Origin: Sabellastarte sp. h YS-2021
Taxonomy: Eukaryota; Annelida; Polychaeta; Sabellida; Sabellidae
NCBI GenBank assembly: GCA_964017235.1
Contig: OZ024927.1
Coordinates: 29,469,160-29,533,159 of the forward strand
DNA length: 64,000 bases
Direction: 5' to 3'
Shown: piece by piece, positions 1 through 64,000 of the stretch
Position numbering within the stretch: position 1 is the stretch's first letter
How the letters are laid out: each line of letters begins with the position of its first letter
Notes under the pieces: generated by a model
What the model was told of the DNA's origin: nothing
The model's database searches: none
The model's input: only the letters and a program-made list of their open reading frames with translations
Made by a program: the position numbers and the translations under genes

Positions 1-410
1 TTCAAGCACCCTACGTTTACGCCATTAAGACCTTGCTCTTGTAACACACACACATTTGAATTATCTGCAGAAGTACAACTAGCTGAGTAGTCAGATACAT
101 CATGGTTTACGGTACCAGTAATATTTTGCATGTTATCAACATTTGAAACACAAACAATAGTATCATTAGTATCACTACAAAATTTACTCTGCTGGGCCCT
201 AGATTCACTACGATGAAAAACTCTAGATCTGACAGCCAGACGTTTATTTCTCTGAGCAATTTTTGACCTGGTTTTATCTCCAATTACAGGAATAGTACCT
301 TTATTTGTAAATCTAGAATGAAAGAAAATTTTAGTTAGAATACAATCGCCTTGGCTGTCAAAGCTACATGAGTCTGTGCCTACTGATCGTTTTTTCCTTT
401 CATTTGTTTT
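1..410 (-). CDS. Second ORF (pol-like N-terminus) of a retroelement, cut by window edge
   Basis: This minus-strand frame is open from position 410 to the window edge (about 136 codons) and lies in the -1 frame relative to the gag-like ORF that ends at 380. It has no AUG for roughly 80 codons after the overlap, so it is probably made by frameshifting at 389-395 rather than by its own start. The translation is basic at first (a KTRSKIAQRNKR stretch, then VFHRSESRAQQSKFC). It ends at the edge with GLNGVNVGCL, which resembles the start of an apurinic-type endonuclease domain in LINE ORF2 proteins (consensus like LNVGCLNVRSL). The catalytic part would lie left of position 1 and cannot be seen. The LINE assignment rests on that single motif. 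A DIRS- or LTR-type element is the alternative. Confidence 0.5.
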
Positions 411-1519
411 CTATTACAAGAGGACTCTAAATGATAACAAAATCTTTTGACCATCCTGTAACAATATGCACATGCATGTTTTTGCAAAACATGCCCATCC
501 ATATGCTCGCCCTCATGTATGTAGTTGCCATTATTATAAAATTTACAAGGGACAGCTGGCTTTGAAGTACCACCCTTCTTGTCGGTTTGTGATGGATGTA
601 TTGGCCGTTGTGTGTACCTAGCCCTTATCTGATGGACCCTACTGTTATCTTTCCATGTAAGTTTACCTCTTTCCATTTCAAGCAATAGAATCTTATGGGC
701 AGATTTGGCTGTGTACCAATTAGTTTCTTGAGCATCTTGATACAATTGCTGTAAGTACATCAACATGTTTTGTCTAATTTTTGAATTTTCCTCTTCCAAT
801 ATACAACCTATAAAAGCCTGGCTAAACTGCGTAACAGTGAGGTCATCATATGACGGACATGATCTATCAGTAGAGTAACAAAATTCATGTGACCAGTTAA
901 TATCAACTCTTACATGATTTTCTTGATGTCTCACTAAACCAGACTTTAACCGTTTACCTTGCAACTCAGTTCTATCATCCTGATCCAACTCCTGGAGCCT
1001 CTTGTCCACCTGACGTCTCAGTGGTCCATTGGTCCTCAAAAATTGGGTAGAAGGTAAGACCAGATCCTCCACGACATCCTCTGTGGTCTGCGTGACTGGC
1101 GCCCAGATATCAGTGTTCGAACCCTGCACCTGCTTCCTTGTCGTAGGGGGTGGAACATACCCTCGCCTGGGTGAGGAAGACGACTGGCCAACATCACCTG
1201 AATGTCCCTGCTGCTGTGACTTCTTCACCTTCTTAAGTTCCTCATCCAAGTGTTTCAAATGCTGCAAGATCGCATCCAGCTTATCAGGAGGGGTTTCATC
1301 AGGGCCATTAGCAAGGGATTGTGGCCTAGGGGGAGATTCAACAGCAGTCTGCCCCAATGGGATGGATGAGGTGGAGGAATTGGACGCTGTCTCAGCCATA
1401 TTGGTACTCAACGTCAATGCAAATACTTGGCACAATCTACCCACTGGTAACTCGTGGGACTGGTTACATTTAAAGCAAAAAGCAAAGTCTTTAGCTCTTC
1501 TATGAGGTAAATGTCTCAT
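380..1519 (-). CDS. Gag-like ORF1 protein of a retroelement
   Basis: The frame encodes 379 residues. The longest reading begins MRHLPHRRAKDF, but a second AUG at 1397-1399 (MAETASNSS, purine at -3, G at +4) is a strong alternative start, giving a 339-residue protein. Residues ~45-135 are Ser/Pro/Gln-rich with a short charged helix (LDEELKKVKKSQQQ). A globular part follows, with SYDDLTVTQFSQAFIGCILEEE and KILLLEMERGKLTW. The C-terminus is a Cys/His cluster (CKFYNNG..H..H..H.CAYCYR..C.H...SC) that looks like a nucleic-acid-binding knuckle seen in gag-like proteins of invertebrate retroelements. The reading is uninterrupted, so the copy may be young. It would package or chaperone element RNA. 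The class of element (LINE versus tyrosine-recombinase type) is not settled here. Confidence 0.7.
   Translation of the reverse strand: MRHLPHRRAKDFAFCFKCNQSHELPVGRLCQVFALTLSTNMAETASNSSTSSIPLGQTAVESPPRPQSLANGPDETPPDKLDAILQHLKHLDEELKKVKKSQQQGHSGDVGQSSSSPRRGYVPPPTTRKQVQGSNTDIWAPVTQTTEDVVEDLVLPSTQFLRTNGPLRRQVDKRLQELDQDDRTELQGKRLKSGLVRHQENHVRVDINWSHEFCYSTDRSCPSYDDLTVTQFSQAFIGCILEEENSKIRQNMLMYLQQLYQDAQETNWYTAKSAHKILLLEMERGKLTWKDNSRVHQIRARYTQRPIHPSQTDKKGGTSKPAVPCKFYNNGNYIHEGEHMDGHVLQKHACAYCYRMVKRFCYHLESSCNRKQMKGKNDQ
389..395 (-). promoter_or_regulatory. Candidate -1 ribosomal frameshift site A_AAA_AAC
   Basis: On the minus strand the gag-like frame reads GGA AAA AAC GAT CAG TAG. The heptamer A AAA AAC is in the correct X_XXY_YYZ phase, and a -1 slip gives AAA AAA CGA TCA GTA GGC, which is the open second frame. 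The zero-frame stop follows only three codons later. The -1 frame is closed just upstream (TAG at 411-413) and the overlap contains no AUG. A stimulatory stem-loop downstream was not modelled. Confidence 0.6.
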
Positions 1520-2160
1520 ACTATTGCCTAAAAACTAATAAAAAAAAAACCAGGTGACTATGCACCACAAACCAACTAGTAAGGTGAACACTGATCTCGA
1601 CTCGAAGCAATGCACTGACACAAATGGTTACTCACACAGCTAGTGCCCCAGCTAGCCTGCATTACTGATAGCAATGGTGCTCACACAACAGTCGCATTAG
1701 CCAACTGCTTCAGCATTGACACATGAGTGTCCCCTCACCACGAAAGCACCAACAGTTACATGTGTCAACTGTATCACCACTATTGACAAACCGCTTGTCA
1801 ATCTAGAAACACAATCTGACAACCACACTGGTCAGTTGTCCCCAAGTATCAGTGCAAAGCCATTAGAACAGCAACTGCAGCTGTTCGAACCCACACAGCA
1901 GTGTCTCGATCCACCCTGTTACCAGTTAGTCTCTCAGATACACGGGAGAGGTTCCCAGCATAATCATCGCCCATATATCAGAAAGGCACAACATTTTAAA
2001 AACTACACCAACTTTTATACACTAGCCCAGACAGTACCAAGGCCTGAAATCTAAATATAACTGAATTTTTGACATAAAATCACTCACTTTCAATCAACCT
2101 TCACATTCACCTAATTTGCATAAAATCACTCATGAGTGCACCAAGGGTGGGCAGGTCACC
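1520..2160 (-). other. Probable 5' leader region of the retroelement
   Basis: The sequence upstream of the gag-like ORF is richer in C and less AT-rich than what follows after ~2160, as expected for the 5' untranslated part of the same minus-strand element. A 112-codon plus-strand frame at 1716-2054 has a low-complexity Thr/Pro/Gln composition and is taken as chance. No terminal repeat or target duplication could be placed, so the right boundary is approximate. Confidence 0.3.
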
Positions 2161-2595
2161 CATATTAACAACTCAGATGTCCATATACTAGGACCAAACA
2201 CAACTAAAATACAGTAAAACTTCAACAATTAGCCAAGTACCAAATTCACAGACAATTGCTACATAAGTTAATTCACAGAGGTATGATCCCAATAACATCA
2301 AACTGAAATCAGTTGAAACAACTGAACCATAATTAATACTGCAGTTCAACCTACTGTTGTGAATAGGTAATAGTTTTTGAATGACCAAAACGTTTGTCAT
2401 TCAAGGAAAGTACATGTAGTTTTATTTAACAGTCTGTTTAAAAATAAAGAACCACTTAAATAGCATACTTGTGAATTTTATATTTTTTCACAAAATAAAC
2501 CTAGCCTTTATTCCATAGCCTGATTTTACCTTAAACTGATCCTTTTCTTTGGCCTCTGGATGAAAAAACAGAACTAGAAAGCAATTATACAGCAC
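2161..2595. other. AT-rich unique sequence, no gene seen
   Basis: There is no coding frame of convincing composition and no clear repeat. The 70-codon minus-strand frame at 2188-2400 has random-like composition. Confidence 0.5.
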
Positions 2596-3560
2596 AGACC
2601 TCCACCAGTGAGTTTGGTGAGCTTCTGAAAATGTGGGAGTTATTTTTTTGGTATCCAGAATATGATCCTGGGCCCGTATTCATAAAGGGTCTTAGACTTA
2701 CCAGGTCTTAGGCTTAAATCCAGTCTTTAAGTTAAGACTTTTGTCTCAGCTAAGTTTTGTCTTAAAACCGTATTCACAAAGGGTGACTTAGCTAAGTCCA
2801 AGATTATCAAATAACCACAGTGGTTTTCTGTGTCATGTGACCTTTCTTTTCTATTCAAACTATACTATTGGTGACATATATCCTTCATTTAATGCATTTT
2901 ATCTAAGGAAAAGTGCTGTTTTGAAATGGAAAACCTTATTACCACATATAAACTTCCAAAGACTGCTTTAGTGAGGTGTTCTGTATAATTATTCTTTATT
3001 TACCGCCATTTCAAATTTTGAAGTGGAGAAAAGTTTATGGCGGCCTTATTTAAGTCCTCTTTACAAAATTTAAGCCCACTACTAACCAGTCTTAAAGTTG
3101 AGCCCTTGGCTAAGCCTAAGGCCAGTCTTAAATTCTTTGTGAATACCACTAAGCCAAAGACAAAAGTCTTAGCAGGTTTTGGGCAGAAACTCGAGACAAA
3201 AGTCTCAACTTTAAGCCTAAGCCCTGGCTAAAACCTTTTGTGAATACAGGCCCAGGTTTTTCCCAAAATTTTTTTTCACCTCTTTGGCCATGACATACCC
3301 ACATTTAAATGTTCATGAAGATCCAGTGTGTACTGTTGTGAAATGAGAAAGCTAAACCATTGACAATACATGGAAAATGGTACCTTCAAAAATTTGGGAT
3401 TATTTTGTATCCAGAATATATTCCAGATCATTCCTGGAATTTAAAAATGTCTTTGTTTGATCAGACCCTACCAACATGAAAAAATTCAGGAAGATCCATT
3501 CATAACTCCTGGGGTTATCATGAGCACAAACACACAGACAAAGATTTGCCTCGACATTGT
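2596..3560 (+). repeat. Old dispersed repeat (family R1), split by a MITE
   Basis: The left part (agcacagacctccaccag..) and the part after 3256 (..atccagatcattcctggaa.., ..tccattcataactcctgg.., ..cacaaacacacagacaaag) follow the same order of landmarks as the better preserved copy at 25533-25837: a gagcac..cagacctcc start, an 'atccggatca' centre, a 'tccataactttttgagtt' block, an 'acaaacagacaaa' block and a 'cttggcggaggtaat' end. The MITE at 2667-3256 sits inside it, so this copy is older. It is diverged and the end is not sharp. Confidence 0.45.
2667..3256 (+). mobile_element. MITE family M1, copy 1
   Basis: A ~590 bp element with imperfect terminal inverted repeats: the left end CCTGGGCCCGTATTCATAAA matches the reverse complement of the right end (CCTGGGCCTGTATTCACAAA). 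The inside has many short inverted motifs built on 'aagtcttagactta' and 'ttaagcctaagcc'. The same sequence occurs inverted at 32996-33569, which proves dispersal. The 64-codon frame inside is a by-product. No transposase is present, so it is non-autonomous. Superfamily and target duplication are not resolved. Confidence 0.8.
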
Positions 3561-5625
3561 CATCCTTCAGGCATGAGCTTAAGGGCTCTCCTCATTCATA
3601 AAGCCTATCCTCCATAGCATCCTCTCCTCTGGTTGCACAAATACTATCTGGTGCTGACTTAGCCACCCATGGACTCATACAATTAATTTTTATTGCTCCT
3701 TAGAATTTGATATACACCAAAATGAAGTGCATTAAAAGTTTGTAAATAATAAGTTGGGTGAGCTTCTGAAACAATCTTCAAACATAACCTCCTGGTATAA
3801 TCAAATATAATGTTTTAGTTGCAGCTTAGAATCTGCAAATATAGGCATGAAGTGCCATTAATTTGATATATTAGATAAATTAGATGGAGTATCAGAATTT
3901 TCTCTACATTCAATTTATGCAGAATGAAACCCACTTACCAGGCCAAAGCATCTTAATATACATAGCATAAATCCAAACACAAGTCATGAAAAGTTAGCAC
4001 TGAAAATTGAATTGTTAGAATCTATGTTAATTCTATCAGTATTTGTAATTCTTTATAGAAAAAAATAGTCCAATAATTTTACGTTCAGTAATTTGTTTGT
4101 AACTATAGCCCAAATGATTAATATTCAAAATTAATTTTCCTAAGTAAACTTTGAAATATGATCAATGTTTATGCCAAACTAATTACTCTATTTGCCTATA
4201 AAAGCCACATTTTCAAACTATTGTTGATGTCTACTTTACCTGCAATAGAAATTCAAGAGAAGACAAAATGGGTATCCAATTTCAAACATGAATATTCAAG
4301 TTTTTGATTTACATTCACAAGCTACTAATTACCCTGCATAAACAAGCAATATAGAGTTTCCTCCCTTTGTTCTGTTCTCCAATAATGCTCAGGGACAGGA
4401 TATACTCTCTTGAGTAAGTGTAAAATTTTAGTGGAATTTCTTAAGGTAAGATCACCTTAAAATATATCTCCTTGTCGTTTCAATGCAATATTTTATCCTT
4501 GAGATTCACACAAGAAGCTAAGCTAAACATTTAAAAACCACGTTTAGATGAGGTTAATAAATTGCTTTAATTTTTCAACAGCACAAAAATGGTGTTTTAC
4601 CAGTGAAAGAAATGACTTTACTGAATATCCCATTCAGGTTTTCCTTTGGGAGTTTTCTTAATTTAGTCCTGCTGGGAGAAAGGATTTGTCTTGATTACTG
4701 TTACTTTTTGATGTTGTAGTATTTCTAGGGGTGTGAAGATATCAAATGCATTGTTATTCTTTGTACCTGGTCCTTTATCAGCATTGGATTTCAGGTTGAT
4801 AAATGTCCCTTGGAAATCCAGGGATAAATTTAAACTTTGAAACACTGAGAGTTACATAATATATTTATTATATAATATATAACACTTGTAACACTAACAT
4901 CTGTAACACTAAATTCTTTGTTTCTGTATGTTGTTATAATGATTTAGTCTCATTTCCTATACATGTATACAAGCTTGCTGAAGGTAATTATTGACAAGAA
5001 ATATTTATGCACAAATATCCAGGTAATTCATTGTAAGATGAAACAAAATATAAGCGGGAAGAAACCTGAATAAGACATCTCAATTTGTGATTGTATTTTT
5101 TATCTTAAATTAAAATGTACTTGTGCTTTATGTCATTGTCAATGCACTGAAATCCCATCACACCCATTAGTAGTTTTACATGTTTGAAGAAATCAGTGCA
5201 CACATGTTGTTAATATAATCTTATAATTTAACAAGGCTGAAAAATCTGTCGGTCTACAGGTGCAGCTGCAAATCCATCAGTAGGGCACTGTAGTTGTACC
5301 CAATTGATGAAAGTTCAGAGACCAAAAAAAAAATAACAAAATTGATTTCTAGCAGTGTACTGTGCAAACCCACCCCATATCTTGAGACATAAAAAAACCC
5401 TTTAACCTGGGTATGTCGACATTCTTCACTAAACCACCAGAAATGAGAATGCAAGTATCAAACTTTTCCTACTTGAGGGCAGTATTGAGATTTATTCCTG
5501 TAATTTTTGATAAGGTGAAGGGTAAGTAAATCTAACTGAAACTATGTTCCATTTTGGTTTCTGTATTCCATGATTTTTATTTTAAGGCCATTGTAATGCA
5601 TACTGGTCCTGGTCATTTTACAACT
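3561..5625. other. AT-rich unique sequence, no gene seen
   Basis: About 2 kb with A/T runs and only short random-looking frames (4663-4845, 5254-5454). No splice-bounded exon, RNA gene or clear repeat was found. Confidence 0.5.
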
Positions 5626-5726
5626 CTGGCCATTTCAAAATGGCCATTGGCCATTTTAAAATGGCCACATATCTCCCCGTTTCAAAACCCTTTATGGTTT
5701 TGAAATGGCCTGGCCATATTGAAACC
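5626..5726. repeat. Cluster of GGCCATTTTAAAATGGCC palindromes
   Basis: Two adjacent near-perfect 18 bp palindromes (ggccatttcaaaatggcc and ggccattttaaaatggcc) are followed by an inverted pair, gtttcaaaaccc and atggttttgaaatggcc, and a further ggccat. The whole cluster can fold into several stems. No flanking terminal repeats or duplication were identified. Confidence 0.65.
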
Positions 5727-7232
5727 TATTTGAACAGAGTGAAAAAGATATTTTCTGTGATGTTGGCTTGATTGTAAAAAGCTCAAAATTTATACAAAAC
5801 AATCTAAATGAAAGGAATGGCTTCCTCCTGAGCCTGTGTCTTCTTAAAAGTAGTTATTCCTTTGATGGTGATTTATTAGTCCCTCTTTAAGTTATTACTT
5901 GATTGGATTTCCCTTATTGTTAGGGAATCAGACAAAAGATCTTCTATTAAAAACAAAGAGCATACTGGGTAGGATTAATATCGTTTTTCAATTGCAGAAC
6001 TTTTTAAAGCTGGACATCAAAATTGTAGTATAAAGATTATAAAAAGTATACTATTAATTATTATATATAAGTGCAGATAAAAATTCATAACAATTAGGAT
6101 TATATACTTTTAAATCAGTATTGAAAACAGAGGCTAGTTAAAACCAGTGAAATGGTTCTGAAATGGCTAACAATCTTATTTAGCTGTTTTGAGACATTTT
6201 TTTCAAAATGGTAAGTAATGCATACTTCATGCTTTCCTTAGTGACCAGAGATCATTCAGTCTGGCCAAAATAGGTTCTGCGGTAAAAAAATTGAATATTT
6301 ATTTAATCAATTTTTCTTTATTGGATATTACAAATTGCTGAAATTAAAATTCCCCTAATGAACCAGGGAATTTGTGAATTCCCCAAAATTTCAAGGGAAT
6401 TCATAAAAATCCCTAAAACTTTAGTGGACTTTTTCACAAATTTATTGAATGTATTTTAGGACATTTGTGAAATGATATTTTATATTTAATCAAAAACAGA
6501 TCTACAGTGGTTTTCCAGTGTGTTATTTAGCCACCCAGAAGATTTCTGCCATTCAAATTTCTAATTCAGATTACATACACACTGAGACAAGACAGATGCA
6601 ATGTTTCTTTGTCTTGTTATAAGCGAGTTGGCTGGGATCTAATGGACACTTTGAAGCAAACCAAGGTTATTGTGCATAAAGTCCCACATCTTCTTTTCTC
6701 TCCGAAAAGTCCCTCTGGGTAATATCATATCTCCACACCAATCTATTAAATATCACTTTTAGGCTGACAACATGCAGGTTTATATCCATATCTAGTGAAT
6801 ACTACACCCTATTCGCCTACTTTTATGAGAGTTTCACAATTCTAGAATGATGTACTGTATTGAAAGACTGTCAATAAACTCGTATTTAATGCAGATAAAC
6901 CATGGTTTAATATTTTGGGTTCAAAACCCCTTGGTTTGCATACTCGTGTAGAAAGGAAACTCTCACTAGATTCGTCTGTCAGTATGCAAGTATCATCTGT
7001 GATTGACCACTGCCCAGATTTTCATATCCACTGATTAAATTCCAGACATATTGTTGTGACTATGCCAGCCAACATCCTGATAAGTAAGATATGTTACACC
7101 TGAGGCTACTCAAGGAAGGCATCATTGAAGAAGAACTGCATTTAGAAGCCTTAGATGTTGCCGAAGTCCATTGTTCTTGTTTTTGGTAGGACTAAAATAT
7201 CAGAATACCATAAATTGGCATTTATCTATGAT
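5727..7232. other. AT-rich sequence with a small inverted-repeat cluster at 6348-6415
   Basis: There is no gene. At 6348-6415 the motif gggaatttgtgaattccc and two variants (aagggaattcat, aattcccct) form a weak palindrome cluster like the stronger ones elsewhere in the window. The rest is unique AT-rich DNA. Confidence 0.4.
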
Positions 7233-7511
7233 AACAATCAACTCATTCAGCTCCAACAAGGTGATTTATGTTTTTGCTGACATGTGTTTGTTTGCAAAGT
7301 CTCTCAAAAAGTTGTGGACAGATTTTTGACGAAAGTTTCAGGAAATGTTGACAATGGCACTCAGAACAGACGGGCAAATTTTGGTGTTGATCTGTATCAC
7401 CATCTCAAGCTTCACAGAATTTTCTAAAAAAATTATTATCATTACACTCATAAGCAATATTGGAGGTGTTGGGCCTTTGCGGAGGTGTGCACTCTCCGAG
7501 TGCTCTTGTTT
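7233..7511 (-). repeat. Dispersed repeat R1, inverted copy
   Basis: Read on the minus strand this begins acaagagcactcggagagtg, passes 'cagatcaacaccaaaatttg' and 'tgtccacaactttttgag', and ends with 'cacatgtcagcaaaaacata' and a diverged 'caccttgttggagct'. This matches the landmark order of the copy at 25533-25837. It carries no coding capacity; the frame at 7345-7680 is a by-product. Confidence 0.65.
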
Positions 7512-8486
7512 TAACTATATTGTACTGAACATATATAGCTGGAAATTTAAAAATTTAATTAATAAATGTATTGTTAAAACAACAAAATTGCCATGGTCTG
7601 GTGGCATTTGTGCCCATGATACTGGCTTTTCTGATGAAACTACAACAGCTACAGAGATGCTGGTCATTTTTATAAGCTAGCTAAATAGCTGGATTTAATA
7701 AATTGTTTGCGACATCCAGATCTGTCCATATGTTTGATACTACCACTCACCTTTCTTATGAATGTGAGTTTCAACACATTTTGGCCATTTTCTTCATCCT
7801 GAAAGAGAGGCCCTTGGTGGCCCTGTGGTTTGCAAATCTGGCATCTGATAACAGGCTGTCACCTCTGTGTAGGTTTGACACCCACAAGTAGCAATACTGA
7901 AGACCAGTTCTAATATTACCCTGGCTGCTGAATGGGAAGTAAAACCCTAACTTAGACTTTGATCCTCCTGGAAGAGGGACATTTTAGTGATTTTGTATGA
8001 ATAGTGCCCAAGTAGTTCTTGATCCTGTCTAAGTTACATCTCTGGTTCTTGCTTCTTATTTTATAATGAGTTTCTGAACTAAATGTATCAGCTCCTTTTC
8101 AACCCTCAAGGTTACTTAAGAGTTCTAATTAAGACTCAATATGGAAAGTTTTCAGTTTTAACAGCCATCTTGGATTTTCAGGACTTCAAAAAAAAAACAA
8201 TAGCTCAGAAATGAAAAAGAGCTATAGCCATTTTGAACTTATTTTAGTCCATACACAATTCTTATTCTGGAAGTGTCTAATATGCTTGGTTCCATTTTAA
8301 CATTACTTGACCTGTTTAAACTGTTTAACTCTGAAAAGAAACCAAAAATATGGTACAAAAATATGGTAGAAACTATACTATAGAAAATCACTGTAATAGA
8401 ATGGAAATCAAATTCTAACCAGTACTATTGCTCTGTATTTATTTTAAATTGGCCGATGAAAATATCTTTAAAATTTCATCTATCTG
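7512..8486. other. AT-rich unique sequence, no gene seen
   Basis: Only short random-like frames are present (for example 7703-7891). No repeat was recognised. Confidence 0.5.
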
Positions 8487-8744
8487 GGCGTTCACACTAT
8501 GAAATGAACCCGGGTTGACACAGATTGAACCAGATTGGAGACTAGTCTGAACGCTCACAATCCGGGTTGACATGGGTAAATCTCAACCCCACTCAAGAGG
8601 TGGATTGAAGCAGATTGAAGCAGATTGGTTCAACCCTCTTTGTAGTGTGAACCCTCTCAATCCAGGTTGACAAGGGTTGAATGTGTTGGTACTGTAACCA
8701 ATTGACTTACTGCCTTGAAGTAATTGCTTAATTTGATATGTATA
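8487..8744 (+). repeat. Left arm of an outer GTTCACACTA repeat
   Basis: It begins gggcgttcacacta and contains direct variants of 'aatccgggttgacatggg' and 'gattgaagcagattg', plus an internal tagtgtgaac. The same vocabulary occurs in reverse orientation at 14890-15006, beyond the Ginger-like element. The simplest reading is one ~740 bp MITE-like element split by that insertion. Alternatively 8487-8653, which is itself bounded by GTTCACACTA and TAGTGTGAAC, is a complete short MITE. Confidence 0.55.
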
Positions 8745-8766
8745 TGTTACAGTAAAGTTGTGTAAC

Positions 8767-8907
8767 CAGTAATTTCGCGAAATTACTGAATATTTTAGGA
8801 ATTTCGCGAAATTCCTGATTTGGTCAGTAATTTCGCGAAATAACTAAAATTTTCAGTAATTTCGCGAAATTACTGAAATATTCGAGCAGGAATTTCATGA
8901 AATTCCT
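8767..8907. repeat. Array of five AATTTCGCGAAATT palindromes
   Basis: Palindromes centred on TTTCGCGAAA lie at 8767-8788, 8797-8816, 8825-8845, 8854-8875 and (diverged, CATG centre) 8888-8907. The first is part of the terminal inverted repeat, and two more occur next to the right terminus (near 14459-14505). Subterminal palindromes of this kind could be transposase-binding sites. That role is inference. Confidence 0.8.
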
Positions 8908-9052
8908 AAATGTTATATGCAGATTAAAAGAAGACATTTTAGATTTTTATTTCACCAAATTTTTGTTTATTCATTTTGTTTGCATAACAAATAACATCAA
9001 TAGTATGAAAATACAATAGTATCAAAGAACTTTATGCACAATATCTTACGAA

Positions 9053-9330
9053 ATTTATTAAACACTCTCCACCTACAATAGTACAATACTCTGGTATACA
9101 GTTCATATATTCAATAATATTTTATATTTATTAAACACTCTCCACCTACAACAGTCTGGCATAAAAGCTCATTTAATCAATGATTTTATACTTGCAAGTT
9201 CACTGAAATTAATGAAGCACCCTCCACCTTCATAGTCTGGCATACAAGATCATTTATTCAAAAACTTGATAGTCACAATTTCACCAAAATTAATTGAACA
9301 CACTCCACCAAGAACAGCCAGAAATACAAG
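9053..9330. repeat. Degenerate tandem repeat, ~73-82 bp, four units
   Basis: The block attaaacactctccacctac recurs with CTCCACC at 9067, 9140, 9222 and 9303, each followed by a diverged 'agtctggcatacaag' and a T/A-rich stretch. It lies in the Ginger-like element just downstream of the Cys-rich remnant, so it is probably part of that element's 3' untranslated region. Confidence 0.6.
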
Positions 9331-9331
9331 T

Positions 9332-9439
9332 TTATTTATTTTTACACTTTAAACTGCCATGACATCTGCTGTTACACAACACTTTTTCCTTGTTGCTTGT
9401 ACATTGCATTGAAGCACAAGTACACTTCTTGAACCCTCG
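9332..9439 (-). pseudogene. Cys-rich C-terminal tail of a KRBA2/Ginger-like integrase, broken
   Basis: The minus-strand frame of 35 codons ends at a TAA at 9332-9334. Its pattern is C-x-C-x5-C-x8-C-x3-C-H-x4-C, ending CKNK. This matches the terminal CXC-like cluster of KRAB-A-domain-2-like/Ginger integrases (typically CxC..C..KRC.C......C...CH....CxNK); one middle Cys pair is missing here (NKEKVLCN where KRCxC is usual). A TGA at 9440-9442 cuts the frame from anything upstream, and the Harbinger insertion begins only ~30 bp further on. The integrase core is absent from the window. It is a relic, not a functional gene. Confidence 0.6.
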
Positions 9440-9484
9440 TCATATAACCCTGGTCTTATAACACCATATGTGGGTGTTCCACCA

Positions 9485-10030
9485 CACGACTAAGGCTCCC
9501 GATTAAGGGTTTTGGGGGGTCGGTTTGAAATATTTGCTTAGTCCCAGGCTTCCTGTAAGGATCGGTTGTGGTCGGTTGAGGCCGTGTGAAAAATCAAACA
9601 TGTTTGATATTTCACACGACTACAACCGATTCCTATTTCCCGCCGTCAACAAAATGTCCAGTCCCAGGCGTCCTGAGGCCTCCTCAGACCCAAATTTACA
9701 CAGTCGTGTGTTGTCCCAGGCGTCCTGCGACCCTTAGTCCCAGACCTCCCTAGCTTAGTCCCAGGCGGCCGGTTGTTAATCCCAGACTCAAATATGATGC
9801 GTATGAATTTCATGCGTCTGAAAGTGAGTCGATTTCATTAGTCCCCGGAAGCCTCAGACCGTCTGCGGTGTCCTGCGACCCAAAAATCAAGGTCTGGGAC
9901 TAAGAACCGACTAAGGGTAACCGACCCTAACCGATCCAAACCGGCCTCCCCAGGACGCCTGGGACCACGCATTTTCAGTCTGCGGCGTCCTGAGGACGCC
10001 CCAGGCGGCCTGGGACTAACAACCGATTAA
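9485..10030. repeat. GC-rich left subterminal repeat region of the Harbinger element
   Basis: The block contains repeated short words: 'ttagtcccaggc', 'ggcgtcctgagg', 'aaccgacta' and 'cggcctgggact', in both orientations. It is much more GC-rich than the host DNA. The same words occur in 13985-14350. At 9561-9630 a ~70 bp inverted repeat has arms atcggttgt and acaaccgat around a near-perfect core (gtgtgaaa..tttcacac). Confidence 0.7.
9561..9630. repeat. Long hairpin-forming inverted repeat
   Basis: The core runs from gtgtgaaaaatcaaac through ATG to gtttgatatttcacac, with outer arms atcggttgt and acaaccgat. It could form a cruciform. It lies ~460 bp upstream of the TATA box of the plus-strand gene, within the subterminal repeats. 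Confidence 0.65.
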
Positions 10031-10088
10031 GAACCGACTGTTTTCCGCGCGTTGGAAATTAAAACGAGGCAATGAGCAGGTCTGGGAC

Positions 10089-10096
10089 TATATAAG
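10089..10096 (+). promoter_or_regulatory. TATA box of the Harbinger plus-strand gene
   Basis: TATATAAG sits at the right edge of the GC-rich subterminal block and ~174 bp upstream of the start codon at 10270. An expected transcription start ~30 bp downstream (around 10120) leaves a ~150 b leader. No upstream AUG in good context was noticed. Confidence 0.5.
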
Positions 10097-10269
10097 CGAC
10101 CGCGCACACTTTGTCATTGTTACTGACTGTTTGGCTACTGAGAGACGTGTGTCACTGATTTGTAGGGGTTTTCAATTTTTATTTTACATTTTATATACTT
10201 GAGCTTAAGGCAAATTTCACAGTTAGGAGACACATTTTACTATTTTTTTATTATTTTGTCGACTGGATC

Positions 10270-11493
10270 ATGAGAAAAGAGAAAGGAGGGAAGAGAGGAA
10301 GGAAAAAGATGGATGAGAGGGAGAAGGAAAGTCAAGTAGAGGAGAGGAGTGAAGTTATTACAGAAGAAGGAAGTGAGAGGAGAGAGGAGGAGGAGATTCA
10401 GGAAGATCCAGCTATTGGGGAAGCTGTGGCAGAAGAAGAAGAGAGGTGTGAGGAAGATCCGGAGTGCCATTCTTCAGCCAAGAGAGCCAGGGTGTGTGCC
10501 ACTTTTACAGACAGTGATGAAGTTTCCATTGTAGAATTCGTCAAGCTGCACCCTGAACTGTATGACAAGGAACATTCACGTTTCCACGACAGGAACAGAA
10601 GAGAGGCTCTCTGGGCAGAAATATCTGCAGAACTTAAGCTCCAGCCCTTTGATGTGAGAAGGTGGTTTGAGTCCCAGCGAACCCGTTATGGAAAGCTGTC
10701 TAAGCTCCAATCTGGCCAAGCCCCGAGGGAGATGACCAAGAGACAGTCCTGGGTCTACCAACAGATGGGTTTTCTTAAAACCCACATCAGAAGAAAGGGG
10801 GCCAATAGAAGTTCAGGTTTTGAGGCCAGTCCAAATACCAGCAAGCAGGACGAATCACGTGGGTCAACTACTGACACAGAACACCTCGAGTCCAGTGTCC
10901 TGAGGGAGAGGAGTCAGTCCATCATTACATCAACACCCGTTTCAACTACAGACTCCAAGATTCTCGAACACTTTGAGCAGATGAGGACACTTATCTCAGG
11001 TTTTCTGCATCAGAAGTCAGACAGGCAGCCCTTCTTTGACTACGTGGCATCAGAGGCCGAAAAGATGACTCAAGAAGAATTTGAAGAATTAAAGGGCAAG
11101 ATATTCAGAGATATCGAAAATATTAAGAGTAACCGCAGACGTCAGCCATTGCCCAGAAGATCAGCCACTGTTACCACGGAGTCCCAGAGGGTCGGCCTAC
11201 TGCCAACAACCACTCCACAGGTGTCAAGTTCCACTCAAGCAGCAGCTAGCAGCAGTTTTGTGTACTATACACCAAGCCCCATTGGCTTCAGCAACCCTAC
11301 ATCTGTCCTAACTGTACAGGACGAAGGGAGCAGACACAATCTGAGTGGAATCTTAAGCCAGCTACCAGATCTGACATCAACACAGATCGTCGAGCAGCCT
11401 CAGCAGCAGCAGCAGCAGCAACAACCGCAGCAGCAGCTCTTTACTATCACCACTTCAGCACCGCCTCAACAGCAGCAGCAGCCTCCTCAGTAG
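10270..11493 (+). CDS. Harbinger accessory DNA-binding protein (MADF/Myb-like)
   Basis: 407 residues in a single open frame. Residues 1-65 are a highly charged Lys/Arg/Glu tail. Residues ~77-176 form a MADF/SANT-like trihelical domain: FTDSDEVSIVEFVKLHPELYD, REALWAEISAEL, RRWFESQRTRYGKL, then KRQSWVYQQMGFLKTHIRR, with the conserved aromatic positions W115, W132 and W161. The middle is Ser/Thr-rich with an acidic helix (ASEAEKMTQEEFEELKGKIF), and the C-terminus is poly-Gln. In animal Harbinger transposons the second gene encodes a Myb/SANT-like or MADF protein that brings the transposase to the nucleus and to the element ends. The neighbouring convergent transposase and shared subterminal repeats support that role. 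The start was chosen as the first AUG of the frame; M14 (MDEREKE) is an alternative. Confidence 0.8.
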   Translation: MRKEKGGKRGRKKMDEREKESQVEERSEVITEEGSERREEEEIQEDPAIGEAVAEEEERCEEDPECHSSAKRARVCATFTDSDEVSIVEFVKLHPELYDKEHSRFHDRNRREALWAEISAELKLQPFDVRRWFESQRTRYGKLSKLQSGQAPREMTKRQSWVYQQMGFLKTHIRRKGANRSSGFEASPNTSKQDESRGSTTDTEHLESSVLRERSQSIITSTPVSTTDSKILEHFEQMRTLISGFLHQKSDRQPFFDYVASEAEKMTQEEFEELKGKIFRDIENIKSNRRRQPLPRRSATVTTESQRVGLLPTTTPQVSSSTQAAASSSFVYYTPSPIGFSNPTSVLTVQDEGSRHNLSGILSQLPDLTSTQIVEQPQQQQQQQQPQQQLFTITTSAPPQQQQQPPQ

Positions 11494-12716
11494 CCATCCA
11501 GTCAGGGCGGGTCTTTGACCTGCCAGGCCCTTTTCAGGGCCACCAAATCTTCCAAAAACAATTATTCAGCTACGTGTTCTTCCAATTCCCCTCCCAAAAC
11601 AAAAAAGTTCAGTACAAATACTTATCACAAGAAAAAAAAAATTAAAGTCCAACACTTACACCACCCCAAACATGAAACAAATAACCCATGGTACTACACA
11701 TAACCAAAAAGGCCACATAAAAAAAATATTAAAAGTAACTCCCAATATGGCCATTAATCAGCCCATTTTTAGATTAAAATCCATGGGATAGTTTAAAATC
11801 TGTAATTGAAAAGTCCAACACTTGCACCTTCCCTAGAGTTAAAAGGCATAATTACATACTTACCAACCCACAAACAGACAAACCCAATACCAAACATAAC
11901 CCCCAAATAACAAACCCAGTACCAAACCTAATACCCAACTACCCCCCAAAAAACCAACCCCAGTAACCACCAACCAACAAACACCCAAACCCAAAAGTAA
12001 ATAGAACCCATGCCAATGAACTGACAAACTATTTAGCAAACACAATCCCCCATTATTGAAAGCAAAACTAGTTCCATGGTTATATTTTCCAAATTTTTGT
12101 GATTAGAAATGAATATTTAAAATTGAATATTTCCATAAAAAAATTTCTGCTACAAATAAGTTTCCCAGCCATGAAAAAAGAAAAATGTTTAAATTATGAT
12201 GTGGATTTGAAAATATATAAAATAATAATTCAATTTAGGATATTATGTGTGACTTTGTGTTTCGCTTTTGTTTAACAGTGGGTTTGTCTGTTTGTTGGGT
12301 GAGTAAGTTGTGTTTGTCTGTTTGTCTGTCTGAACAAGTTATGTTTGGCATGGGGTTTGTCTGTTTGTCTGTCTCAACAAGTTATGTTTGGCATGGGGTT
12401 TCTCTGTTTGTCCGTCTCAACAAGTTATGTTTGGCATGGGGTTTGTCTGTTTGTCCGTCTCAACAAGTTATGCTTGGCATGGGATTTGTCTGTTTGTCCA
12501 CATAGCTGATTAATTGTTTTTGGAATATTTGGTAGTCCTGAAAAGGACTGTTATAGTTAGTCCTGAAAAGGACTGTTTACTGCAACAGGACTTATATTCT
12601 GCCATCTTGCCAGGCCACTGCTCCCTCATTATTGAAGTAGTCCTTCAGGTAATCCCTCTGTCTTTTGGCCTCTCTAGCAGGGTTTCTGTCTTGGCCACCA
12701 CCAGCAGCACCACCAA
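11494..12716. other. Intergenic stretch between the convergent Harbinger genes
   Basis: About 1.2 kb without a gene. It holds an A/C-rich stretch (11640-12010), a 43 bp minisatellite (12312-12499) and two copies of agtcctgaaaaggact at 12535-12576. Both genes must terminate here, but no pair of polyadenylation signals was convincingly placed. Confidence 0.5.
12312..12499 (+). repeat. 43 bp minisatellite, 4.4 copies
   Basis: Units start at 12312, 12355, 12398 and 12441, with a partial fifth at 12484. Each combines a (tctgtttg)-like stretch with caacaagttatgtttggcat. A few base changes separate the units. The 86-codon frame across it (12245-12505) is a by-product of a repeat length that is not a multiple of three but happens to lack stops. 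Confidence 0.85.
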
Positions 12717-13898
12717 TCAATCCACAATCACCAGGCACATCATCATCATCATCATCCCCCCCGGCTGCTGACCAGCAGGTTGACCTTGATACTGGCTTCT
12801 GAGTATATTGTGCAGAACCACACAGGTCATGACCACTTCTCTAACTGTTTCTGGGGGTAGTTCAATGGTGGTCCTCATGACTCTAAATCTTGACACAAGG
12901 ATGCCATAAGCGTTCTCCACAACTCTCCTGCCCCTTGATATTCTGTAGTTGGCAATCCTTTCCTCCCTTGTTAACAGCCTTCTGTCATAGGGTTTCATGA
13001 GCCAGGTCTTCAGGGCAAAGGCATCATCTGCCAAAATGAAGTAGGGGACATCTCTACCACCCTGTGTTATAGGAGCTGGGTCAGGGAAGCCTATCCTGCC
13101 ATCTTCAATCCTCCTCTTCAGCTGAGAGGCATTAAATATCTGGGCATCTGAGCAAGACCCTTCTGTACCCACATCCACCCATCTGAATTTGTACTGCCCA
13201 TCTACCAAGGCCAACATGACAAAGGAAAAGAACCCCTTGTAGTTGTGGTAGAGGGCTCCAGAGTTCTTGGGTTTCTTCAGGGCCACATGCTTTCCATCCA
13301 GGGCTCCCAGGGCATGTGGAACATTCCACCTGATCCTGAATTCCCTTTCCAGTTCTTTCCACTCATCTGGAGTAGTAGGACATTTGAGGTACTCTCTGGT
13401 GAACTCATCCTGGATGGCCCTGCAGACCTCTGGTAGAAACTTGGAAATGGTGGATCTGCCAACCCTGAACTGACAGGATAATGATGTGTATGACTCTCCA
13501 GTGGCCAGATATCTGATGGTGAGGGCTAACTTCTCCCCAACACTGATAGGAGCTCTGTAGTTGGTGGCCTGCCTGGCTAGACGTGGTTCCAGTCTGGTCT
13601 TCATCATTTCAAAGAATTCTGGGGTCATCCTCATGTAGTTGGTGAATCCTGGAATGTCTGTGGCATACAGATCAGCCATAATGTTGTGGTAGGCCCCCCT
13701 CTCCTCTCTCTGCAGTAGCCATGGCCTGACCCACATGTTGTGCCTTCTTCTAGGTCTCTGTATGGGTGCTGGTGGTGCTGGTGGTGGTGGTTGCTGTGCT
13801 TGACGTAAAAAATGGAAATACATGATTATTTGTAACTGAATAAAAACCAAAAAAGCCCTAAGTTGTTGTTGAATCTGTCTTCCATTAAAAGGTGGCAT
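12717..13898 (-). CDS. PIF/Harbinger transposase (HARBI1-like, DDE_Tnp_4)
   Basis: 393 residues, uninterrupted. Residues 1-55 are a Gln/Pro-rich, basic leader. Residues 56-110 carry the family N-terminal block (WVRPWLLQREERGAYHNIM, MTPEFFEMMKTRLEP). Residues 117-161 are a helix-turn-helix (GEKLALTIRYLATGESYTSL, VGRSTISKFLPEVC). The catalytic domain follows: GALDGKHV (D201), LYHNYKGFFSFVMLALVD, GSCSDAQIF (D251), FILADDAFAL (D291/D292) and RRVVENAYGIL (E328), so the acidic residues of the DDE set are all present, with ~35 residues between the second Asp and the Glu. The C-terminus is low complexity (six Met from a CAT/ATG microsatellite). The enzyme cuts and pastes its own element. The length is normal for the family, so this copy may be active. 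Confidence 0.93.
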   Translation of the reverse strand: MPPFNGRQIQQQLRAFLVFIQLQIIMYFHFLRQAQQPPPPAPPAPIQRPRRRHNMWVRPWLLQREERGAYHNIMADLYATDIPGFTNYMRMTPEFFEMMKTRLEPRLARQATNYRAPISVGEKLALTIRYLATGESYTSLSCQFRVGRSTISKFLPEVCRAIQDEFTREYLKCPTTPDEWKELEREFRIRWNVPHALGALDGKHVALKKPKNSGALYHNYKGFFSFVMLALVDGQYKFRWVDVGTEGSCSDAQIFNASQLKRRIEDGRIGFPDPAPITQGGRDVPYFILADDAFALKTWLMKPYDRRLLTREERIANYRISRGRRVVENAYGILVSRFRVMRTTIELPPETVREVVMTCVVLHNILRSQYQGQPAGQQPGGMMMMMMCLVIVD

Positions 13899-13942
13899 CC
13901 TGGTGTGTTCCTAGAAAAGCAATGATGATTAGATCGCAAATT

Positions 13943-13955
13943 TTATATATATATA
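13943..13955 (-). promoter_or_regulatory. TATA box of the transposase gene
   Basis: On the minus strand TATATATATATAA lies ~45-57 bp upstream of the transposase start codon (13898), which would give a very short leader. It adjoins the right GC-rich subterminal repeat block. Confidence 0.4.
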
Positions 13956-13984
13956 CCCAGAAAATCCAGCAACTTTGCAAAACA

Positions 13985-14350
13985 ATAATCGGGGATCCTG
14001 GTCTGGGGAGGCCTGAGGAGGCCTGAGGAGGCCTGAGGACGCCGGTAGTTAATCGTGTGTTAGTCGGCTCTTAGTCCCAGGAGGCCTGAGGCGTCCTGGG
14101 ACCCAGTCGGTTTGTGTCCGACAGGATCGTGGTTGAAACCGACCCGAAAACTGGCTTAGTCGGTTCTTAGTCCCAGACCAGTCGGGGACTGTCTGCGGCC
14201 GCCTGAGGCGTCCTGAGGTGTCCTGAGGCGTCCTGGGGACGATCTGTTCTTAATCCCAGACTTCAGTACCGACCCAGTATTCCCGCCCATTTTTGTCTTT
14301 TTTCAACCGACTGTGCACGATTAAGGGTCGCCGACAGGATCGGGGCTTAA
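13985..14350. repeat. GC-rich right subterminal repeat region of the Harbinger element
   Basis: Tandem copies of gcctgagga(g/c) at 14008-14043, then mixed 'ttagtcccag', 'gaggcgtcctgagg' and 'aaccgac' words, mirror those at 9485-10030. The base composition is far above the local GC. The matched arrangement at both ends, just outside both genes, suggests transposase or accessory-protein binding arrays. Confidence 0.7.
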
Positions 14351-14529
14351 TCTTTTGGTGGAACAGGGGCATAAAGCATGAAATAATCTGATGAAAAGGT
14401 CAAATTTGTGTCTCTTTATATAGCCAGGAGAGGATTAATGAGAAACTTTGATACCCTAGTTCGCGAAATTCCTGAAACATTTAGTAATTTCGCGAAATTA
14501 CTGGTTACACAACTTTACTGTAACATATA

Positions 14530-14889
14530 TACCTTAATCCTTTGTTAAGCAGGAGCCCTAATTAACACAAAGGCTACTAAGATGGATTGTTGTGTGATTT
14601 CTGTATAATTGCAATTTGACTTAAAATGTTCGATTTTTGTAATAGTAGTAGGGTAGTTTAACAAGTAGAAAAATTTCAAACAATTGTAATTGGTCTGTTG
14701 CTGAAAAAGTAGTACAATCTTTAAAATATAAAATTCAACTTAAATAACTTAATAAAGTTTTTAACTTCATGATACATAACATAACATTGAGATTTTTTTT
14801 AACAACATGAAAAAAAATATTTGTCATTTAAACAATATACATGCATTACATGAATCTAAATTCAGGGGCTTTACAGTATCCAGTTTTTG
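14530..14889. other. AT-rich stretch between Ginger-like element and outer repeat arm
   Basis: No gene. If the outer repeat arms belong to one element, this would be its interior. Confidence 0.4.
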
Positions 14890-15006
14890 AGACTTTTCAA
14901 TCCAGATTACACTCTGTAGTGTGGACACTCAACTCGGATTGAGATTAATCTTTTTCAATCTGCTTCAACCCCCAATCCTTGTCAACCCGGATTGTAGTGT
15001 GAACCC
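14890..15006 (-). repeat. Right arm of the outer GTTCACACTA repeat
   Basis: It contains tagtgtggac and ends tagtgtgaaccccacc. Its reverse complement reads ggttcacactacaatccggg, followed by ttgacaaggattg and ttgaagcagattg, matching the left arm at 8487-8690 in inverted orientation. Confidence 0.55.
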
Positions 15007-16378
15007 CACCTAAATAAGGCATGAATTAATGTGTTAATATGAAAGTTTTCTTAATTAAGCGATAGAGAAAGCTAAATGATAAAGTTTGGGAGAGCTTATC
15101 AGATAGAATGGGGGATTACTACCCCCAGAGTAACTGGATTGTTTGGCTAAACTGGAAGCTTCAAAGAAACATAAGATGTTTAGAGAGTTTGAGGGTGTGA
15201 TTTGTCACTACTGAACATAATACAAAAAAAATAAATGTAGCCAATCGCAATATCTATTAAATTTGATAAATAATGGACTAAATGTTTTTTTTTAACTATT
15301 TGGTTGTGATAAAAACACTGAGACTGTGATCAATAAAAACACAAAATAAAAGGTTAAAACTTTGGTTGACACATAAAATGTGACAGTAAAATATCTTACC
15401 ATAGCTTTAAATGATACTAAAACAGTTGCAGATTTTGCTGGACAGCCTTTCTTTATATGTTATTTATTATCCACTTCGTGAATGATAAAAATGCTTTTGC
15501 TAAGTTGCTTTGAGAATAGATGCATGAGGCTGTGAAACAGGTCATTCATAATAGAGAGGTGTCAACACATTACAGCTATGATTTGTTAGTGCTTTTTACA
15601 GAAGAAACTTTTTGAACCTAATCATGACAGTTTGGAAAGAAAATGACAAAGTGGCAAGGACTGATTGAGGAAAAATGGCTGATCCTCCAACATTCATTGT
15701 ATTGGGTCATGCTTTAGTTTTACTATAAACATTACTATTTCTGCAGTATATACAGTTGTTTGAAGATTATTAAAAGATCCATTTTCATGTGCCATTTAGA
15801 TATTTAAATGATTTCAATGAGTAAAATTTCTCTTTTAAGAAAATAGAATCTGTGACATTCAGTGAATGAACCAAGAGAAACATTGTTGTCTTCCCAGCAT
15901 TACCCAGAAAACTTTACTGTGATAATATATTTATGACACTATGTTATATATCACTTCAAATTTAACTCAGTTCACATTGACTCCACAAGAGTTTTTAAAA
16001 GTTTTTTTTTGTGTTTACTGCTAATCTCTGCCAAGTATAACAGTAGGTAAGCATACTACTTCAAATGTTCTGCAGCATATAGTGTGTTGAAAGAACATAT
16101 GCATTGCAGAAAATTAATTGAAAGCTCTTCAGTTTATTTCAGCTTTCTCATGTCTGTAGTTATCAAGGGAGGGGAGAAATTTAAATTAGAAGAGGGTTAA
16201 AGTTTAAGTTACTTATGCTGAACATAAATTTGGCTTAAATGGGTGAAATCTAATACTTCTATGAATGGCAAAGATTAAATTAAATTTCTCTTATAGAGCT
16301 TTAACAGGGTATCATATTTCCAGTGTCACAAAAGGTTAAACCATTTTACATGTTTTGCTGATGCCCAACTTTGTTTGA
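15007..16378. other. AT-rich unique sequence, no gene seen
   Basis: No coding frame, RNA gene or repeat was recognised. Confidence 0.5.
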
Positions 16379-16560
16379 TCATTAGTTGACTTTCAAAAAG
16401 CTTTTGACAGCAAATATACATTGTGGTGGTCTCCTTAGGGGATTCAATTGGGGAAAACACCCATGAGATCAATTTAAAAACATTTTATAATCTCAATAAT
16501 CTTTACCAATGATGTGAATCTGTGACAGGATTGCATCATAAGGTTTGATAAACCAAGATA
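16379..16560 (+). pseudogene. LINE reverse-transcriptase fossil
   Basis: Positions 16379-16436 read SLVDFQKAFDSKYTLWWSP before a stop. This matches the RT domain motif around the first catalytic Asp (FVDFEKAFDS....LW) of RTE/R1-like non-LTR elements. After a frame change, 'tttataatctcaataatctttaccaatgatg' gives residues resembling the following II..(F/L)Y.N.V segment. It is heavily decayed and the ends cannot be placed. The clade is uncertain. Confidence 0.45.
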
Positions 16561-18328
16561 ATCTTTACTCGCTGACACCAGACTATATTAGGAATGTTTT
16601 AATGGGATGAATGGGAAGTACAGTTACATGCTCAAGAATATCAGCAATGACACAGATGAGTTTGAATAGTAAATGAGGGAGGAGATTGTTTTCCTTCAAA
16701 AGTGCTTGAGGCAAGGAACAATCATCTGGGTGTGAGAGTGTGGCATATCAATGAAGTACCCCACCCTAGACCTTATGCCTTAATATTATTCAAAAATTCG
16801 CAAGAACACCAAATACTCCAACTTATTGTCAAATGATAAATAATTCTATGGTCTAATAAGCAGTACAAGCACTGAAACTTGATATTTTGTCATTATTGAT
16901 AGTATCATGAAAGACAATTGGTCATGCATTGTGGCATAGTTCAGCACTCTGTTGTGAAAATGTGAGGTCTGGTTTCAGTTGTATTTTAAGTTAGGTTTCA
17001 TTCTGACATTCAATAAACTTTGCCACAGTTGGTTATTTGTCAGACCCAACATTTCATTGGCCTCTTATCTGAGGTTACAAAGTAGTAAATCTTTTGTGAA
17101 AAGAAGACATAAATTCCTGATAGCCCATTTACATGAATGATAAATGGGCAATGTAAAAGTCATTACAGATTAAATTTGAAGGTTTTTATGTTGTTTTTGG
17201 AAACTTTATACAAAAGAAGAAAGCTCTGGTGGCATGTGTGAATATAACAATTACAGAGTGGTGCAAGAAAGAAGACAGTCCCAGTTTTATGAGTGTTGAA
17301 TTGGAATGTTTGAATTGAAATTAAAGGTTTGGAATTATGATCTCAGGGCAAATCTCTCTGTTTGCTGAACCAAATGCTCTAAATGAATATAGATGGACAT
17401 TTGATTGGCCTGTCTAGACTGAGGTCAGGCAAGACAGATCTTATATGAGGGATCCAAGAATGCAGAATTGTGGATTTGATTCTGAACTGGTGCATAAAGT
17501 TAAATTACATCAGGAACTGGAAATATATAGTCTCTGCTATTACCACTATCAAAATACCTCCAGTTTAAAATTATCATTAAGAAGGTATACTTTCTACAAA
17601 GCTATTGAAAGTTTGTGAAGTTCAAATTCATAAAAGAAAAATTCAATGACCCAGAAGAATACCCCCCCTCACATTTGTCACAATTGTTACTTCACCATTT
17701 TATCATGGACCATACCATTTCTTATGTAGCTATAGCAATAAAACATTTAAATTTTTACTATGATGTTTATCCTATGTTTCCAAGATATTATCTTAGATAA
17801 TGATACAAGATATATTGATGATGCAGTAAAATTGTCCATATGTACAATGAAAATTTAAATGTTTCCCTCAAGGCTATCATTATCCAAATAAAGTCCCCTC
17901 CCTTTTCTGACAGACCACAGAATATTGTTGTGATTTTTCACATTAAAATGAAAGATGTCTTATCCCACAGTGAAAACACATGTTGGAATATTCACTTTTG
18001 TTGAAGGTTTAATAACATAGAGAATTGAAATCACCAAGCATGAAGATGGTTTTTCATTTGAATATAATTTGTATATAGTTGGTATTGTGTAAGAACATAG
18101 TTTAGGAATGCTATTGCGAACATCAAATTAATTTAAAGCCTAAAATGAAAGGAGTTCTGTGTGGTATTTGAAAATATAATAGTTATACAAAAGAGACTTT
18201 TGTCATACAAGGATTTTGCTACGTATGAGGTTGCTCTTTCCCCAGAGTTAATGTCTTCTGTTGTGTTCCAAGGAGCAGGCTTCAGTCCAATATATCTTAA
18301 GTCAAAAACTTTCAACTGAAGTTGTTGA
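16561..18328. other. AT-rich unique sequence, no gene seen
   Basis: Short random-like frames only (17615-17800, 18133-18315). Confidence 0.5.
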
Positions 18329-18467
18329 TGTTGGAGCCCAACTTAGGAGTCAGCCCATCTTAAGATGGGCTATAGCCCAACTTAGGATCCGAAGTTGGGT
18401 AGCCCATCTTAAGATGGGCTAGCCTATCTTAAGATGGGCTAGAACATATCAGCCCAACTTGAGATAA
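18329..18467. repeat. Cluster of AGCCCATCTTAAGATGGGCT palindromes
   Basis: The 20 bp perfect palindrome AGCCCATCTTAAGATGGGCT occurs at 18352-18371 and 18401-18420, with a one-base variant directly abutting at 18421-18440. Related half-sites agcccaactt flank them at 18335, 18374 and 18451, and gaagttgggt lies at 18391. The outer agcccaactt copies are in the same orientation, and no target duplication was found. Confidence 0.8.
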
Positions 18468-19672
18468 CAAAATTCAAGAATTATTTTTATGTGGAATATA
18501 ATATTTACTATTTAAAAGGGAATTATTTTTCAGGAAAAAGATGATATTAACAATGATATTAACATTCATCAGTAAACTAATAAAAGTACTTGTCTAGTTT
18601 TTCAGAAATAATATGAATTTATTCCCTTAGAAAGTATTCAGAATTTATGTTTCAGGTGCATATTGGTACCATTGTAAACTTAGGATCAAAATCTACTAAT
18701 ATCTTGCAACCTTAAATGTTTGTTTCTTGTACAAAGTTGGATGATGGTACCTATTTCCAGTTTATTATAAAAGCTATACACTGTTTTCTTGCTATATACA
18801 CATAAAAATTGGAAACATTAACAAGCATTTATCAAAAATCATTTTTATCCCAAGCAACACTTAAAAACTTCCATTTTAAGACTAAAAAGCTTCTGTGAAT
18901 TATAATTTCACACAACAGATTTCATCAGTCTAACATTAAAATCACTTAGACTGGATTTTGGATGAGACTGCATTTTAGTGCATAAATTATAAAAAATAAT
19001 TAATGTCATATAGGCTTGTCAGTATGGGAGGTCTCCATATCATCCATATATACATATTGGTCCAGATATAGGGAATTCTAATGAACTTAATTGGAGTGTT
19101 GTGGTGTATGCAGCCTATACATAGAAAAAAGGTTTGAGAATTCTTTAAACTAAAGGCAGTTTTGTATTATCTGTACATGTAAGTTACTGGTATGTCAAGT
19201 CACCTTATATCACACACCTTGTTTCATCAAACAGGCCTGTGTCAGTCATCTGTACAGCAATTGACAGTTACAGTCCTGTCACAGATAATGGGGACAATTC
19301 ATGAATACTAATATTTGTTCAATTTTAAATGGTTAGAGTAAGAAATCTAAAATTCGCCAGGAATCAATTATTCTGATCAAAGCCACTTAAAACTTCAGAA
19401 ACCAGAGAGGTCTTCATTGACTACCATATTTCACATTCTTTTTATCTTAATAATGATTCATTAAAACCAAAATCCCACACACGAGTAATTATTCATGACC
19501 TTTAAAATATACATGTACTCTGTTTCTTTCAACCTAAAGTATTTTCTTTGTATATTTCATAATAAACAGTAGATTCTGCACAAGTTGATTAAATTCTAGT
19601 GTTTCTGTTGTTATATAACTAGAAAAGGGATAACTACAATCAATCACAGAGTTCACTCTGTATTATAAAGTA
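18468..19672. other. AT-rich unique sequence, no gene seen
   Basis: No feature was recognised. Confidence 0.5.
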
Positions 19673-19782
19673 AATTTGTTAAAGTTTGATTTTAACATTT
19701 TTCTAGATGATATCTCCTGAGGGATATAATTTGTTAAAGTTTGATTTTAACATTTTTGTAGATGATATCTCCTGAGGGATAT
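19673..19782 (+). repeat. 55 bp tandem duplication
   Basis: Two adjacent 55 bp copies (19673-19727 and 19728-19782) differ by one base (ttttctaga versus ttttgtaga). The near-identity shows a recent local duplication. Confidence 0.9.
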
Positions 19783-19975
19783 ATAGGAACTGGAGTTTAA
19801 TGGTAACTAAGTACTTATACCCTATTTGTGTGTGAAAAAGTGTTCCAGACTTCTGTGATTGTCACTTTATGTCTGAGATTGGGACACCTCCACTGATGAA
19901 CTGTTGCTAGTGTCGGGATGGGTCCATGCAATTCTGCTGAAAGATGGATTGCACTTCTTCAGTAAACTAGACGCC

Positions 19976-20590
19976 TCAGTGACCCTAGTTGTTAAGACGT
20001 CTTGCACTTAGCTGTGATGTCTGTGGTAATAGGTTCAAATCAAATTCATCTCAACGAATGCAATATATATTGAGGGCCTCTTCTGAAATGACCTTATCCT
20101 TTGACATTGATGTCAAAAACAGAATTTCGTCTTGTCATCTATACATGGAACAACTGCATCTTGTGGCCTGGTGGTTTACAAGTCTTGCCCCAAGTCACTT
20201 AACAGTTAAGTCTGTGGTCATAGGTTTGAATCCAAGCCATGACAAGATATGTGGTACACTGATTGTCTCTCCTGAAATGACTTTCAGTAGCCATAGAAAT
20301 GGATGTAAAACAGATTTTTGGTGGTTCATCTATAAACTGAAGAGCTGCCTGTGCTAACTGAACTTGTTTAAAGAGGGTCACTGTGATATTGTGGGCAAGA
20401 TGGTCAACTCCCACCCATGAGTTTTTGGGTTCAAATCTGACCTAAATCCAAAGTGGGCAAGTTAGTACGTTTGTATGTGAAGACCTGGGAGTTTATAGTG
20501 CAGAAGGGTGCCAAGTTATAATTCTGTGTGTTGACAGCAAAATTAAATAGAAATGAACCAATCAATTGTGTACAGAGTCATATCATGTAA
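19976..20590 (+). repeat. Tandem tRNA-derived SINE copies
   Basis: Two ~175 bp related units start near 19985 and 20165. Each has an A-box-like ctagttgttaa or ctggtggttta, a B-box-like ggttcaaatc or ggtttgaatcc, then 'ctcctgaaatgac' and a 'catctata..actg' block. A third tRNA-like head (gtgggcaagatggtcaactc..gggttcaaatctg) begins near 20380, followed by a tail 'aaattaaatagaaatgaacc'. All are diverged and none is a functional tRNA. The 122-codon frame at 19989-20357 is a by-product. Confidence 0.55.
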
Positions 20591-22829
20591 AAAAATCACT
20601 TTGGCCTGCATTCTTGCTATTCTCTCATAACATTTAATTTCAGCAGAAAACTTTCACTCTCAGTGACTGTTATGATTGTGGCTAATTATACATTTATGCA
20701 CCACCTTACATATGTTCATACGCGAACAAAAAAAAACTTCTATGACATATAGAAGACAAAGTTTAAACATGAATTTTAAACATGAATTCTCCTGTTTGAA
20801 AATGAAAATTTGCCCTGGCTATGACAGGTTTAACTTTGAATTTTACGAAAGTTAAAGATACTATTATCATACTTTTTCATTCATTATTTCACAAGAATGA
20901 CATGAGATTGATGTTTATAACATTGAATTTAACTGAACATTATAGAAGTCTGTGTAACCAATGTACGTATGTATATTTCCAAGAAGTAACAAAATTCTGA
21001 TTATCTTTGTATCTGAAACATGTTATATATGCTACATATCACAGTTATATAATTGCAATTTTTATATGAGCAATATTCACAAATAAGAGGACATATGATG
21101 CTTTAAAAAGCAAAGGAATGGAGCTTACTGTAAATCTGTACCTAGCTTTAACAGTAATAAAAGATAAGAATAAATAGGAAGAAGTTTCACAAGTGAAATG
21201 AATCCTATATATATGGGTAATAGCCTTCCATAGGCTGAAGACAGTGAAATAGTCTTCTACAACAAATAATTACAGTTATTTAATTTCAATATAAATTGTG
21301 TGTTTTAAGGCTGATATATTTAATCAGGTTTTATCAGAAATATATTAAAACACTCAATAAGTCCTCAAAAATGGGTACTCTATCATATGCTCTAAACATT
21401 GATAATTTAACTATAGAGAATTGAGTGTGAGAAGGAAAAAGACTTGCAGTACTCCTGTTATTAAACATATTACACGATCTCAGTAACAAAGGTCACTACA
21501 AAGTTGTACTTGATGGGAGTTAAAGTTTACCATAAAGCTAATATCCTGTTTTGGCCTACTTATACATTCCTACTAAACAGATTTGGAATTATCCATAAAA
21601 AATTTACACACCCACTCAAGCATTCCTGTATATGCAAGCTGCAGTTTTTTATTCTCCTTCAAGGAGAGCTGGTTGCAGATAATTATAGGCAGCTTTGTTG
21701 AATAGTCACAAAATTACAAAGTCCAAATAAGAACAAAATCTTATTAGAACCTAAGAAAAGGAGAGTTTTACAACTATCAATTTGTCAGAGCAGAGATTCA
21801 ATCATTCAAACCCAAACCTTTAGCATTAAGGATGTGAGTGTGTTGCAAAATTGTTAAAGAATCCTTCAAATCTTTGTAGATCTATGTAGTACTGGTAGAT
21901 TATCTTCTCAATAAGTGGGATTTGTCTTGTCATAAAATATACATCACTTACAGGTATTGCAAACAATTGTTCTGATTATTACTAAAGTTGTTAGCCCACA
22001 TCTTGAAAAAATCGGCTAAATCAGTTCAGTAATATTTCACATGAAATCTGCATAGGTTCTTCTGCAAAGAGTCCCCAAACAAGCAAAAAAAGAAAGTTAA
22101 AATACTTGGCACAGATAACTATGTGCCATTATCAAGGCTAAGGGATATTACAATATCTGGGACAATTTTCTACATGAGCCTGTAGTCGCTGTGTAATCCA
22201 TCAAATCTTCTCCAGGACCCCCTTTTTCACCCAGTGTAATGATGCCGGGGCGAGTCTTAAAGTGTGTGACCTTTAGTTAGACTATTTTAACCCTTCCTGC
22301 TGACATACTAATGATTAAACTTATAATACTGTACTTATTGTCCTTATCGTTATCAGTTTTGATTGTCATGAAAGGTATAGTTTATTTCACAGAATCAGCT
22401 AGTATATTTTTTATTACACCATCCTTCAAAGGTGTATTCAGCCAAGTAATAATGGAAGATTAAATGTAAACTTGTTGATGAAAGTCCCAGCACAAATAAA
22501 GATGTTCTTTATTGAATCAAAAGAAAATGATGTAAGGTCTGTAATTGCTCAGAGAGAGGGTAGAGATAGATCAAGTGGAAAAAGGATGTTGTTGCTACAT
22601 TTTTTGTTGAGCAAATTAAAAACTAAAATTTCTTCACAGAAAACTGCGGCTTTGATAGATGACTTGTAAAGTATCCAACACCCCCTCCCCTCCTCAAGCC
22701 CTACCTCTCAACCAATATGAAAGATTTAACAGTCACGGTTTTGTTAAAATCATCTTTTTGTTGATGAAATTAAAAGGCATAGTTTAAAATGAACAACATT
22801 TGTGAAATCATACAAAAACTTTGTTGTAC
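20591..22829. other. AT-rich unique sequence, no gene seen
   Basis: Several short frames (21504-21701, 22472-22669) have random-like composition. No exon with plausible splice sites was recognised. Confidence 0.5.
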
Positions 22830-23118
22830 CATTGGTCTAATCTAATGTGGACTTTTATAGTGCTTAATCTCCATCAATTGACAGACTCTAAGGTGGAACT
22901 GAACAAAAACAATGTGAATAATCAAGTCCAACAACATAGCCAGGTCATAGCAAAGAAGATGCAGGGGTGTCAGAAGGCTATAGCAGATAGGCTTTGGCAA
23001 ACAGGTAAGTTTTTAGCTTTTTCTCAAAGGAGGCAATAGATATTGCACTGTGTACATTATTAGGAAGATTATTCCAAATCTTGGGAGCATCAAAAGCATA
23101 ACTGTGGCCAAAGTGTTT
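22830..23118 (-). pseudogene. LINE 3' end (L2/CR1-like), truncated copy
   Basis: On the minus strand the frame ending at 22978 reads SYAFDAPKIWNNLPNN, HSAISIASFEKKLKTYLF, then AKAYLL and stop. This is the conserved C-terminal tail of L2/CR1/Rex-type LINE polymerases (APKLWNSLP..R......FK..LKTYLF). The remaining 150 bp is the 3' untranslated region ending in a 'ttagattag' type tail at 22830. It is the same family as 53303-53817. It is 5'-truncated near 23118, as usual for target-primed insertion. Confidence 0.75.
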
Positions 23119-25532
23119 GACTGATGTTGGTATTAGGGATCAGTGATCTCACTTTCAGGTATCAGGGTAATATATATCAAGTATCAGGCAATATAAATAA
23201 AAAAGACAATATAGAATGAGTGATCCAGGTTGGATCATCAGTGGTGTGGAAACACACACTAATACTTTACAAGGAATAAAGATGTGTTCCCTCTGAGGGA
23301 AAAAATGAATCAAGTGGAGGAAATAAGTTTGTAAAATTGAGTGTTCAGACTTGAAAGTATGATGATTATTGTATTATCTTATGGCATTGAGTTGGTACAT
23401 CATAAGGCTAACTGCTTTTATGGAGGAAGTTATATCAGGATTTGCTTGTAGGAGCCTTTTTCTAATCAATATCTGTAGTTTCATAAAAGTTGGGAAAATT
23501 GCTGTTTTGATGTTTTATCTGATAAAAATATAGATCAATAAAATCACAACAGATATAGTGTCTCATATACCACTCTGGGTCAGATTTAAGTCTGCAGCCA
23601 GAAATACTGTTGTGTCTTTCTGTACCACATCAGTTAGACATTCGTATTGGCTTTTATGGCACTTTTAACAGCCAGAGTAATAATGGGACAGGTCATCAGT
23701 ATTTGCAATATATTTCCATGATCCCTATTCATACCCAAAACCATAGGGATGATAGCCTAGTGATCAGTTGCCAAACTTGACAGTAACTTGGCACCTGACA
23801 TCCTGGGCCCTTGTATTGATATTGATTACATTATATGAAGTAGGTGGAATGGATATAGAACTGATTGCTTTACTAGATAAAGGCAAACAAAACCAATACT
23901 TCAACATGCAATGAAGAGCCAAAAATGAGATCTACCAAGATTGCATTGATGTTCTTTAACAAAATCACTTGCAATCCAGCCATGGTGGCTTACTTCATAA
24001 GGTAGACATAAAATATTTTAAACTTTTCTCAGTCTTGTATGTCTGTAGTCTTGAGATCAGTCTTGGATCTCATAACAATAAGGCTTAGCACAGTACTACA
24101 TGTATGTACTAATTTCCACATAGATTTTCTTGTGGATATCAATGTGCTTAAGTTTCATAATAATAAACCACACCCAGGAGTGATTCACCACATTTTATTT
24201 CCAGTTGGAAGAAAAATTATGTTATTATAAGGATCTAGGTAATCTGCAATATGAATTTGTGGCAAATGTGTTGTAGCCTTACAGCTATAAGAATTTACAT
24301 TTTGAGATATGAGTCACATGACCATATTTCCTGGATTATGTGGCTGTTAGATCCAGGTAAATTATATTTGCAAGCTAAGAACTAGAACATAAGTCTACAT
24401 ACTTGATGTATGTTGGCTGGCACCTGGATTTGCAAATAAATATCAGGTTAAAGTTACACAAACAGAGATTTATGTTTGATGAGGTCACTATGTTGTGTTA
24501 AAATTTAAGAAGATACTCGTTACAGAAACCCAAAGTATCAGTTTTGTTAAATTAGCAGTTAATGTTGTTTTATGAAACTTTACTTGTCTGTGAATGACTT
24601 AATTCTAAGGAAACTAGGACTTACAGCACCAGATATATAGGGTACCATCATAACTTCAACACTTAGTTGGGCCTTGGTTATGATCAAGGTCTAAAATCAC
24701 TTTAGAACTCAGTAAATATAATGAGATTACAATTTTTCAAAGAGAATATTTATTTGATACAACATGACATGATAAATTTAATTGTCTTGAATATCTGTTT
24801 CAAATAGTTTTGTACATACGCATTTGTTTAACTAGTTTAGTTAAACAATGTACAAGGTCTAAGAATCCAGATTTCTGATTTCCTTCAGTCATGTATATCA
24901 TTTTCCATACAATTTCCACAATGACAGATGGTATTTATGTCTTTTGAAAATAAATATTTAAGAAGTGTGGACATTAAAGCACACAACTATATGTTTCACA
25001 TGTAATTTTTTAATAAAACCTAGTAGGAAAAACATCGCAAATCTTGGATTGCAAATTACATTTTGCATATATGAGAATATTTAAGATAAAAAAATAATCA
25101 ATGTGGTAAATTATACAAAGCAAATCTCTTGCATTGAAAGACATTAAAAGCCTTATTTTATCAACAAATAAGAAAATGTAGAATTTATACACCACTGAAA
25201 CAAAAGCTGGATTTGTTTGTATCACATTGGAAAATTGGCACTGCTACAAATCCAATGTTAACAAGAAAATTGCCTTTGTTACAATTAATGCAGATTTTCC
25301 TGACCAGGAGACTAATTGTACATTGGCATCTACCAGATTCTGAGAGTAATTAGCAGCTCTCTGGACTCTCTGCATAAAGGTGGTAATTACTGTATAGCTC
25401 CCAAGTAGTGCTCTTTATGTAATTTAGCTACTTTTAGTAATTTATATAAAAATCTTGGTGTCAATAAAGTACAGCATATCTTAACTGAAAGTAAAGTGGT
25501 ATAATTAATCATCCAAGTTAAAGTATACATAG
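23119..25532. other. AT-rich sequence, no gene seen
   Basis: A weak tRNA-like string (gatagcctagtgatca) occurs at 23750-23765 without a clear B box. Otherwise unique AT-rich DNA. Confidence 0.45.
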
Positions 25533-25837
25533 ACAAGAGCACTCGGAGAGCGCAGACCTCCACGAAGGGAGCACATATCCTGAAAATTTCATCAAAATCC
25601 GTCCATAACTTTTTGAGTTATCTGTCTTTAAAAATTACATTTCATGGATCCAGAAGATCCAGATAGTGATCCGGATCACTCCCAAAATTGAATCATTTCT
25701 TTCGTTACCTTTTCAGACATATCCTGAAAATTTCACCAAAATCTGTCCATAGGTTTTTGAGTTATCTTGTTCACAAACAAACTAACAAACTCACAAACAA
25801 ACCCAGGCGAAAACATAATCTCCTTGGCGGAGGTAAT
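25533..25837 (+). repeat. Dispersed repeat R1, best-preserved copy
   Basis: It runs acaagagcactcggagagcg, cagacctcc, 'tcctgaaaatttcatcaaaa', 'tccggatcactcccaaaatt', a second 'tcctgaaaatttcaccaaaa', then 'acaaacaaactaacaaac', and ends 'ctccttggcggaggtaat'. The start and end share an inverted motif (gacctcc..ggaggt). At least five other copies lie in this window (2596, 7233 inverted, 32229, 46283, 47531). It has no coding capacity. Whether it is a SINE or a MITE is not settled. Confidence 0.8.
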
Positions 25838-26530
25838 TATAAGTGTATTGCAGGAATCAGTTTGACACAATGTAAGTATTAAACTGCCATCTCAGATTTT
25901 GCATCTTTTCCAGAGAAACTTACATTGTAATTGAAAAATAACCTGTATTACGGGATACAGATATTTGACATTGTATTTTCAATAAATTTGTTTACGTCAG
26001 CCACTATATTTGCCTCATTGGTACTTTCAGTTGGTTACACTAAAACAAGAGTTCCCAGACTCAGGTCTGTTTTCACAGTACCAATACCCAACTACATTTT
26101 TGGGGGCTGGAGACACGAACCCTTGGATAATACACCATCCATGATCTTGCAATAAAATGACCTGATATACCTCTGTAGATAGTTCTTCCGATGAGAAGGT
26201 TTATTATAATCTTTGTTCATTTCTCCCAATTGCTTCCGTAAAATATTGACTATATTTCCCCCTGTTTGGACAGGAGATTGTGTTGCATAATATGCTACAG
26301 TACATGCTTGTCCTTGTTTTCTGCAGTGAAAAAAATATGACCCCATCCTGCTTGGCCACCCTGCAGATGTTTTTGTTGAAATCTATCCTAGAGCACACTT
26401 GAACATGTGGGACCTTGGTCACATGAAAGTTGTGATTTAGACTTTCCTGATGCCTTCATTATGGGTTCATTACTACTGCATTGTTGATGTTTGTCCTACA
26501 TCAGTCATACATTTGCAACATTTAAGCCCA
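25838..26530. other. AT-rich sequence, no gene seen
   Basis: Short frames only (25931-26155, 26092-26346). No recognisable domain. Confidence 0.5.
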
Positions 26531-26700
26531 TTGTACACCTGCGCGGCGCGGCGCGATGCGGCGCGGTTAAATAAAATAGAAATAAAGGAAGTAGTTCACT
26601 GCTTATACATATGTGCGGTGCGGCAGCTAGCGGTGCGGCGCGGATTTTTCTATTTAGAAAATTTTCTAATTTTTTCAAAAACCGCGCGGCTTTTTTTACT
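26531..26700. repeat. GCGGCGCGG low-complexity element, MITE-like
   Basis: Repeated gcgcggcgcgg words on the left (26541-26566), a central gtgcggtgcggcagc stretch, and ccgcgcgg (26682-26689) on the right enclose AT-rich DNA. The reverse orientation of the right block against the left suggests terminal inverted repeats of a short non-autonomous element. The composition contrasts sharply with the surroundings. No duplication was found. Confidence 0.45.
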
Positions 26701-29700
26701 ATTTTCCCCAAGTTTTCATTGATATTTAAATTCCCCACAGGTTAAATATGGCAGTCTATCACAGAACTTTATACAAATATATTAATTGGAAAACAAAATG
26801 CAAGCACACAGGCTCATTATGAAGGGATTAACTACTAGGGGAGAGATGACAAAATATGGTGGGTGTCCATATGGACACATAAGAAGGTTTAACTGAATGA
26901 GGATTGCAATTAACAGCAATTCTAAAATGGACACACTGGTCTAGGGTCTTGTTTGTGGAGGGATTATGTCCTTATAATAGACAGAGGGATGTTATGTTAG
27001 GCCATGTTAGGGGTGTGACAATATCTGTAGGCACAACACAGCCAGAAGTTTATAAATTGAAAGGGGGTGTAATCACCAGTATTATAAAAGGGACACTGGT
27101 CAAGGCCTTTCATTGTAATAAGATTAAATGCATGTAAGGGTAGGAGGGTGTGGAAATATACTGTGGGGTATTAGCTTTTTAATTACATTTATGATTATTT
27201 TAACTATTCTATTCACTTTCACTCTAGTTAAAATATCTTGTCAATATACTGAAAACTGCTGGGAAAACCGCCCAAATGTGCAAGGCAAAGAAAATTCGTC
27301 TGCTCAGTATGCAGTAAAAATCGTACCGCGCCACGTATATGTGCAAGAGCCTTAACAATTAAGATGTCAGTTTCCATGGTAAGAAAATTATAAAAGTATG
27401 GATAATCATCCATGATTTGGATTTTTGGCAAGTTTTCACACACCTCTTATCTCACCCACATACCTACCCTGATATATTGTGTCAGATTCACTTCAGAGCT
27501 GATAAACCATACAAGTAAAAACCAGGCATTAGGGACAAAGTCATTCACTTCCTTCTAGAATGACTTCCACAGCCCCCCATTAATTGCTTTCAGAGACAAT
27601 GCGATTATACTTTTAGTGATGCTTTACAAGAGAGACAGTAGATCATAACAGCAGTCAGCTTTATTAGAAATCGGGGTACATTCTGTTAAGTGCACAATTT
27701 TCAAGGCACAATCTGTGTAACCACAAACAAAAATATTACACCACATAAATATCAGCTTATCAATCTGACCACACAGTTTGCAGATTGATGTAGAATAAAT
27801 GTACACAATTCCCTGGACACATTGTTTTTATTATAAAAGATGCAATAAATCTCTTATAGTTTATTCTCTGATTTATGTTTGTTCCTGGATATGCCCTGGC
27901 GGAATGTTGGTAGATATCCTACCCACTTGAGAAAGAGCTACAGATATCAAGGAAGTCACAAAATAAGAGAGAGGGAGGATATAGGCCCTCGGCCAATCAG
28001 AAGTAAGATTTCAGCATATTTGTGTTTGTGGGAAGTCAGCTCTGCACACAAGTTTGTCCATATTGGGACCAAACTGGTTGTGTATGCGGTGTCTTCAAAC
28101 ATGCAGATGCACAAACAGGGAGGGGGGAGTTGATTACTAGTGACACTCAAGAACTGGGAGATGCATTATAGCCTTGTACAATGGTGACTACTGCTTGACA
28201 CATGATACTCTGTCAGATTTCCATGGAGAGATCAACTATAAGCCTCTTTGGGAGTTTTAAAGGGAATTTGTTTATTGTCTTCTTGATCTTGTAAAGATAA
28301 ATCCTCATACATTCGCTTTATGGATTTTGTGACTTTGAGTGAAAAAGCTATTGAAAGAAGGAAGAGAAACACACAAGAAAACCTGTCAAAAAAGTTCAAG
28401 AAGTGACAGAAGTTTGAACAGTGTTAATAAATAGAGATACTTCAGTATAGGATTTTTTACAGTAAGTGAAAAAACTTGAAGTGAGCATTACCAAAATGAA
28501 CAATAGAAGCGGCACACACATACTAGAGTTTATCATTAATAGAGTTGTTTTAGAATCTGGATACCATTCTATCTCTCACGAATAAACAAAAGCTACTCAC
28601 TTGGCTCAGTGAATTCATGAGAAACCCCACAGCGAAGCCAAGTGAAGAAAGACCAATTATACATGTATGAGTGACAAAAGAAAGCCAGGAGACATTTTTT
28701 TAGTTAGTTATTTGAGAACCCCTACTCAAGCAGGAAATATCAAGCAGTTACTGGCTGCATGTTAGTGTGAGTTTTGTGGGAAGTGCTGACATTTGGACTG
28801 CTTTTTTGCTTGTTTCTCCGTGTGTCGTGAGTACAGGAACTGACCAGGATTGACAAGTAGTCTTCCACTCCCACTAGTCACATTGGCTTGGAGTAGGAGA
28901 ACTTGGCAGAATACATTCCTGTATTAAAGGAGCTGAACCAAATGGTAAAAGAAAGAAAAAGGGTAAAATCTTGGCACAGTAAATAACTGCTAGCATTGAG
29001 TTGCAGAAAGACTTCTTATTGTTTTTTATGTTGTAACATCATATATGGAGACAAAAAAAAAACAACAAAATGTCCCCTTTCACAAAGTAAAGCTTCTTAA
29101 TGCAAGAACATTCTCAAGTTACCCAGGATTACATCTGTTGCCACACAAGGGAATTTTGAGCATTTTTTTGTGTTCTTGGATAGTTTTAAATCGTCACCGT
29201 AATTCTGCTCCACATTCTAATTTGCATAGCTAATGGGTGAAAAGAAGTGTTTTTTTTTGGACACACAGAAACCAGAGGTTTGAATGTCAGAATTGTCAAC
29301 AAACGGAAAACTTTCGTACTGGGTGGAGTTACCATATAATAACTTCACAGTAGATTTAAGATTTAAGTTTGTAAGACTGAGATGAATTTTGTGTACTTAA
29401 AAAGACAAATACAGGTGTTTCACCTTGCTGCAATAAAGAGTGTTTAAAAGGATTCATGACACTTGATAAGGAACGTTGCACATAACAATGTTATTGGACA
29501 CTGACTGTATCTCTATGTTTGATTAAATTCTTCATAAAATTACTCTGATTGTTGTATAAACATACACCACAATCACATGGAGATACATAATTTATACAGG
29601 TAAGTCAAACGCTTTTATTTATTTTTCATTTGTACATGTTAAATAAATTTGATTAAATTATATTTATTGAATATTTTCTTTGATCTTGGCTCGTTTTTGT

Positions 29701-30671
29701 ATTTAGTACATCAAAATTATAGTGTTTTCTCTCATGAGATTCAGGTGCTCTGTCCCTATGAAATATGATTGACAGGTGTCACACTGGTAAAGACCCACCC
29801 ATTAGTTTTTCATAAATCTTTATGTACAATAAAAGAAATATGTTGAGCTTTAATAAGCATGGGGGCTTCCTATAAATTAGTCTAATAAGTATTTTATCAT
29901 GCGAAATTCCTTTTCAAATTAAAATCTCAATGGATCTGAGTTTGCATGTCACATTTATGAAAAACAGGTGAGTGTTAGTTAGTTTTAATGGGTAAACAAG
30001 TCAATAGATGAGATTTTTGTAAGAGGTTTTAAAGACTCTGCCTTGTGACACCTGTACATGTCCTAGCCAGGGGATATTAGCATAATAAACAGTTTTAATG
30101 AGGCTTAATGCTTTTGAGAGTTTGATAACTAGGAGGCGTTATGTTACTGTTAGACTGGTGAGAGGATAATTTATTGGATGCGCTGAGGTTGTATTAAACA
30201 TAAATTTCTCTCAGGTCAACAGTACTAGAAATATTGACCGCATCATGGGGTGGTGAAATAGATAAATAAAGCAAAATGGATTTGAATTGAATGGTCACGG
30301 TAAAGCATTGGAGAATGCTCATTGTCAACAGGCAGTAAATTGTACAGAGCATGCATTGACTTGTTCACTCATATATCAGATTTTTAATTGTATGAGACTA
30401 TTCTTTATTCAAATATTCAATGTTACTAGAAATACATGTAGTCATTTTATAATAATCCATTCTCAATTACAGTAAATTTTATCCAGGAGCTGCAATAATT
30501 GCCAATAGTTTCCAAGTTTTCCCCCAGTTGTTTTTTCTTAGTTCTTTTTTCTATATTATAATCATCTTCATTGTGCGTTTAAACATATATTACCTACATT
30601 TAGATAAATAACACCATTAATATAGCCATTTAAATGCTTTTATTAACTTTATTGTCCATGATTACAATCAC
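26701..30671. other. Long unique AT-rich stretch, no gene seen
   Basis: Nearly 4 kb without a recognisable repeat or gene. Frames at 26904-27137, 27128-27355, 27879-28133 and 29045-29233 have no domain-like composition. Its relative freedom from repeats leaves room for regulatory DNA, but no specific site can be supported. Confidence 0.45.
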
Positions 30672-30750
30672 CATAACCCAACCAAGGGTTGAACCCAGAC
30701 CTTCCATTCGGAAGTTCAACACTTTAACCACAAGGCCACAGAAATGGCAA
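30672..30750 (-). repeat. tRNA-like SINE head
   Basis: On the minus strand the sequence reads ggccttgtggttaaagtg (A-box region), then ttgaacttccgaatggaagg and gtctgggttcaacccttgg (B box GGTTCAACCC). The spacing fits a tRNA-derived polymerase III promoter. The acceptor stem is not intact, so it is a SINE rather than a tRNA gene. Confidence 0.6.
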
Positions 30751-32228
30751 AATACACCAACACCTTTCCTGATATGGAGAGAATACTATGATCAACCGTT
30801 ATCATTGGCTCATATGGATTAAAGGGATATAACTGCAAATAAAATCCACTCAACTGGGTGTTGGTGGTCGATGATGAAGAAATACCCACAAAAACATATC
30901 AGAAATCAAGTAATTTCTCGAACATTTGTTATGTGAGGATTAGGTGTTCAGCAGAGAGATCTTAAGTTGTATTTTGAGCATATAATAGAGACTAGTTGGC
31001 ATATCTCAGACTATTTTGAAGTTAAGATGGCACATGCTCTTGACATAACTTGATCAAGTAAGATGGGTGGGATTAGAATAATAAAGTGAAACCTGAGTTC
31101 TGAGAAAAACTGTTTATACAAAGACATGTTTGTGCTGAAAGGGGTTGACTGGTGTCTTATTGGAGATGAAATACTCTTATTTAGTGAAATAGATACACCC
31201 TGGGTGTCAAATTATTGACATGGAACCAGAATACACATCTTCAGTTATAATGTATATTGATTGTTTTTGTTTGTTTGTTTTTTTGCTACTACTTCAAAAA
31301 TGTAATTGTCACAGTGCTTTATGGTCACTACAGTGTTTTATTATATGAAGGAGGTATTTCCATATCACTATTAATCAGTTCTGATTTTATCATTTTTTTC
31401 GGTTTTTCGTGGAAGTGATTCTAGGTCCTCGTGGTGGTAGTGAGTTAGATTTGGCATCTTATTACAGGCTGTCACCTCATCAGTCTGCATCAAGGAAACA
31501 TAGCCTTCCTTAATCTTTAAAAAAATATAGGTTTGCTTCAGTTCCAGTAGATTTAAACATAGTATACATGTGTGTGTATATTGTGTTCTGCCTTGTGCAA
31601 AGTATTTAGTTAGAATGAAAAAATGTTTATGATTGCATAACATGAAAACAATCCCTTTACACAGGTCCTTAATTCACTTAAATGAAGCATACTGTTAACT
31701 TTGATTTTTGCAAAGAATTAGGAAAGTTTTTCCTCGGCAAAAATGTTATGCACTTGACTCAACCTTAACACGAATGAATTAATTAATGCAGTTGTGTATA
31801 TGCTGAAATGTAAGATGTTTGCCAAAGTTTCAAAATGTTAAACAAGAATTTATGAAGAGCCCAAAGTATTAACAATTTTCTGTATATTTACCATGCTTTT
31901 TTATGGCTGTCTTATATCCCATGTTGACACGCCACCAAAGGGGTAAAAAAGTGTGTTTTCTTTTTTATACAGTAAGGAACTGATATTTTGCTCCCTAATA
32001 TTACAGTTGGTACAATTGGTATGCTGACACATGCACCCCAATATTCTTTGCATAAGAGACAAGCACTTAAAAATATAGCGGTGACATTAGTGGTGATGTG
32101 GTAGTGAGTAGCAAAAATGTGATGAAAAGTTAGCTCCATTGCCCTGTTAGCAGCCATATCTGAGATTTGTGCCAACAGAAACCTCCGATCCAAATGTGAA
32201 TCCTAGTGAAAACATCCTACCAAGAGTA
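30751..32228. other. AT-rich sequence, no gene seen
   Basis: Random-like frames only (31371-31643, 31912-32193). A (gttt)n-like stretch occurs at 31263-31284. Confidence 0.5.
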
Positions 32229-32480
32229 ACAAGAGCATCATAACCTCCTCCGAGGCCCAAAGCCTCCAGTATTGCTTATGAATGTGATGATAGAAAATAC
32301 TTTAAAATATTCCAGGACCAAGACGGTGATCTGGATGTCCACCAAAATTGAATTATTTGTTCCTTCTGCCATTGTCCAAATTTCTTGAAAATTTCGTTTT
32401 TTAATTATTTTGCAAACAAACAAATAGACAAACAGACAACTGCATGCCACCAACAACACAACCTCCTTGATGGAAGTAAC
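32229..32480 (+). repeat. Dispersed repeat R1, diverged copy
   Basis: It starts acaagagcatcataacctcc, has 'tgatctggatgtccaccaaa', 'caaatttcttgaaaatttcg', 'caaacaaacaaatagacaaa' and ends 'cctccttgatggaagtaa'. The internal 'aagcctccagtattgcttat' is shared with the copy at 7233-7511, defining a subfamily. Confidence 0.65.
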
Positions 32481-32995
32481 AATGTTACTGAACATAGTGC
32501 CAACCCTCAGCAATCTCACTGAAATTCAGGCCTAGCAGTGGCACATGTATCCAGCTATCCATATATAGATTATACTTCTACAATTTTACCTAATTATTTT
32601 CCCTTGTTCATAAATTCTTTTGTGGAGATAAACTGTGAAGTGAAAAACTTAATGGATACTTCCATTATAAAATTAAAGAGAAAAGAGTTAATATGGCACT
32701 ATATTTCCATGTGGCAAAATTTTATACTTTTCTCTATGTGTGGGAAAATCATTAATAAGACTTCAGGTGTTTTTACATTATAATAACACTGCAGCCACCT
32801 TATCATCTGTACACCTTTTGAGAGCAGGATTTTTTTATAGTCAAGCATGTATAACTTGATGACAAAAACAAATATTAGAACATTTTAAAATGTCAAGTGA
32901 GAGAAAACTGATATTTTTTTTCTTTCAGATATATCAAAGGCTTAATGGTAACATGCTCCTCTTCCACCTCAAATATTGTGGGTTTAAATCTCAGT
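32481..32995. other. AT-rich sequence, no gene seen
   Basis: No feature was recognised. Confidence 0.5.
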
Positions 32996-33569
32996 CCTGG
33001 ACCCGTATTCGCAAAAGGTCTTAGCCAGGGCTTAGACTTAAAGTTGAGACTTTTGTCTCAAGTTTCTACCCAAAAACTGCTAAGACTTTTGTCTTAGGCT
33101 TAGTGGTATTCACAAAGAATTTAAGACCGGTCTTAGGCTTAGCCAAGGGCTCAACTTTTAGACTGGTTGGTAGTGGGCTTAAATTATGTAAAGAGGACTT
33201 AAATATGGCCACCATAAACTTTTCTCCACTTCAAAATTTGAAATGGCTGTAAATAAAGTTTAATTATACAGAACACCTCAGTAAAGCAGTCTTTGGAAGT
33301 CTATATGTGGTAACAAGTTTTTCCATTTCAAAACAGCACTTTTCCTTAGATAAAATGCATTAAATGAAGGATATATGTCACCAATAGTATAGTTTGAACA
33401 GAACAGAAAACCACTGTGGTTATTTGATAATCTCCGACTTAGCGAAGTCACCCTTTTTTGAATACAGATTTAAGACAAAACTTAGCTGAGACAAAAGTCT
33501 CAACTTTAAGACCACATTTAAACCTAAGACCTGGCTAAGTCTAAGACCCTTCGTGAATACCGGCCCAGG
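32996..33569 (-). mobile_element. MITE family M1, copy 2 (inverted)
   Basis: The reverse complement of this 574 bp block aligns over its length with 2667-3256, including 'gcactttt' and the 'aatgaaggatatatgtcacc' region in the middle. Ends cctggacccgtattcgc and gaataccggcccagg are imperfect inverted repeats. The two copies differ by scattered substitutions and small indels, so they are not from a very recent burst. The minus-strand frame at 33420-33788 is a by-product. Confidence 0.8.
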
Positions 33570-36500
33570 TGTAAAGTAGGGGACTAGGTGGTTTGCTTGC
33601 CAATGCTCAGAGATTGCAAGTGCAGAATATTTGCAAACCAGTGTGCACTGCTTTCTGTGCACTGCTCTCTTGACTACCTTTTGACCTATGACCTGAAAAT
33701 TTCTTGAAAGAGACATTGTGACTGCGTAAACATAAGATTTTCTTTTGTCAGGATGTATAACAGAAATTGGGTGCCTAATACATGTCACCAGTGAAATAGA
33801 ACCTAATTACTGCATAATTCTTGCCCTACAGTTTTTATAAACATAACATATAAAGAACATAACATACACAAACATAATTTCATACACAAAACAGTTATGT
33901 GTAATAAAACCATTTTCAAAAAGTGAGTCTTGCAAATAATTCACAAAGCAATATTGCTTAAACCAGAAGCAATTGGTAAAAAAAGCACTCTACTTTTTAT
34001 AATAATAGTACCAGTATACATATCTTACTCAATTTGGATTATGTGTCATGTTCATCTTGAGTTGGATTCAAGCCCACACACAGAAAAGAGCCAAATCATT
34101 TTTTGCTAAACCCAATTGTCACCACACCATTGAGGCCCTGTTTCGTTGGTAGCAGTAAAAGATTTTGCCAACACAGTAGATCAAATATATTTTTGCAGGA
34201 GGAACTTCTCTCCCTTTACGTGAGTGTGTTATGATTGACAGTGTGCACAAGAGTTTGATTTACTGGATCACCATACTCCAAAAATATGTAACTTGAATAT
34301 ACATTTGGATGATAGAAATTTGATATTAGTAGGTAAACTTCATGTGTTTGATGTGTTTACATGTTGCCCAATATTTTCATTTTGCAATAATTTGTGTTTC
34401 TTTTGGTAATAAACCATCAACTTATTCACACTTATTTAAAAGCAAAAGCTGTGTTAGACATTTTCACAAATTCATATGTAGGAAACTTCCTATGTTCTTT
34501 CAGAACCCAAAGCTTTTCTTGAGAAAAACTGTCATGTGAACTTTTATTCACAGCCTCTGAGTTCCTACTCTCTCTTATTCCCCAGAAGAAGTTGTGAGTT
34601 GATTTATTGCTGCTCTAACCTTAACCAGATCTTCTCAACATCGAACCCAAAAAGTAAAAATGTGTAAAAGTGTAAAATAGATTTCTTTTATCCCCTTGAC
34701 CTGCGGTGAGAAAATTTGCTCCCAGGGGAGGAGAGATTTTCTAGCTATTGTTCTTTTCAGCCATACTTAACTGTGTAGCTATTGATGTGACAGCTCAAGT
34801 CAACCTGTTGGCTAATGTTATCCACTACTTTAGTTCTCAGCAGGGAATTGAAAATAAGGACATTTCTGTACAGAGCATTAAGGCAACTGACTTCATTCTT
34901 AAAGCTACCGTCCCCGCTTAAAGCTACTGAAGTTTCTCATTGCTGCATCACTGCTCAATTTAAAGATAGTCAAAATATGATTAGACATTTAATTGATTTA
35001 CTAAAAGCCACTATTAAAAAGAAGTGATCATGTAATATGCTCATTTGCATATTCACTATTTTGAGCTATTTTAATAGTATGGCTTTAGTTGCGATAACTT
35101 TGAGCAGAGTTGTTTTGACTCAGAGAAATAGCATGGGAGTTTATTAAGTTAGGTGCATAAGGAAGTGTGACACTGTGTTCCTGGATGCTGAAGAGACTCT
35201 CTTTTCCTCCATGTTGTTGTTTTTTTTTCGCTCACAACCTGAGTTAAGATTCAAAGTGTGTTCGTATTTTAAAGAAGCATCAACATGAAAAATATATTTG
35301 ATCATGTTTTGCTACTTCTGTGTTTTAAGTGCATGAATAAATACAGTCGCCTTTAGGAGCATTAGTATGAGAGTTGTATTTTTTACTAGGACAATTCAGT
35401 CTATAGTATTTTTCTGAGATAAAGTACGAGTATGAATAGACTTCAAAAATACAAGGCAAAGATCAGACTAGGACAATATACATTTGCTGTATCAAGCAAA
35501 GTACTGAGGACTTGAGTGTGTTCTGGAATTTAGATGAGGATAGGATGTGACAGTCAAATAAAGGCAGCAGAACTAGGTTGTCTAAGCTGATTTTTTTTAT
35601 GCGACGCCTTTTAGTTTCCATGCACATGCATTAAAAGTCTGTTAAATCGATTGACCTTTTTAGAAAAACAAATTAAATCCTTGGAAGTCTTTCTCTCTTA
35701 TCTGGAAATAATGGTTAAGTATAATTATTTGGCAGGTTTCAGCTGTGTTCAGGATTATTTTAAGTGTAGGAGAAACTGAGATTTCTTTAAAATTATAGAT
35801 TACTTAAAGATACCTCAGTTTTTATTTCAATTTAATTCAATTCTTTGACTTACACTACTAAAAGGAACACAATAGTTTGTATTTATTGGAGATTCGAAAC
35901 TAAAATTTAATAAACATAAATCTAATGTTTAGGTTATTCTTTTTATATTCATTGATGCTTAAACTGTGTATTTTATTTTTTTAATTACATGTACTGAAAG
36001 AGTATAAATTTAAGAGAATATTGCAAACCAACCAATCTCTCCTGGGCAATTTGTAGAACTAGGTCATGATAAACCTCTTGATATGTGAAAAGAAACTCCT
36101 GTTTTGGAGAGAAACATCAGTTTCGTTAAAACTGCACACCTGATTTTAACAATAGGTGTGACACCAACAGCAATTTAGTTGCAGGTATGACTGAAGTGTT
36201 GTTTTGATACATTTGATTAGAGCAGGAATAAGATGGAGATACAAAAATAGGAATGAAGGTATGTAACATCATTTGCTTTGTCTGAACCAGGTGGTAATAT
36301 AATTTACAATGGTTCTTCAGCCACACAAGTATTTTTCAAAAAATAGAAGACACTGCAATGGGTCTAAGTGTATTATTACGAAGGAAAACTGATATTTGTT
36401 TTTAACAAAAAGACCAAGGGTATATTTTGAATCATGTAGAAATATTCTTTTTAAAGAAAAGAAAAATAATCCTACACCGTGTAGTGAAATTAGAAAGGTC

Positions 36501-36941
36501 AAAAGTAAGTTCAGCTCTAAAAGTATAATTGTTTTAACTCAAAGGTTGTCTTACTTTTATTTCCTTTGATAGATATAACTGGAAATCTTCATGAGTGATA
36601 TATTTTTTCATATGTCTAATGAGGAATGTTTTACTGTTATTATCCACAATTTTGTATCAATAATAACTGAAATCAGTTTATATTCAAAGTAAGAATACAC
36701 AAAAAGCTGTGATATATACAAAAATGTCACAGCATAAACTCTGATCCAGGGAAATCTTAGACATCCCTCAACTCTTTTTGACTTAGGTATTAAATGAGGA
36801 CTGAATGACTTTTTTTCCCAGAATTTGGTGCTGAATTTGTATTCCATCAGGTGCAGACAGTAGGTTCACCGCTCATCAGGTGGATTCACAATGATTCTAT
36901 GTAAGTCAAATTTGGTGAACTAAAAAATACAAAGACTAAAG
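33570..36941. other. AT-rich unique sequence, no gene seen
   Basis: Short frames such as 34342-34539, 34815-35027 and 36126-36326 lack domain-like composition. Around 35030-35060 an octamer-like atgctcatttgcatatt occurs, too little to call a regulatory site. Confidence 0.45.
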
Positions 36942-37618
36942 TCTAGGGAAATCTCTGATTCTACTAGTAAAACTTCTATCTCAGTTTCTGCTAAAAGAAT
37001 TTGAGATTCTCCTAGTGGAAACCGAGATCACAACTTAAACTAAGAGATTGAGATGTTCTTGAGGAATATAGATGAGTAAAATATCAAAGTGTGTTTCTTA
37101 AAAATCACATTTATTGAAGTCAAATGAAAAAAAAATGTACATCATTTTATCATTAAACATAAAATAAACATTTGACATTGTGGGACACAGATCAATAAAT
37201 GTTTGTTTTATCCCTATAAGACCTAACCAGTAGCTGCTCAGGAATCAAATGATTTATCTTTTGAAGACTTACTCAGAAAGAGTAGCTGCTCAGTGTTGAA
37301 AAGGGCTATGATAAAGAAACCTACCGTTTAGCGCCTTAGAAATTATTCCAATAATTATTCCAATCAGTATTCCTGCAAACCTTGTCTCAGATTCAGGAAA
37401 ATGTCCAACATTCACTGTAACCTGTATTTCATTCATTTAAGTTCATCAAGGAATAAGATCACAGTTTTAAGTGGAAACTCCGATTCACCAAGGAGAAACT
37501 ATGAACAGAAATTGTCCAGTAGAATCTCCAGTTTTCACCGTGGAAATGGAGATTGCAGTTTCTTCTTTTAGAAATTCTAATCAGATTTTCTAAAAGTAGA
37601 ATCAGAGATTCTCCTAGA
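36942..37618. mobile_element. MITE-like element with AATCTCTGATTCTACT ends
   Basis: Inverted ends 36942-36965 and 37595-37618 share TCTAGG, two variable bases, then AATCTCTGATTCTACT. The interior has further variants of 'gagattctcctag' and 'ggagattgcagtttc'. Between 37080 and 37440 the sequence is unlike the ends. No coding capacity. Target duplication not resolved. Confidence 0.6.
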
Positions 37619-37784
37619 TTGGAGTCTCTACTGTGACATTTTTATGGGGCCAGTGAGTTTAAAAACTTTATTCGTTAACTTATGATTTATCAACAAATCC
37701 TGCCTAGATTGTATTATGCAACAAAACAAGCAAAAGTTCTGTAAAAATACCTTTCTAATGATGTGTGTAACATATTTGTACCTT

Positions 37785-38599
37785 ATACCTAGTAAACATT
37801 TTCGCGTTTTAAAAACATTTGATAGGGAACTTTTATCAAAGGTTAAAAAATGATGGGTACAAAAACTATTTATAATAGAGTGATTTTAAAACATTTTATG
37901 TAGGCCATTTATGAAACATTTAATGATAGATATTAGAAAAACATTACACATTAACATGATAATATCTAAATAATAATGGGGTCAGAGGTCAAATTCAATA
38001 TCTCTTTAAGGTTGCACACTAATATTGTTTTTATGTGTAAAACTGTAAGATAGTGGCTTAAAATTTGTGCTCCCTTTTAATTCTTACTTCTAGGGATTGC
38101 ATGTGGGTCAATTTTTGACAAAGTCCTGTAAAATCCATTACTACTGCTCACTGCCATCTTTGTTTGGACATGTTTGACGGTGAAGCTTAAATAAGCATTC
38201 CGACAATATGGGTTTAAAAAACATCTTTGATAGAATGTTTTTAAAACATTTGATGAACAATATTGTTTAAACAGTCTGTGTGTACTGTTTATCAACCATT
38301 TCATGATGAATGTTTGAAAAACATTTCCAGCATAACCTTCATTTCTTCAGCTATGTTATAAATGTTTAAAAATCTTTCAAGTCAATCCTAGCTTCTTAAG
38401 TTATTTTATAAAGCATTTAATAAACATTTTCAGTAAACACATTTGTATATAGAATGTTTATAAAATGTTTTTAAACATTACAACGTAAAAGTTTGCTTGG
38501 AAACGTTTAGAAAACCATAAGATAAGGTTTAAATAGGTTTTAATAACGTTTTGTAAATGTTTAAACCATTTAAAAACATTTCTAATGTTTACTGGGTAT
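37785..38599. mobile_element. MITE-like element built of AAACATTT repeats
   Basis: The left end ATACCTAGTAAACATT (37785-37800) matches the inverted right end aatgtttactgggtat (38584-38599). TA on each side of CC(T/C)AGTAAACATT would fit a Tc1/mariner-type duplication. Many copies of 'aaacattt' and its complement 'aaatgttt' are scattered inside, often as TTTTAAAACATTTGAT. No transposase. Confidence 0.6.
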
Positions 38600-38784
38600 A
38601 CATAATAATGAAACAGCAACATGAAAATTCTCACTTCTTGATGAATTTGTAATACCAAATATGTACATTAATTATGGTGCCGAGTTTTACACAAAAAAAA
38701 AGTATGTCCCTATCTGCATGATTTTTCCCTATTTAAATCACATACAATGTGTGATGAGTGAGAAAACACTTTATATGGTAAAAG

Positions 38785-38990
38785 GTTTTAATCCCGTGAA
38801 TTATGGCATGGGATAATGGCATACAGGGTAGCACTTTCGTCTCCCACCTCTCAGATCCTCGGTTCTTCCACTTGATCACCCTGAAAGGGGAAAGTTGGCA
38901 GCTATATGCTAGTACTGGATAGTTTTCAGCACTGAATCTTTTTAAGCACGAACTCCAGCAAGGCTTGCGCTTCTAGAGATCACTTTCTTT
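38785..38990 (+). repeat. Possible SINE fragment before the 5S-derived SINE
   Basis: The string 'ggcatacagggtagcacttt' followed by 'cctcggttcttccac' has the layout of a degenerate tRNA-derived head. The B box is poor. It directly precedes the 5S-derived unit and may be part of the same composite element. Confidence 0.3.
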
Positions 38991-39265
38991 TGTCTGTGGA
39001 CTTTCATGAATTGTGGTGTAGCATGATGAGTGCCTCCTCACTAAAGTTAAGCAGCAATTGTCTGCGTTAGTACTTGGATGGGTGACTGGTTCAGTTCAGT
39101 ACTCGTGTCTCTGATGGCTTTGCAGCCTGCACTAGTGGACTGAAACCCCTTTTGGCCTTGTTACTAACAAGTATGCACTGCTTTCCCTTATTCTCCAAAA
39201 ATACCCATTGTCATATGACATATGCAATATATTGAAAGCAACATTAAACCCAAATCAATCAATGT
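38991..39265 (+). repeat. 5S rRNA-derived SINE (SINE3-type)
   Basis: The internal 5S promoter is recognisable: AAGTTAAGCAG at 39044-39054 (A box) and gttagtacttggatgggtga at 39066-39085 (C box), with correct relative spacing for 5S rRNA. The 5' part is diverged and the 3' half of 5S is replaced by an unrelated body and a tail 'ttgaaagcaacattaaaccc' with (atca)n end. The tail resembles that of the tRNA-type SINE at 61661-61880, which suggests mobilisation by the same LINE. Not a functional 5S gene. Confidence 0.75.
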
Positions 39266-41085
39266 TATTGCAATATGTCTAATTAATGTACCTTAGTTAC
39301 AGTCATTATGTATGATGATTGATATTGCAAATCAACTGTGACACATATCAAAAATATATCGGTAACATAACGGGTATTTCTAAAAAAAAACTTTGGAAAT
39401 TTGTCCAAATGAGACCTAATTATTATAGTGCTATGATAATCATGCATAACACTTTTACTGTTGTTACAGGTCAATAGAAGATTTGATATTATTTGGAACA
39501 ATGGAAGAATTAGCACCTTGATGATGAAAGGACCCAGTTATTAGCACTTTGTGTCGTTCTCAAAATTACCTCTGTCATAGCTCCCGTCATTCTTGAGGAA
39601 ACAATTAGCAAATATTTTTCTCAGTATGATAAAAATACACTGGTCCAAACTCCCTGGTGAGTTAAGTGTTTATTGGAAACAAACAAGTGATAATCATTTC
39701 TCCCCTGACATGATCTTCACATTAGTAATTTGTTTCTGAGAGAATATTATTGTTTTCCAAGGTACATAACATGATGTCACATATTTTTGACATGGAATAT
39801 TTAATTTTCTGGTAAATGTAAATTTGTATCTTAAAATAGCCTAAGGCATTTGTGTTTATTTTTCTAAATCCTGTAAAAATTGATGAAGTTTATTAAGTTG
39901 AAATTTAAAGAAAATTCGTGAATATAATAAAGTTTGAGAAATATACCTGAGGCTTGTGTATTCATTTCTTGTTTTTGTCATTTAGGTATATCAGATATAT
40001 ATTTTGTTGTAATTTTAGATTTCAGTCAGCGATGCAATAACATCACAGAATACATAAAGTGATCGAACATTTTTGTGCTACATTTATACAGTATTAATAT
40101 ATCCAATCATTGCCAGCATATATAGTACTTTGAATTAAAGCACTCTTCCAAGGCTGTTGAGCTATTTGGTTTCATACCCCTTTTCATTGTGTGAGATTAC
40201 TTTTTGGGGGGTCAGACCAAACCATTACCCATTTTTTTTCTCTCTCTCTTTTACATGTAATCTTTCCGGGAACTGCAGTCTGTTTGACAATTATACCTCA
40301 GATCTAATAGGATTTCTGATGGCTTTCAGCTCCAATATCTTAAGCTGTCTTGGTAGAGAGTTGGGGATATGTTTCGTAATAACCTTCGGCTGGAATTTCC
40401 TGGCAAAGTGACATGAAGGGGGTATTAGTTTTACAGGCCAGTGGCTTGTTCAGAATGACTTGGTTACTTGTTGAAGTGGCTATAACCGGGCAATACAATA
40501 ATGTATTATGGTTTGATTTGCCTGAAATGAGAGTTTAGATCGCCCATTATAAAGTACTTATGGTACAATAAGTAGCAATAAGGTGGGAGTGTTCTTTGGT
40601 TATGTTTTTGTGATTCAGTACAGAGAGATTGGAGGAGTTCTATCTCTTCTGATAGTTATGTGACAAAAGCAGAAGTGTCATACAGAGCTTGAGGATGAGG
40701 TTCAGTTGAGTTATAACAGAATGAAATGTTATGATGCAAGATGTATTTGATAAAGTAGCAACATGAAGTCCGTTTTGGTGTATCTTTATTATATATAGGA
40801 AATTTGGCATGAAACTGTTGCTGTGTCAGATCTTGATGAAGTTTATCAAATAAATGAATAAGCAAGTTGAAGTGTGGCTGGTGTGTAATCATTTGAATAA
40901 GAACATTAAAAAAGTTTTCAGTCCTATGAGAAGGCATTATGTACTTCTCCTTTGTATTTAGCTCATACATCAGAATGTGTAGTAAAACTTTTATCATGCA
41001 AACTTCGTTATGAAAGTCAAACTGCCCTGCATGTAGATATACAAATAAAAAAAAATGTCTTAGCCACAGCTTTGCATTTAATGTT
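39266..41085. other. AT-rich sequence, no gene confirmed
   Basis: A 158-codon minus-strand frame at 40656-41132 is the longest here but is rich in His, Phe, Leu and Ile, lacks any recognisable motif and overlaps a LINE fossil in the opposite direction. It is treated as chance. Confidence 0.45.
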
Positions 41086-41180
41086 TCAAATTTATGGGGT
41101 GAGTTCCATGAGGCCATCTGAATAGCCATCATCTTTCAGGTGCAAATTGAAGACACGTCTCTTCAGTAAAGCCTACACTC
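41086..41180 (+). pseudogene. LINE polymerase C-terminal fossil
   Basis: The plus strand reads NLWGEFHEA and, after a frame change, FRCKLKTRLFSKAYTL. This matches the same L2/CR1-like C-terminal signature (LW...LP...., F...LKT.LF..AY) as 53446-53817 in the opposite orientation. A stop and a frame break lie between the two pieces. Confidence 0.6.
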
Positions 41181-41752
41181 TAGCTATCCTGTCTCATTGG
41201 TGTCTTTCTGGTGGCAATCTGCTAAAATTATTGTAACCTCTCACAATTGAATAGCTTCTGTAATATCCACTGGAAGTATTTTAGATAAAAGAATGGTAAA
41301 CAGTCTGGATAAATAACAGAATTCACCCACCAAAAGTCGACCATATTGAATTGTGTTATTGGTCATTGAGAGTATTTTTTGATTATAACTATGTTCTTGG
41401 TCTTGTAATTAATACTATCCCATGTGATTTGAGCTTCATTTTGCAGTTCAGAACTTTTCTAAAAGTTTAACATTGCATCAAAATATTAAAAATATATATT
41501 CAAACTTTCAAAATCCATGAATAAATATGCCCTTACATCCAAATGAAATTGAGAATCTACTTGTGGCTAATTGTGTAATCTGTTCATTGTATCTACTATA
41601 GACTAAATAAGTGTATATATTCAGAAGCTACCATGTTTGTAGGTTTTGACAATTTCCTTAGCAAATGCAAGAAATAAAAAAAGATAAAATAAGAAGATAT
41701 CTAAGGGTAAATTTATGTTGTTCTTATTCATACTTTAGGGTCCTAGTCATAA
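41181..41752. other. AT-rich sequence, no gene seen
   Basis: No feature was recognised. Confidence 0.5.
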
Positions 41753-44700
41753 TTATGTCCACCCCCCTGGGGGGTGGATATATTATTTTTGCTTTTTTCG
41801 CCGTCCGATGTCCGATGTCCGATGTCCGGCGTCCGGCGTCCGGCGTCCGATGTCCGGCGTCACGCATGGTTTCCGCTCATTTAAAGGAAAAGTATTAGAG
41901 CTATTGTCACCAAATTTGGTATGCAGGCTTATTGGGTCAGTAGCTTGCTTGGGATTGCTTTTGGCTGTTGTACCTCTTTTGCTTACTGAGTAATACTTAA
42001 GTACAGCTATTTTCAGTACCCATTGGTTTCCGTGCATTTAAGCCAAAATAATTAAAGATATTTTACTACAATTTTGAATACAAGATTGTTATGTCCATAG
42101 CTCGCTTGGTATTGCATTTGGGACTGATAGCTTTGTCAGTACATGAGTAATAGCCATTTAGGTACTTCATTGTGTATTTTCAGTACTACTTTTGAGTAAT
42201 TTGCTTCTATCTCCTTAACCGTGCGAGATAGAGCGATTTCGGCAAAATTTTCGACCCGCAGGGTATCTGAGGAGTGTACTCTTTGCAATTTTCAAAAAAT
42301 TTTCCCCTCCCCAAAAATGGCGGCCATTTTGAATTTTCGAATTTTTGCCAAAAATGGCAAAACACAAATTTGCTTCTATCTCCTTAACCGTGCGAGATAG
42401 AGCGATTTCGTCGAAATTTTCGACCCACAGGGTATCTAAGGAATGTAATATTTGCAATTTTCAAAAAAATTTCCCCTCCCCAAAAATGGCGGCCATTTTG
42501 AATTTTCGAATTTTTGCCAAAAATGGCAAAACACAAATTTGCTTCTATCTCCTTAACCGTGCGAGATAGAGCGATTTCGGCAAAATTTTCGACCCACAGG
42601 GGATCTAAAGAATGCAATCTTTGCAATTTTCCAAAAATTTTCCCCTCCCCAAAAATGGCGGCCATTTTGAATTTTCGAATTTTTGCCAAAAATGGCAAAA
42701 CACTAATTTGCTTCTATCTCCTTAACCGTGCGAGATAGAGCGATTTCGGCAAAATTTTCGACCCACAGGGTATCTAAGCAATGCAATCTTTGCAATTTTC
42801 AAAATATTTTCCCCTCCCCAAAAATGGCGGCCATTTTGAATTTTCGAATTTTTGCCAAAAATGGCAAAACACAAATTTGCTTCTATCTCCTTAACCGTGC
42901 GAGATAGAGCGATTTCGTCGAAATTTTCGACCCACAGGGTATCTAAGGAATGTAATATTTGCAATTTTCAAAAAATTTTCCCCTCCCCAAAAATGGCGGC
43001 CATTTTGAATTTTCGAATTTTTGCCAAAAATGGCAAAACACAAATTTGCTTCTATCTCCTTAACCGTGCGAGATAGAGCGATTTCGGCAAAATTTTCGAC
43101 CCACAGGGGATCTAAGGAATGCAATCTTTGCAATTTTCCAAAAATTTTCCCCTCCCCAAAAATGGCGGCCATTTTGAATTTTCGAATTTTTGCCAAAAAT
43201 GGCAAAACACTAATTTGCTTCTATCTCCTTAACCGTGCGAGATAGAGCGATTTCGGCAAAATTTTCGACACACAGGGTATCTAAGCAATGCAATCTTTGC
43301 AATTTTCAAAATATTTTCCCCTCCCCAAAAATGGCGGCCATTTTGAATTTTCGAATTTTTGCCAAAAATGGCAAAACACAAATTTGCTTCTATCTCCTTA
43401 ACCGTGCGAGATAGAGCGATTTCGTCGAAATTTTCGACCCACAGGGTATCTAAGGAATGTAATATTTGCAATTTTCAAAAAATTTTCCCCTCCCCAAAAA
43501 TGGCGGCCATTTTGAATTTTCGAATTTTTGCCAAAAATGGCAAAACACAAATTTGCTTCTATCTCCTTAACCGTGCGAGATAGAGCGATTTCGTCGAAAT
43601 TTTCGACCCACAGGGTATCTAAGGAATGCAATCTTTGCAATTTTCCAAAAATTTTCCCCTCCCCAAAAATGGCGGCCATTTTGAATTTTCGAATTTTTGC
43701 CAAAAATGGCAAAACACAAATTTGCTTCTATCTCCTTAACCGTGCGAGATAGAGCGATTTCGTCGAAATTTTCGACCCACAGGGTATCTAAGGAATGTAA
43801 TATTTGCAATTTTCAAAAAAATTTTCCCCTCCCCAAAAATGGCGGCCATTTTGAATTTTCGAATTTTTGCCAAAAATGGCAAAACACAAATTTGCTTCTA
43901 TCTCCTTAACCGTGCGAGATAGAGCGATTTCGTCGAAATTTTCGACCCACAGGGTATCTAAGGAATGTAATATTTGCAATTTTCAAAAAAATTTCCCCTC
44001 CCCAAAAATGGCGGCCATTTTGAATTTTCGAATTTTTGCCAAAAATGGCAAAACACAAATTTGCTTCTATCTCCTTAACCGTGCGAGATAGAGCGATTTC
44101 GTCGAAATTTTCGACCCACAGGGTATCTAAGGAATGCAATCTTTGCAATTTTCAAAAAATTTTCCCCTCCCCAAAAATGGCGACCATTTTGAATTTTCGA
44201 ATTTTTGCCCAAAATGGCAAAACACAAATTTGCTTCTATCTCCTTAACCGTGCGAGATAGAGCGATTTCGTCGAAATTTTCGACCCACAGGGTATCTAAG
44301 GAATGCAATCTTTGCAATTTTCCAAAAATTTTCCCCTCCCCAAAAATGGCGGCCATTTTGAATTTTCGAATTTTTGCCAAAAATGGCAAAACACAAATTT
44401 GCTTCTATCTCCTTAACCGTGCGAGATAGAGCGATTTCGTCGAAATTTTCGACCCACAGGGTATCTAAGGAATGCAATCTTTGCAATTTTCCAAAAATTT
44501 TCCCCTCCCCAAAAATGGCGGCCATTTTGAATTTTCAAATTTTTGCAAAAAATGGCAAAACACAAATTTGCTTCTATCTCCTTAACCGTGCCAGATAGAG
44601 CGATTTCGTCGAAATTTTCGACCCACAGGGTATCTAAGGAATGTAATATTTGCAATTTTCAAAAAATTTTCCCCTCCCCAAAAATGGCAGCCCTTTTGAA

Positions 44701-45096
44701 TTTTCGAATTTTTGCCCAACATGGAAAAACACAAACTGGCCTTAACCGTGCAAAATAGAGTTATTTTGTTGAAATTTTCGACCCATAGGGTATCTAAGAA
44801 ATGTACTCTTGGCAATTTTCAAAAAAATTTCCTTTTCCCAATAATGGCGGCCATTTTGAATTTTCAAATTTTTGCCAAAAATAGAAAAACAGGAATTGGC
44901 TTCTATCTTCTTAACCGTGCAAGATAGAGTGATTTCGTCAAAATTTTCAACCCAACCAATGCAAAAAGGCATGAAGCGGAAATAAATTACATCTACACTA
45001 TCAAATATTTAAGCATCATTGATATATTTTACAAATGAAACAGGGTCTTGTAAGACTACTGTACAATTTGGGCAAAAGGTTCATGGGTGGACATTA
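41753..45096 (+). mobile_element. Non-autonomous element enclosing a long tandem array
   Basis: The element 41756-45093 begins TGTCCACCC and ends GGGTGGACA, flanked on both sides by TTA (41753-41755 and 45094-45096). The head holds a hairpin, ccacccccc-T-ggggggtgg (41759-41777), followed by short tandem gtccgatgtccggc words (41803-41860). Then comes ~340 bp with two diverged 'ttggtatgcaggcttattgg'-type units, then the 169 bp array, then ~120 bp to the right end. A TTA duplication is typical of Harbinger-type MITEs, but a 9 bp terminal repeat is short, so the superfamily is open. No gene. Confidence 0.6.
42203..44972 (+). repeat. 169 bp tandem repeat, ~16.5 units
   Basis: Unit starts (gcttctatctccttaaccgt) are spaced 169-170 bp from 42203 to ~44570, with two more diverged units at ~44739 and ~44898. 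Each unit holds 'gcgagatagagcgatttcg', 'ttttcgacccacagggtatc', 'aatggcggccattttgaatt' and 'tttttgccaaaaatggcaaa'. Variants recur with a 507 bp period (for example 42384-42698 repeats at 42891-43205, and 42722-42964 at 43229-43471), showing a three-unit higher-order repeat. Outer units are more diverged than inner ones. The many frames of 74, 80 and 104 codons on both strands are by-products. Confidence 0.95.
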
Positions 45097-46282
45097 CACA
45101 TGATAATGTGTGTTCTTCTATGCTATCCTGTTTCTATTCGCATCTACTATCAACAGGGCGGCCTATTTCTAGTTTTAAACATAACATAAAAGATTTTTGT
45201 TTAAATTTCATTCATCATTTCAGGAGTCTTGAGAAAGGCTACTGTGGTAATTGTCTGATCCAGAAATAGAGGAGACCTCTTCTATAAAAGACAACTGCTT
45301 GTTTTTATAAGTTCAAACTAAGGTTGGTTTAATGAGAGTTCTATGTTCAATTGACGGAATGGGACAAAAATAATGAGCCCTGAAAGACAGAGAGGGAATA
45401 ACCCTCAATTGTGTCCTGATGACAAAAATATTCTCACATTATTGTGAAGCTTAAACTTAAACTCAGGAATCTGAGTAATAAATCTATTTGTTAAATATTT
45501 AGTACTGCTGCCTAATGAATATATATACATATATATATGTATATATATATATATATATAGTAGCTTTAGTATTTCAATTGAAATTTAGTTATATCTTATA
45601 TTTAAAACATTTCTAATGATAAATGCTTGACAAAAGTTTTGAGCCAAAAATATTCAGTCAGCATCAGCATTTGTTATTTTGACAGCCACTTTTTATATTA
45701 ACATTGCGAAGATATTCTACTTTAACACAACAAGGTAAGGTGTTTGAAATTATCCTTGTGCTGAAGTGGTAACACATTTCTTTACTCTTCCTTCTATCTT
45801 TAGTTTTGAGCCCAAAGTCAGTGAGAAAGTTTATGGAAAGCAGCTGATAATCTCAATACTTGGTCAAAGGGTGGGAAGACATTTCTTTTGTTGACAAGAC
45901 AAAAGCATTTTGTGCATTTTTTTTTATAAAATTGATCAGGAAGACAAAGGAGGTCTGTTATTGCACCCCAAAGCTATTTTTACTGGCGCTAATTTACTCC
46001 AGAACACTGGAAAAGAAAAATATTTGAAGAGCTATTTTCAGATATGTTTCCATAAATACAAACTTTTAGATGCATCATGTTTATGAGATTAAATCCCAGT
46101 TTCTCATCAGAAGATCTTTTCTAAAGAAAACTCAAAAAAGTGTCACTGCCCCATTGAACAGCTACACAGTACTTTGTTTCGTACTCTTACTTGCATATAT
46201 TTTACAATAAGTACACTTGAATATTTATAATAATTGATATCATAGAAATTTATTTACACATATATAATTACAAGAGTAAAAA
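45097..46282. other. AT-rich sequence with an (AT)n microsatellite
   Basis: An (ata)/(ta) microsatellite spans 45521-45559. No gene was recognised. Confidence 0.6.
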
Positions 46283-46517
46283 CACAAGAGCACCCGTAAA
46301 GTGCAAACCTCTGCCAAGGCACATAATAATAAATAAATGGGAAAATCTGGATTTTTTGGTATCAGATGGGATCTAGATGGAACCTAAATTGGCCTGAGAC
46401 CCATCTTCTCATTTTTTCATGAATTTCCAACCAGTTCTGTTTGTGTTATCCTGCTAACAAACAAACAGACAAATGGACAAACGGTCATGAAAATAATACT
46501 TCCTTGGTGGAGGTAAT
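46283..46517 (+). repeat. Dispersed repeat R1 copy
   Basis: It starts acaagagcacccgtaaagtg, then caaacctctgccaaggc, and passes 'gggatctagatggaacct'. It has 'aacaaacaaacagacaaatg' and ends 'cttccttggtggaggtaat'. Confidence 0.7.
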
Positions 46518-46835
46518 AATATAACAGTTGTGAAAGTAGTTGTTTGTTTACTTCCAGAAACCCTCACAGCTTCTGCAAGGGTTTTGTTTGGGTGAAAAAT
46601 CCAGACCAGTATGAGAGGAAGTAAAATTCATCAATTCACCCTTCATCAATTTACCCTTCATTGAATATCTCATTCCCAAGCTTACTTTGTGTTTATAAGT
46701 TAAGGATGTGATTATAAACTAAATAAATATGAAATTACAAATGCACAAGTTTAACGTATACTTACAAGTGCTTTTTGTATTTCATACAAGAAAAAATGTT
46801 TCTTGGACTTTTTTTAGTGTCAAAGTTACCATATA
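46518..46835. other. AT-rich sequence, no gene seen
   Basis: A short direct repeat 'tcaatt(c/t)acccttcat' occurs at 46630-46663. Nothing else was recognised. Confidence 0.4.
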
Positions 46836-47298
46836 TACCATATTTATCCATATTAACGCCCCCTCCCTATTCGTCCCCCCCTCCTGTCTACCTTTGCAAA
46901 GTTCATATTTCGGGGTTTTACACCCCCTCAACAGCCAGCACCTTTGCGATTCCGGGATTCCGAAAAAAAAGGTGCGTTTTAGACCTCCCCAATCAAATAC
47001 CGCTTATGAGAAATAAAGAAAGTCACAACAAAATAAAGCAATTATGATCACAAACGCAATGAAATCTGCAAAAATATGAGATAAACTTTATAATTTCTTC
47101 AAATTTAAGATTTGTTTCCAATATTTTGTGCTCTCTCACCATAATACATGCTGGCAAGCGAGATCAAGGCTGTAAGTGTCCATTATCGCCCATTGCCACT
47201 GGACTCGAGAGTTGATTTTTTTATAGGTAATAGTCCCCCCCCCCCCCCCTTTTGAAAAATGCATCACCCCCGGGGTGTTTATACGAATAAATACGATA
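46836..47298. mobile_element. MITE with TACCATATTTATCC / TATCGTATTTATTCG ends
   Basis: The left end taccatatttatccatatta followed by acgccccctcc matches the inverted right end tatcgtatttattcgtataa followed by acaccccggggg. A C15 run at 47235-47249 lies near the right end. The terminal pattern (a TA(T/C)CGTATTT word, then AT-rich, then C-rich) is familiar from MITEs widespread in aquatic invertebrates. No coding capacity. The two overlapping frames at 46729-47047 are by-products. Confidence 0.65.
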
Positions 47299-47530
47299 AA
47301 TTAGAAAAGTACTTGGATAGTGCATATCTCCATCAAGCAGCTTGTTTCTACTTCTATCTTTCCCTGTTTTAGATCATAGTATCTGGAATTCCGTAAGGAT
47401 CCATATCAAACTTAGGAATATGAAAGACACTACTGTGGGAGTGCTTTGTGTTTTTTGCCAAGCAATCTGACTATTAATTATGGAGGTATATACATATATA
47501 TTGAAACTAGCCCTATCTGGCAATAAAGAA

Positions 47531-47718
47531 AAGATCCATCAACGGATTTCTGGATCCAGTGGTCTGGATCACTACAAAAATCAAACCCCGTGTTCTATAT
47601 GCCAATGTCAACATTTACTGAAAGATTCATCAGAATCCATCAATAACTTTTGAAGTTATTTTGCAAACAGACAAACAAACCAATGCTGCTAAAACATATG
47701 CTCTTTGGTGGAGTTAAT
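47531..47718 (+). repeat. Dispersed repeat R1, 5'-truncated copy
   Basis: It has 'atccagtggtctggatcact', 'caacatttactgaaagattc', 'gcaaacagacaaacaaacca' and ends 'ctctttggtggagttaatta'. Confidence 0.6.
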
Positions 47719-49276
47719 TATGTGGTGCAACAACTAATTATTTGATAACTGACAGTATTTTAATAGGATTACTTGGTCATTACAGTTAATTTTGTTTTTC
47801 CCAGTAGATGAGTGGATCTCTATCACTGGACAATGGTCAGAGTTAATGATTATTTATGAGTAACAGCAGAGAGCTGAGATTTCCATTGTTAGATAATCCT
47901 CTTGTGATGAACATTGAGTACAGATGGTTTGATTACTAGACTGGACTAGGCTCAACAAGAAAGAAAACCCCTCATACCAACAGTCACTGAAATGGTCTGC
48001 ATATTTAAACCATAAAGTGACTTCTGTCTTTCATTTAGTAAATTGCTTTGCTTACTTGCTGTAATTTGAAGTTATTATGTTGGATATTAATTATAAATGG
48101 GACCCATTGTTAAGATGTTGCTTGTACTAAATTTGAGATCATAAGGTTGTGCAGTGCATATCAAGATCTTATTGCAAGCAATAACTCTAGAAGAACTTTG
48201 TCACAGACTCTCTGCACATTCCCTCTTCCCATTTTTTTTTTGTATTTTCTTCAACTATACATGTCACACATACATTATTTTTGGCACAAATGCTAAAGGT
48301 TTTCCAAGTGTCCATGGTATTAGTCAATATTTTATGTTCCTGCAGTATATATGTGATGATTAACTCTTTTAAAACCTCTTGTATGGAAAATATCTCACTT
48401 AGAATTTGTTAACAGCAAATTAAGCATTTTCAGATATATCTTTGAGTACATGTATATGAAAACATCTTGATTATGGCCCACAGTTCTGTATAACTCCACA
48501 TCCCACTAATGTGTAACTATTGTAAAAAAATAACACATTAAGAGAATCTTCCTGAAGACACCTTGCCAGAGTTTAAGCTTATTTTTTAAAAATCCCCCCT
48601 GTGCTTGTAATTGGACAATTTACAGTATTTTTTGAAAATATGATACTTACCCTGTTTCTTTTAAATACATTTTGCCTTAAAATTACCCGGGAATAGCTAT
48701 ATCTAAAAAGGATATGCTCAGTTGTTATCAAAGTTAATTATCCTCCCTTATGCCATTCCTACAGTGAAGCTTTTTTGTCTGCTAGTCACTTCTAATTGAT
48801 CTCTTTTACTCATAATCTGGCAGCACAAATTTAATCACCCTCTTGACTTTCAGGGAGTTTTGTCTATAAATTCCTATATCTGTCTCAGTAATCGCAGAAT
48901 TAGTGTCAATTAGGCATTTTAAATTGTTGACCCCCACGTATGAGTGCCACTCCTGTGCCTTAGTGGTACCCAGCTTCCCCAAACAGAGTGGTTACACATA
49001 GTGTTTTTGTGCATATTTATTTATATAATGTGACATAACCATGATCATGCACACTATTTATATGTAGCATTTAAGCTATCTGAAATATAACATTTGAATA
49101 GTGATGAGCCACACACACACATATATGTTAGAACTTCAGAGAGATATAACATCAGAAATGGCCCTGAAATAAGAATACAGTTACTTGATATGGAGCAATT
49201 TTCAGTCATGATACAATATGGAATATTTCACTTTGGTGGTAGTATGTCTGTGATGCAGGTATGATTGTCTTTCATT
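47719..49276. other. AT-rich sequence, no gene seen
   Basis: Short frames only (48154-48363). Confidence 0.5.
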
Positions 49277-49805
49277 GACAGAACTTAAAATTTGACAGAA
49301 GTTTAAATTAACTTAAAATCCTAAGTTCTGTCAACAGAACTTAGAATCCTGATAAAATCCTGATTTTCTATATTTTGTTTAATTTCTTTTACAATAAGTG
49401 AGTATTTTTAAAGGGGGCTTAGAACTTGTGCTAAATGAATTTTCTATGAGCACAATGCTAAAGTCAGTGGTGACTGTATGTAAACAAAATGAAAATAATA
49501 CAGGTGTTTGCTGGTTTTGTTGTTTCAATATATGTCTTTTTATGTTCCTTTACTGTTTCTTTGCTATAATCACAGTGCTAAACTCAGTGAATAATGTATG
49601 TGTTTATTACTGTTTAATGTTGCATATCACCAATAAAGTTTAAACTTTAATTCTCTGAATACAGTTATATAAACATGATTTTAGGTTCTGTCGACAGAAC
49701 TTTATTTCTGTCAACAGAACTTAAAATCCCTCGCAACCAGTGAAATCCTAGGATTTTAAGTTCTGTCAACAGAATTTAAAATTCTGTCAAATTTTAAGTT
49801 CTGTC
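49277..49805. mobile_element. MITE-like element with AAGTTCTGTCAACAGAACTT palindromes
   Basis: The left end gacagaacttaaaatttgac continues agaagtttaaatt, and the inverted right end has the same 20 bases followed by agaattttaaatt. The palindrome AAGTTCTGTCAACAGAACTT or close variants occurs at ~49323-49342, ~49684-49703, ~49707-49730 and ~49758-49777, inside both ends. The 300 bp centre (49371-49680) has an 81-codon frame of random composition. No target duplication was identified. Confidence 0.7.
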
Positions 49806-50509
49806 ACGACATGTATATGCTATTTAGGCATATTGTGAATATCTAAAGTATATATTGTATGGAATAGTTTTCTTATCCTGCCCTGAGAATGTAAATGCAA
49901 GAAGTATACTATACTTTTTAGGTAACTTTAACATTTTGTGTACTGTGACGTCAAATATGAAGTGAATGGAAAAATCATTCAGTTTAACCAGGATTTCTAG
50001 GATTTTCTTTGGGAAAATTGAAACCGAGAGTTGCTGCCAGGGATTTGATAATTATTTTTTATTGGTAGAATCTAATGTAACAAAGTTTACTAACAGGAGT
50101 ATGACTATACATAAAAAAACATGTAAATTTATTAACCCGTTGTCCTGAAATATAGTTACAGAAAACTTGATACTATTCACAGGGCAACAGATTGACGCTG
50201 TTGTGCTGAATTTATAGTATATCAGATATGGTGTTTTGTGAAAGCAGAGAAAAATTGTTAAATTTATGGAAATTCTCTGTGCAAATCATATGCAGGTGAT
50301 TTTAAAATATTTCATTAACATCCAGAAAGCATTCGTATAATGAAGACCTCAACCATGGTGTGTTTCTGAAAATTAGGGATTTTTTTTTTGTATCCACCAA
50401 TATAATCTGAATCTATCCCTCAGTGTAGTCACTTCTTTCTTTGGTGAGCCCCGACCCACATAAAAATTCTCAGATCTATTCAATACCGTCTACGTGGTAA
50501 CAGACTTGG
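49806..50509. other. AT-rich sequence with possible old R1 remnant
   Basis: At ~50345-50430 'gaagacctcaaccatggtgt' and 'tttgtatccaccaatataat' faintly follow the R1 order. The small frame at 49966-50148 is unsupported. Confidence 0.35.
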
Positions 50510-50612
50510 CAATGGCTGTGGATACGTGAGTTTTAATTGAATTTTGGTGTTGCACCTTAGAGTCTGCCTAGCAGAGATTAAGCGCTATAAAAGTACAGAA
50601 TAGAATAGAATA
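50510..50612 (+). repeat. LINE/SINE 3' tail fragment
   Basis: The string 'gcaccttagagtctgcctag', then 'cagagattaagcgctataaa' and a terminal (agaat)n run, matches the complement of the 3' end of the LINE copies at 22830 and 53303 (ccttagagtctgtca..gagattaagcactataaaag). This is a short 5'-truncated insertion or a SINE sharing that tail. Confidence 0.6.
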
Positions 50613-50763
50613 CTATTGGAGTTATATTGAACACAGACAGATAAACAAAGAATTACTAGTAAGAAGAATTTTGTTGAGTTGAATTTCATTTTAAATATAT
50701 TATTTTAATCTTTTGATTTCTTTGATGTCCTTGGCTTTTTATCCTGATTACATTGAGGTACAG

Positions 50764-50926
50764 TGGAATCCTGTTAATAGCCTTGCTGAAGGCTCAAATT
50801 TGTACCAAAATCCTGGTAAAACATTTACACAAAGGTTTGGTATTCACAAAGCACTTGCAGAAGTTAGTGGTTATAAGCTCCCAGAAGATTTATCTTATCA
50901 CTATGATGATGTAAAACTTGCTATAA
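50764..50926 (+). CDS. Candidate protein-coding exon, product unknown
   Basis: The open frame 50713-50970 contains a segment with protein-like composition: WNPVNSLAEGSNLYQNPGKT, then FTQRFGIHKALAEVSGYKLP and EDLSYHYDDVKLAI. It is rich in Gly, Pro, Asp and Glu, unlike the Phe/Ile/Lys/Cys-rich chance frames elsewhere. It is preceded by a pyrimidine-rich run and an AG (..ggtacag, 50757-50763) and followed by a good donor, AA|GTAAGA at 50927-50932. That would make a 163 nt internal exon, not a multiple of three. I do not recognise the domain, and no neighbouring exons were identified, so it could also be a fossil fragment. Confidence 0.4.
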
Positions 50927-50970
50927 GTAAGACTACATTGTGCTGGTTGAAACTTTATAATAGAAACTGA

Positions 50971-51170
50971 ATTAATTACCAAGAAGCCTGTGCCTTTTAA
51001 GTAAGGCTACCCTGTGAAATAAAACCTCTAGGGACTATAAAGATGTTTCTATGTAACCAGCAATTCCAGATGATAGTTTTAAGTTCATGGAAAAGGCCCT
51101 TTGAGGACCCAATGTTGGCTTCATCTTAAAGGTAACTCTGCTTTACATATTCCTACCAAAGGGACTTTGG
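50971..51170. other. Spacer between candidate exon and SINE
   Basis: No feature was recognised. Confidence 0.4.
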
Positions 51171-51462
51171 GGTCTCATGTGGCTCAGTTAATAGGGTGTT
51201 GGATGCATAATCCAATGGTCGTGGGTTCAATCCCAACTGTTTCATGTGAGATAACATCCTTGTGCAAGATGTCAACCTGGACTGTGCCTCTCTCAGCCTG
51301 GGGAAAATAAGGGTACCCAGCTGCTAGGGATACTGGCTTCTATGCCTTGCACTGCATCAATATGTAAGATTCCAAGGCTAGCTATCCTTGCTTGGGATAA
51401 AGCACTTTGAGCTAATAATAGAGAATGCGCTATATAAGAGCCGAGTATTATTATTATTATTT
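51171..51462 (+). repeat. tRNA-Met-like SINE
   Basis: The head is strongly tRNA-like: tggctcagttaatagggtgt (D-arm, A box), stem ttgga / tccaa around loop tgcataa with anticodon CAT, and gtcgtgggttcaatccc (T-arm, B box). The 3' body of ~200 bp includes 'tgtgcctctctcagcctggg' and ends 'gcgctatataagagccgagt' with an (att)n tail. That 3' end resembles the tail of L2-like LINEs, so it was probably mobilised by one. The acceptor arms are imperfect, so it is not a tRNA gene. Confidence 0.8.
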
Positions 51463-53302
51463 AACTGTATATTCACTGGTACCCTGAAATTCATCTCTGG
51501 CAGGACCTAACTTCAGTAAGAGATATATTGATCACTGATGAATACTACATGTAGTTGACATTCTGCAGGTTAAAAAAAAAATAAGTGTTACAATGTGTCT
51601 CATGTTACATCACTATAGGTCATTACATTTTAAACAGTACCATGCACTATCTTACAATGAATAGAAGATAAAATTAAGTAGTTATTACAAGAACTGAGAC
51701 AAATTAATAAAGGCTTTCTCCATATGTGAAGAAGTCCCTCCACCTGTGTTATTATAAGTATTAAGACAGACTGTGTTAAATGTACAACAGTTAAATCTAA
51801 GATGACAGGAGTCATGCTGTTACATATGTTTTTTTTTCTTTTAAGGATGAAAAATGAGCAAGTATTGTTCACTGTCAGTATGAAAGGATTTAAGTTTCAA
51901 TAGAAAGTCTTGCATTGCTTTAATGATGGTGTCTCTGTAGTCTAAGCTCATGCCTGTACATTCAAAGCATTGTGCTTTTGAAACATTGTCTTTCGAAGAC
52001 AATTCAAAATGGATTTTCAACAGGGAATAAAGCATAAAGGTACAAAGGGAAACAATGTAACTGTGATAAATAGATTAACACTGAGAACAGAAACTTGGAA
52101 CAAATACATTAAAGACCTTAATGGTTTGTGCAACCCTTTTAATAATAAACAGCCAATGTATTTATGAAAAGCTGAAACCAAAACTCTGGGCAGGCTTTAA
52201 AAGACTGTGTTCTTGGGAATTGTAGAAGATGCAAAAATATGGAATGAATGGAATGTATAGAAGAAAAAACTTGGCAATAAGAAAATAAAGTTGTATTCAA
52301 TAAATGTAGTCTATTGAATGTTGTGAATGGTGTATGATTGAACCAATGAAATAAAATGAACATCCATGAGAAGTGAATACTGTTTAAGTGTGTTTCTCCC
52401 ATCTGTATAGATATTGTAATGTAATTGTTAAAAGAGAATGAATGTTGGAGATGAGATTAAAAAATGTACTCAATACAAGAGACAGTCTAGAGGGAAGAAA
52501 TGTGTAAGAAAACAACAAAATGTATTTTGCCGAAGCTAAAGTGAACAAATTTGTGGCTGGGTTCATCAAAGGACAGTGACAAAAAAAAAGCAAACTTTTC
52601 GTAGAGGAAATTTATAAGTTGGATAAACACATGCAAGAGTGATTTTTTTGGGGGGTAGGGAATATTTGCTCCTTGTTCCCTTTGAGGGAAGTCTGTTTTA
52701 TGCTCTAGAACTGAGTTGACTCATTTTATTTCATTAAGGAAACAAAGCTATGTTTTTAGCATTGATTTTTATGCGGAAAGAAGATTTGAATATATTGTGT
52801 GGGCTCTGTCAGTAATTAACAGACAAATTCAATTTCTGAATGTGAATCAAATATGTGAGAGCTCACAATTTTCAAGTTAGTATCAAGTAGCTGTATATGT
52901 AATAAGTAATTCATAAAAATAAACAAAAGTTTTAGACAAACATGCTATCGTTTTGTCTCAAAGGAAATCATGCTATTTATGAACGTTATGTCAACTTTTA
53001 AAAATTATATTGTGATGAGATTACAAACAAATTATTGTAAAGTTTACAGCAGAGCACAAGATATACCATCAGGGTGATAAAGGTAAGTTTTTAACAATTG
53101 ATTTTTGTAAAAGAATAAGTCCAAGTTAAAGATTTCTTCTAGATCTTTTAAACCTCTGTTTTTAAATGTTTTCTGTGTTTTACCAAGAAAGGGGTCAAGG
53201 CAATGAAACATACAGTAAGTTAACCTTTTTTAATATAAGATTCACAGTCTAATCCCTTTACATAGATCTCTGATAAGTGTGATGCCCTCTTAAGCAGAAG
53301 TA
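51463..53302. other. AT-rich sequence, no gene seen
   Basis: Random-like frames (51630-51872, 52139-52402, 52384-52593). No repeat was recognised. Confidence 0.5.
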
Positions 53303-53817
53303 AATCTAATCTAATATGGATTTTTTATAGTGCTTAATCTCCATCAGTGACAGACTCTAAGGCACATCTGAACATAAAACAAGTTAATTAACATTAATCC
53401 AGTGACATAGCCAAGTCATACCAAGGAGACACAGGGGTGATAGGGCTATGGTGGATAGGCTTTTGCAAACAGGTAAGTTTTGAGCTTTTTCCTGAAGGAG
53501 GCAATTGATGTTGCACTGCGCACATCATCAGGGATTTCATTCCAGATCTTAGGAGCATCCATGGTGAAACTATTGCAAAATGTGTGGTTGACTTGGAGAC
53601 GGATAATTGGGAATGTAGAAACTGTAAGGTCTTGACGATCAGAGTGACTATACCTGGTACTGTATGAGCAACTGCTGAGAGACAAGAATGGTTCAAAATA
53701 GGAAGGAGAACCACTATGTAAAAAGTTATAAACCAGTATTGCAGTTTTGAACACACAGAGGTACTTAACAAGCATCCAGTGGAGTTGCTTTAGGATGGGT
53801 GTAACATGAGCGGGCAT
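53303..53817 (-). pseudogene. LINE 3' end (L2/CR1-like) with polymerase C-terminus
   Basis: The minus-strand frame 53446-53817 gives 123 codons: HVTPILKQLHWMLVKYL, FKTAILVYNFLHSGSPSYF, APKIWNEIPDDVRSATSI, then ASFRKKLKTYLFAKAYPP and stop. This is the conserved C-terminal region downstream of the reverse transcriptase in L2/CR1/Rex LINEs (ITPILK.LHWLPV..R..FK...L.YK.L....P.YL). 53303-53445 is the 3' untranslated region ending in a (tagat)n-like tail. The copy is 5'-truncated near 53820, so it lacks endonuclease and RT and cannot move. Its reading frame is intact over the retained part, so it is a fairly young insertion. Confidence 0.88.
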
Positions 53818-55390
53818 TTTCTGCCGAAGTTTACCCTTTTATCTGGAAATCCTGTTTAAGATCAAGTATTTTTTTGGCCATTTGATATTCAGCTTAGCAG
53901 GGTTGTGCCATGTTTTAGTGTATAGTCTTACTGCATTTAAACCCCCTTAAAACAGAATCTCAGTTTTTCTCACAGCCTTTTCCATTAAAATTAACTCTGT
54001 TATCTAGAATAGATTGGTTTAAGTAGAAGTGTATTCTGTCTCTGTAGATTGAACTTAACAGGGTTATCTGTTTCTGTTCCAGAATATGACCTGATCATTA
54101 ATTATTTCAATAGACCAGGGGCCAGATTCATTAATAAAGCTTTTTTCTAAAATTGAACTGAGTTGAGATTTTTTTCTGGAGCAAATTTTTGCTCGTGTTG
54201 CAGTGGAATGTTACAAAACACCTCTTAACAGACACAAAAGTACTAAGCTGAGATTTTACCTGTCAGTCAAAAGCTTGTGAGGTTTTTAATGTAACCACTG
54301 TGACAAAGTGAGCAGCTTAAGTCACCCTGCTAGCTTTTGTTTAAGACAAAACACAAAAGCCAGAACTCAAACTGATGCTGAAAACTGATTGAAAAATCTG
54401 AAGACTGTGACAAATCTAAGATTTGAGAACAAAAGCTAATATCTGAGAGTTGAGACTTTTCTTGAATCAAGCCTCAGGCATTCATTTGAACTTGGTCTTT
54501 TTTTGAAATGAAAAAAATATTCTAAAATTCAAATTTAGGTCTTATACAGAAAGTATTGATTTAAACCTTGGTGGCTATTGGAAACTTATAATTATTGAAA
54601 TACTGTGGAATAGGAGACAAAGATGTGGAATAGCAACTTCTATATTTCTTTGTGGAAAAAATATCCAATGCTTTTAATTCTTATCAAACAGCTTAATTAA
54701 ATCTAAAGTTAAGACATTTTTGTCCAAATTCAGTAACTTTACAGATATTGCGGCAAAATCTCATGGGATGTAAAATTTCCTGTAGACATACATCTAACTA
54801 CTACTGCTATTTTCATGAGTTTCTATAGTTTGTTACCATGTACCTTTTCTGCACTGAAACTGTTATCAAACATCTTGAAAAAGAAATTAATGTCACCTTA
54901 TGGTCAATACTGTGTACTTGGGATCTATTTGCAGACACAAAAAAATTAAGTTTTGTCATAAGAAGATGGAGACTTGAGCCTAAGGCCAGACTAGGGACAG
55001 GTGTGTTGACTGCCAGGTGTAGTGAGAGATAATGCAGGAAATAAGCCTGCAGGATCTTACATGTATTCGTTATTGGCAAACTGGAGAAAGATAAGTCGTT
55101 ACTTAAACTGAAATGAATCAGAAAGTAAAACAAAAAAAAGTATACACATTCCTAATTGAGTTTATAGCTTATATACTCTTAATGATATTACAGATAATAT
55201 ATTGAATCATGTTTTTAAACAAAATGGCCATGTAGAAGCTATTATTTTTGTATATGCAGATGTTTGTAAGCTATCTTTGCAACACTTTGTGATATGTAGA
55301 ATCAACAAACAGGATATCTGAAGATTGTTCAGGAAGTCTTTGCCCTCAGATCATCAGTGTACACACAGTATGAGTGTTGTAATTCTGATC
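53818..55390. other. AT-rich sequence, no gene seen
   Basis: The minus-strand frame at 54813-55133 has random-like composition. Nothing else was recognised. Confidence 0.5.
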
Positions 55391-55516
55391 TATGTATGCA
55401 AACCCGCCCCCAACAGGTGCATTTGCCTCAAAGGCAGTTGTAAGAAAACAATAGCTTCTGTACGTGTTGACACAGCCGCAAACTGTACTTATCACTGTAG
55501 GTGTCAATCAGTTGGT
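55391..55516 (+). pseudogene. Possible Cys-rich (CXC-like) protein remnant
   Basis: Within the frame 55325-55537 the pattern C-x6-C-x-C-x4-C, then after ~15 residues C-x3-C-x-C-x6-C (RCICLKGSCKK..ANCTYHCRCQSVGWPC) resembles the Cys-rich tails that end some transposon integrases and CXC-domain proteins. No flanking domain is seen and the frame stops soon after. It could equally be chance. Confidence 0.25.
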
Positions 55517-56739
55517 TGGCCATGTTTATCCACCTGAATACTTTGCTTTCACAGAAAATGCATCTCATCTTCACAAAATATACTCAAAATCTTAAAATTA
55601 CAATCTGAGTTAACATAAGGATATCAAGTTTGTGTGCAAAGATCCCAAGGTAAACCATGAAAAATCTTTTGAAAGACCAACCCAGATTTGTAGGTCATGA
55701 TGTCCGTTTTAACAGATATGAATTAAAGTGTAATATTGTATGATTGGAAAATCTGATTTTGATTTACAATCACTATCTAGACTCTTTTACTATACACAGC
55801 AAGCCATATTTGACCCGTATATGGGGGATATACGGAGCGGGATATGTTTTTATTCTTGTATACAACAGCGCCTCTGTACCATGGATAATTAGTTTCAATA
55901 GTTTCCGGTTTCTCATTAATACCTCAGAAACTAAGCAACCTACAAATATGTATTATATATCATTAGAACGGCTTTTAACAGCCTTTCTGCTAATTTTTGT
56001 TGCATAAAAATCCATAGAGAAATGGACATTAAATATTGAGATTTATATATTCACTGGTGCCTCTGTATACATGTCGGCCTTTCTCACATTCTCCCTTAAA
56101 ATATGGATTTGTATAATTCACAAATCGTACAAAATGGTGGATAATAAAAGTAAAACATCCCTCATGAAGATTACTAGTATAATACTCATGCTACGCACTC
56201 GTATAATATTGTTATCTTCATTCGTGATATATTTTTTCTGTATATGTCATTCAGGAAGTTTTCTTATTATACCTAGGTCACACCTTTCTGTGCTATGGTC
56301 ATGTGCTACAAGCAAATGGGCTAGTATACTTTCAGTTGTGGATTGGGGTGGTACAGTCTTTACTGTGTCTTGGTAGGATGCAATCAGCATGATTCAGTGG
56401 GATTTGGATTTGAGTAGGACACATTTTACACAACGCAAAATGTAAATTGTGTTTGGAACATTTTAAAATTTTAACATTTTAAACCTTCCATGACCTATCT
56501 CAAGCTAAACCAAAATGTGCACAGTGGAGGGATGTAGGCTTGGCATGACGGAGATACTGGGCGGCTAATTCTTCAATGTACACTATCCAGATACGAGGTC
56601 TCTTTTCAGAGCCATAAGGATGAGGTCATGAAGTGAAAATCACATATGAAACGATTACACAGAAACAGTGTGACCTAGGCAGTAAAGTTTTAAAACGTTG
56701 AATGGAAAACAAATGTCTGTAAAAGGTCATTATTACCCT
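55517..56739. other. AT-rich sequence, no gene seen
   Basis: Frames 55744-56007 and 56071-56376 are hydrophobic and random-like. Confidence 0.5.
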
Positions 56740-57154
56740 AGTCACACTACAGACAGTATCGGCTGTGTTTTTAGGTTTTCTGTAGTAATATGCCTCCTTC
56801 CTCTAATTACTGCCATACTTCTGTCAGTAAAGTTTGCATACTCTTGAACAACAACCGTGTGCCCTATCAATTCTGTGGCTCTTTCACTGCCACCCCCTCT
56901 CCATCTCTGTGTTATGCTGTCTTTTTCTACAGTAAAGTTAAACGATTACAATGTTACTGTATCTTTAGATTTCCTGTAAAATTTCTGCGTGTTTTCTGGG
57001 TGAGACTCTGACCATTCACCCACCTTACTTCTGATTCTCTTCAGTCACATATCAGTAGCAAGAGGTTTGTAGATGGGTTTCATGGGAGGTACATCATCCT
57101 TGCTCTATGTCCCTGATCTCTATAACTGCTGGAAATGCCGCCTTTAGTGTGACT
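56740..57154. mobile_element. Short MITE-like element with AGTCACACTA ends
   Basis: AGTCACACTA at 56740-56749 is matched by its exact inverse TAGTGTGACT at 57145-57154, ~415 bp apart. Weaker similarity extends inward (cagacagtatcggc versus aaggcggcattt). The ends resemble the GTTCACACTA ends at 8487. The interior frame 56790-57011 has no recognisable domain. Target duplication not seen. Confidence 0.45.
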
Positions 57155-58720
57155 GGCACACACTGATTCTCGAATCCAGATTTCTGATTTCATAATCTGT
57201 GGTAGTGCTAACTATAAAAATAGAAAGATTTAAAAGTGGGGTCAGTCATATTCTAAATACTAAATCAAGTGTATTTACTGGAAAAATTAGATACCAACAT
57301 TTTGAACAAATATTCCAATGCCTCTTCTTTACACCACTTAAATCTTATTGATATCATTTTCAATTAGGCAAAGTAAGAAAGCAAATGGTCATGAAAGGAT
57401 GTGAGATAAATATGTTTACCAAGAGTAAAATGTGAAATAGTTTTCTTTCATTTAGTGGTAAAAATAATCATGCTTGATAAATACAGGCTATTTGACCCAC
57501 ATCTTTCACACGGATTGAATATATGTAAATGAATATGCTTTCAGGAAGAATATTTGACAAGTGTTCCTAAAACATTAATTATATATATTCAGAAGATCTT
57601 CGCAGAGGTGTAACCTACTATTAGATTTCTGTATTCTTTTGACCTATGTATTTAATTTCATTTACACTTTTAAGATGTTTGGGTGTCTATTCACCACTTA
57701 AAAGCACCAAAATAAAGATCTCTACGTAGATTTGTTAAAGATATTCAACATTGAGGGTTGTAAATAAGATAGCTGCAAGTGTACATTAAGAGAACAATTT
57801 ATGATATCAGCTCTGGAGAATTAAAAATCTTTTTTCTTCATCATGAATGTAAACATTGAAACCACCCTTATTATAACTCAATTTGCGGATAGTGTGTAAA
57901 ATGTTTACAATCAAATTAAGACTTAATATACATTCCCTGTCTAAAGTTTAAAGTTTTTGAATTGCTTAATACTTCATTCTAATGATAAAATATGCCATAA
58001 GTCCTGCATCGGTATCTTCTTTGAAGTCATAAATTTAATGATTTGACTATAAAGTGAATATAGGGAACACCTGAGGGAAACACACTCTCCTCACATCTTT
58101 GAGGCCAATGGTTCAAGTCTTGGACATGTATGTAAGTGAAAAAATTGGTAGCCTGTTACCAATGCCTGGTGGTTGTGCAATAAAAAAAACTTCAATAAAC
58201 AATATTTTATCAAGCAATTAGGCCAAATGAACAAAGTTTATAACAAAATAGGAAGAAATATTTTAAAAAGAGTATGAGTAGGTGATCATGATGAAGATGA
58301 ACATGTGGAAATGTGGCTGGAACTAAAAACCATCCTTATTACTTGAAAAAAATCCTGAACTGCTTAAAAATTACCTCGTTTTCTTTAAATGTCAAGGTAA
58401 AATCTGGATCAACAAATATATTATGCTTCATTTCCTTCAGCCCAGCAATTGCCCCTTACATTTTTGACCTGTAAAAGCCCAAAAGGCACAGGCTGCAGAA
58501 AAAGACTATGTACAAGAAATCAACTGCCAGAATACATCTGAGCTCTTCAGATTGTCGCTTATGAAAAAAAATAATCTAAGTCAGGTTTATTCAATTGAAT
58601 TGAAACTTTGACAGATAAAAGTGAACATTGTTACAATACATTATAAGCTGTTGAAAGCAGTGTCAAATTTAAAATCTTTTATGTCCTATCAATTTCTGGA
58701 GAATATACAGTAAGAAATTC
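57155..58720. other. AT-rich sequence, possible weak SINE head at 58070-58130
   Basis: 'ctcacatctttgaggccaat' followed by 'ggttcaagtcttgg' hints at a B box, but no A box is clear. The remainder has no recognised feature. Confidence 0.4.
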
Positions 58721-59007
58721 CAGTTAGTTAACTTGTATATTCAAGTTAGCTAACTCGTATATTCAAGTTAGTTAACTGGTATTTTCAAGTTAGTAACTTA
58801 TATATTCCAGTTACTAACTCGTATATTCCAGTTAGCTAACTCGTATATTCAAGTTAGCTAACTCGTATATACAAGTTAGTTAACTGGTATATTCAAGTTA
58901 GGTAACTGGTATTTTCAAGTTAGTAACTTGTACATTCAAGTTACTAACTCGAATATTCCAGTTATTAACTTGAATATTCAAGTTAACTAACTCGTATATT
59001 CAAGTTA
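58721..59007. repeat. 21-22 bp palindromic minisatellite, ~14 units
   Basis: Units of the form caagttag(c/t)taactcgtatatt repeat about 14 times with substitutions and one-base deletions. Each unit contains a 12 bp palindrome AGTTAGCTAACT (or AGTTAGTTAACT, or the shortened AGTTAGTAACT), so the array is also an array of small hairpins. Confidence 0.9.
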
Positions 59008-61660
59008 GTAAAATAAAAAAACTTTGGCAGTTCAGAGCTTCCGTACTATTTAATTAATTAATAATAAAATTATTTCTTTATATGACATGTTTATGTAGAT
59101 AATAGTATATTATTCTGGTCCCTAAAGATTCCATCTTAGAAGGTTCGTTAAACTGTATAACTTTATTAGGATATAAATTAAGAATAGCTAGACATATTTC
59201 CCCGATACCCTTTTCAGATTAATTGGCACTGACACATGGATGAACGTATATATGTTTGTTAGTAATACATGCAGCACTTCTGACAGTTGAGGACTTACAA
59301 TAATTAACAAGGTGTACCTTTTTATCAACACTTATGCATTTAACCAGGTGTGGTGAAACGGAATGAACAAGAGATGGCTGAGCCATTTTTATCCCTTGAA
59401 TAACATGTCATACATGTGTAATCTTAACACGTTTGTTCTTCAACCATGTTAGTGTTGGCAAAACAAGTTATTATTCTTCCCCAAGGGGAGATTTCTCACC
59501 TGACTTAAACATTGTTTCCATATTTCAGGTTTTTTAACACTGATGTGGAAATGGAATCATAACTGGAACCCAAATTTCTATTCACATTTCTGTGGTTAAT
59601 TTCACACTTGATGAGGTTTTATTCCACTGATGTAGTATTCTAACTGCCAAATACTTAAATATTGGTTAAATAAAACATATAGAGTTCTATTGTACAACTT
59701 AAAATAACACCCTCTTCTTTAATATTAATCCCAAATAGGTTGTGGGTCTGTTTTAATTGACTTAGGTTAGTTTTTTACTGTAGTGTCTCAGTATTTTGTC
59801 TAAGATTATTGAAACTTTCAAATAAAACAATGAAAATGCATTGAATAAAAATCACTGTAAACTGGAAAGTATTTGTCCATCTCACATGTCCCATATCTGC
59901 TGCTGAAATCACACAGCTTGAAACCATTCTAAAATTTATATTTGAATTACATTACCATTATTATGTGAATGTGAAATGGGCTTTACAGAATGCAAGTAAG
60001 ATTTGTTACTTCATATTGTGGTAATTATAATACATAATTATCATAAATAGCAACATGGCTATGTAAACCAGCAATTTATATAAACTGTTTGAAATACATG
60101 TTTAAATAGCTCTAACACTAGGGTATAAAATAGAAGGAAGTAAGTGCCAAACAATAAGCAACAGAAAATCCAGGAAGGCAGAAATGAGTGAAGAAAAAAA
60201 TGAACATTTGGATAATAGAAAGCCAAAAGATATAATTTCCGGTGTAATAAATCGCATTCTACACCAGGTGGTTATTTCAGCTGGGCATTGTTCATAACCC
60301 TGGAATATTATGATGTTTTTGAATTTTCAATATAATATGGCAATCAGGTTATGTGTATTGCCCAGTTTTCAAAATTTCATTGCTTTGACATTAATCAGCT
60401 GTATGAGTTTTTTTCACGAGAAACGTTTCATGAGAAAGTCTTAGTGGATTTACAAGTGATTTATACTAAAAAATCTAAAATTTGCCACCTCAGAATACGT
60501 CAGGTAATTCTGTAAAGAAAATGATGCTTTGTCTTAAACTTGGTATATTTCAGTTCAAAAAGCCTTGATTTACCATACATTCAACAAATCTCAACTCAAT
60601 TCATTATTTTTATTAGTATTTCTACATGTGGCGAATTTCAGATATATGGCAAATTTTAGATTTCTTACTCTAAAATTTGGCATTTAATTACTCTCACCTT
60701 GGTGGCTGTGGGTTCAAATCTTGCTGATAGCAGCATATGGGAAGTACTGAGGTCCTGATATAGCCTTACCTGATGAAGAGGACATAACATCTGAACTTTG
60801 ACCTTTGACCTTTTGGGTGACACTTGTGGTCTGCTACATGAAAACCAACATTCTTAAACAACAACATGTTCAGGTGAGATATATTTGCATGATGAAGTAA
60901 ACACGGCAAATGAAATCGGGGATGAAATTATGGAAGTGAAAGAGATTCTTTGTGACAATATTAATGTAATCGCCGTGTGTCTACATACAACATGATCATT
61001 ATAGATTATGACAGCCTCCTTGTGTACACATATAGGATAGGTAGATCAACCTGTTTAATGTCTGTACCTTTAGGGTGAAATATAAAACGAGCATTCTTGG
61101 AAGGATTCAACCTTTTATTGGCATTTTTCATACTGAACAGGTAAAATAGAATTTTCATTGTGTTGTTCTGTTATTCAGGTAAATATTTGAATGAACATGT
61201 TGGTAAATATTGATTAAGGTTTTAAAAATATTATGTCAATAGGCATTTAGGTATTTGTAGTATGTGATGCCATACCAATAAAAGCCTATTGTTAATCAAA
61301 GGACAATCCATTCCAACCAACCTATAGAATGATAGAAGGATCACCTTTCCCTAAATCTTTTTCATTTATTTAAATTATTGTATATTTTCAGTTCAACTTA
61401 GTATTGGAAATTCTACATTGAAACTCAATGATCATTTGTTAATTATTTCTCTATACAAGGATTTACTGACCGTTGCCTATGAAAATTCAAACAGACATTC
61501 AGAATTTTCTGTTCAACTAGATTTCTGCCTCCCTCCTTCCCCAGGTCACTTCCTGGCACAACGTGAAGTGGGAAATTTGGTAGTTGCTTGCCAGTGGTTT
61601 TCAATTCAGAATCGAGCCTGGCTGAAGGCTTAGGAGTACATATGTTTTCAAACATATACA
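59008..61660. other. AT-rich sequence, possible SINE head at 60690-60830
   Basis: 'ccttggtggctgtgggttcaaatcttgc' (60699-60725) contains a good B box GGTTCAAATC with a poor A box. No gene was recognised in the remainder. Confidence 0.4.
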
Positions 61661-61880
61661 TGGGGCTTGTGAGTGTAGTGGGTAACCTGCTCAACTCCCG
61701 CTTCTGAGGTGTGCAGTTCTTGTTCTATGTGAGAAAGTTGTTTACTGTATGATGCCTGGCAGTTTACAATGCAGAATCTTGACCATCTAATATGTACTGG
61801 TTTCCTCTGCTCTTAAAACTGCCCATCGTGATATAACCTGTACAATATGTTGAAACCATATTAGACCCAAATAAATTATA
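61661..61880 (+). repeat. tRNA-derived SINE
   Basis: The head 'gtgtagtgggtaacctgctc' and a diverged B box are followed by the body 'gatgcctggcagtttacaat' and a tail 'gttgaaaccatattagaccc' with 'aaataaatt'. The tail matches the 3' end of the 5S-derived SINE at 38991-39265 (atattgaaagcaacattaaaccc). Diverged. Confidence 0.5.
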
Positions 61881-62036
61881 AACATGAACACAGATATTTC
61901 TTATTCATGAATCATCTATAGATGTTAGAAAATATAAGCTCAGCAGCAATAGCAGACTCTCTCACTTAGGTATATGCTTGTGTAAAATGCAGTACATATA
62001 CATATGAGAGTACATAATGCAAACTGGAAACTTTTG
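61881..62036. other. Spacer, no feature seen
   Basis: AT-rich, nothing recognised. Confidence 0.4.
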
Positions 62037-62350
62037 AGGTGGGTTGCATGTAACCAACCCACCCATTAGATTGATCTGTCCAATGTCCGACATCAATCCA
62101 TCTGTCTGTCAACATTTTGGTTTCCAGACTCTAACTGAAGAGGCATAAGTTGATAGATTGAAACTGGACAGGGTGGCAGGACACAACCTGGGCTAGATAG
62201 CTTTTGAAATTGTTTGCCAATTTGAAAAAAAAACATCATGGCCACCATGGTTGCCATCATGGAATTCCATTTCCAGATTCCAACTTGAAAACATTTGTGG
62301 TTGTCAATTTCAAACTTGACGGTGACTTGACTTGTTGTCTATAACCCCAT
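62037..62350 (+). repeat. Repeat with hairpin head and TGTCCG words, like the start of 41756
   Basis: An inverted repeat gtgggttg..caacccac (62039-62063) precedes 'gtccaatgtccgacatcaat' and 'ctgtctgtcaac', then a unit with 'ggtttccagactctaactga', 'ttgatagattgaaactggac' and 'aacatcatggccaccatggt'. The order (hairpin, TGTCCG-rich stretch, long unit with a 'gcc' motif) parallels the left end of the element at 41756-45093, but the sequence differs. The right end was not found. Confidence 0.4.
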
Positions 62351-64000
62351 TTTCTTCTTTGTATAATTCCCTTAATTAAGATATTTGAACCTTTAGCAAG
62401 GCTATGCAGAAACTTGACCAACTACAATTGCACTGCTTTCACTGCTTTACTCCATTCACCCAGCTACTTGTCATAATATGACCAATACAGAATTGTTCAA
62501 AGTCATTGTGAACCCATATCAATTAATCAATCTAACATCATAATTTGTAAAGATGAAAGTCCCTGATCATATATCGTTGTTCAGATTTACTTAATAAAAC
62601 TGTGCTCTTTTATTATCCTTGGTTTTATGACTATTCTGTGATGACAGTGATAACAAAAATGTTGTCCCTTTTTTTCTTAAATTAATTAAACAGCCAGTAG
62701 TTTGTTTGCCTTTGACGATCTGAAGCTGCCTGTGAGCAATCAATTTTATGACTGTCTAACCTTGCTATTTGACACATCAAGTTGAAGACCAAACTCTATC
62801 TGAGCTTTGTTTTTATTTTCAGTTTAATATATATATATATTTCATGCAATAAGTTTTATACCAGTTGACATTCAAGAATTCCTTGGTGGGGAGATAATAC
62901 AATTTATACTTGAAATCAGTGACTCAAATCAAGTGTAATCTTGAAACTTGGAAATTTTATTTTAAATGTAGCTTTTATAAGCTACAATACATACCTATTG
63001 TAACCATATGCTTTACCGGTGGTTGACCACGGGAAGCTTCCAACCAGAGTAAAATTGAAAACTATTACCCGTGAAATTCAGATAGACGGGGCTATCCGGA
63101 GTACTGGTCACGGGGAATGCCGGTGATATAGTACCGGTGCCAGTAAACACGCACCTGCTGGCTTGGCCACATGACCTAGGGAACCTATCAGATTGTTCCC
63201 ATGAGCACTTCCTCCTTTGAAGTTGATTCGAACAAATTTAAACTACTTGGAACAGAGATTCAGTTAGGTGGGAATCTGACCATGGGATTTTATGAGTGAT
63301 ATCAACATTTGATAATAAATATATCATATTTTGTGATTTTATAAACAGTAACATAAATAAAATCAACATAAATGATGTGCATAAAACTTTTAATCTTAGT
63401 TTGAGTAAGTGCTTATTTAGAGTGGAGAATCTTAACAACTTACCTGTGTACTTAATGTATTTTACAGGAACTTAACAGAATAACTTATTAAGTTTTGGGG
63501 CACAATTTGCAATAATATTTGTTCCATGACAATATTTAGCGTCCATCACAGGGATGCTTAAACAGTTTTAGGCACATTTATAGTGATCCCTTGGCAAGTT
63601 TTAAAAGCCAGGATTACATATTCAAAATGTACATGTATTCACAATAAAATTGTAATGAAGGTGGCCTGTTTTATTTCAGGTGGGCTTCTATTAAAGCCTG
63701 GGTAATTTTGTGGAAAGTTATTGTCATGGTTGGACATATAAGAGTCATTTCCTGACAATATCATGTAGTAGTTTTCCCAAAGCTGTTAGGTCTGCAGTAG
63801 CTTGAAATAAAACTACTAAACTACCTGCAAAAAGCAATAAGGACTTGATCTATGTCAAATTGGCATGCTAGGTAATATTCTGCTGTCAGATCATAACATT
63901 AATCTTATTGCTACTGTCTACGATTGGTTTTTGGTCCATCATAAAAGGGGGTTTTACATGATAATTAAATTGATTTTATTTTCACGCCTTTTGACATTTA
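62351..64000. other. AT-rich sequence with a GC-richer patch at 63010-63180
   Basis: The patch contains 'accggtgg', 'gaccacgggaagcttcc', 'tggtcacggggaatgccgg' and 'accggtgcc', loosely repeated. Its role is unknown. The frame 63238-63438 is random-like. A (ta)n run lies at 62826-62841. Confidence 0.4.

Follow-up and report, generated by a model that had tools for sequence, protein, structure and literature searches.

The locus examined here raises two questions: in which order did its nested transposons arrive, and how are the mRNAs of the youngest one finished? It lies in a window of 64,000 nt from Sabellastarte sp. h YS-2021 (OZ024927.1:29,469,160-29,533,159, forward strand), which is the whole stretch of DNA analysed; all coordinates are positions in this window, and the repeat layers are given without a strand. 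A sequence-only reading had proposed an outer repeat entered by a Ginger-like element, itself entered by an apparently intact Harbinger transposon.

A Harbinger transposon is the youngest of three nested layers

Empty sites in the same genome at both inner insertions confirm the three-layer nest and support the proposed order, outer repeat, Ginger-like element, Harbinger, with the Harbinger as the youngest layer. The outer repeat has a left part (8484..8744) and a right part (14530..15010), each with 40 best-scored copies, and it spans about 8484-15010 with a net length of about 742 bp, where ~740 bp had been predicted. Its arms are contiguous in 18 other copies, without the Ginger-like element between them; they are one element there, and we therefore rejected the possibility that they are separate complete elements. 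The left arm holds GTTCACACTA in both orientations. Three of the seven other Ginger-like copies read (L003, L004 and L008) have their two parts fused at the exact junction, without the Harbinger, and the layers are found separately in the genome rather than always together. Among the best-scored copies, identity to the window copy is 85-97% for the outer repeat, 84-98% for the Ginger-like element and 97.6-99.2% for Harbinger DNA (29 copies), in agreement with this order of insertion.

The middle layer comprises a left part with a terminal inverted repeat (TIR) and palindromes (8745..9468; 40 best-scored copies) and a right part with a TIR (14372..14525). Reading the sequence bore out the claimed 43-nt perfect TIR and TATA duplication of an element at 8745-14525. 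The duplication lies at 8741-8744 and 14526-14529, and the arms including it (8741-8810 and 14460-14529, 70 nt) are 96% complementary. Ginger2 transposons, as described in excerpts of PMC2836005, have TGTNR ends, a 4-bp duplication and an RTATAY target. The window element shares all three, with TGTTA ends and a 66-nt TIR, within the Ginger2 range of ~50-180 bp. The TATA duplication recurs in four of four copies with both ends; in copy L004 the target lacks the leading R. The difference from Ginger2 lies in the coding capacity: the window copy is a shortened, non-coding derivative, and no integrase-like transposase was found in the copies read (longest frames 64-86 aa in four complete ones). 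The Ginger label thus stands for ends, duplication and target and falls short on the transposase, so we name the layer Ginger2-like and do not count it as a Ginger2 member.

PIF/Harbinger transposons are described in excerpts of PMC9710019 and PMC9179366 as having two genes (a DDE transposase and a MADF/Myb protein) and a 3-bp duplication, with TIRs usually of 25-50 bp (PMC9179366). The element at 9469..14371 resembles them in its DDE_Tnp_4 transposase, its MADF gene and its 3-bp duplication. Its ends, TGTGGGTGTTCCACCA and TGGTGGAACAGGGGCA, are 16 bp long and match by reading at 12 of 16 positions, with further subterminal inverted repeats. In seven of nine sister copies with both ends read the flanks carry an identical TWA, and in two they differ (a tenth left-end stretch, L058, yielded no Harbinger end and was left out). 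The window copy is flanked by ATA on the left and TAA on the right. Since the unoccupied target reads CACCATAAAGC in both L003 and L008, its duplication is off by one base. The transposase is present in 105 scored copies, including the window's own, and the others are 97-99% identical in protein; the Harbinger amplified recently.

The two genes are convergent. A MADF (Myb/SANT-like) protein of 407 aa is encoded on the plus strand (10270..11493; Pfam PF10545, E 2e-11), and the transposase on the minus strand in an open frame of 393 aa (12717..13898; PF13359, E 2e-31). The conserved transposase C-terminus and its stop lie in another frame (12592..12756, minus strand): a G7 run at 12756-12762 shifts the C-terminus (12595-12756), so this youngest layer, which had been thought apparently intact, is not fully so. 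Searches of viral and prokaryotic contig collections found no relative of the transposase, and patterns of the Ginger-like TIR and of the stem-loop described below had no match in the viral collection; these collections are uninformative on other animals. By sequence, the PDB held no match to the transposase and two weak, apparently unrelated matches to the MADF protein (E 0.11 and 0.14).

Both Harbinger genes end in a histone-type 3′ signal

Both genes end in the 3′ signal of the host histone genes, a stem-loop followed by a downstream element; the sequence-only reading had missed this. On the MADF side the stem-loop lies 32 nt past the stop (11526..11541, plus strand) and scores 35.2 bits with RF00032, the Rfam model of the histone 3′ stem-loop, for which the gathering threshold is 34. 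Its downstream element, TTCCAAAAACAATTA (11550..11564, plus strand), is identical over 15 letters to those of host H1 and H3. The transposase gene is followed by two stem-loops, 17 nt (12559..12574, minus strand) and 42 nt (12534..12549, minus strand) past the stop, and by a downstream element (12511..12525, minus strand). The second stem-loop scores 31.5 bits, just under gathering; the first consists of the same 16 letters and folds into a 6-bp hairpin, with no separate Rfam match listed. The transposase-side scores (31.5, 33.1, 29.6 and 29.1) lie below gathering. With the whole window searched against all Rfam, RF00032 matched solely 3′ of these two genes, each in sense (E 1.7e-6 and 4.3e-5).

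The likeness to replication-dependent histone genes (RF00032, processed by stem-loop binding protein, SLBP, and U7) extends over the stem-loop, the ACC tail, the downstream element, the distance from the stop (for five histone genes of the host, 31-41 nt) and the intron-free frame. The differences are that the window genes encode transposition proteins, that transposon stems read GGCCCU or AGUCCU and host histone stems GGCUCU, and that processing is here a prediction. Some transposon loops score as high as that of host H3 (43.6 bits in L039, 42.9 in H3), and one relative, L111, has the downstream core of the other host type, that of H2A/H2B.

The host has an SLBP gene (PF15247, two exons or pieces on C6, 56.8 and 35.9 bits). 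For U7 snRNA, RF00066 matched neither the host genome nor the control genomes of the search, and a pattern search gave three places, the same as its reversed control, with weak folds past the Sm site. L115 sits in a TTG repeat; its duplex energies with the downstream elements were better than most shuffles for some elements, not clearly so, and we do not claim it as U7. The downstream block is a putative U7 site. AATAAA is absent from both strands between the convergent genes; ATTAAA occurs three times 3′ of the MADF gene, so polyadenylation is possible there.

The signal is abundant and persists across Harbinger families

By signature, the host genome contains 3,519 instances of the transposon form and 39 of the histone form (~90 to 1), against none for the reversed transposon-form control, and 30 of 30 close signature pairs among the first 100 are convergent. 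RF00032 gave 75 scored places, of which 32 form one H1 array; 32 of the 43 others were read, yielding 28 Harbinger-type places and four histone ones. In a sample not picked by RNA, at least one transposase-side loop was present in 30 of 30 loci and a MADF-side loop in 29 of 30, and nine of 12 loci picked by DDE domain have the stem-loop. No transposase-side loop was found in L112 or in family G (L039), where the signal stands 3′ of the MADF gene only, and family C has a weaker transposase-side downstream element (11-12 of 15). Across ~1.5 kb 3′ of the domain, none of 20 distant PF13359 elements carries the signal (only L096, L099 and, weakly, L098 match the window transposase), and we rejected the notion that it is general to such elements.

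The signal is retained in Harbinger families (L068, L069 and L074) whose MADF proteins are only 27-36% identical, while the adjoining DNA is near chance. In profiles anchored on the stem-loop, the downstream element outside it is conserved above its flanks (0.72-0.83 versus 0.31-0.50). A stem-loop alignment of 31 rows has 186 of 186 cells paired, a result partly built in: its rows were gathered by patterns in which some stem positions are fixed and only certain letters allowed, the loop variant L069 is omitted, and picking or anchoring by pairing-favouring patterns affects these profiles as well. For this reason a separate alignment of stems by homology was made, in which pairing is complete, at 78 of 78 cells, in 13 of 14 aligning rows; in L040-43, AGTTCT/AGAACT replaces AGTCCT/AGGACT.

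These patterns bear on whether the signal is a relic, a piece of histone 3′ flank captured by an ancestral Harbinger and now an unused passenger. Subfamily B (L059) does match the H1 flank over ~31 nt with one difference, as after a capture, but a passenger is unlikely to have stayed 3′ of both genes at such low MADF identity amid near-chance neighbouring DNA, or to have kept its stems paired through the exchange in L040-43. Similarly little credit is due to the idea that the hairpins have another role, with the MADF protein binding them at the DNA level or with the hairpins as simple barriers between convergent transcripts. The two copies are indeed inverted relative to each other and lie between convergent genes, yet the loop, ACC tail and downstream element are all histone-like, which is more than a hairpin needs, every copy is in sense to its own gene, and family G has the MADF-side signal alone. 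Chance resemblance to a motif that is short, and whose transposase-side matches fall under gathering, can be dismissed given the E values, the 0 of 20 other elements and the 3,519 signatures against none in reverse.

Discussion

We consider it quite likely, from the anatomy and persistence of the signal, that the histone machinery cleaves both Harbinger mRNAs, leaving them without poly(A) and linked to S phase. SLBP and the U7 snRNP would cut both transcripts a few bases past the stem-loop, the intronless products without poly(A) would then be treated as histone mRNAs, and both transposition proteins would be co-produced, chiefly during DNA replication. On balance we also favour, with less assurance, the broader proposal that a class of DNA transposons took over the histone mRNA pathway. 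Its SLBP-bound, non-polyadenylated S-phase mRNAs would time transposition to replication, when cut-and-paste elements can gain copies, and this presumably benefits the element.

PIF/Harbinger elements as described differ from the window element in that both genes of the latter carry the stem-loop and downstream element; the excerpts of PMC9710019 and PMC9179366 name no such signal, and the term "stem-loop" is absent from both texts. A word-based search of open-access PMC gave no paper on a histone stem-loop in a DNA transposon among the matches listed, which is weak evidence of absence. Histone mRNAs are the only known non-polyadenylated eukaryotic mRNAs according to an excerpt of a 2019 paper (PMC7026596). 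If our reading is correct, a transposon family whose two genes each bear the complete signal would extend the use of that pathway beyond histones, and would illustrate a way for cut-and-paste elements to synchronise with S phase. Its mRNAs would be under-represented in poly(A)-selected RNA-seq, and the 3,519 transposon-borne signals could compete with the 39 of histone form for SLBP and U7. Cell-cycle coupling of a transposon becomes testable by standard SLBP and histone-processing assays, and the variants of its stem and downstream element offer natural material for studies of SLBP and U7 specificity.

Histone-type 3' ends on both Harbinger genes

The Harbinger element at 9469-14371 encodes a MADF protein on the plus strand (10270..11493) and a DDE_Tnp_4 transposase on the minus strand (12717..13898). 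When the whole window was scanned with Rfam, the histone 3' stem-loop (RF00032) came up in two places only, each directly 3' of one Harbinger gene and in sense orientation: 11521-11566 on the plus strand (MADF side; 35.2 bits, above the gathering score of 34) and 12554-12509 on the minus strand (transposase side; 31.5 bits, below 34). A tandem second stem-loop with identical letters lies ahead of the minus-strand match. Measured from the stop, the stem-loop lies 32 nt away in the MADF gene; for the transposase, counted in its conserved frame, the two stem-loops lie at 17 and 42 nt. Both genes also carry the downstream element TTCCAAAAACAATTA, identical in letters to that of host H1 and H3, and a relative (L111) has the core of the other host type. 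Between the two genes AATAAA is absent from both strands, but there are three ATTAAA motifs downstream of the MADF gene. A 43-bp tandem array also lies between the genes (12312-12499), and the distance from stem-loop to stem-loop differs between Harbinger copies.

The host assembly searched (1.786 Gb, 647 contigs; window G000:C1:29469160-29533159) contains SLBP, the stem-loop binding protein, and histone genes, which with the genome size point to an animal host. We read genes for H1, H2A, H2B, H3 and H4; Pfam supported H1, H2A and H3 and matched the H2B gene as a core histone, while the names H4 and H2B are our presumed assignments from recognising the sequences. These genes carry GGCTCTTTTCAGAGCCACC, and the downstream element after it is either TTYCAAAAACAATTA or TTTCAAGAACTTTTA; in five of them the stem-loop lies 31-41 nt from the stop.

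Spread of the signal in the host genome

Among the best candidates listed, RF00032 scored at 75 places in the genome. Thirty-two repeat in tandem every 1,932 bp, and the one unit read from this array is H1. We read 32 of the other 43: four are histone 3' ends (in one, L072, no intact frame was seen) and 28 are Harbinger-type, two of these (L047, L081) being so classed solely through likeness to L039. L039 itself has a transposase match at 48% identity, and MADF identity falls as low as 27-36% at three Harbinger-type places (L068, L069, L074).

Counted as signatures rather than genes, the transposon form occurs 3,519 times (1,782 and 1,737 by strand; 0 for a reversed-pattern control) and the strict histone form 39 times (control 0). 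The latter fall in the H1 array (32), a cluster on contig C2 (6) and contig C8 (1, unread). The first 100 transposon-form signatures listed comprise 30 pairs less than 1.5 kb apart and 40 unpaired places; all 30 pairs are convergent, and each combines a MADF-type end with a transposase-type one.

Conservation of the 3' ends

Across ten family representatives, mean identity is 0.63-0.95 between 0 and +40 nt, and mostly 0.26-0.38 in flanking bins (0.44 just upstream), a profile whose shape is matched by five host histone genes. RF00032 led to these rows and the stem-loop anchored them, so conservation of the first 16 nt is to some extent built in. Other samples were picked without regard to the RNA. 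In 30 loci picked by transposase similarity, the window's included, at least one transposase-side stem-loop is kept in all 30 and the MADF-side stem-loop in 29 (the exception is L022). The signal is present in 9 of 12 loci hand-picked from a DDE-domain list (none in L103, L112 or L113) and in 0 of 20 distant PF13359 elements. The transposase-side downstream element, unused for anchoring, reaches 0.72-0.83 against 0.31-0.50 in its flanks (13 rows). In a homology alignment of 14 divergent or domain-chosen rows, the stem-loop is covered in 13, where 78 of 78 cells pair; the single-loop row L106 aligns elsewhere.

A set of 31 distinct stem-loops, including four from histone genes, shows pairing in all 186 cells. 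Thirty cells are changed on both sides (shuffled mean 10.6) and the covariation score is 0.434 (0.222 shuffled), with none of 500 shuffles as high for either. Pairs with double changes (3 versus 2.5) and further pair types (5 versus 5.7) did not exceed shuffles in this set. Since the patterns used to gather the rows fixed part of the stem and many rows are related, these figures lend support, short of proof.

Proposed function and origin

From these sequences, we infer that both Harbinger mRNAs are handled by the histone route, in which SLBP and the U7 snRNP would process them like histone mRNAs. As described in PMC9756948 and PMC7026596, this pathway acts mainly in S phase, and the stem-loop with SLBP fills the role of poly(A). 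By our reading, S-phase timing may benefit the element. According to PMC9710019, transposition in studied elements needs both Harbinger proteins; a 3' end shared by both genes would thus co-regulate them.

The 3' end of subfamily B (L059) is nearly identical to the H1 flank, which suggests capture from a histone gene; the likeness might also stem from constraint by a shared U7. The MADF-side signal looks the older of the two, because family G (L039) shows it alone. As far as our literature searches reach, histone-type ends on transposon genes are undescribed, and they are surprising.

The Harbinger family and its nest

The genome search scored 105 Harbinger copies from 22,211 first-look candidates, the window's own counted. 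The others are 97-99% identical to it in protein; in DNA, 29 copies are 97.6-99.2% identical. Identical TWA flanks occur on both sides in seven of nine copies with both ends (exceptions L010, L021). In the window copy, the transposase frame is broken within a G7 run close to its C-terminus. Frames of at least 435 aa were counted by hand in 70 of the 105 copies. L044 (2127-3046) appears to be a further nest, with the end of a window-family copy (98% identical) directly behind a MADF gene that is older and from a different family.

The sequence-only reading had proposed three layers, Harbinger within a Ginger-like element (8745-14525) within an outer repeat, and called for empty sites in the host genome; those of both outer layers bear the nest out. 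Each outer arm (8481-8744 and 14526-15012) has at least 40 scored copies in the genome. The arms are contiguous in 18 other places, nine fitting exactly with a single TATA and nine off by a few bases, so the outer element, about 742 bp long, also occurs free of the Ginger-like insertion. The Ginger-like element likewise has at least 40 scored copies. Among seven read besides the window's, three (L003, L004, L008) join window base 9468 directly to 14372 with a 2-nt overlap, the junction in L003 and L008 reading CACCATAAAGC. This uninterrupted junction was not seen in the other four: alignment across it fails in L002, L005 and L006, and in L007 other sequence separates the two parts. The four copies with both ends span 927-1,953 bp, all flanked by TATA on both sides, with longest frames of 64-86 aa. 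The ends, duplication and target agree with those given for Ginger2 in PMC2836005, and no transposase was found in the copies read; hence we name the element Ginger2-like and non-autonomous. Taken alone, the nest is of modest interest.

Tandem palindromes CAGTAATTTCGCGAAATTACTG with a 29-bp period (8767-8907) lie in and beside the Ginger-like terminal inverted repeat. Elsewhere, the window holds a satellite-like tandem array (42198-44954; 169-bp period, 16.4 copies, 94% matches), a 590-bp repeat as an inverted pair (2667-3256 and 32996-33569, 90% identical) and a nested tandem repeat with units of 22, 108 and 130 bp, rich in palindromic AAGTTAGCTAACT (58717-59008). A 384-aa open frame on the minus strand (380-1534) resembles, as judged by eye, a retroelement protein.
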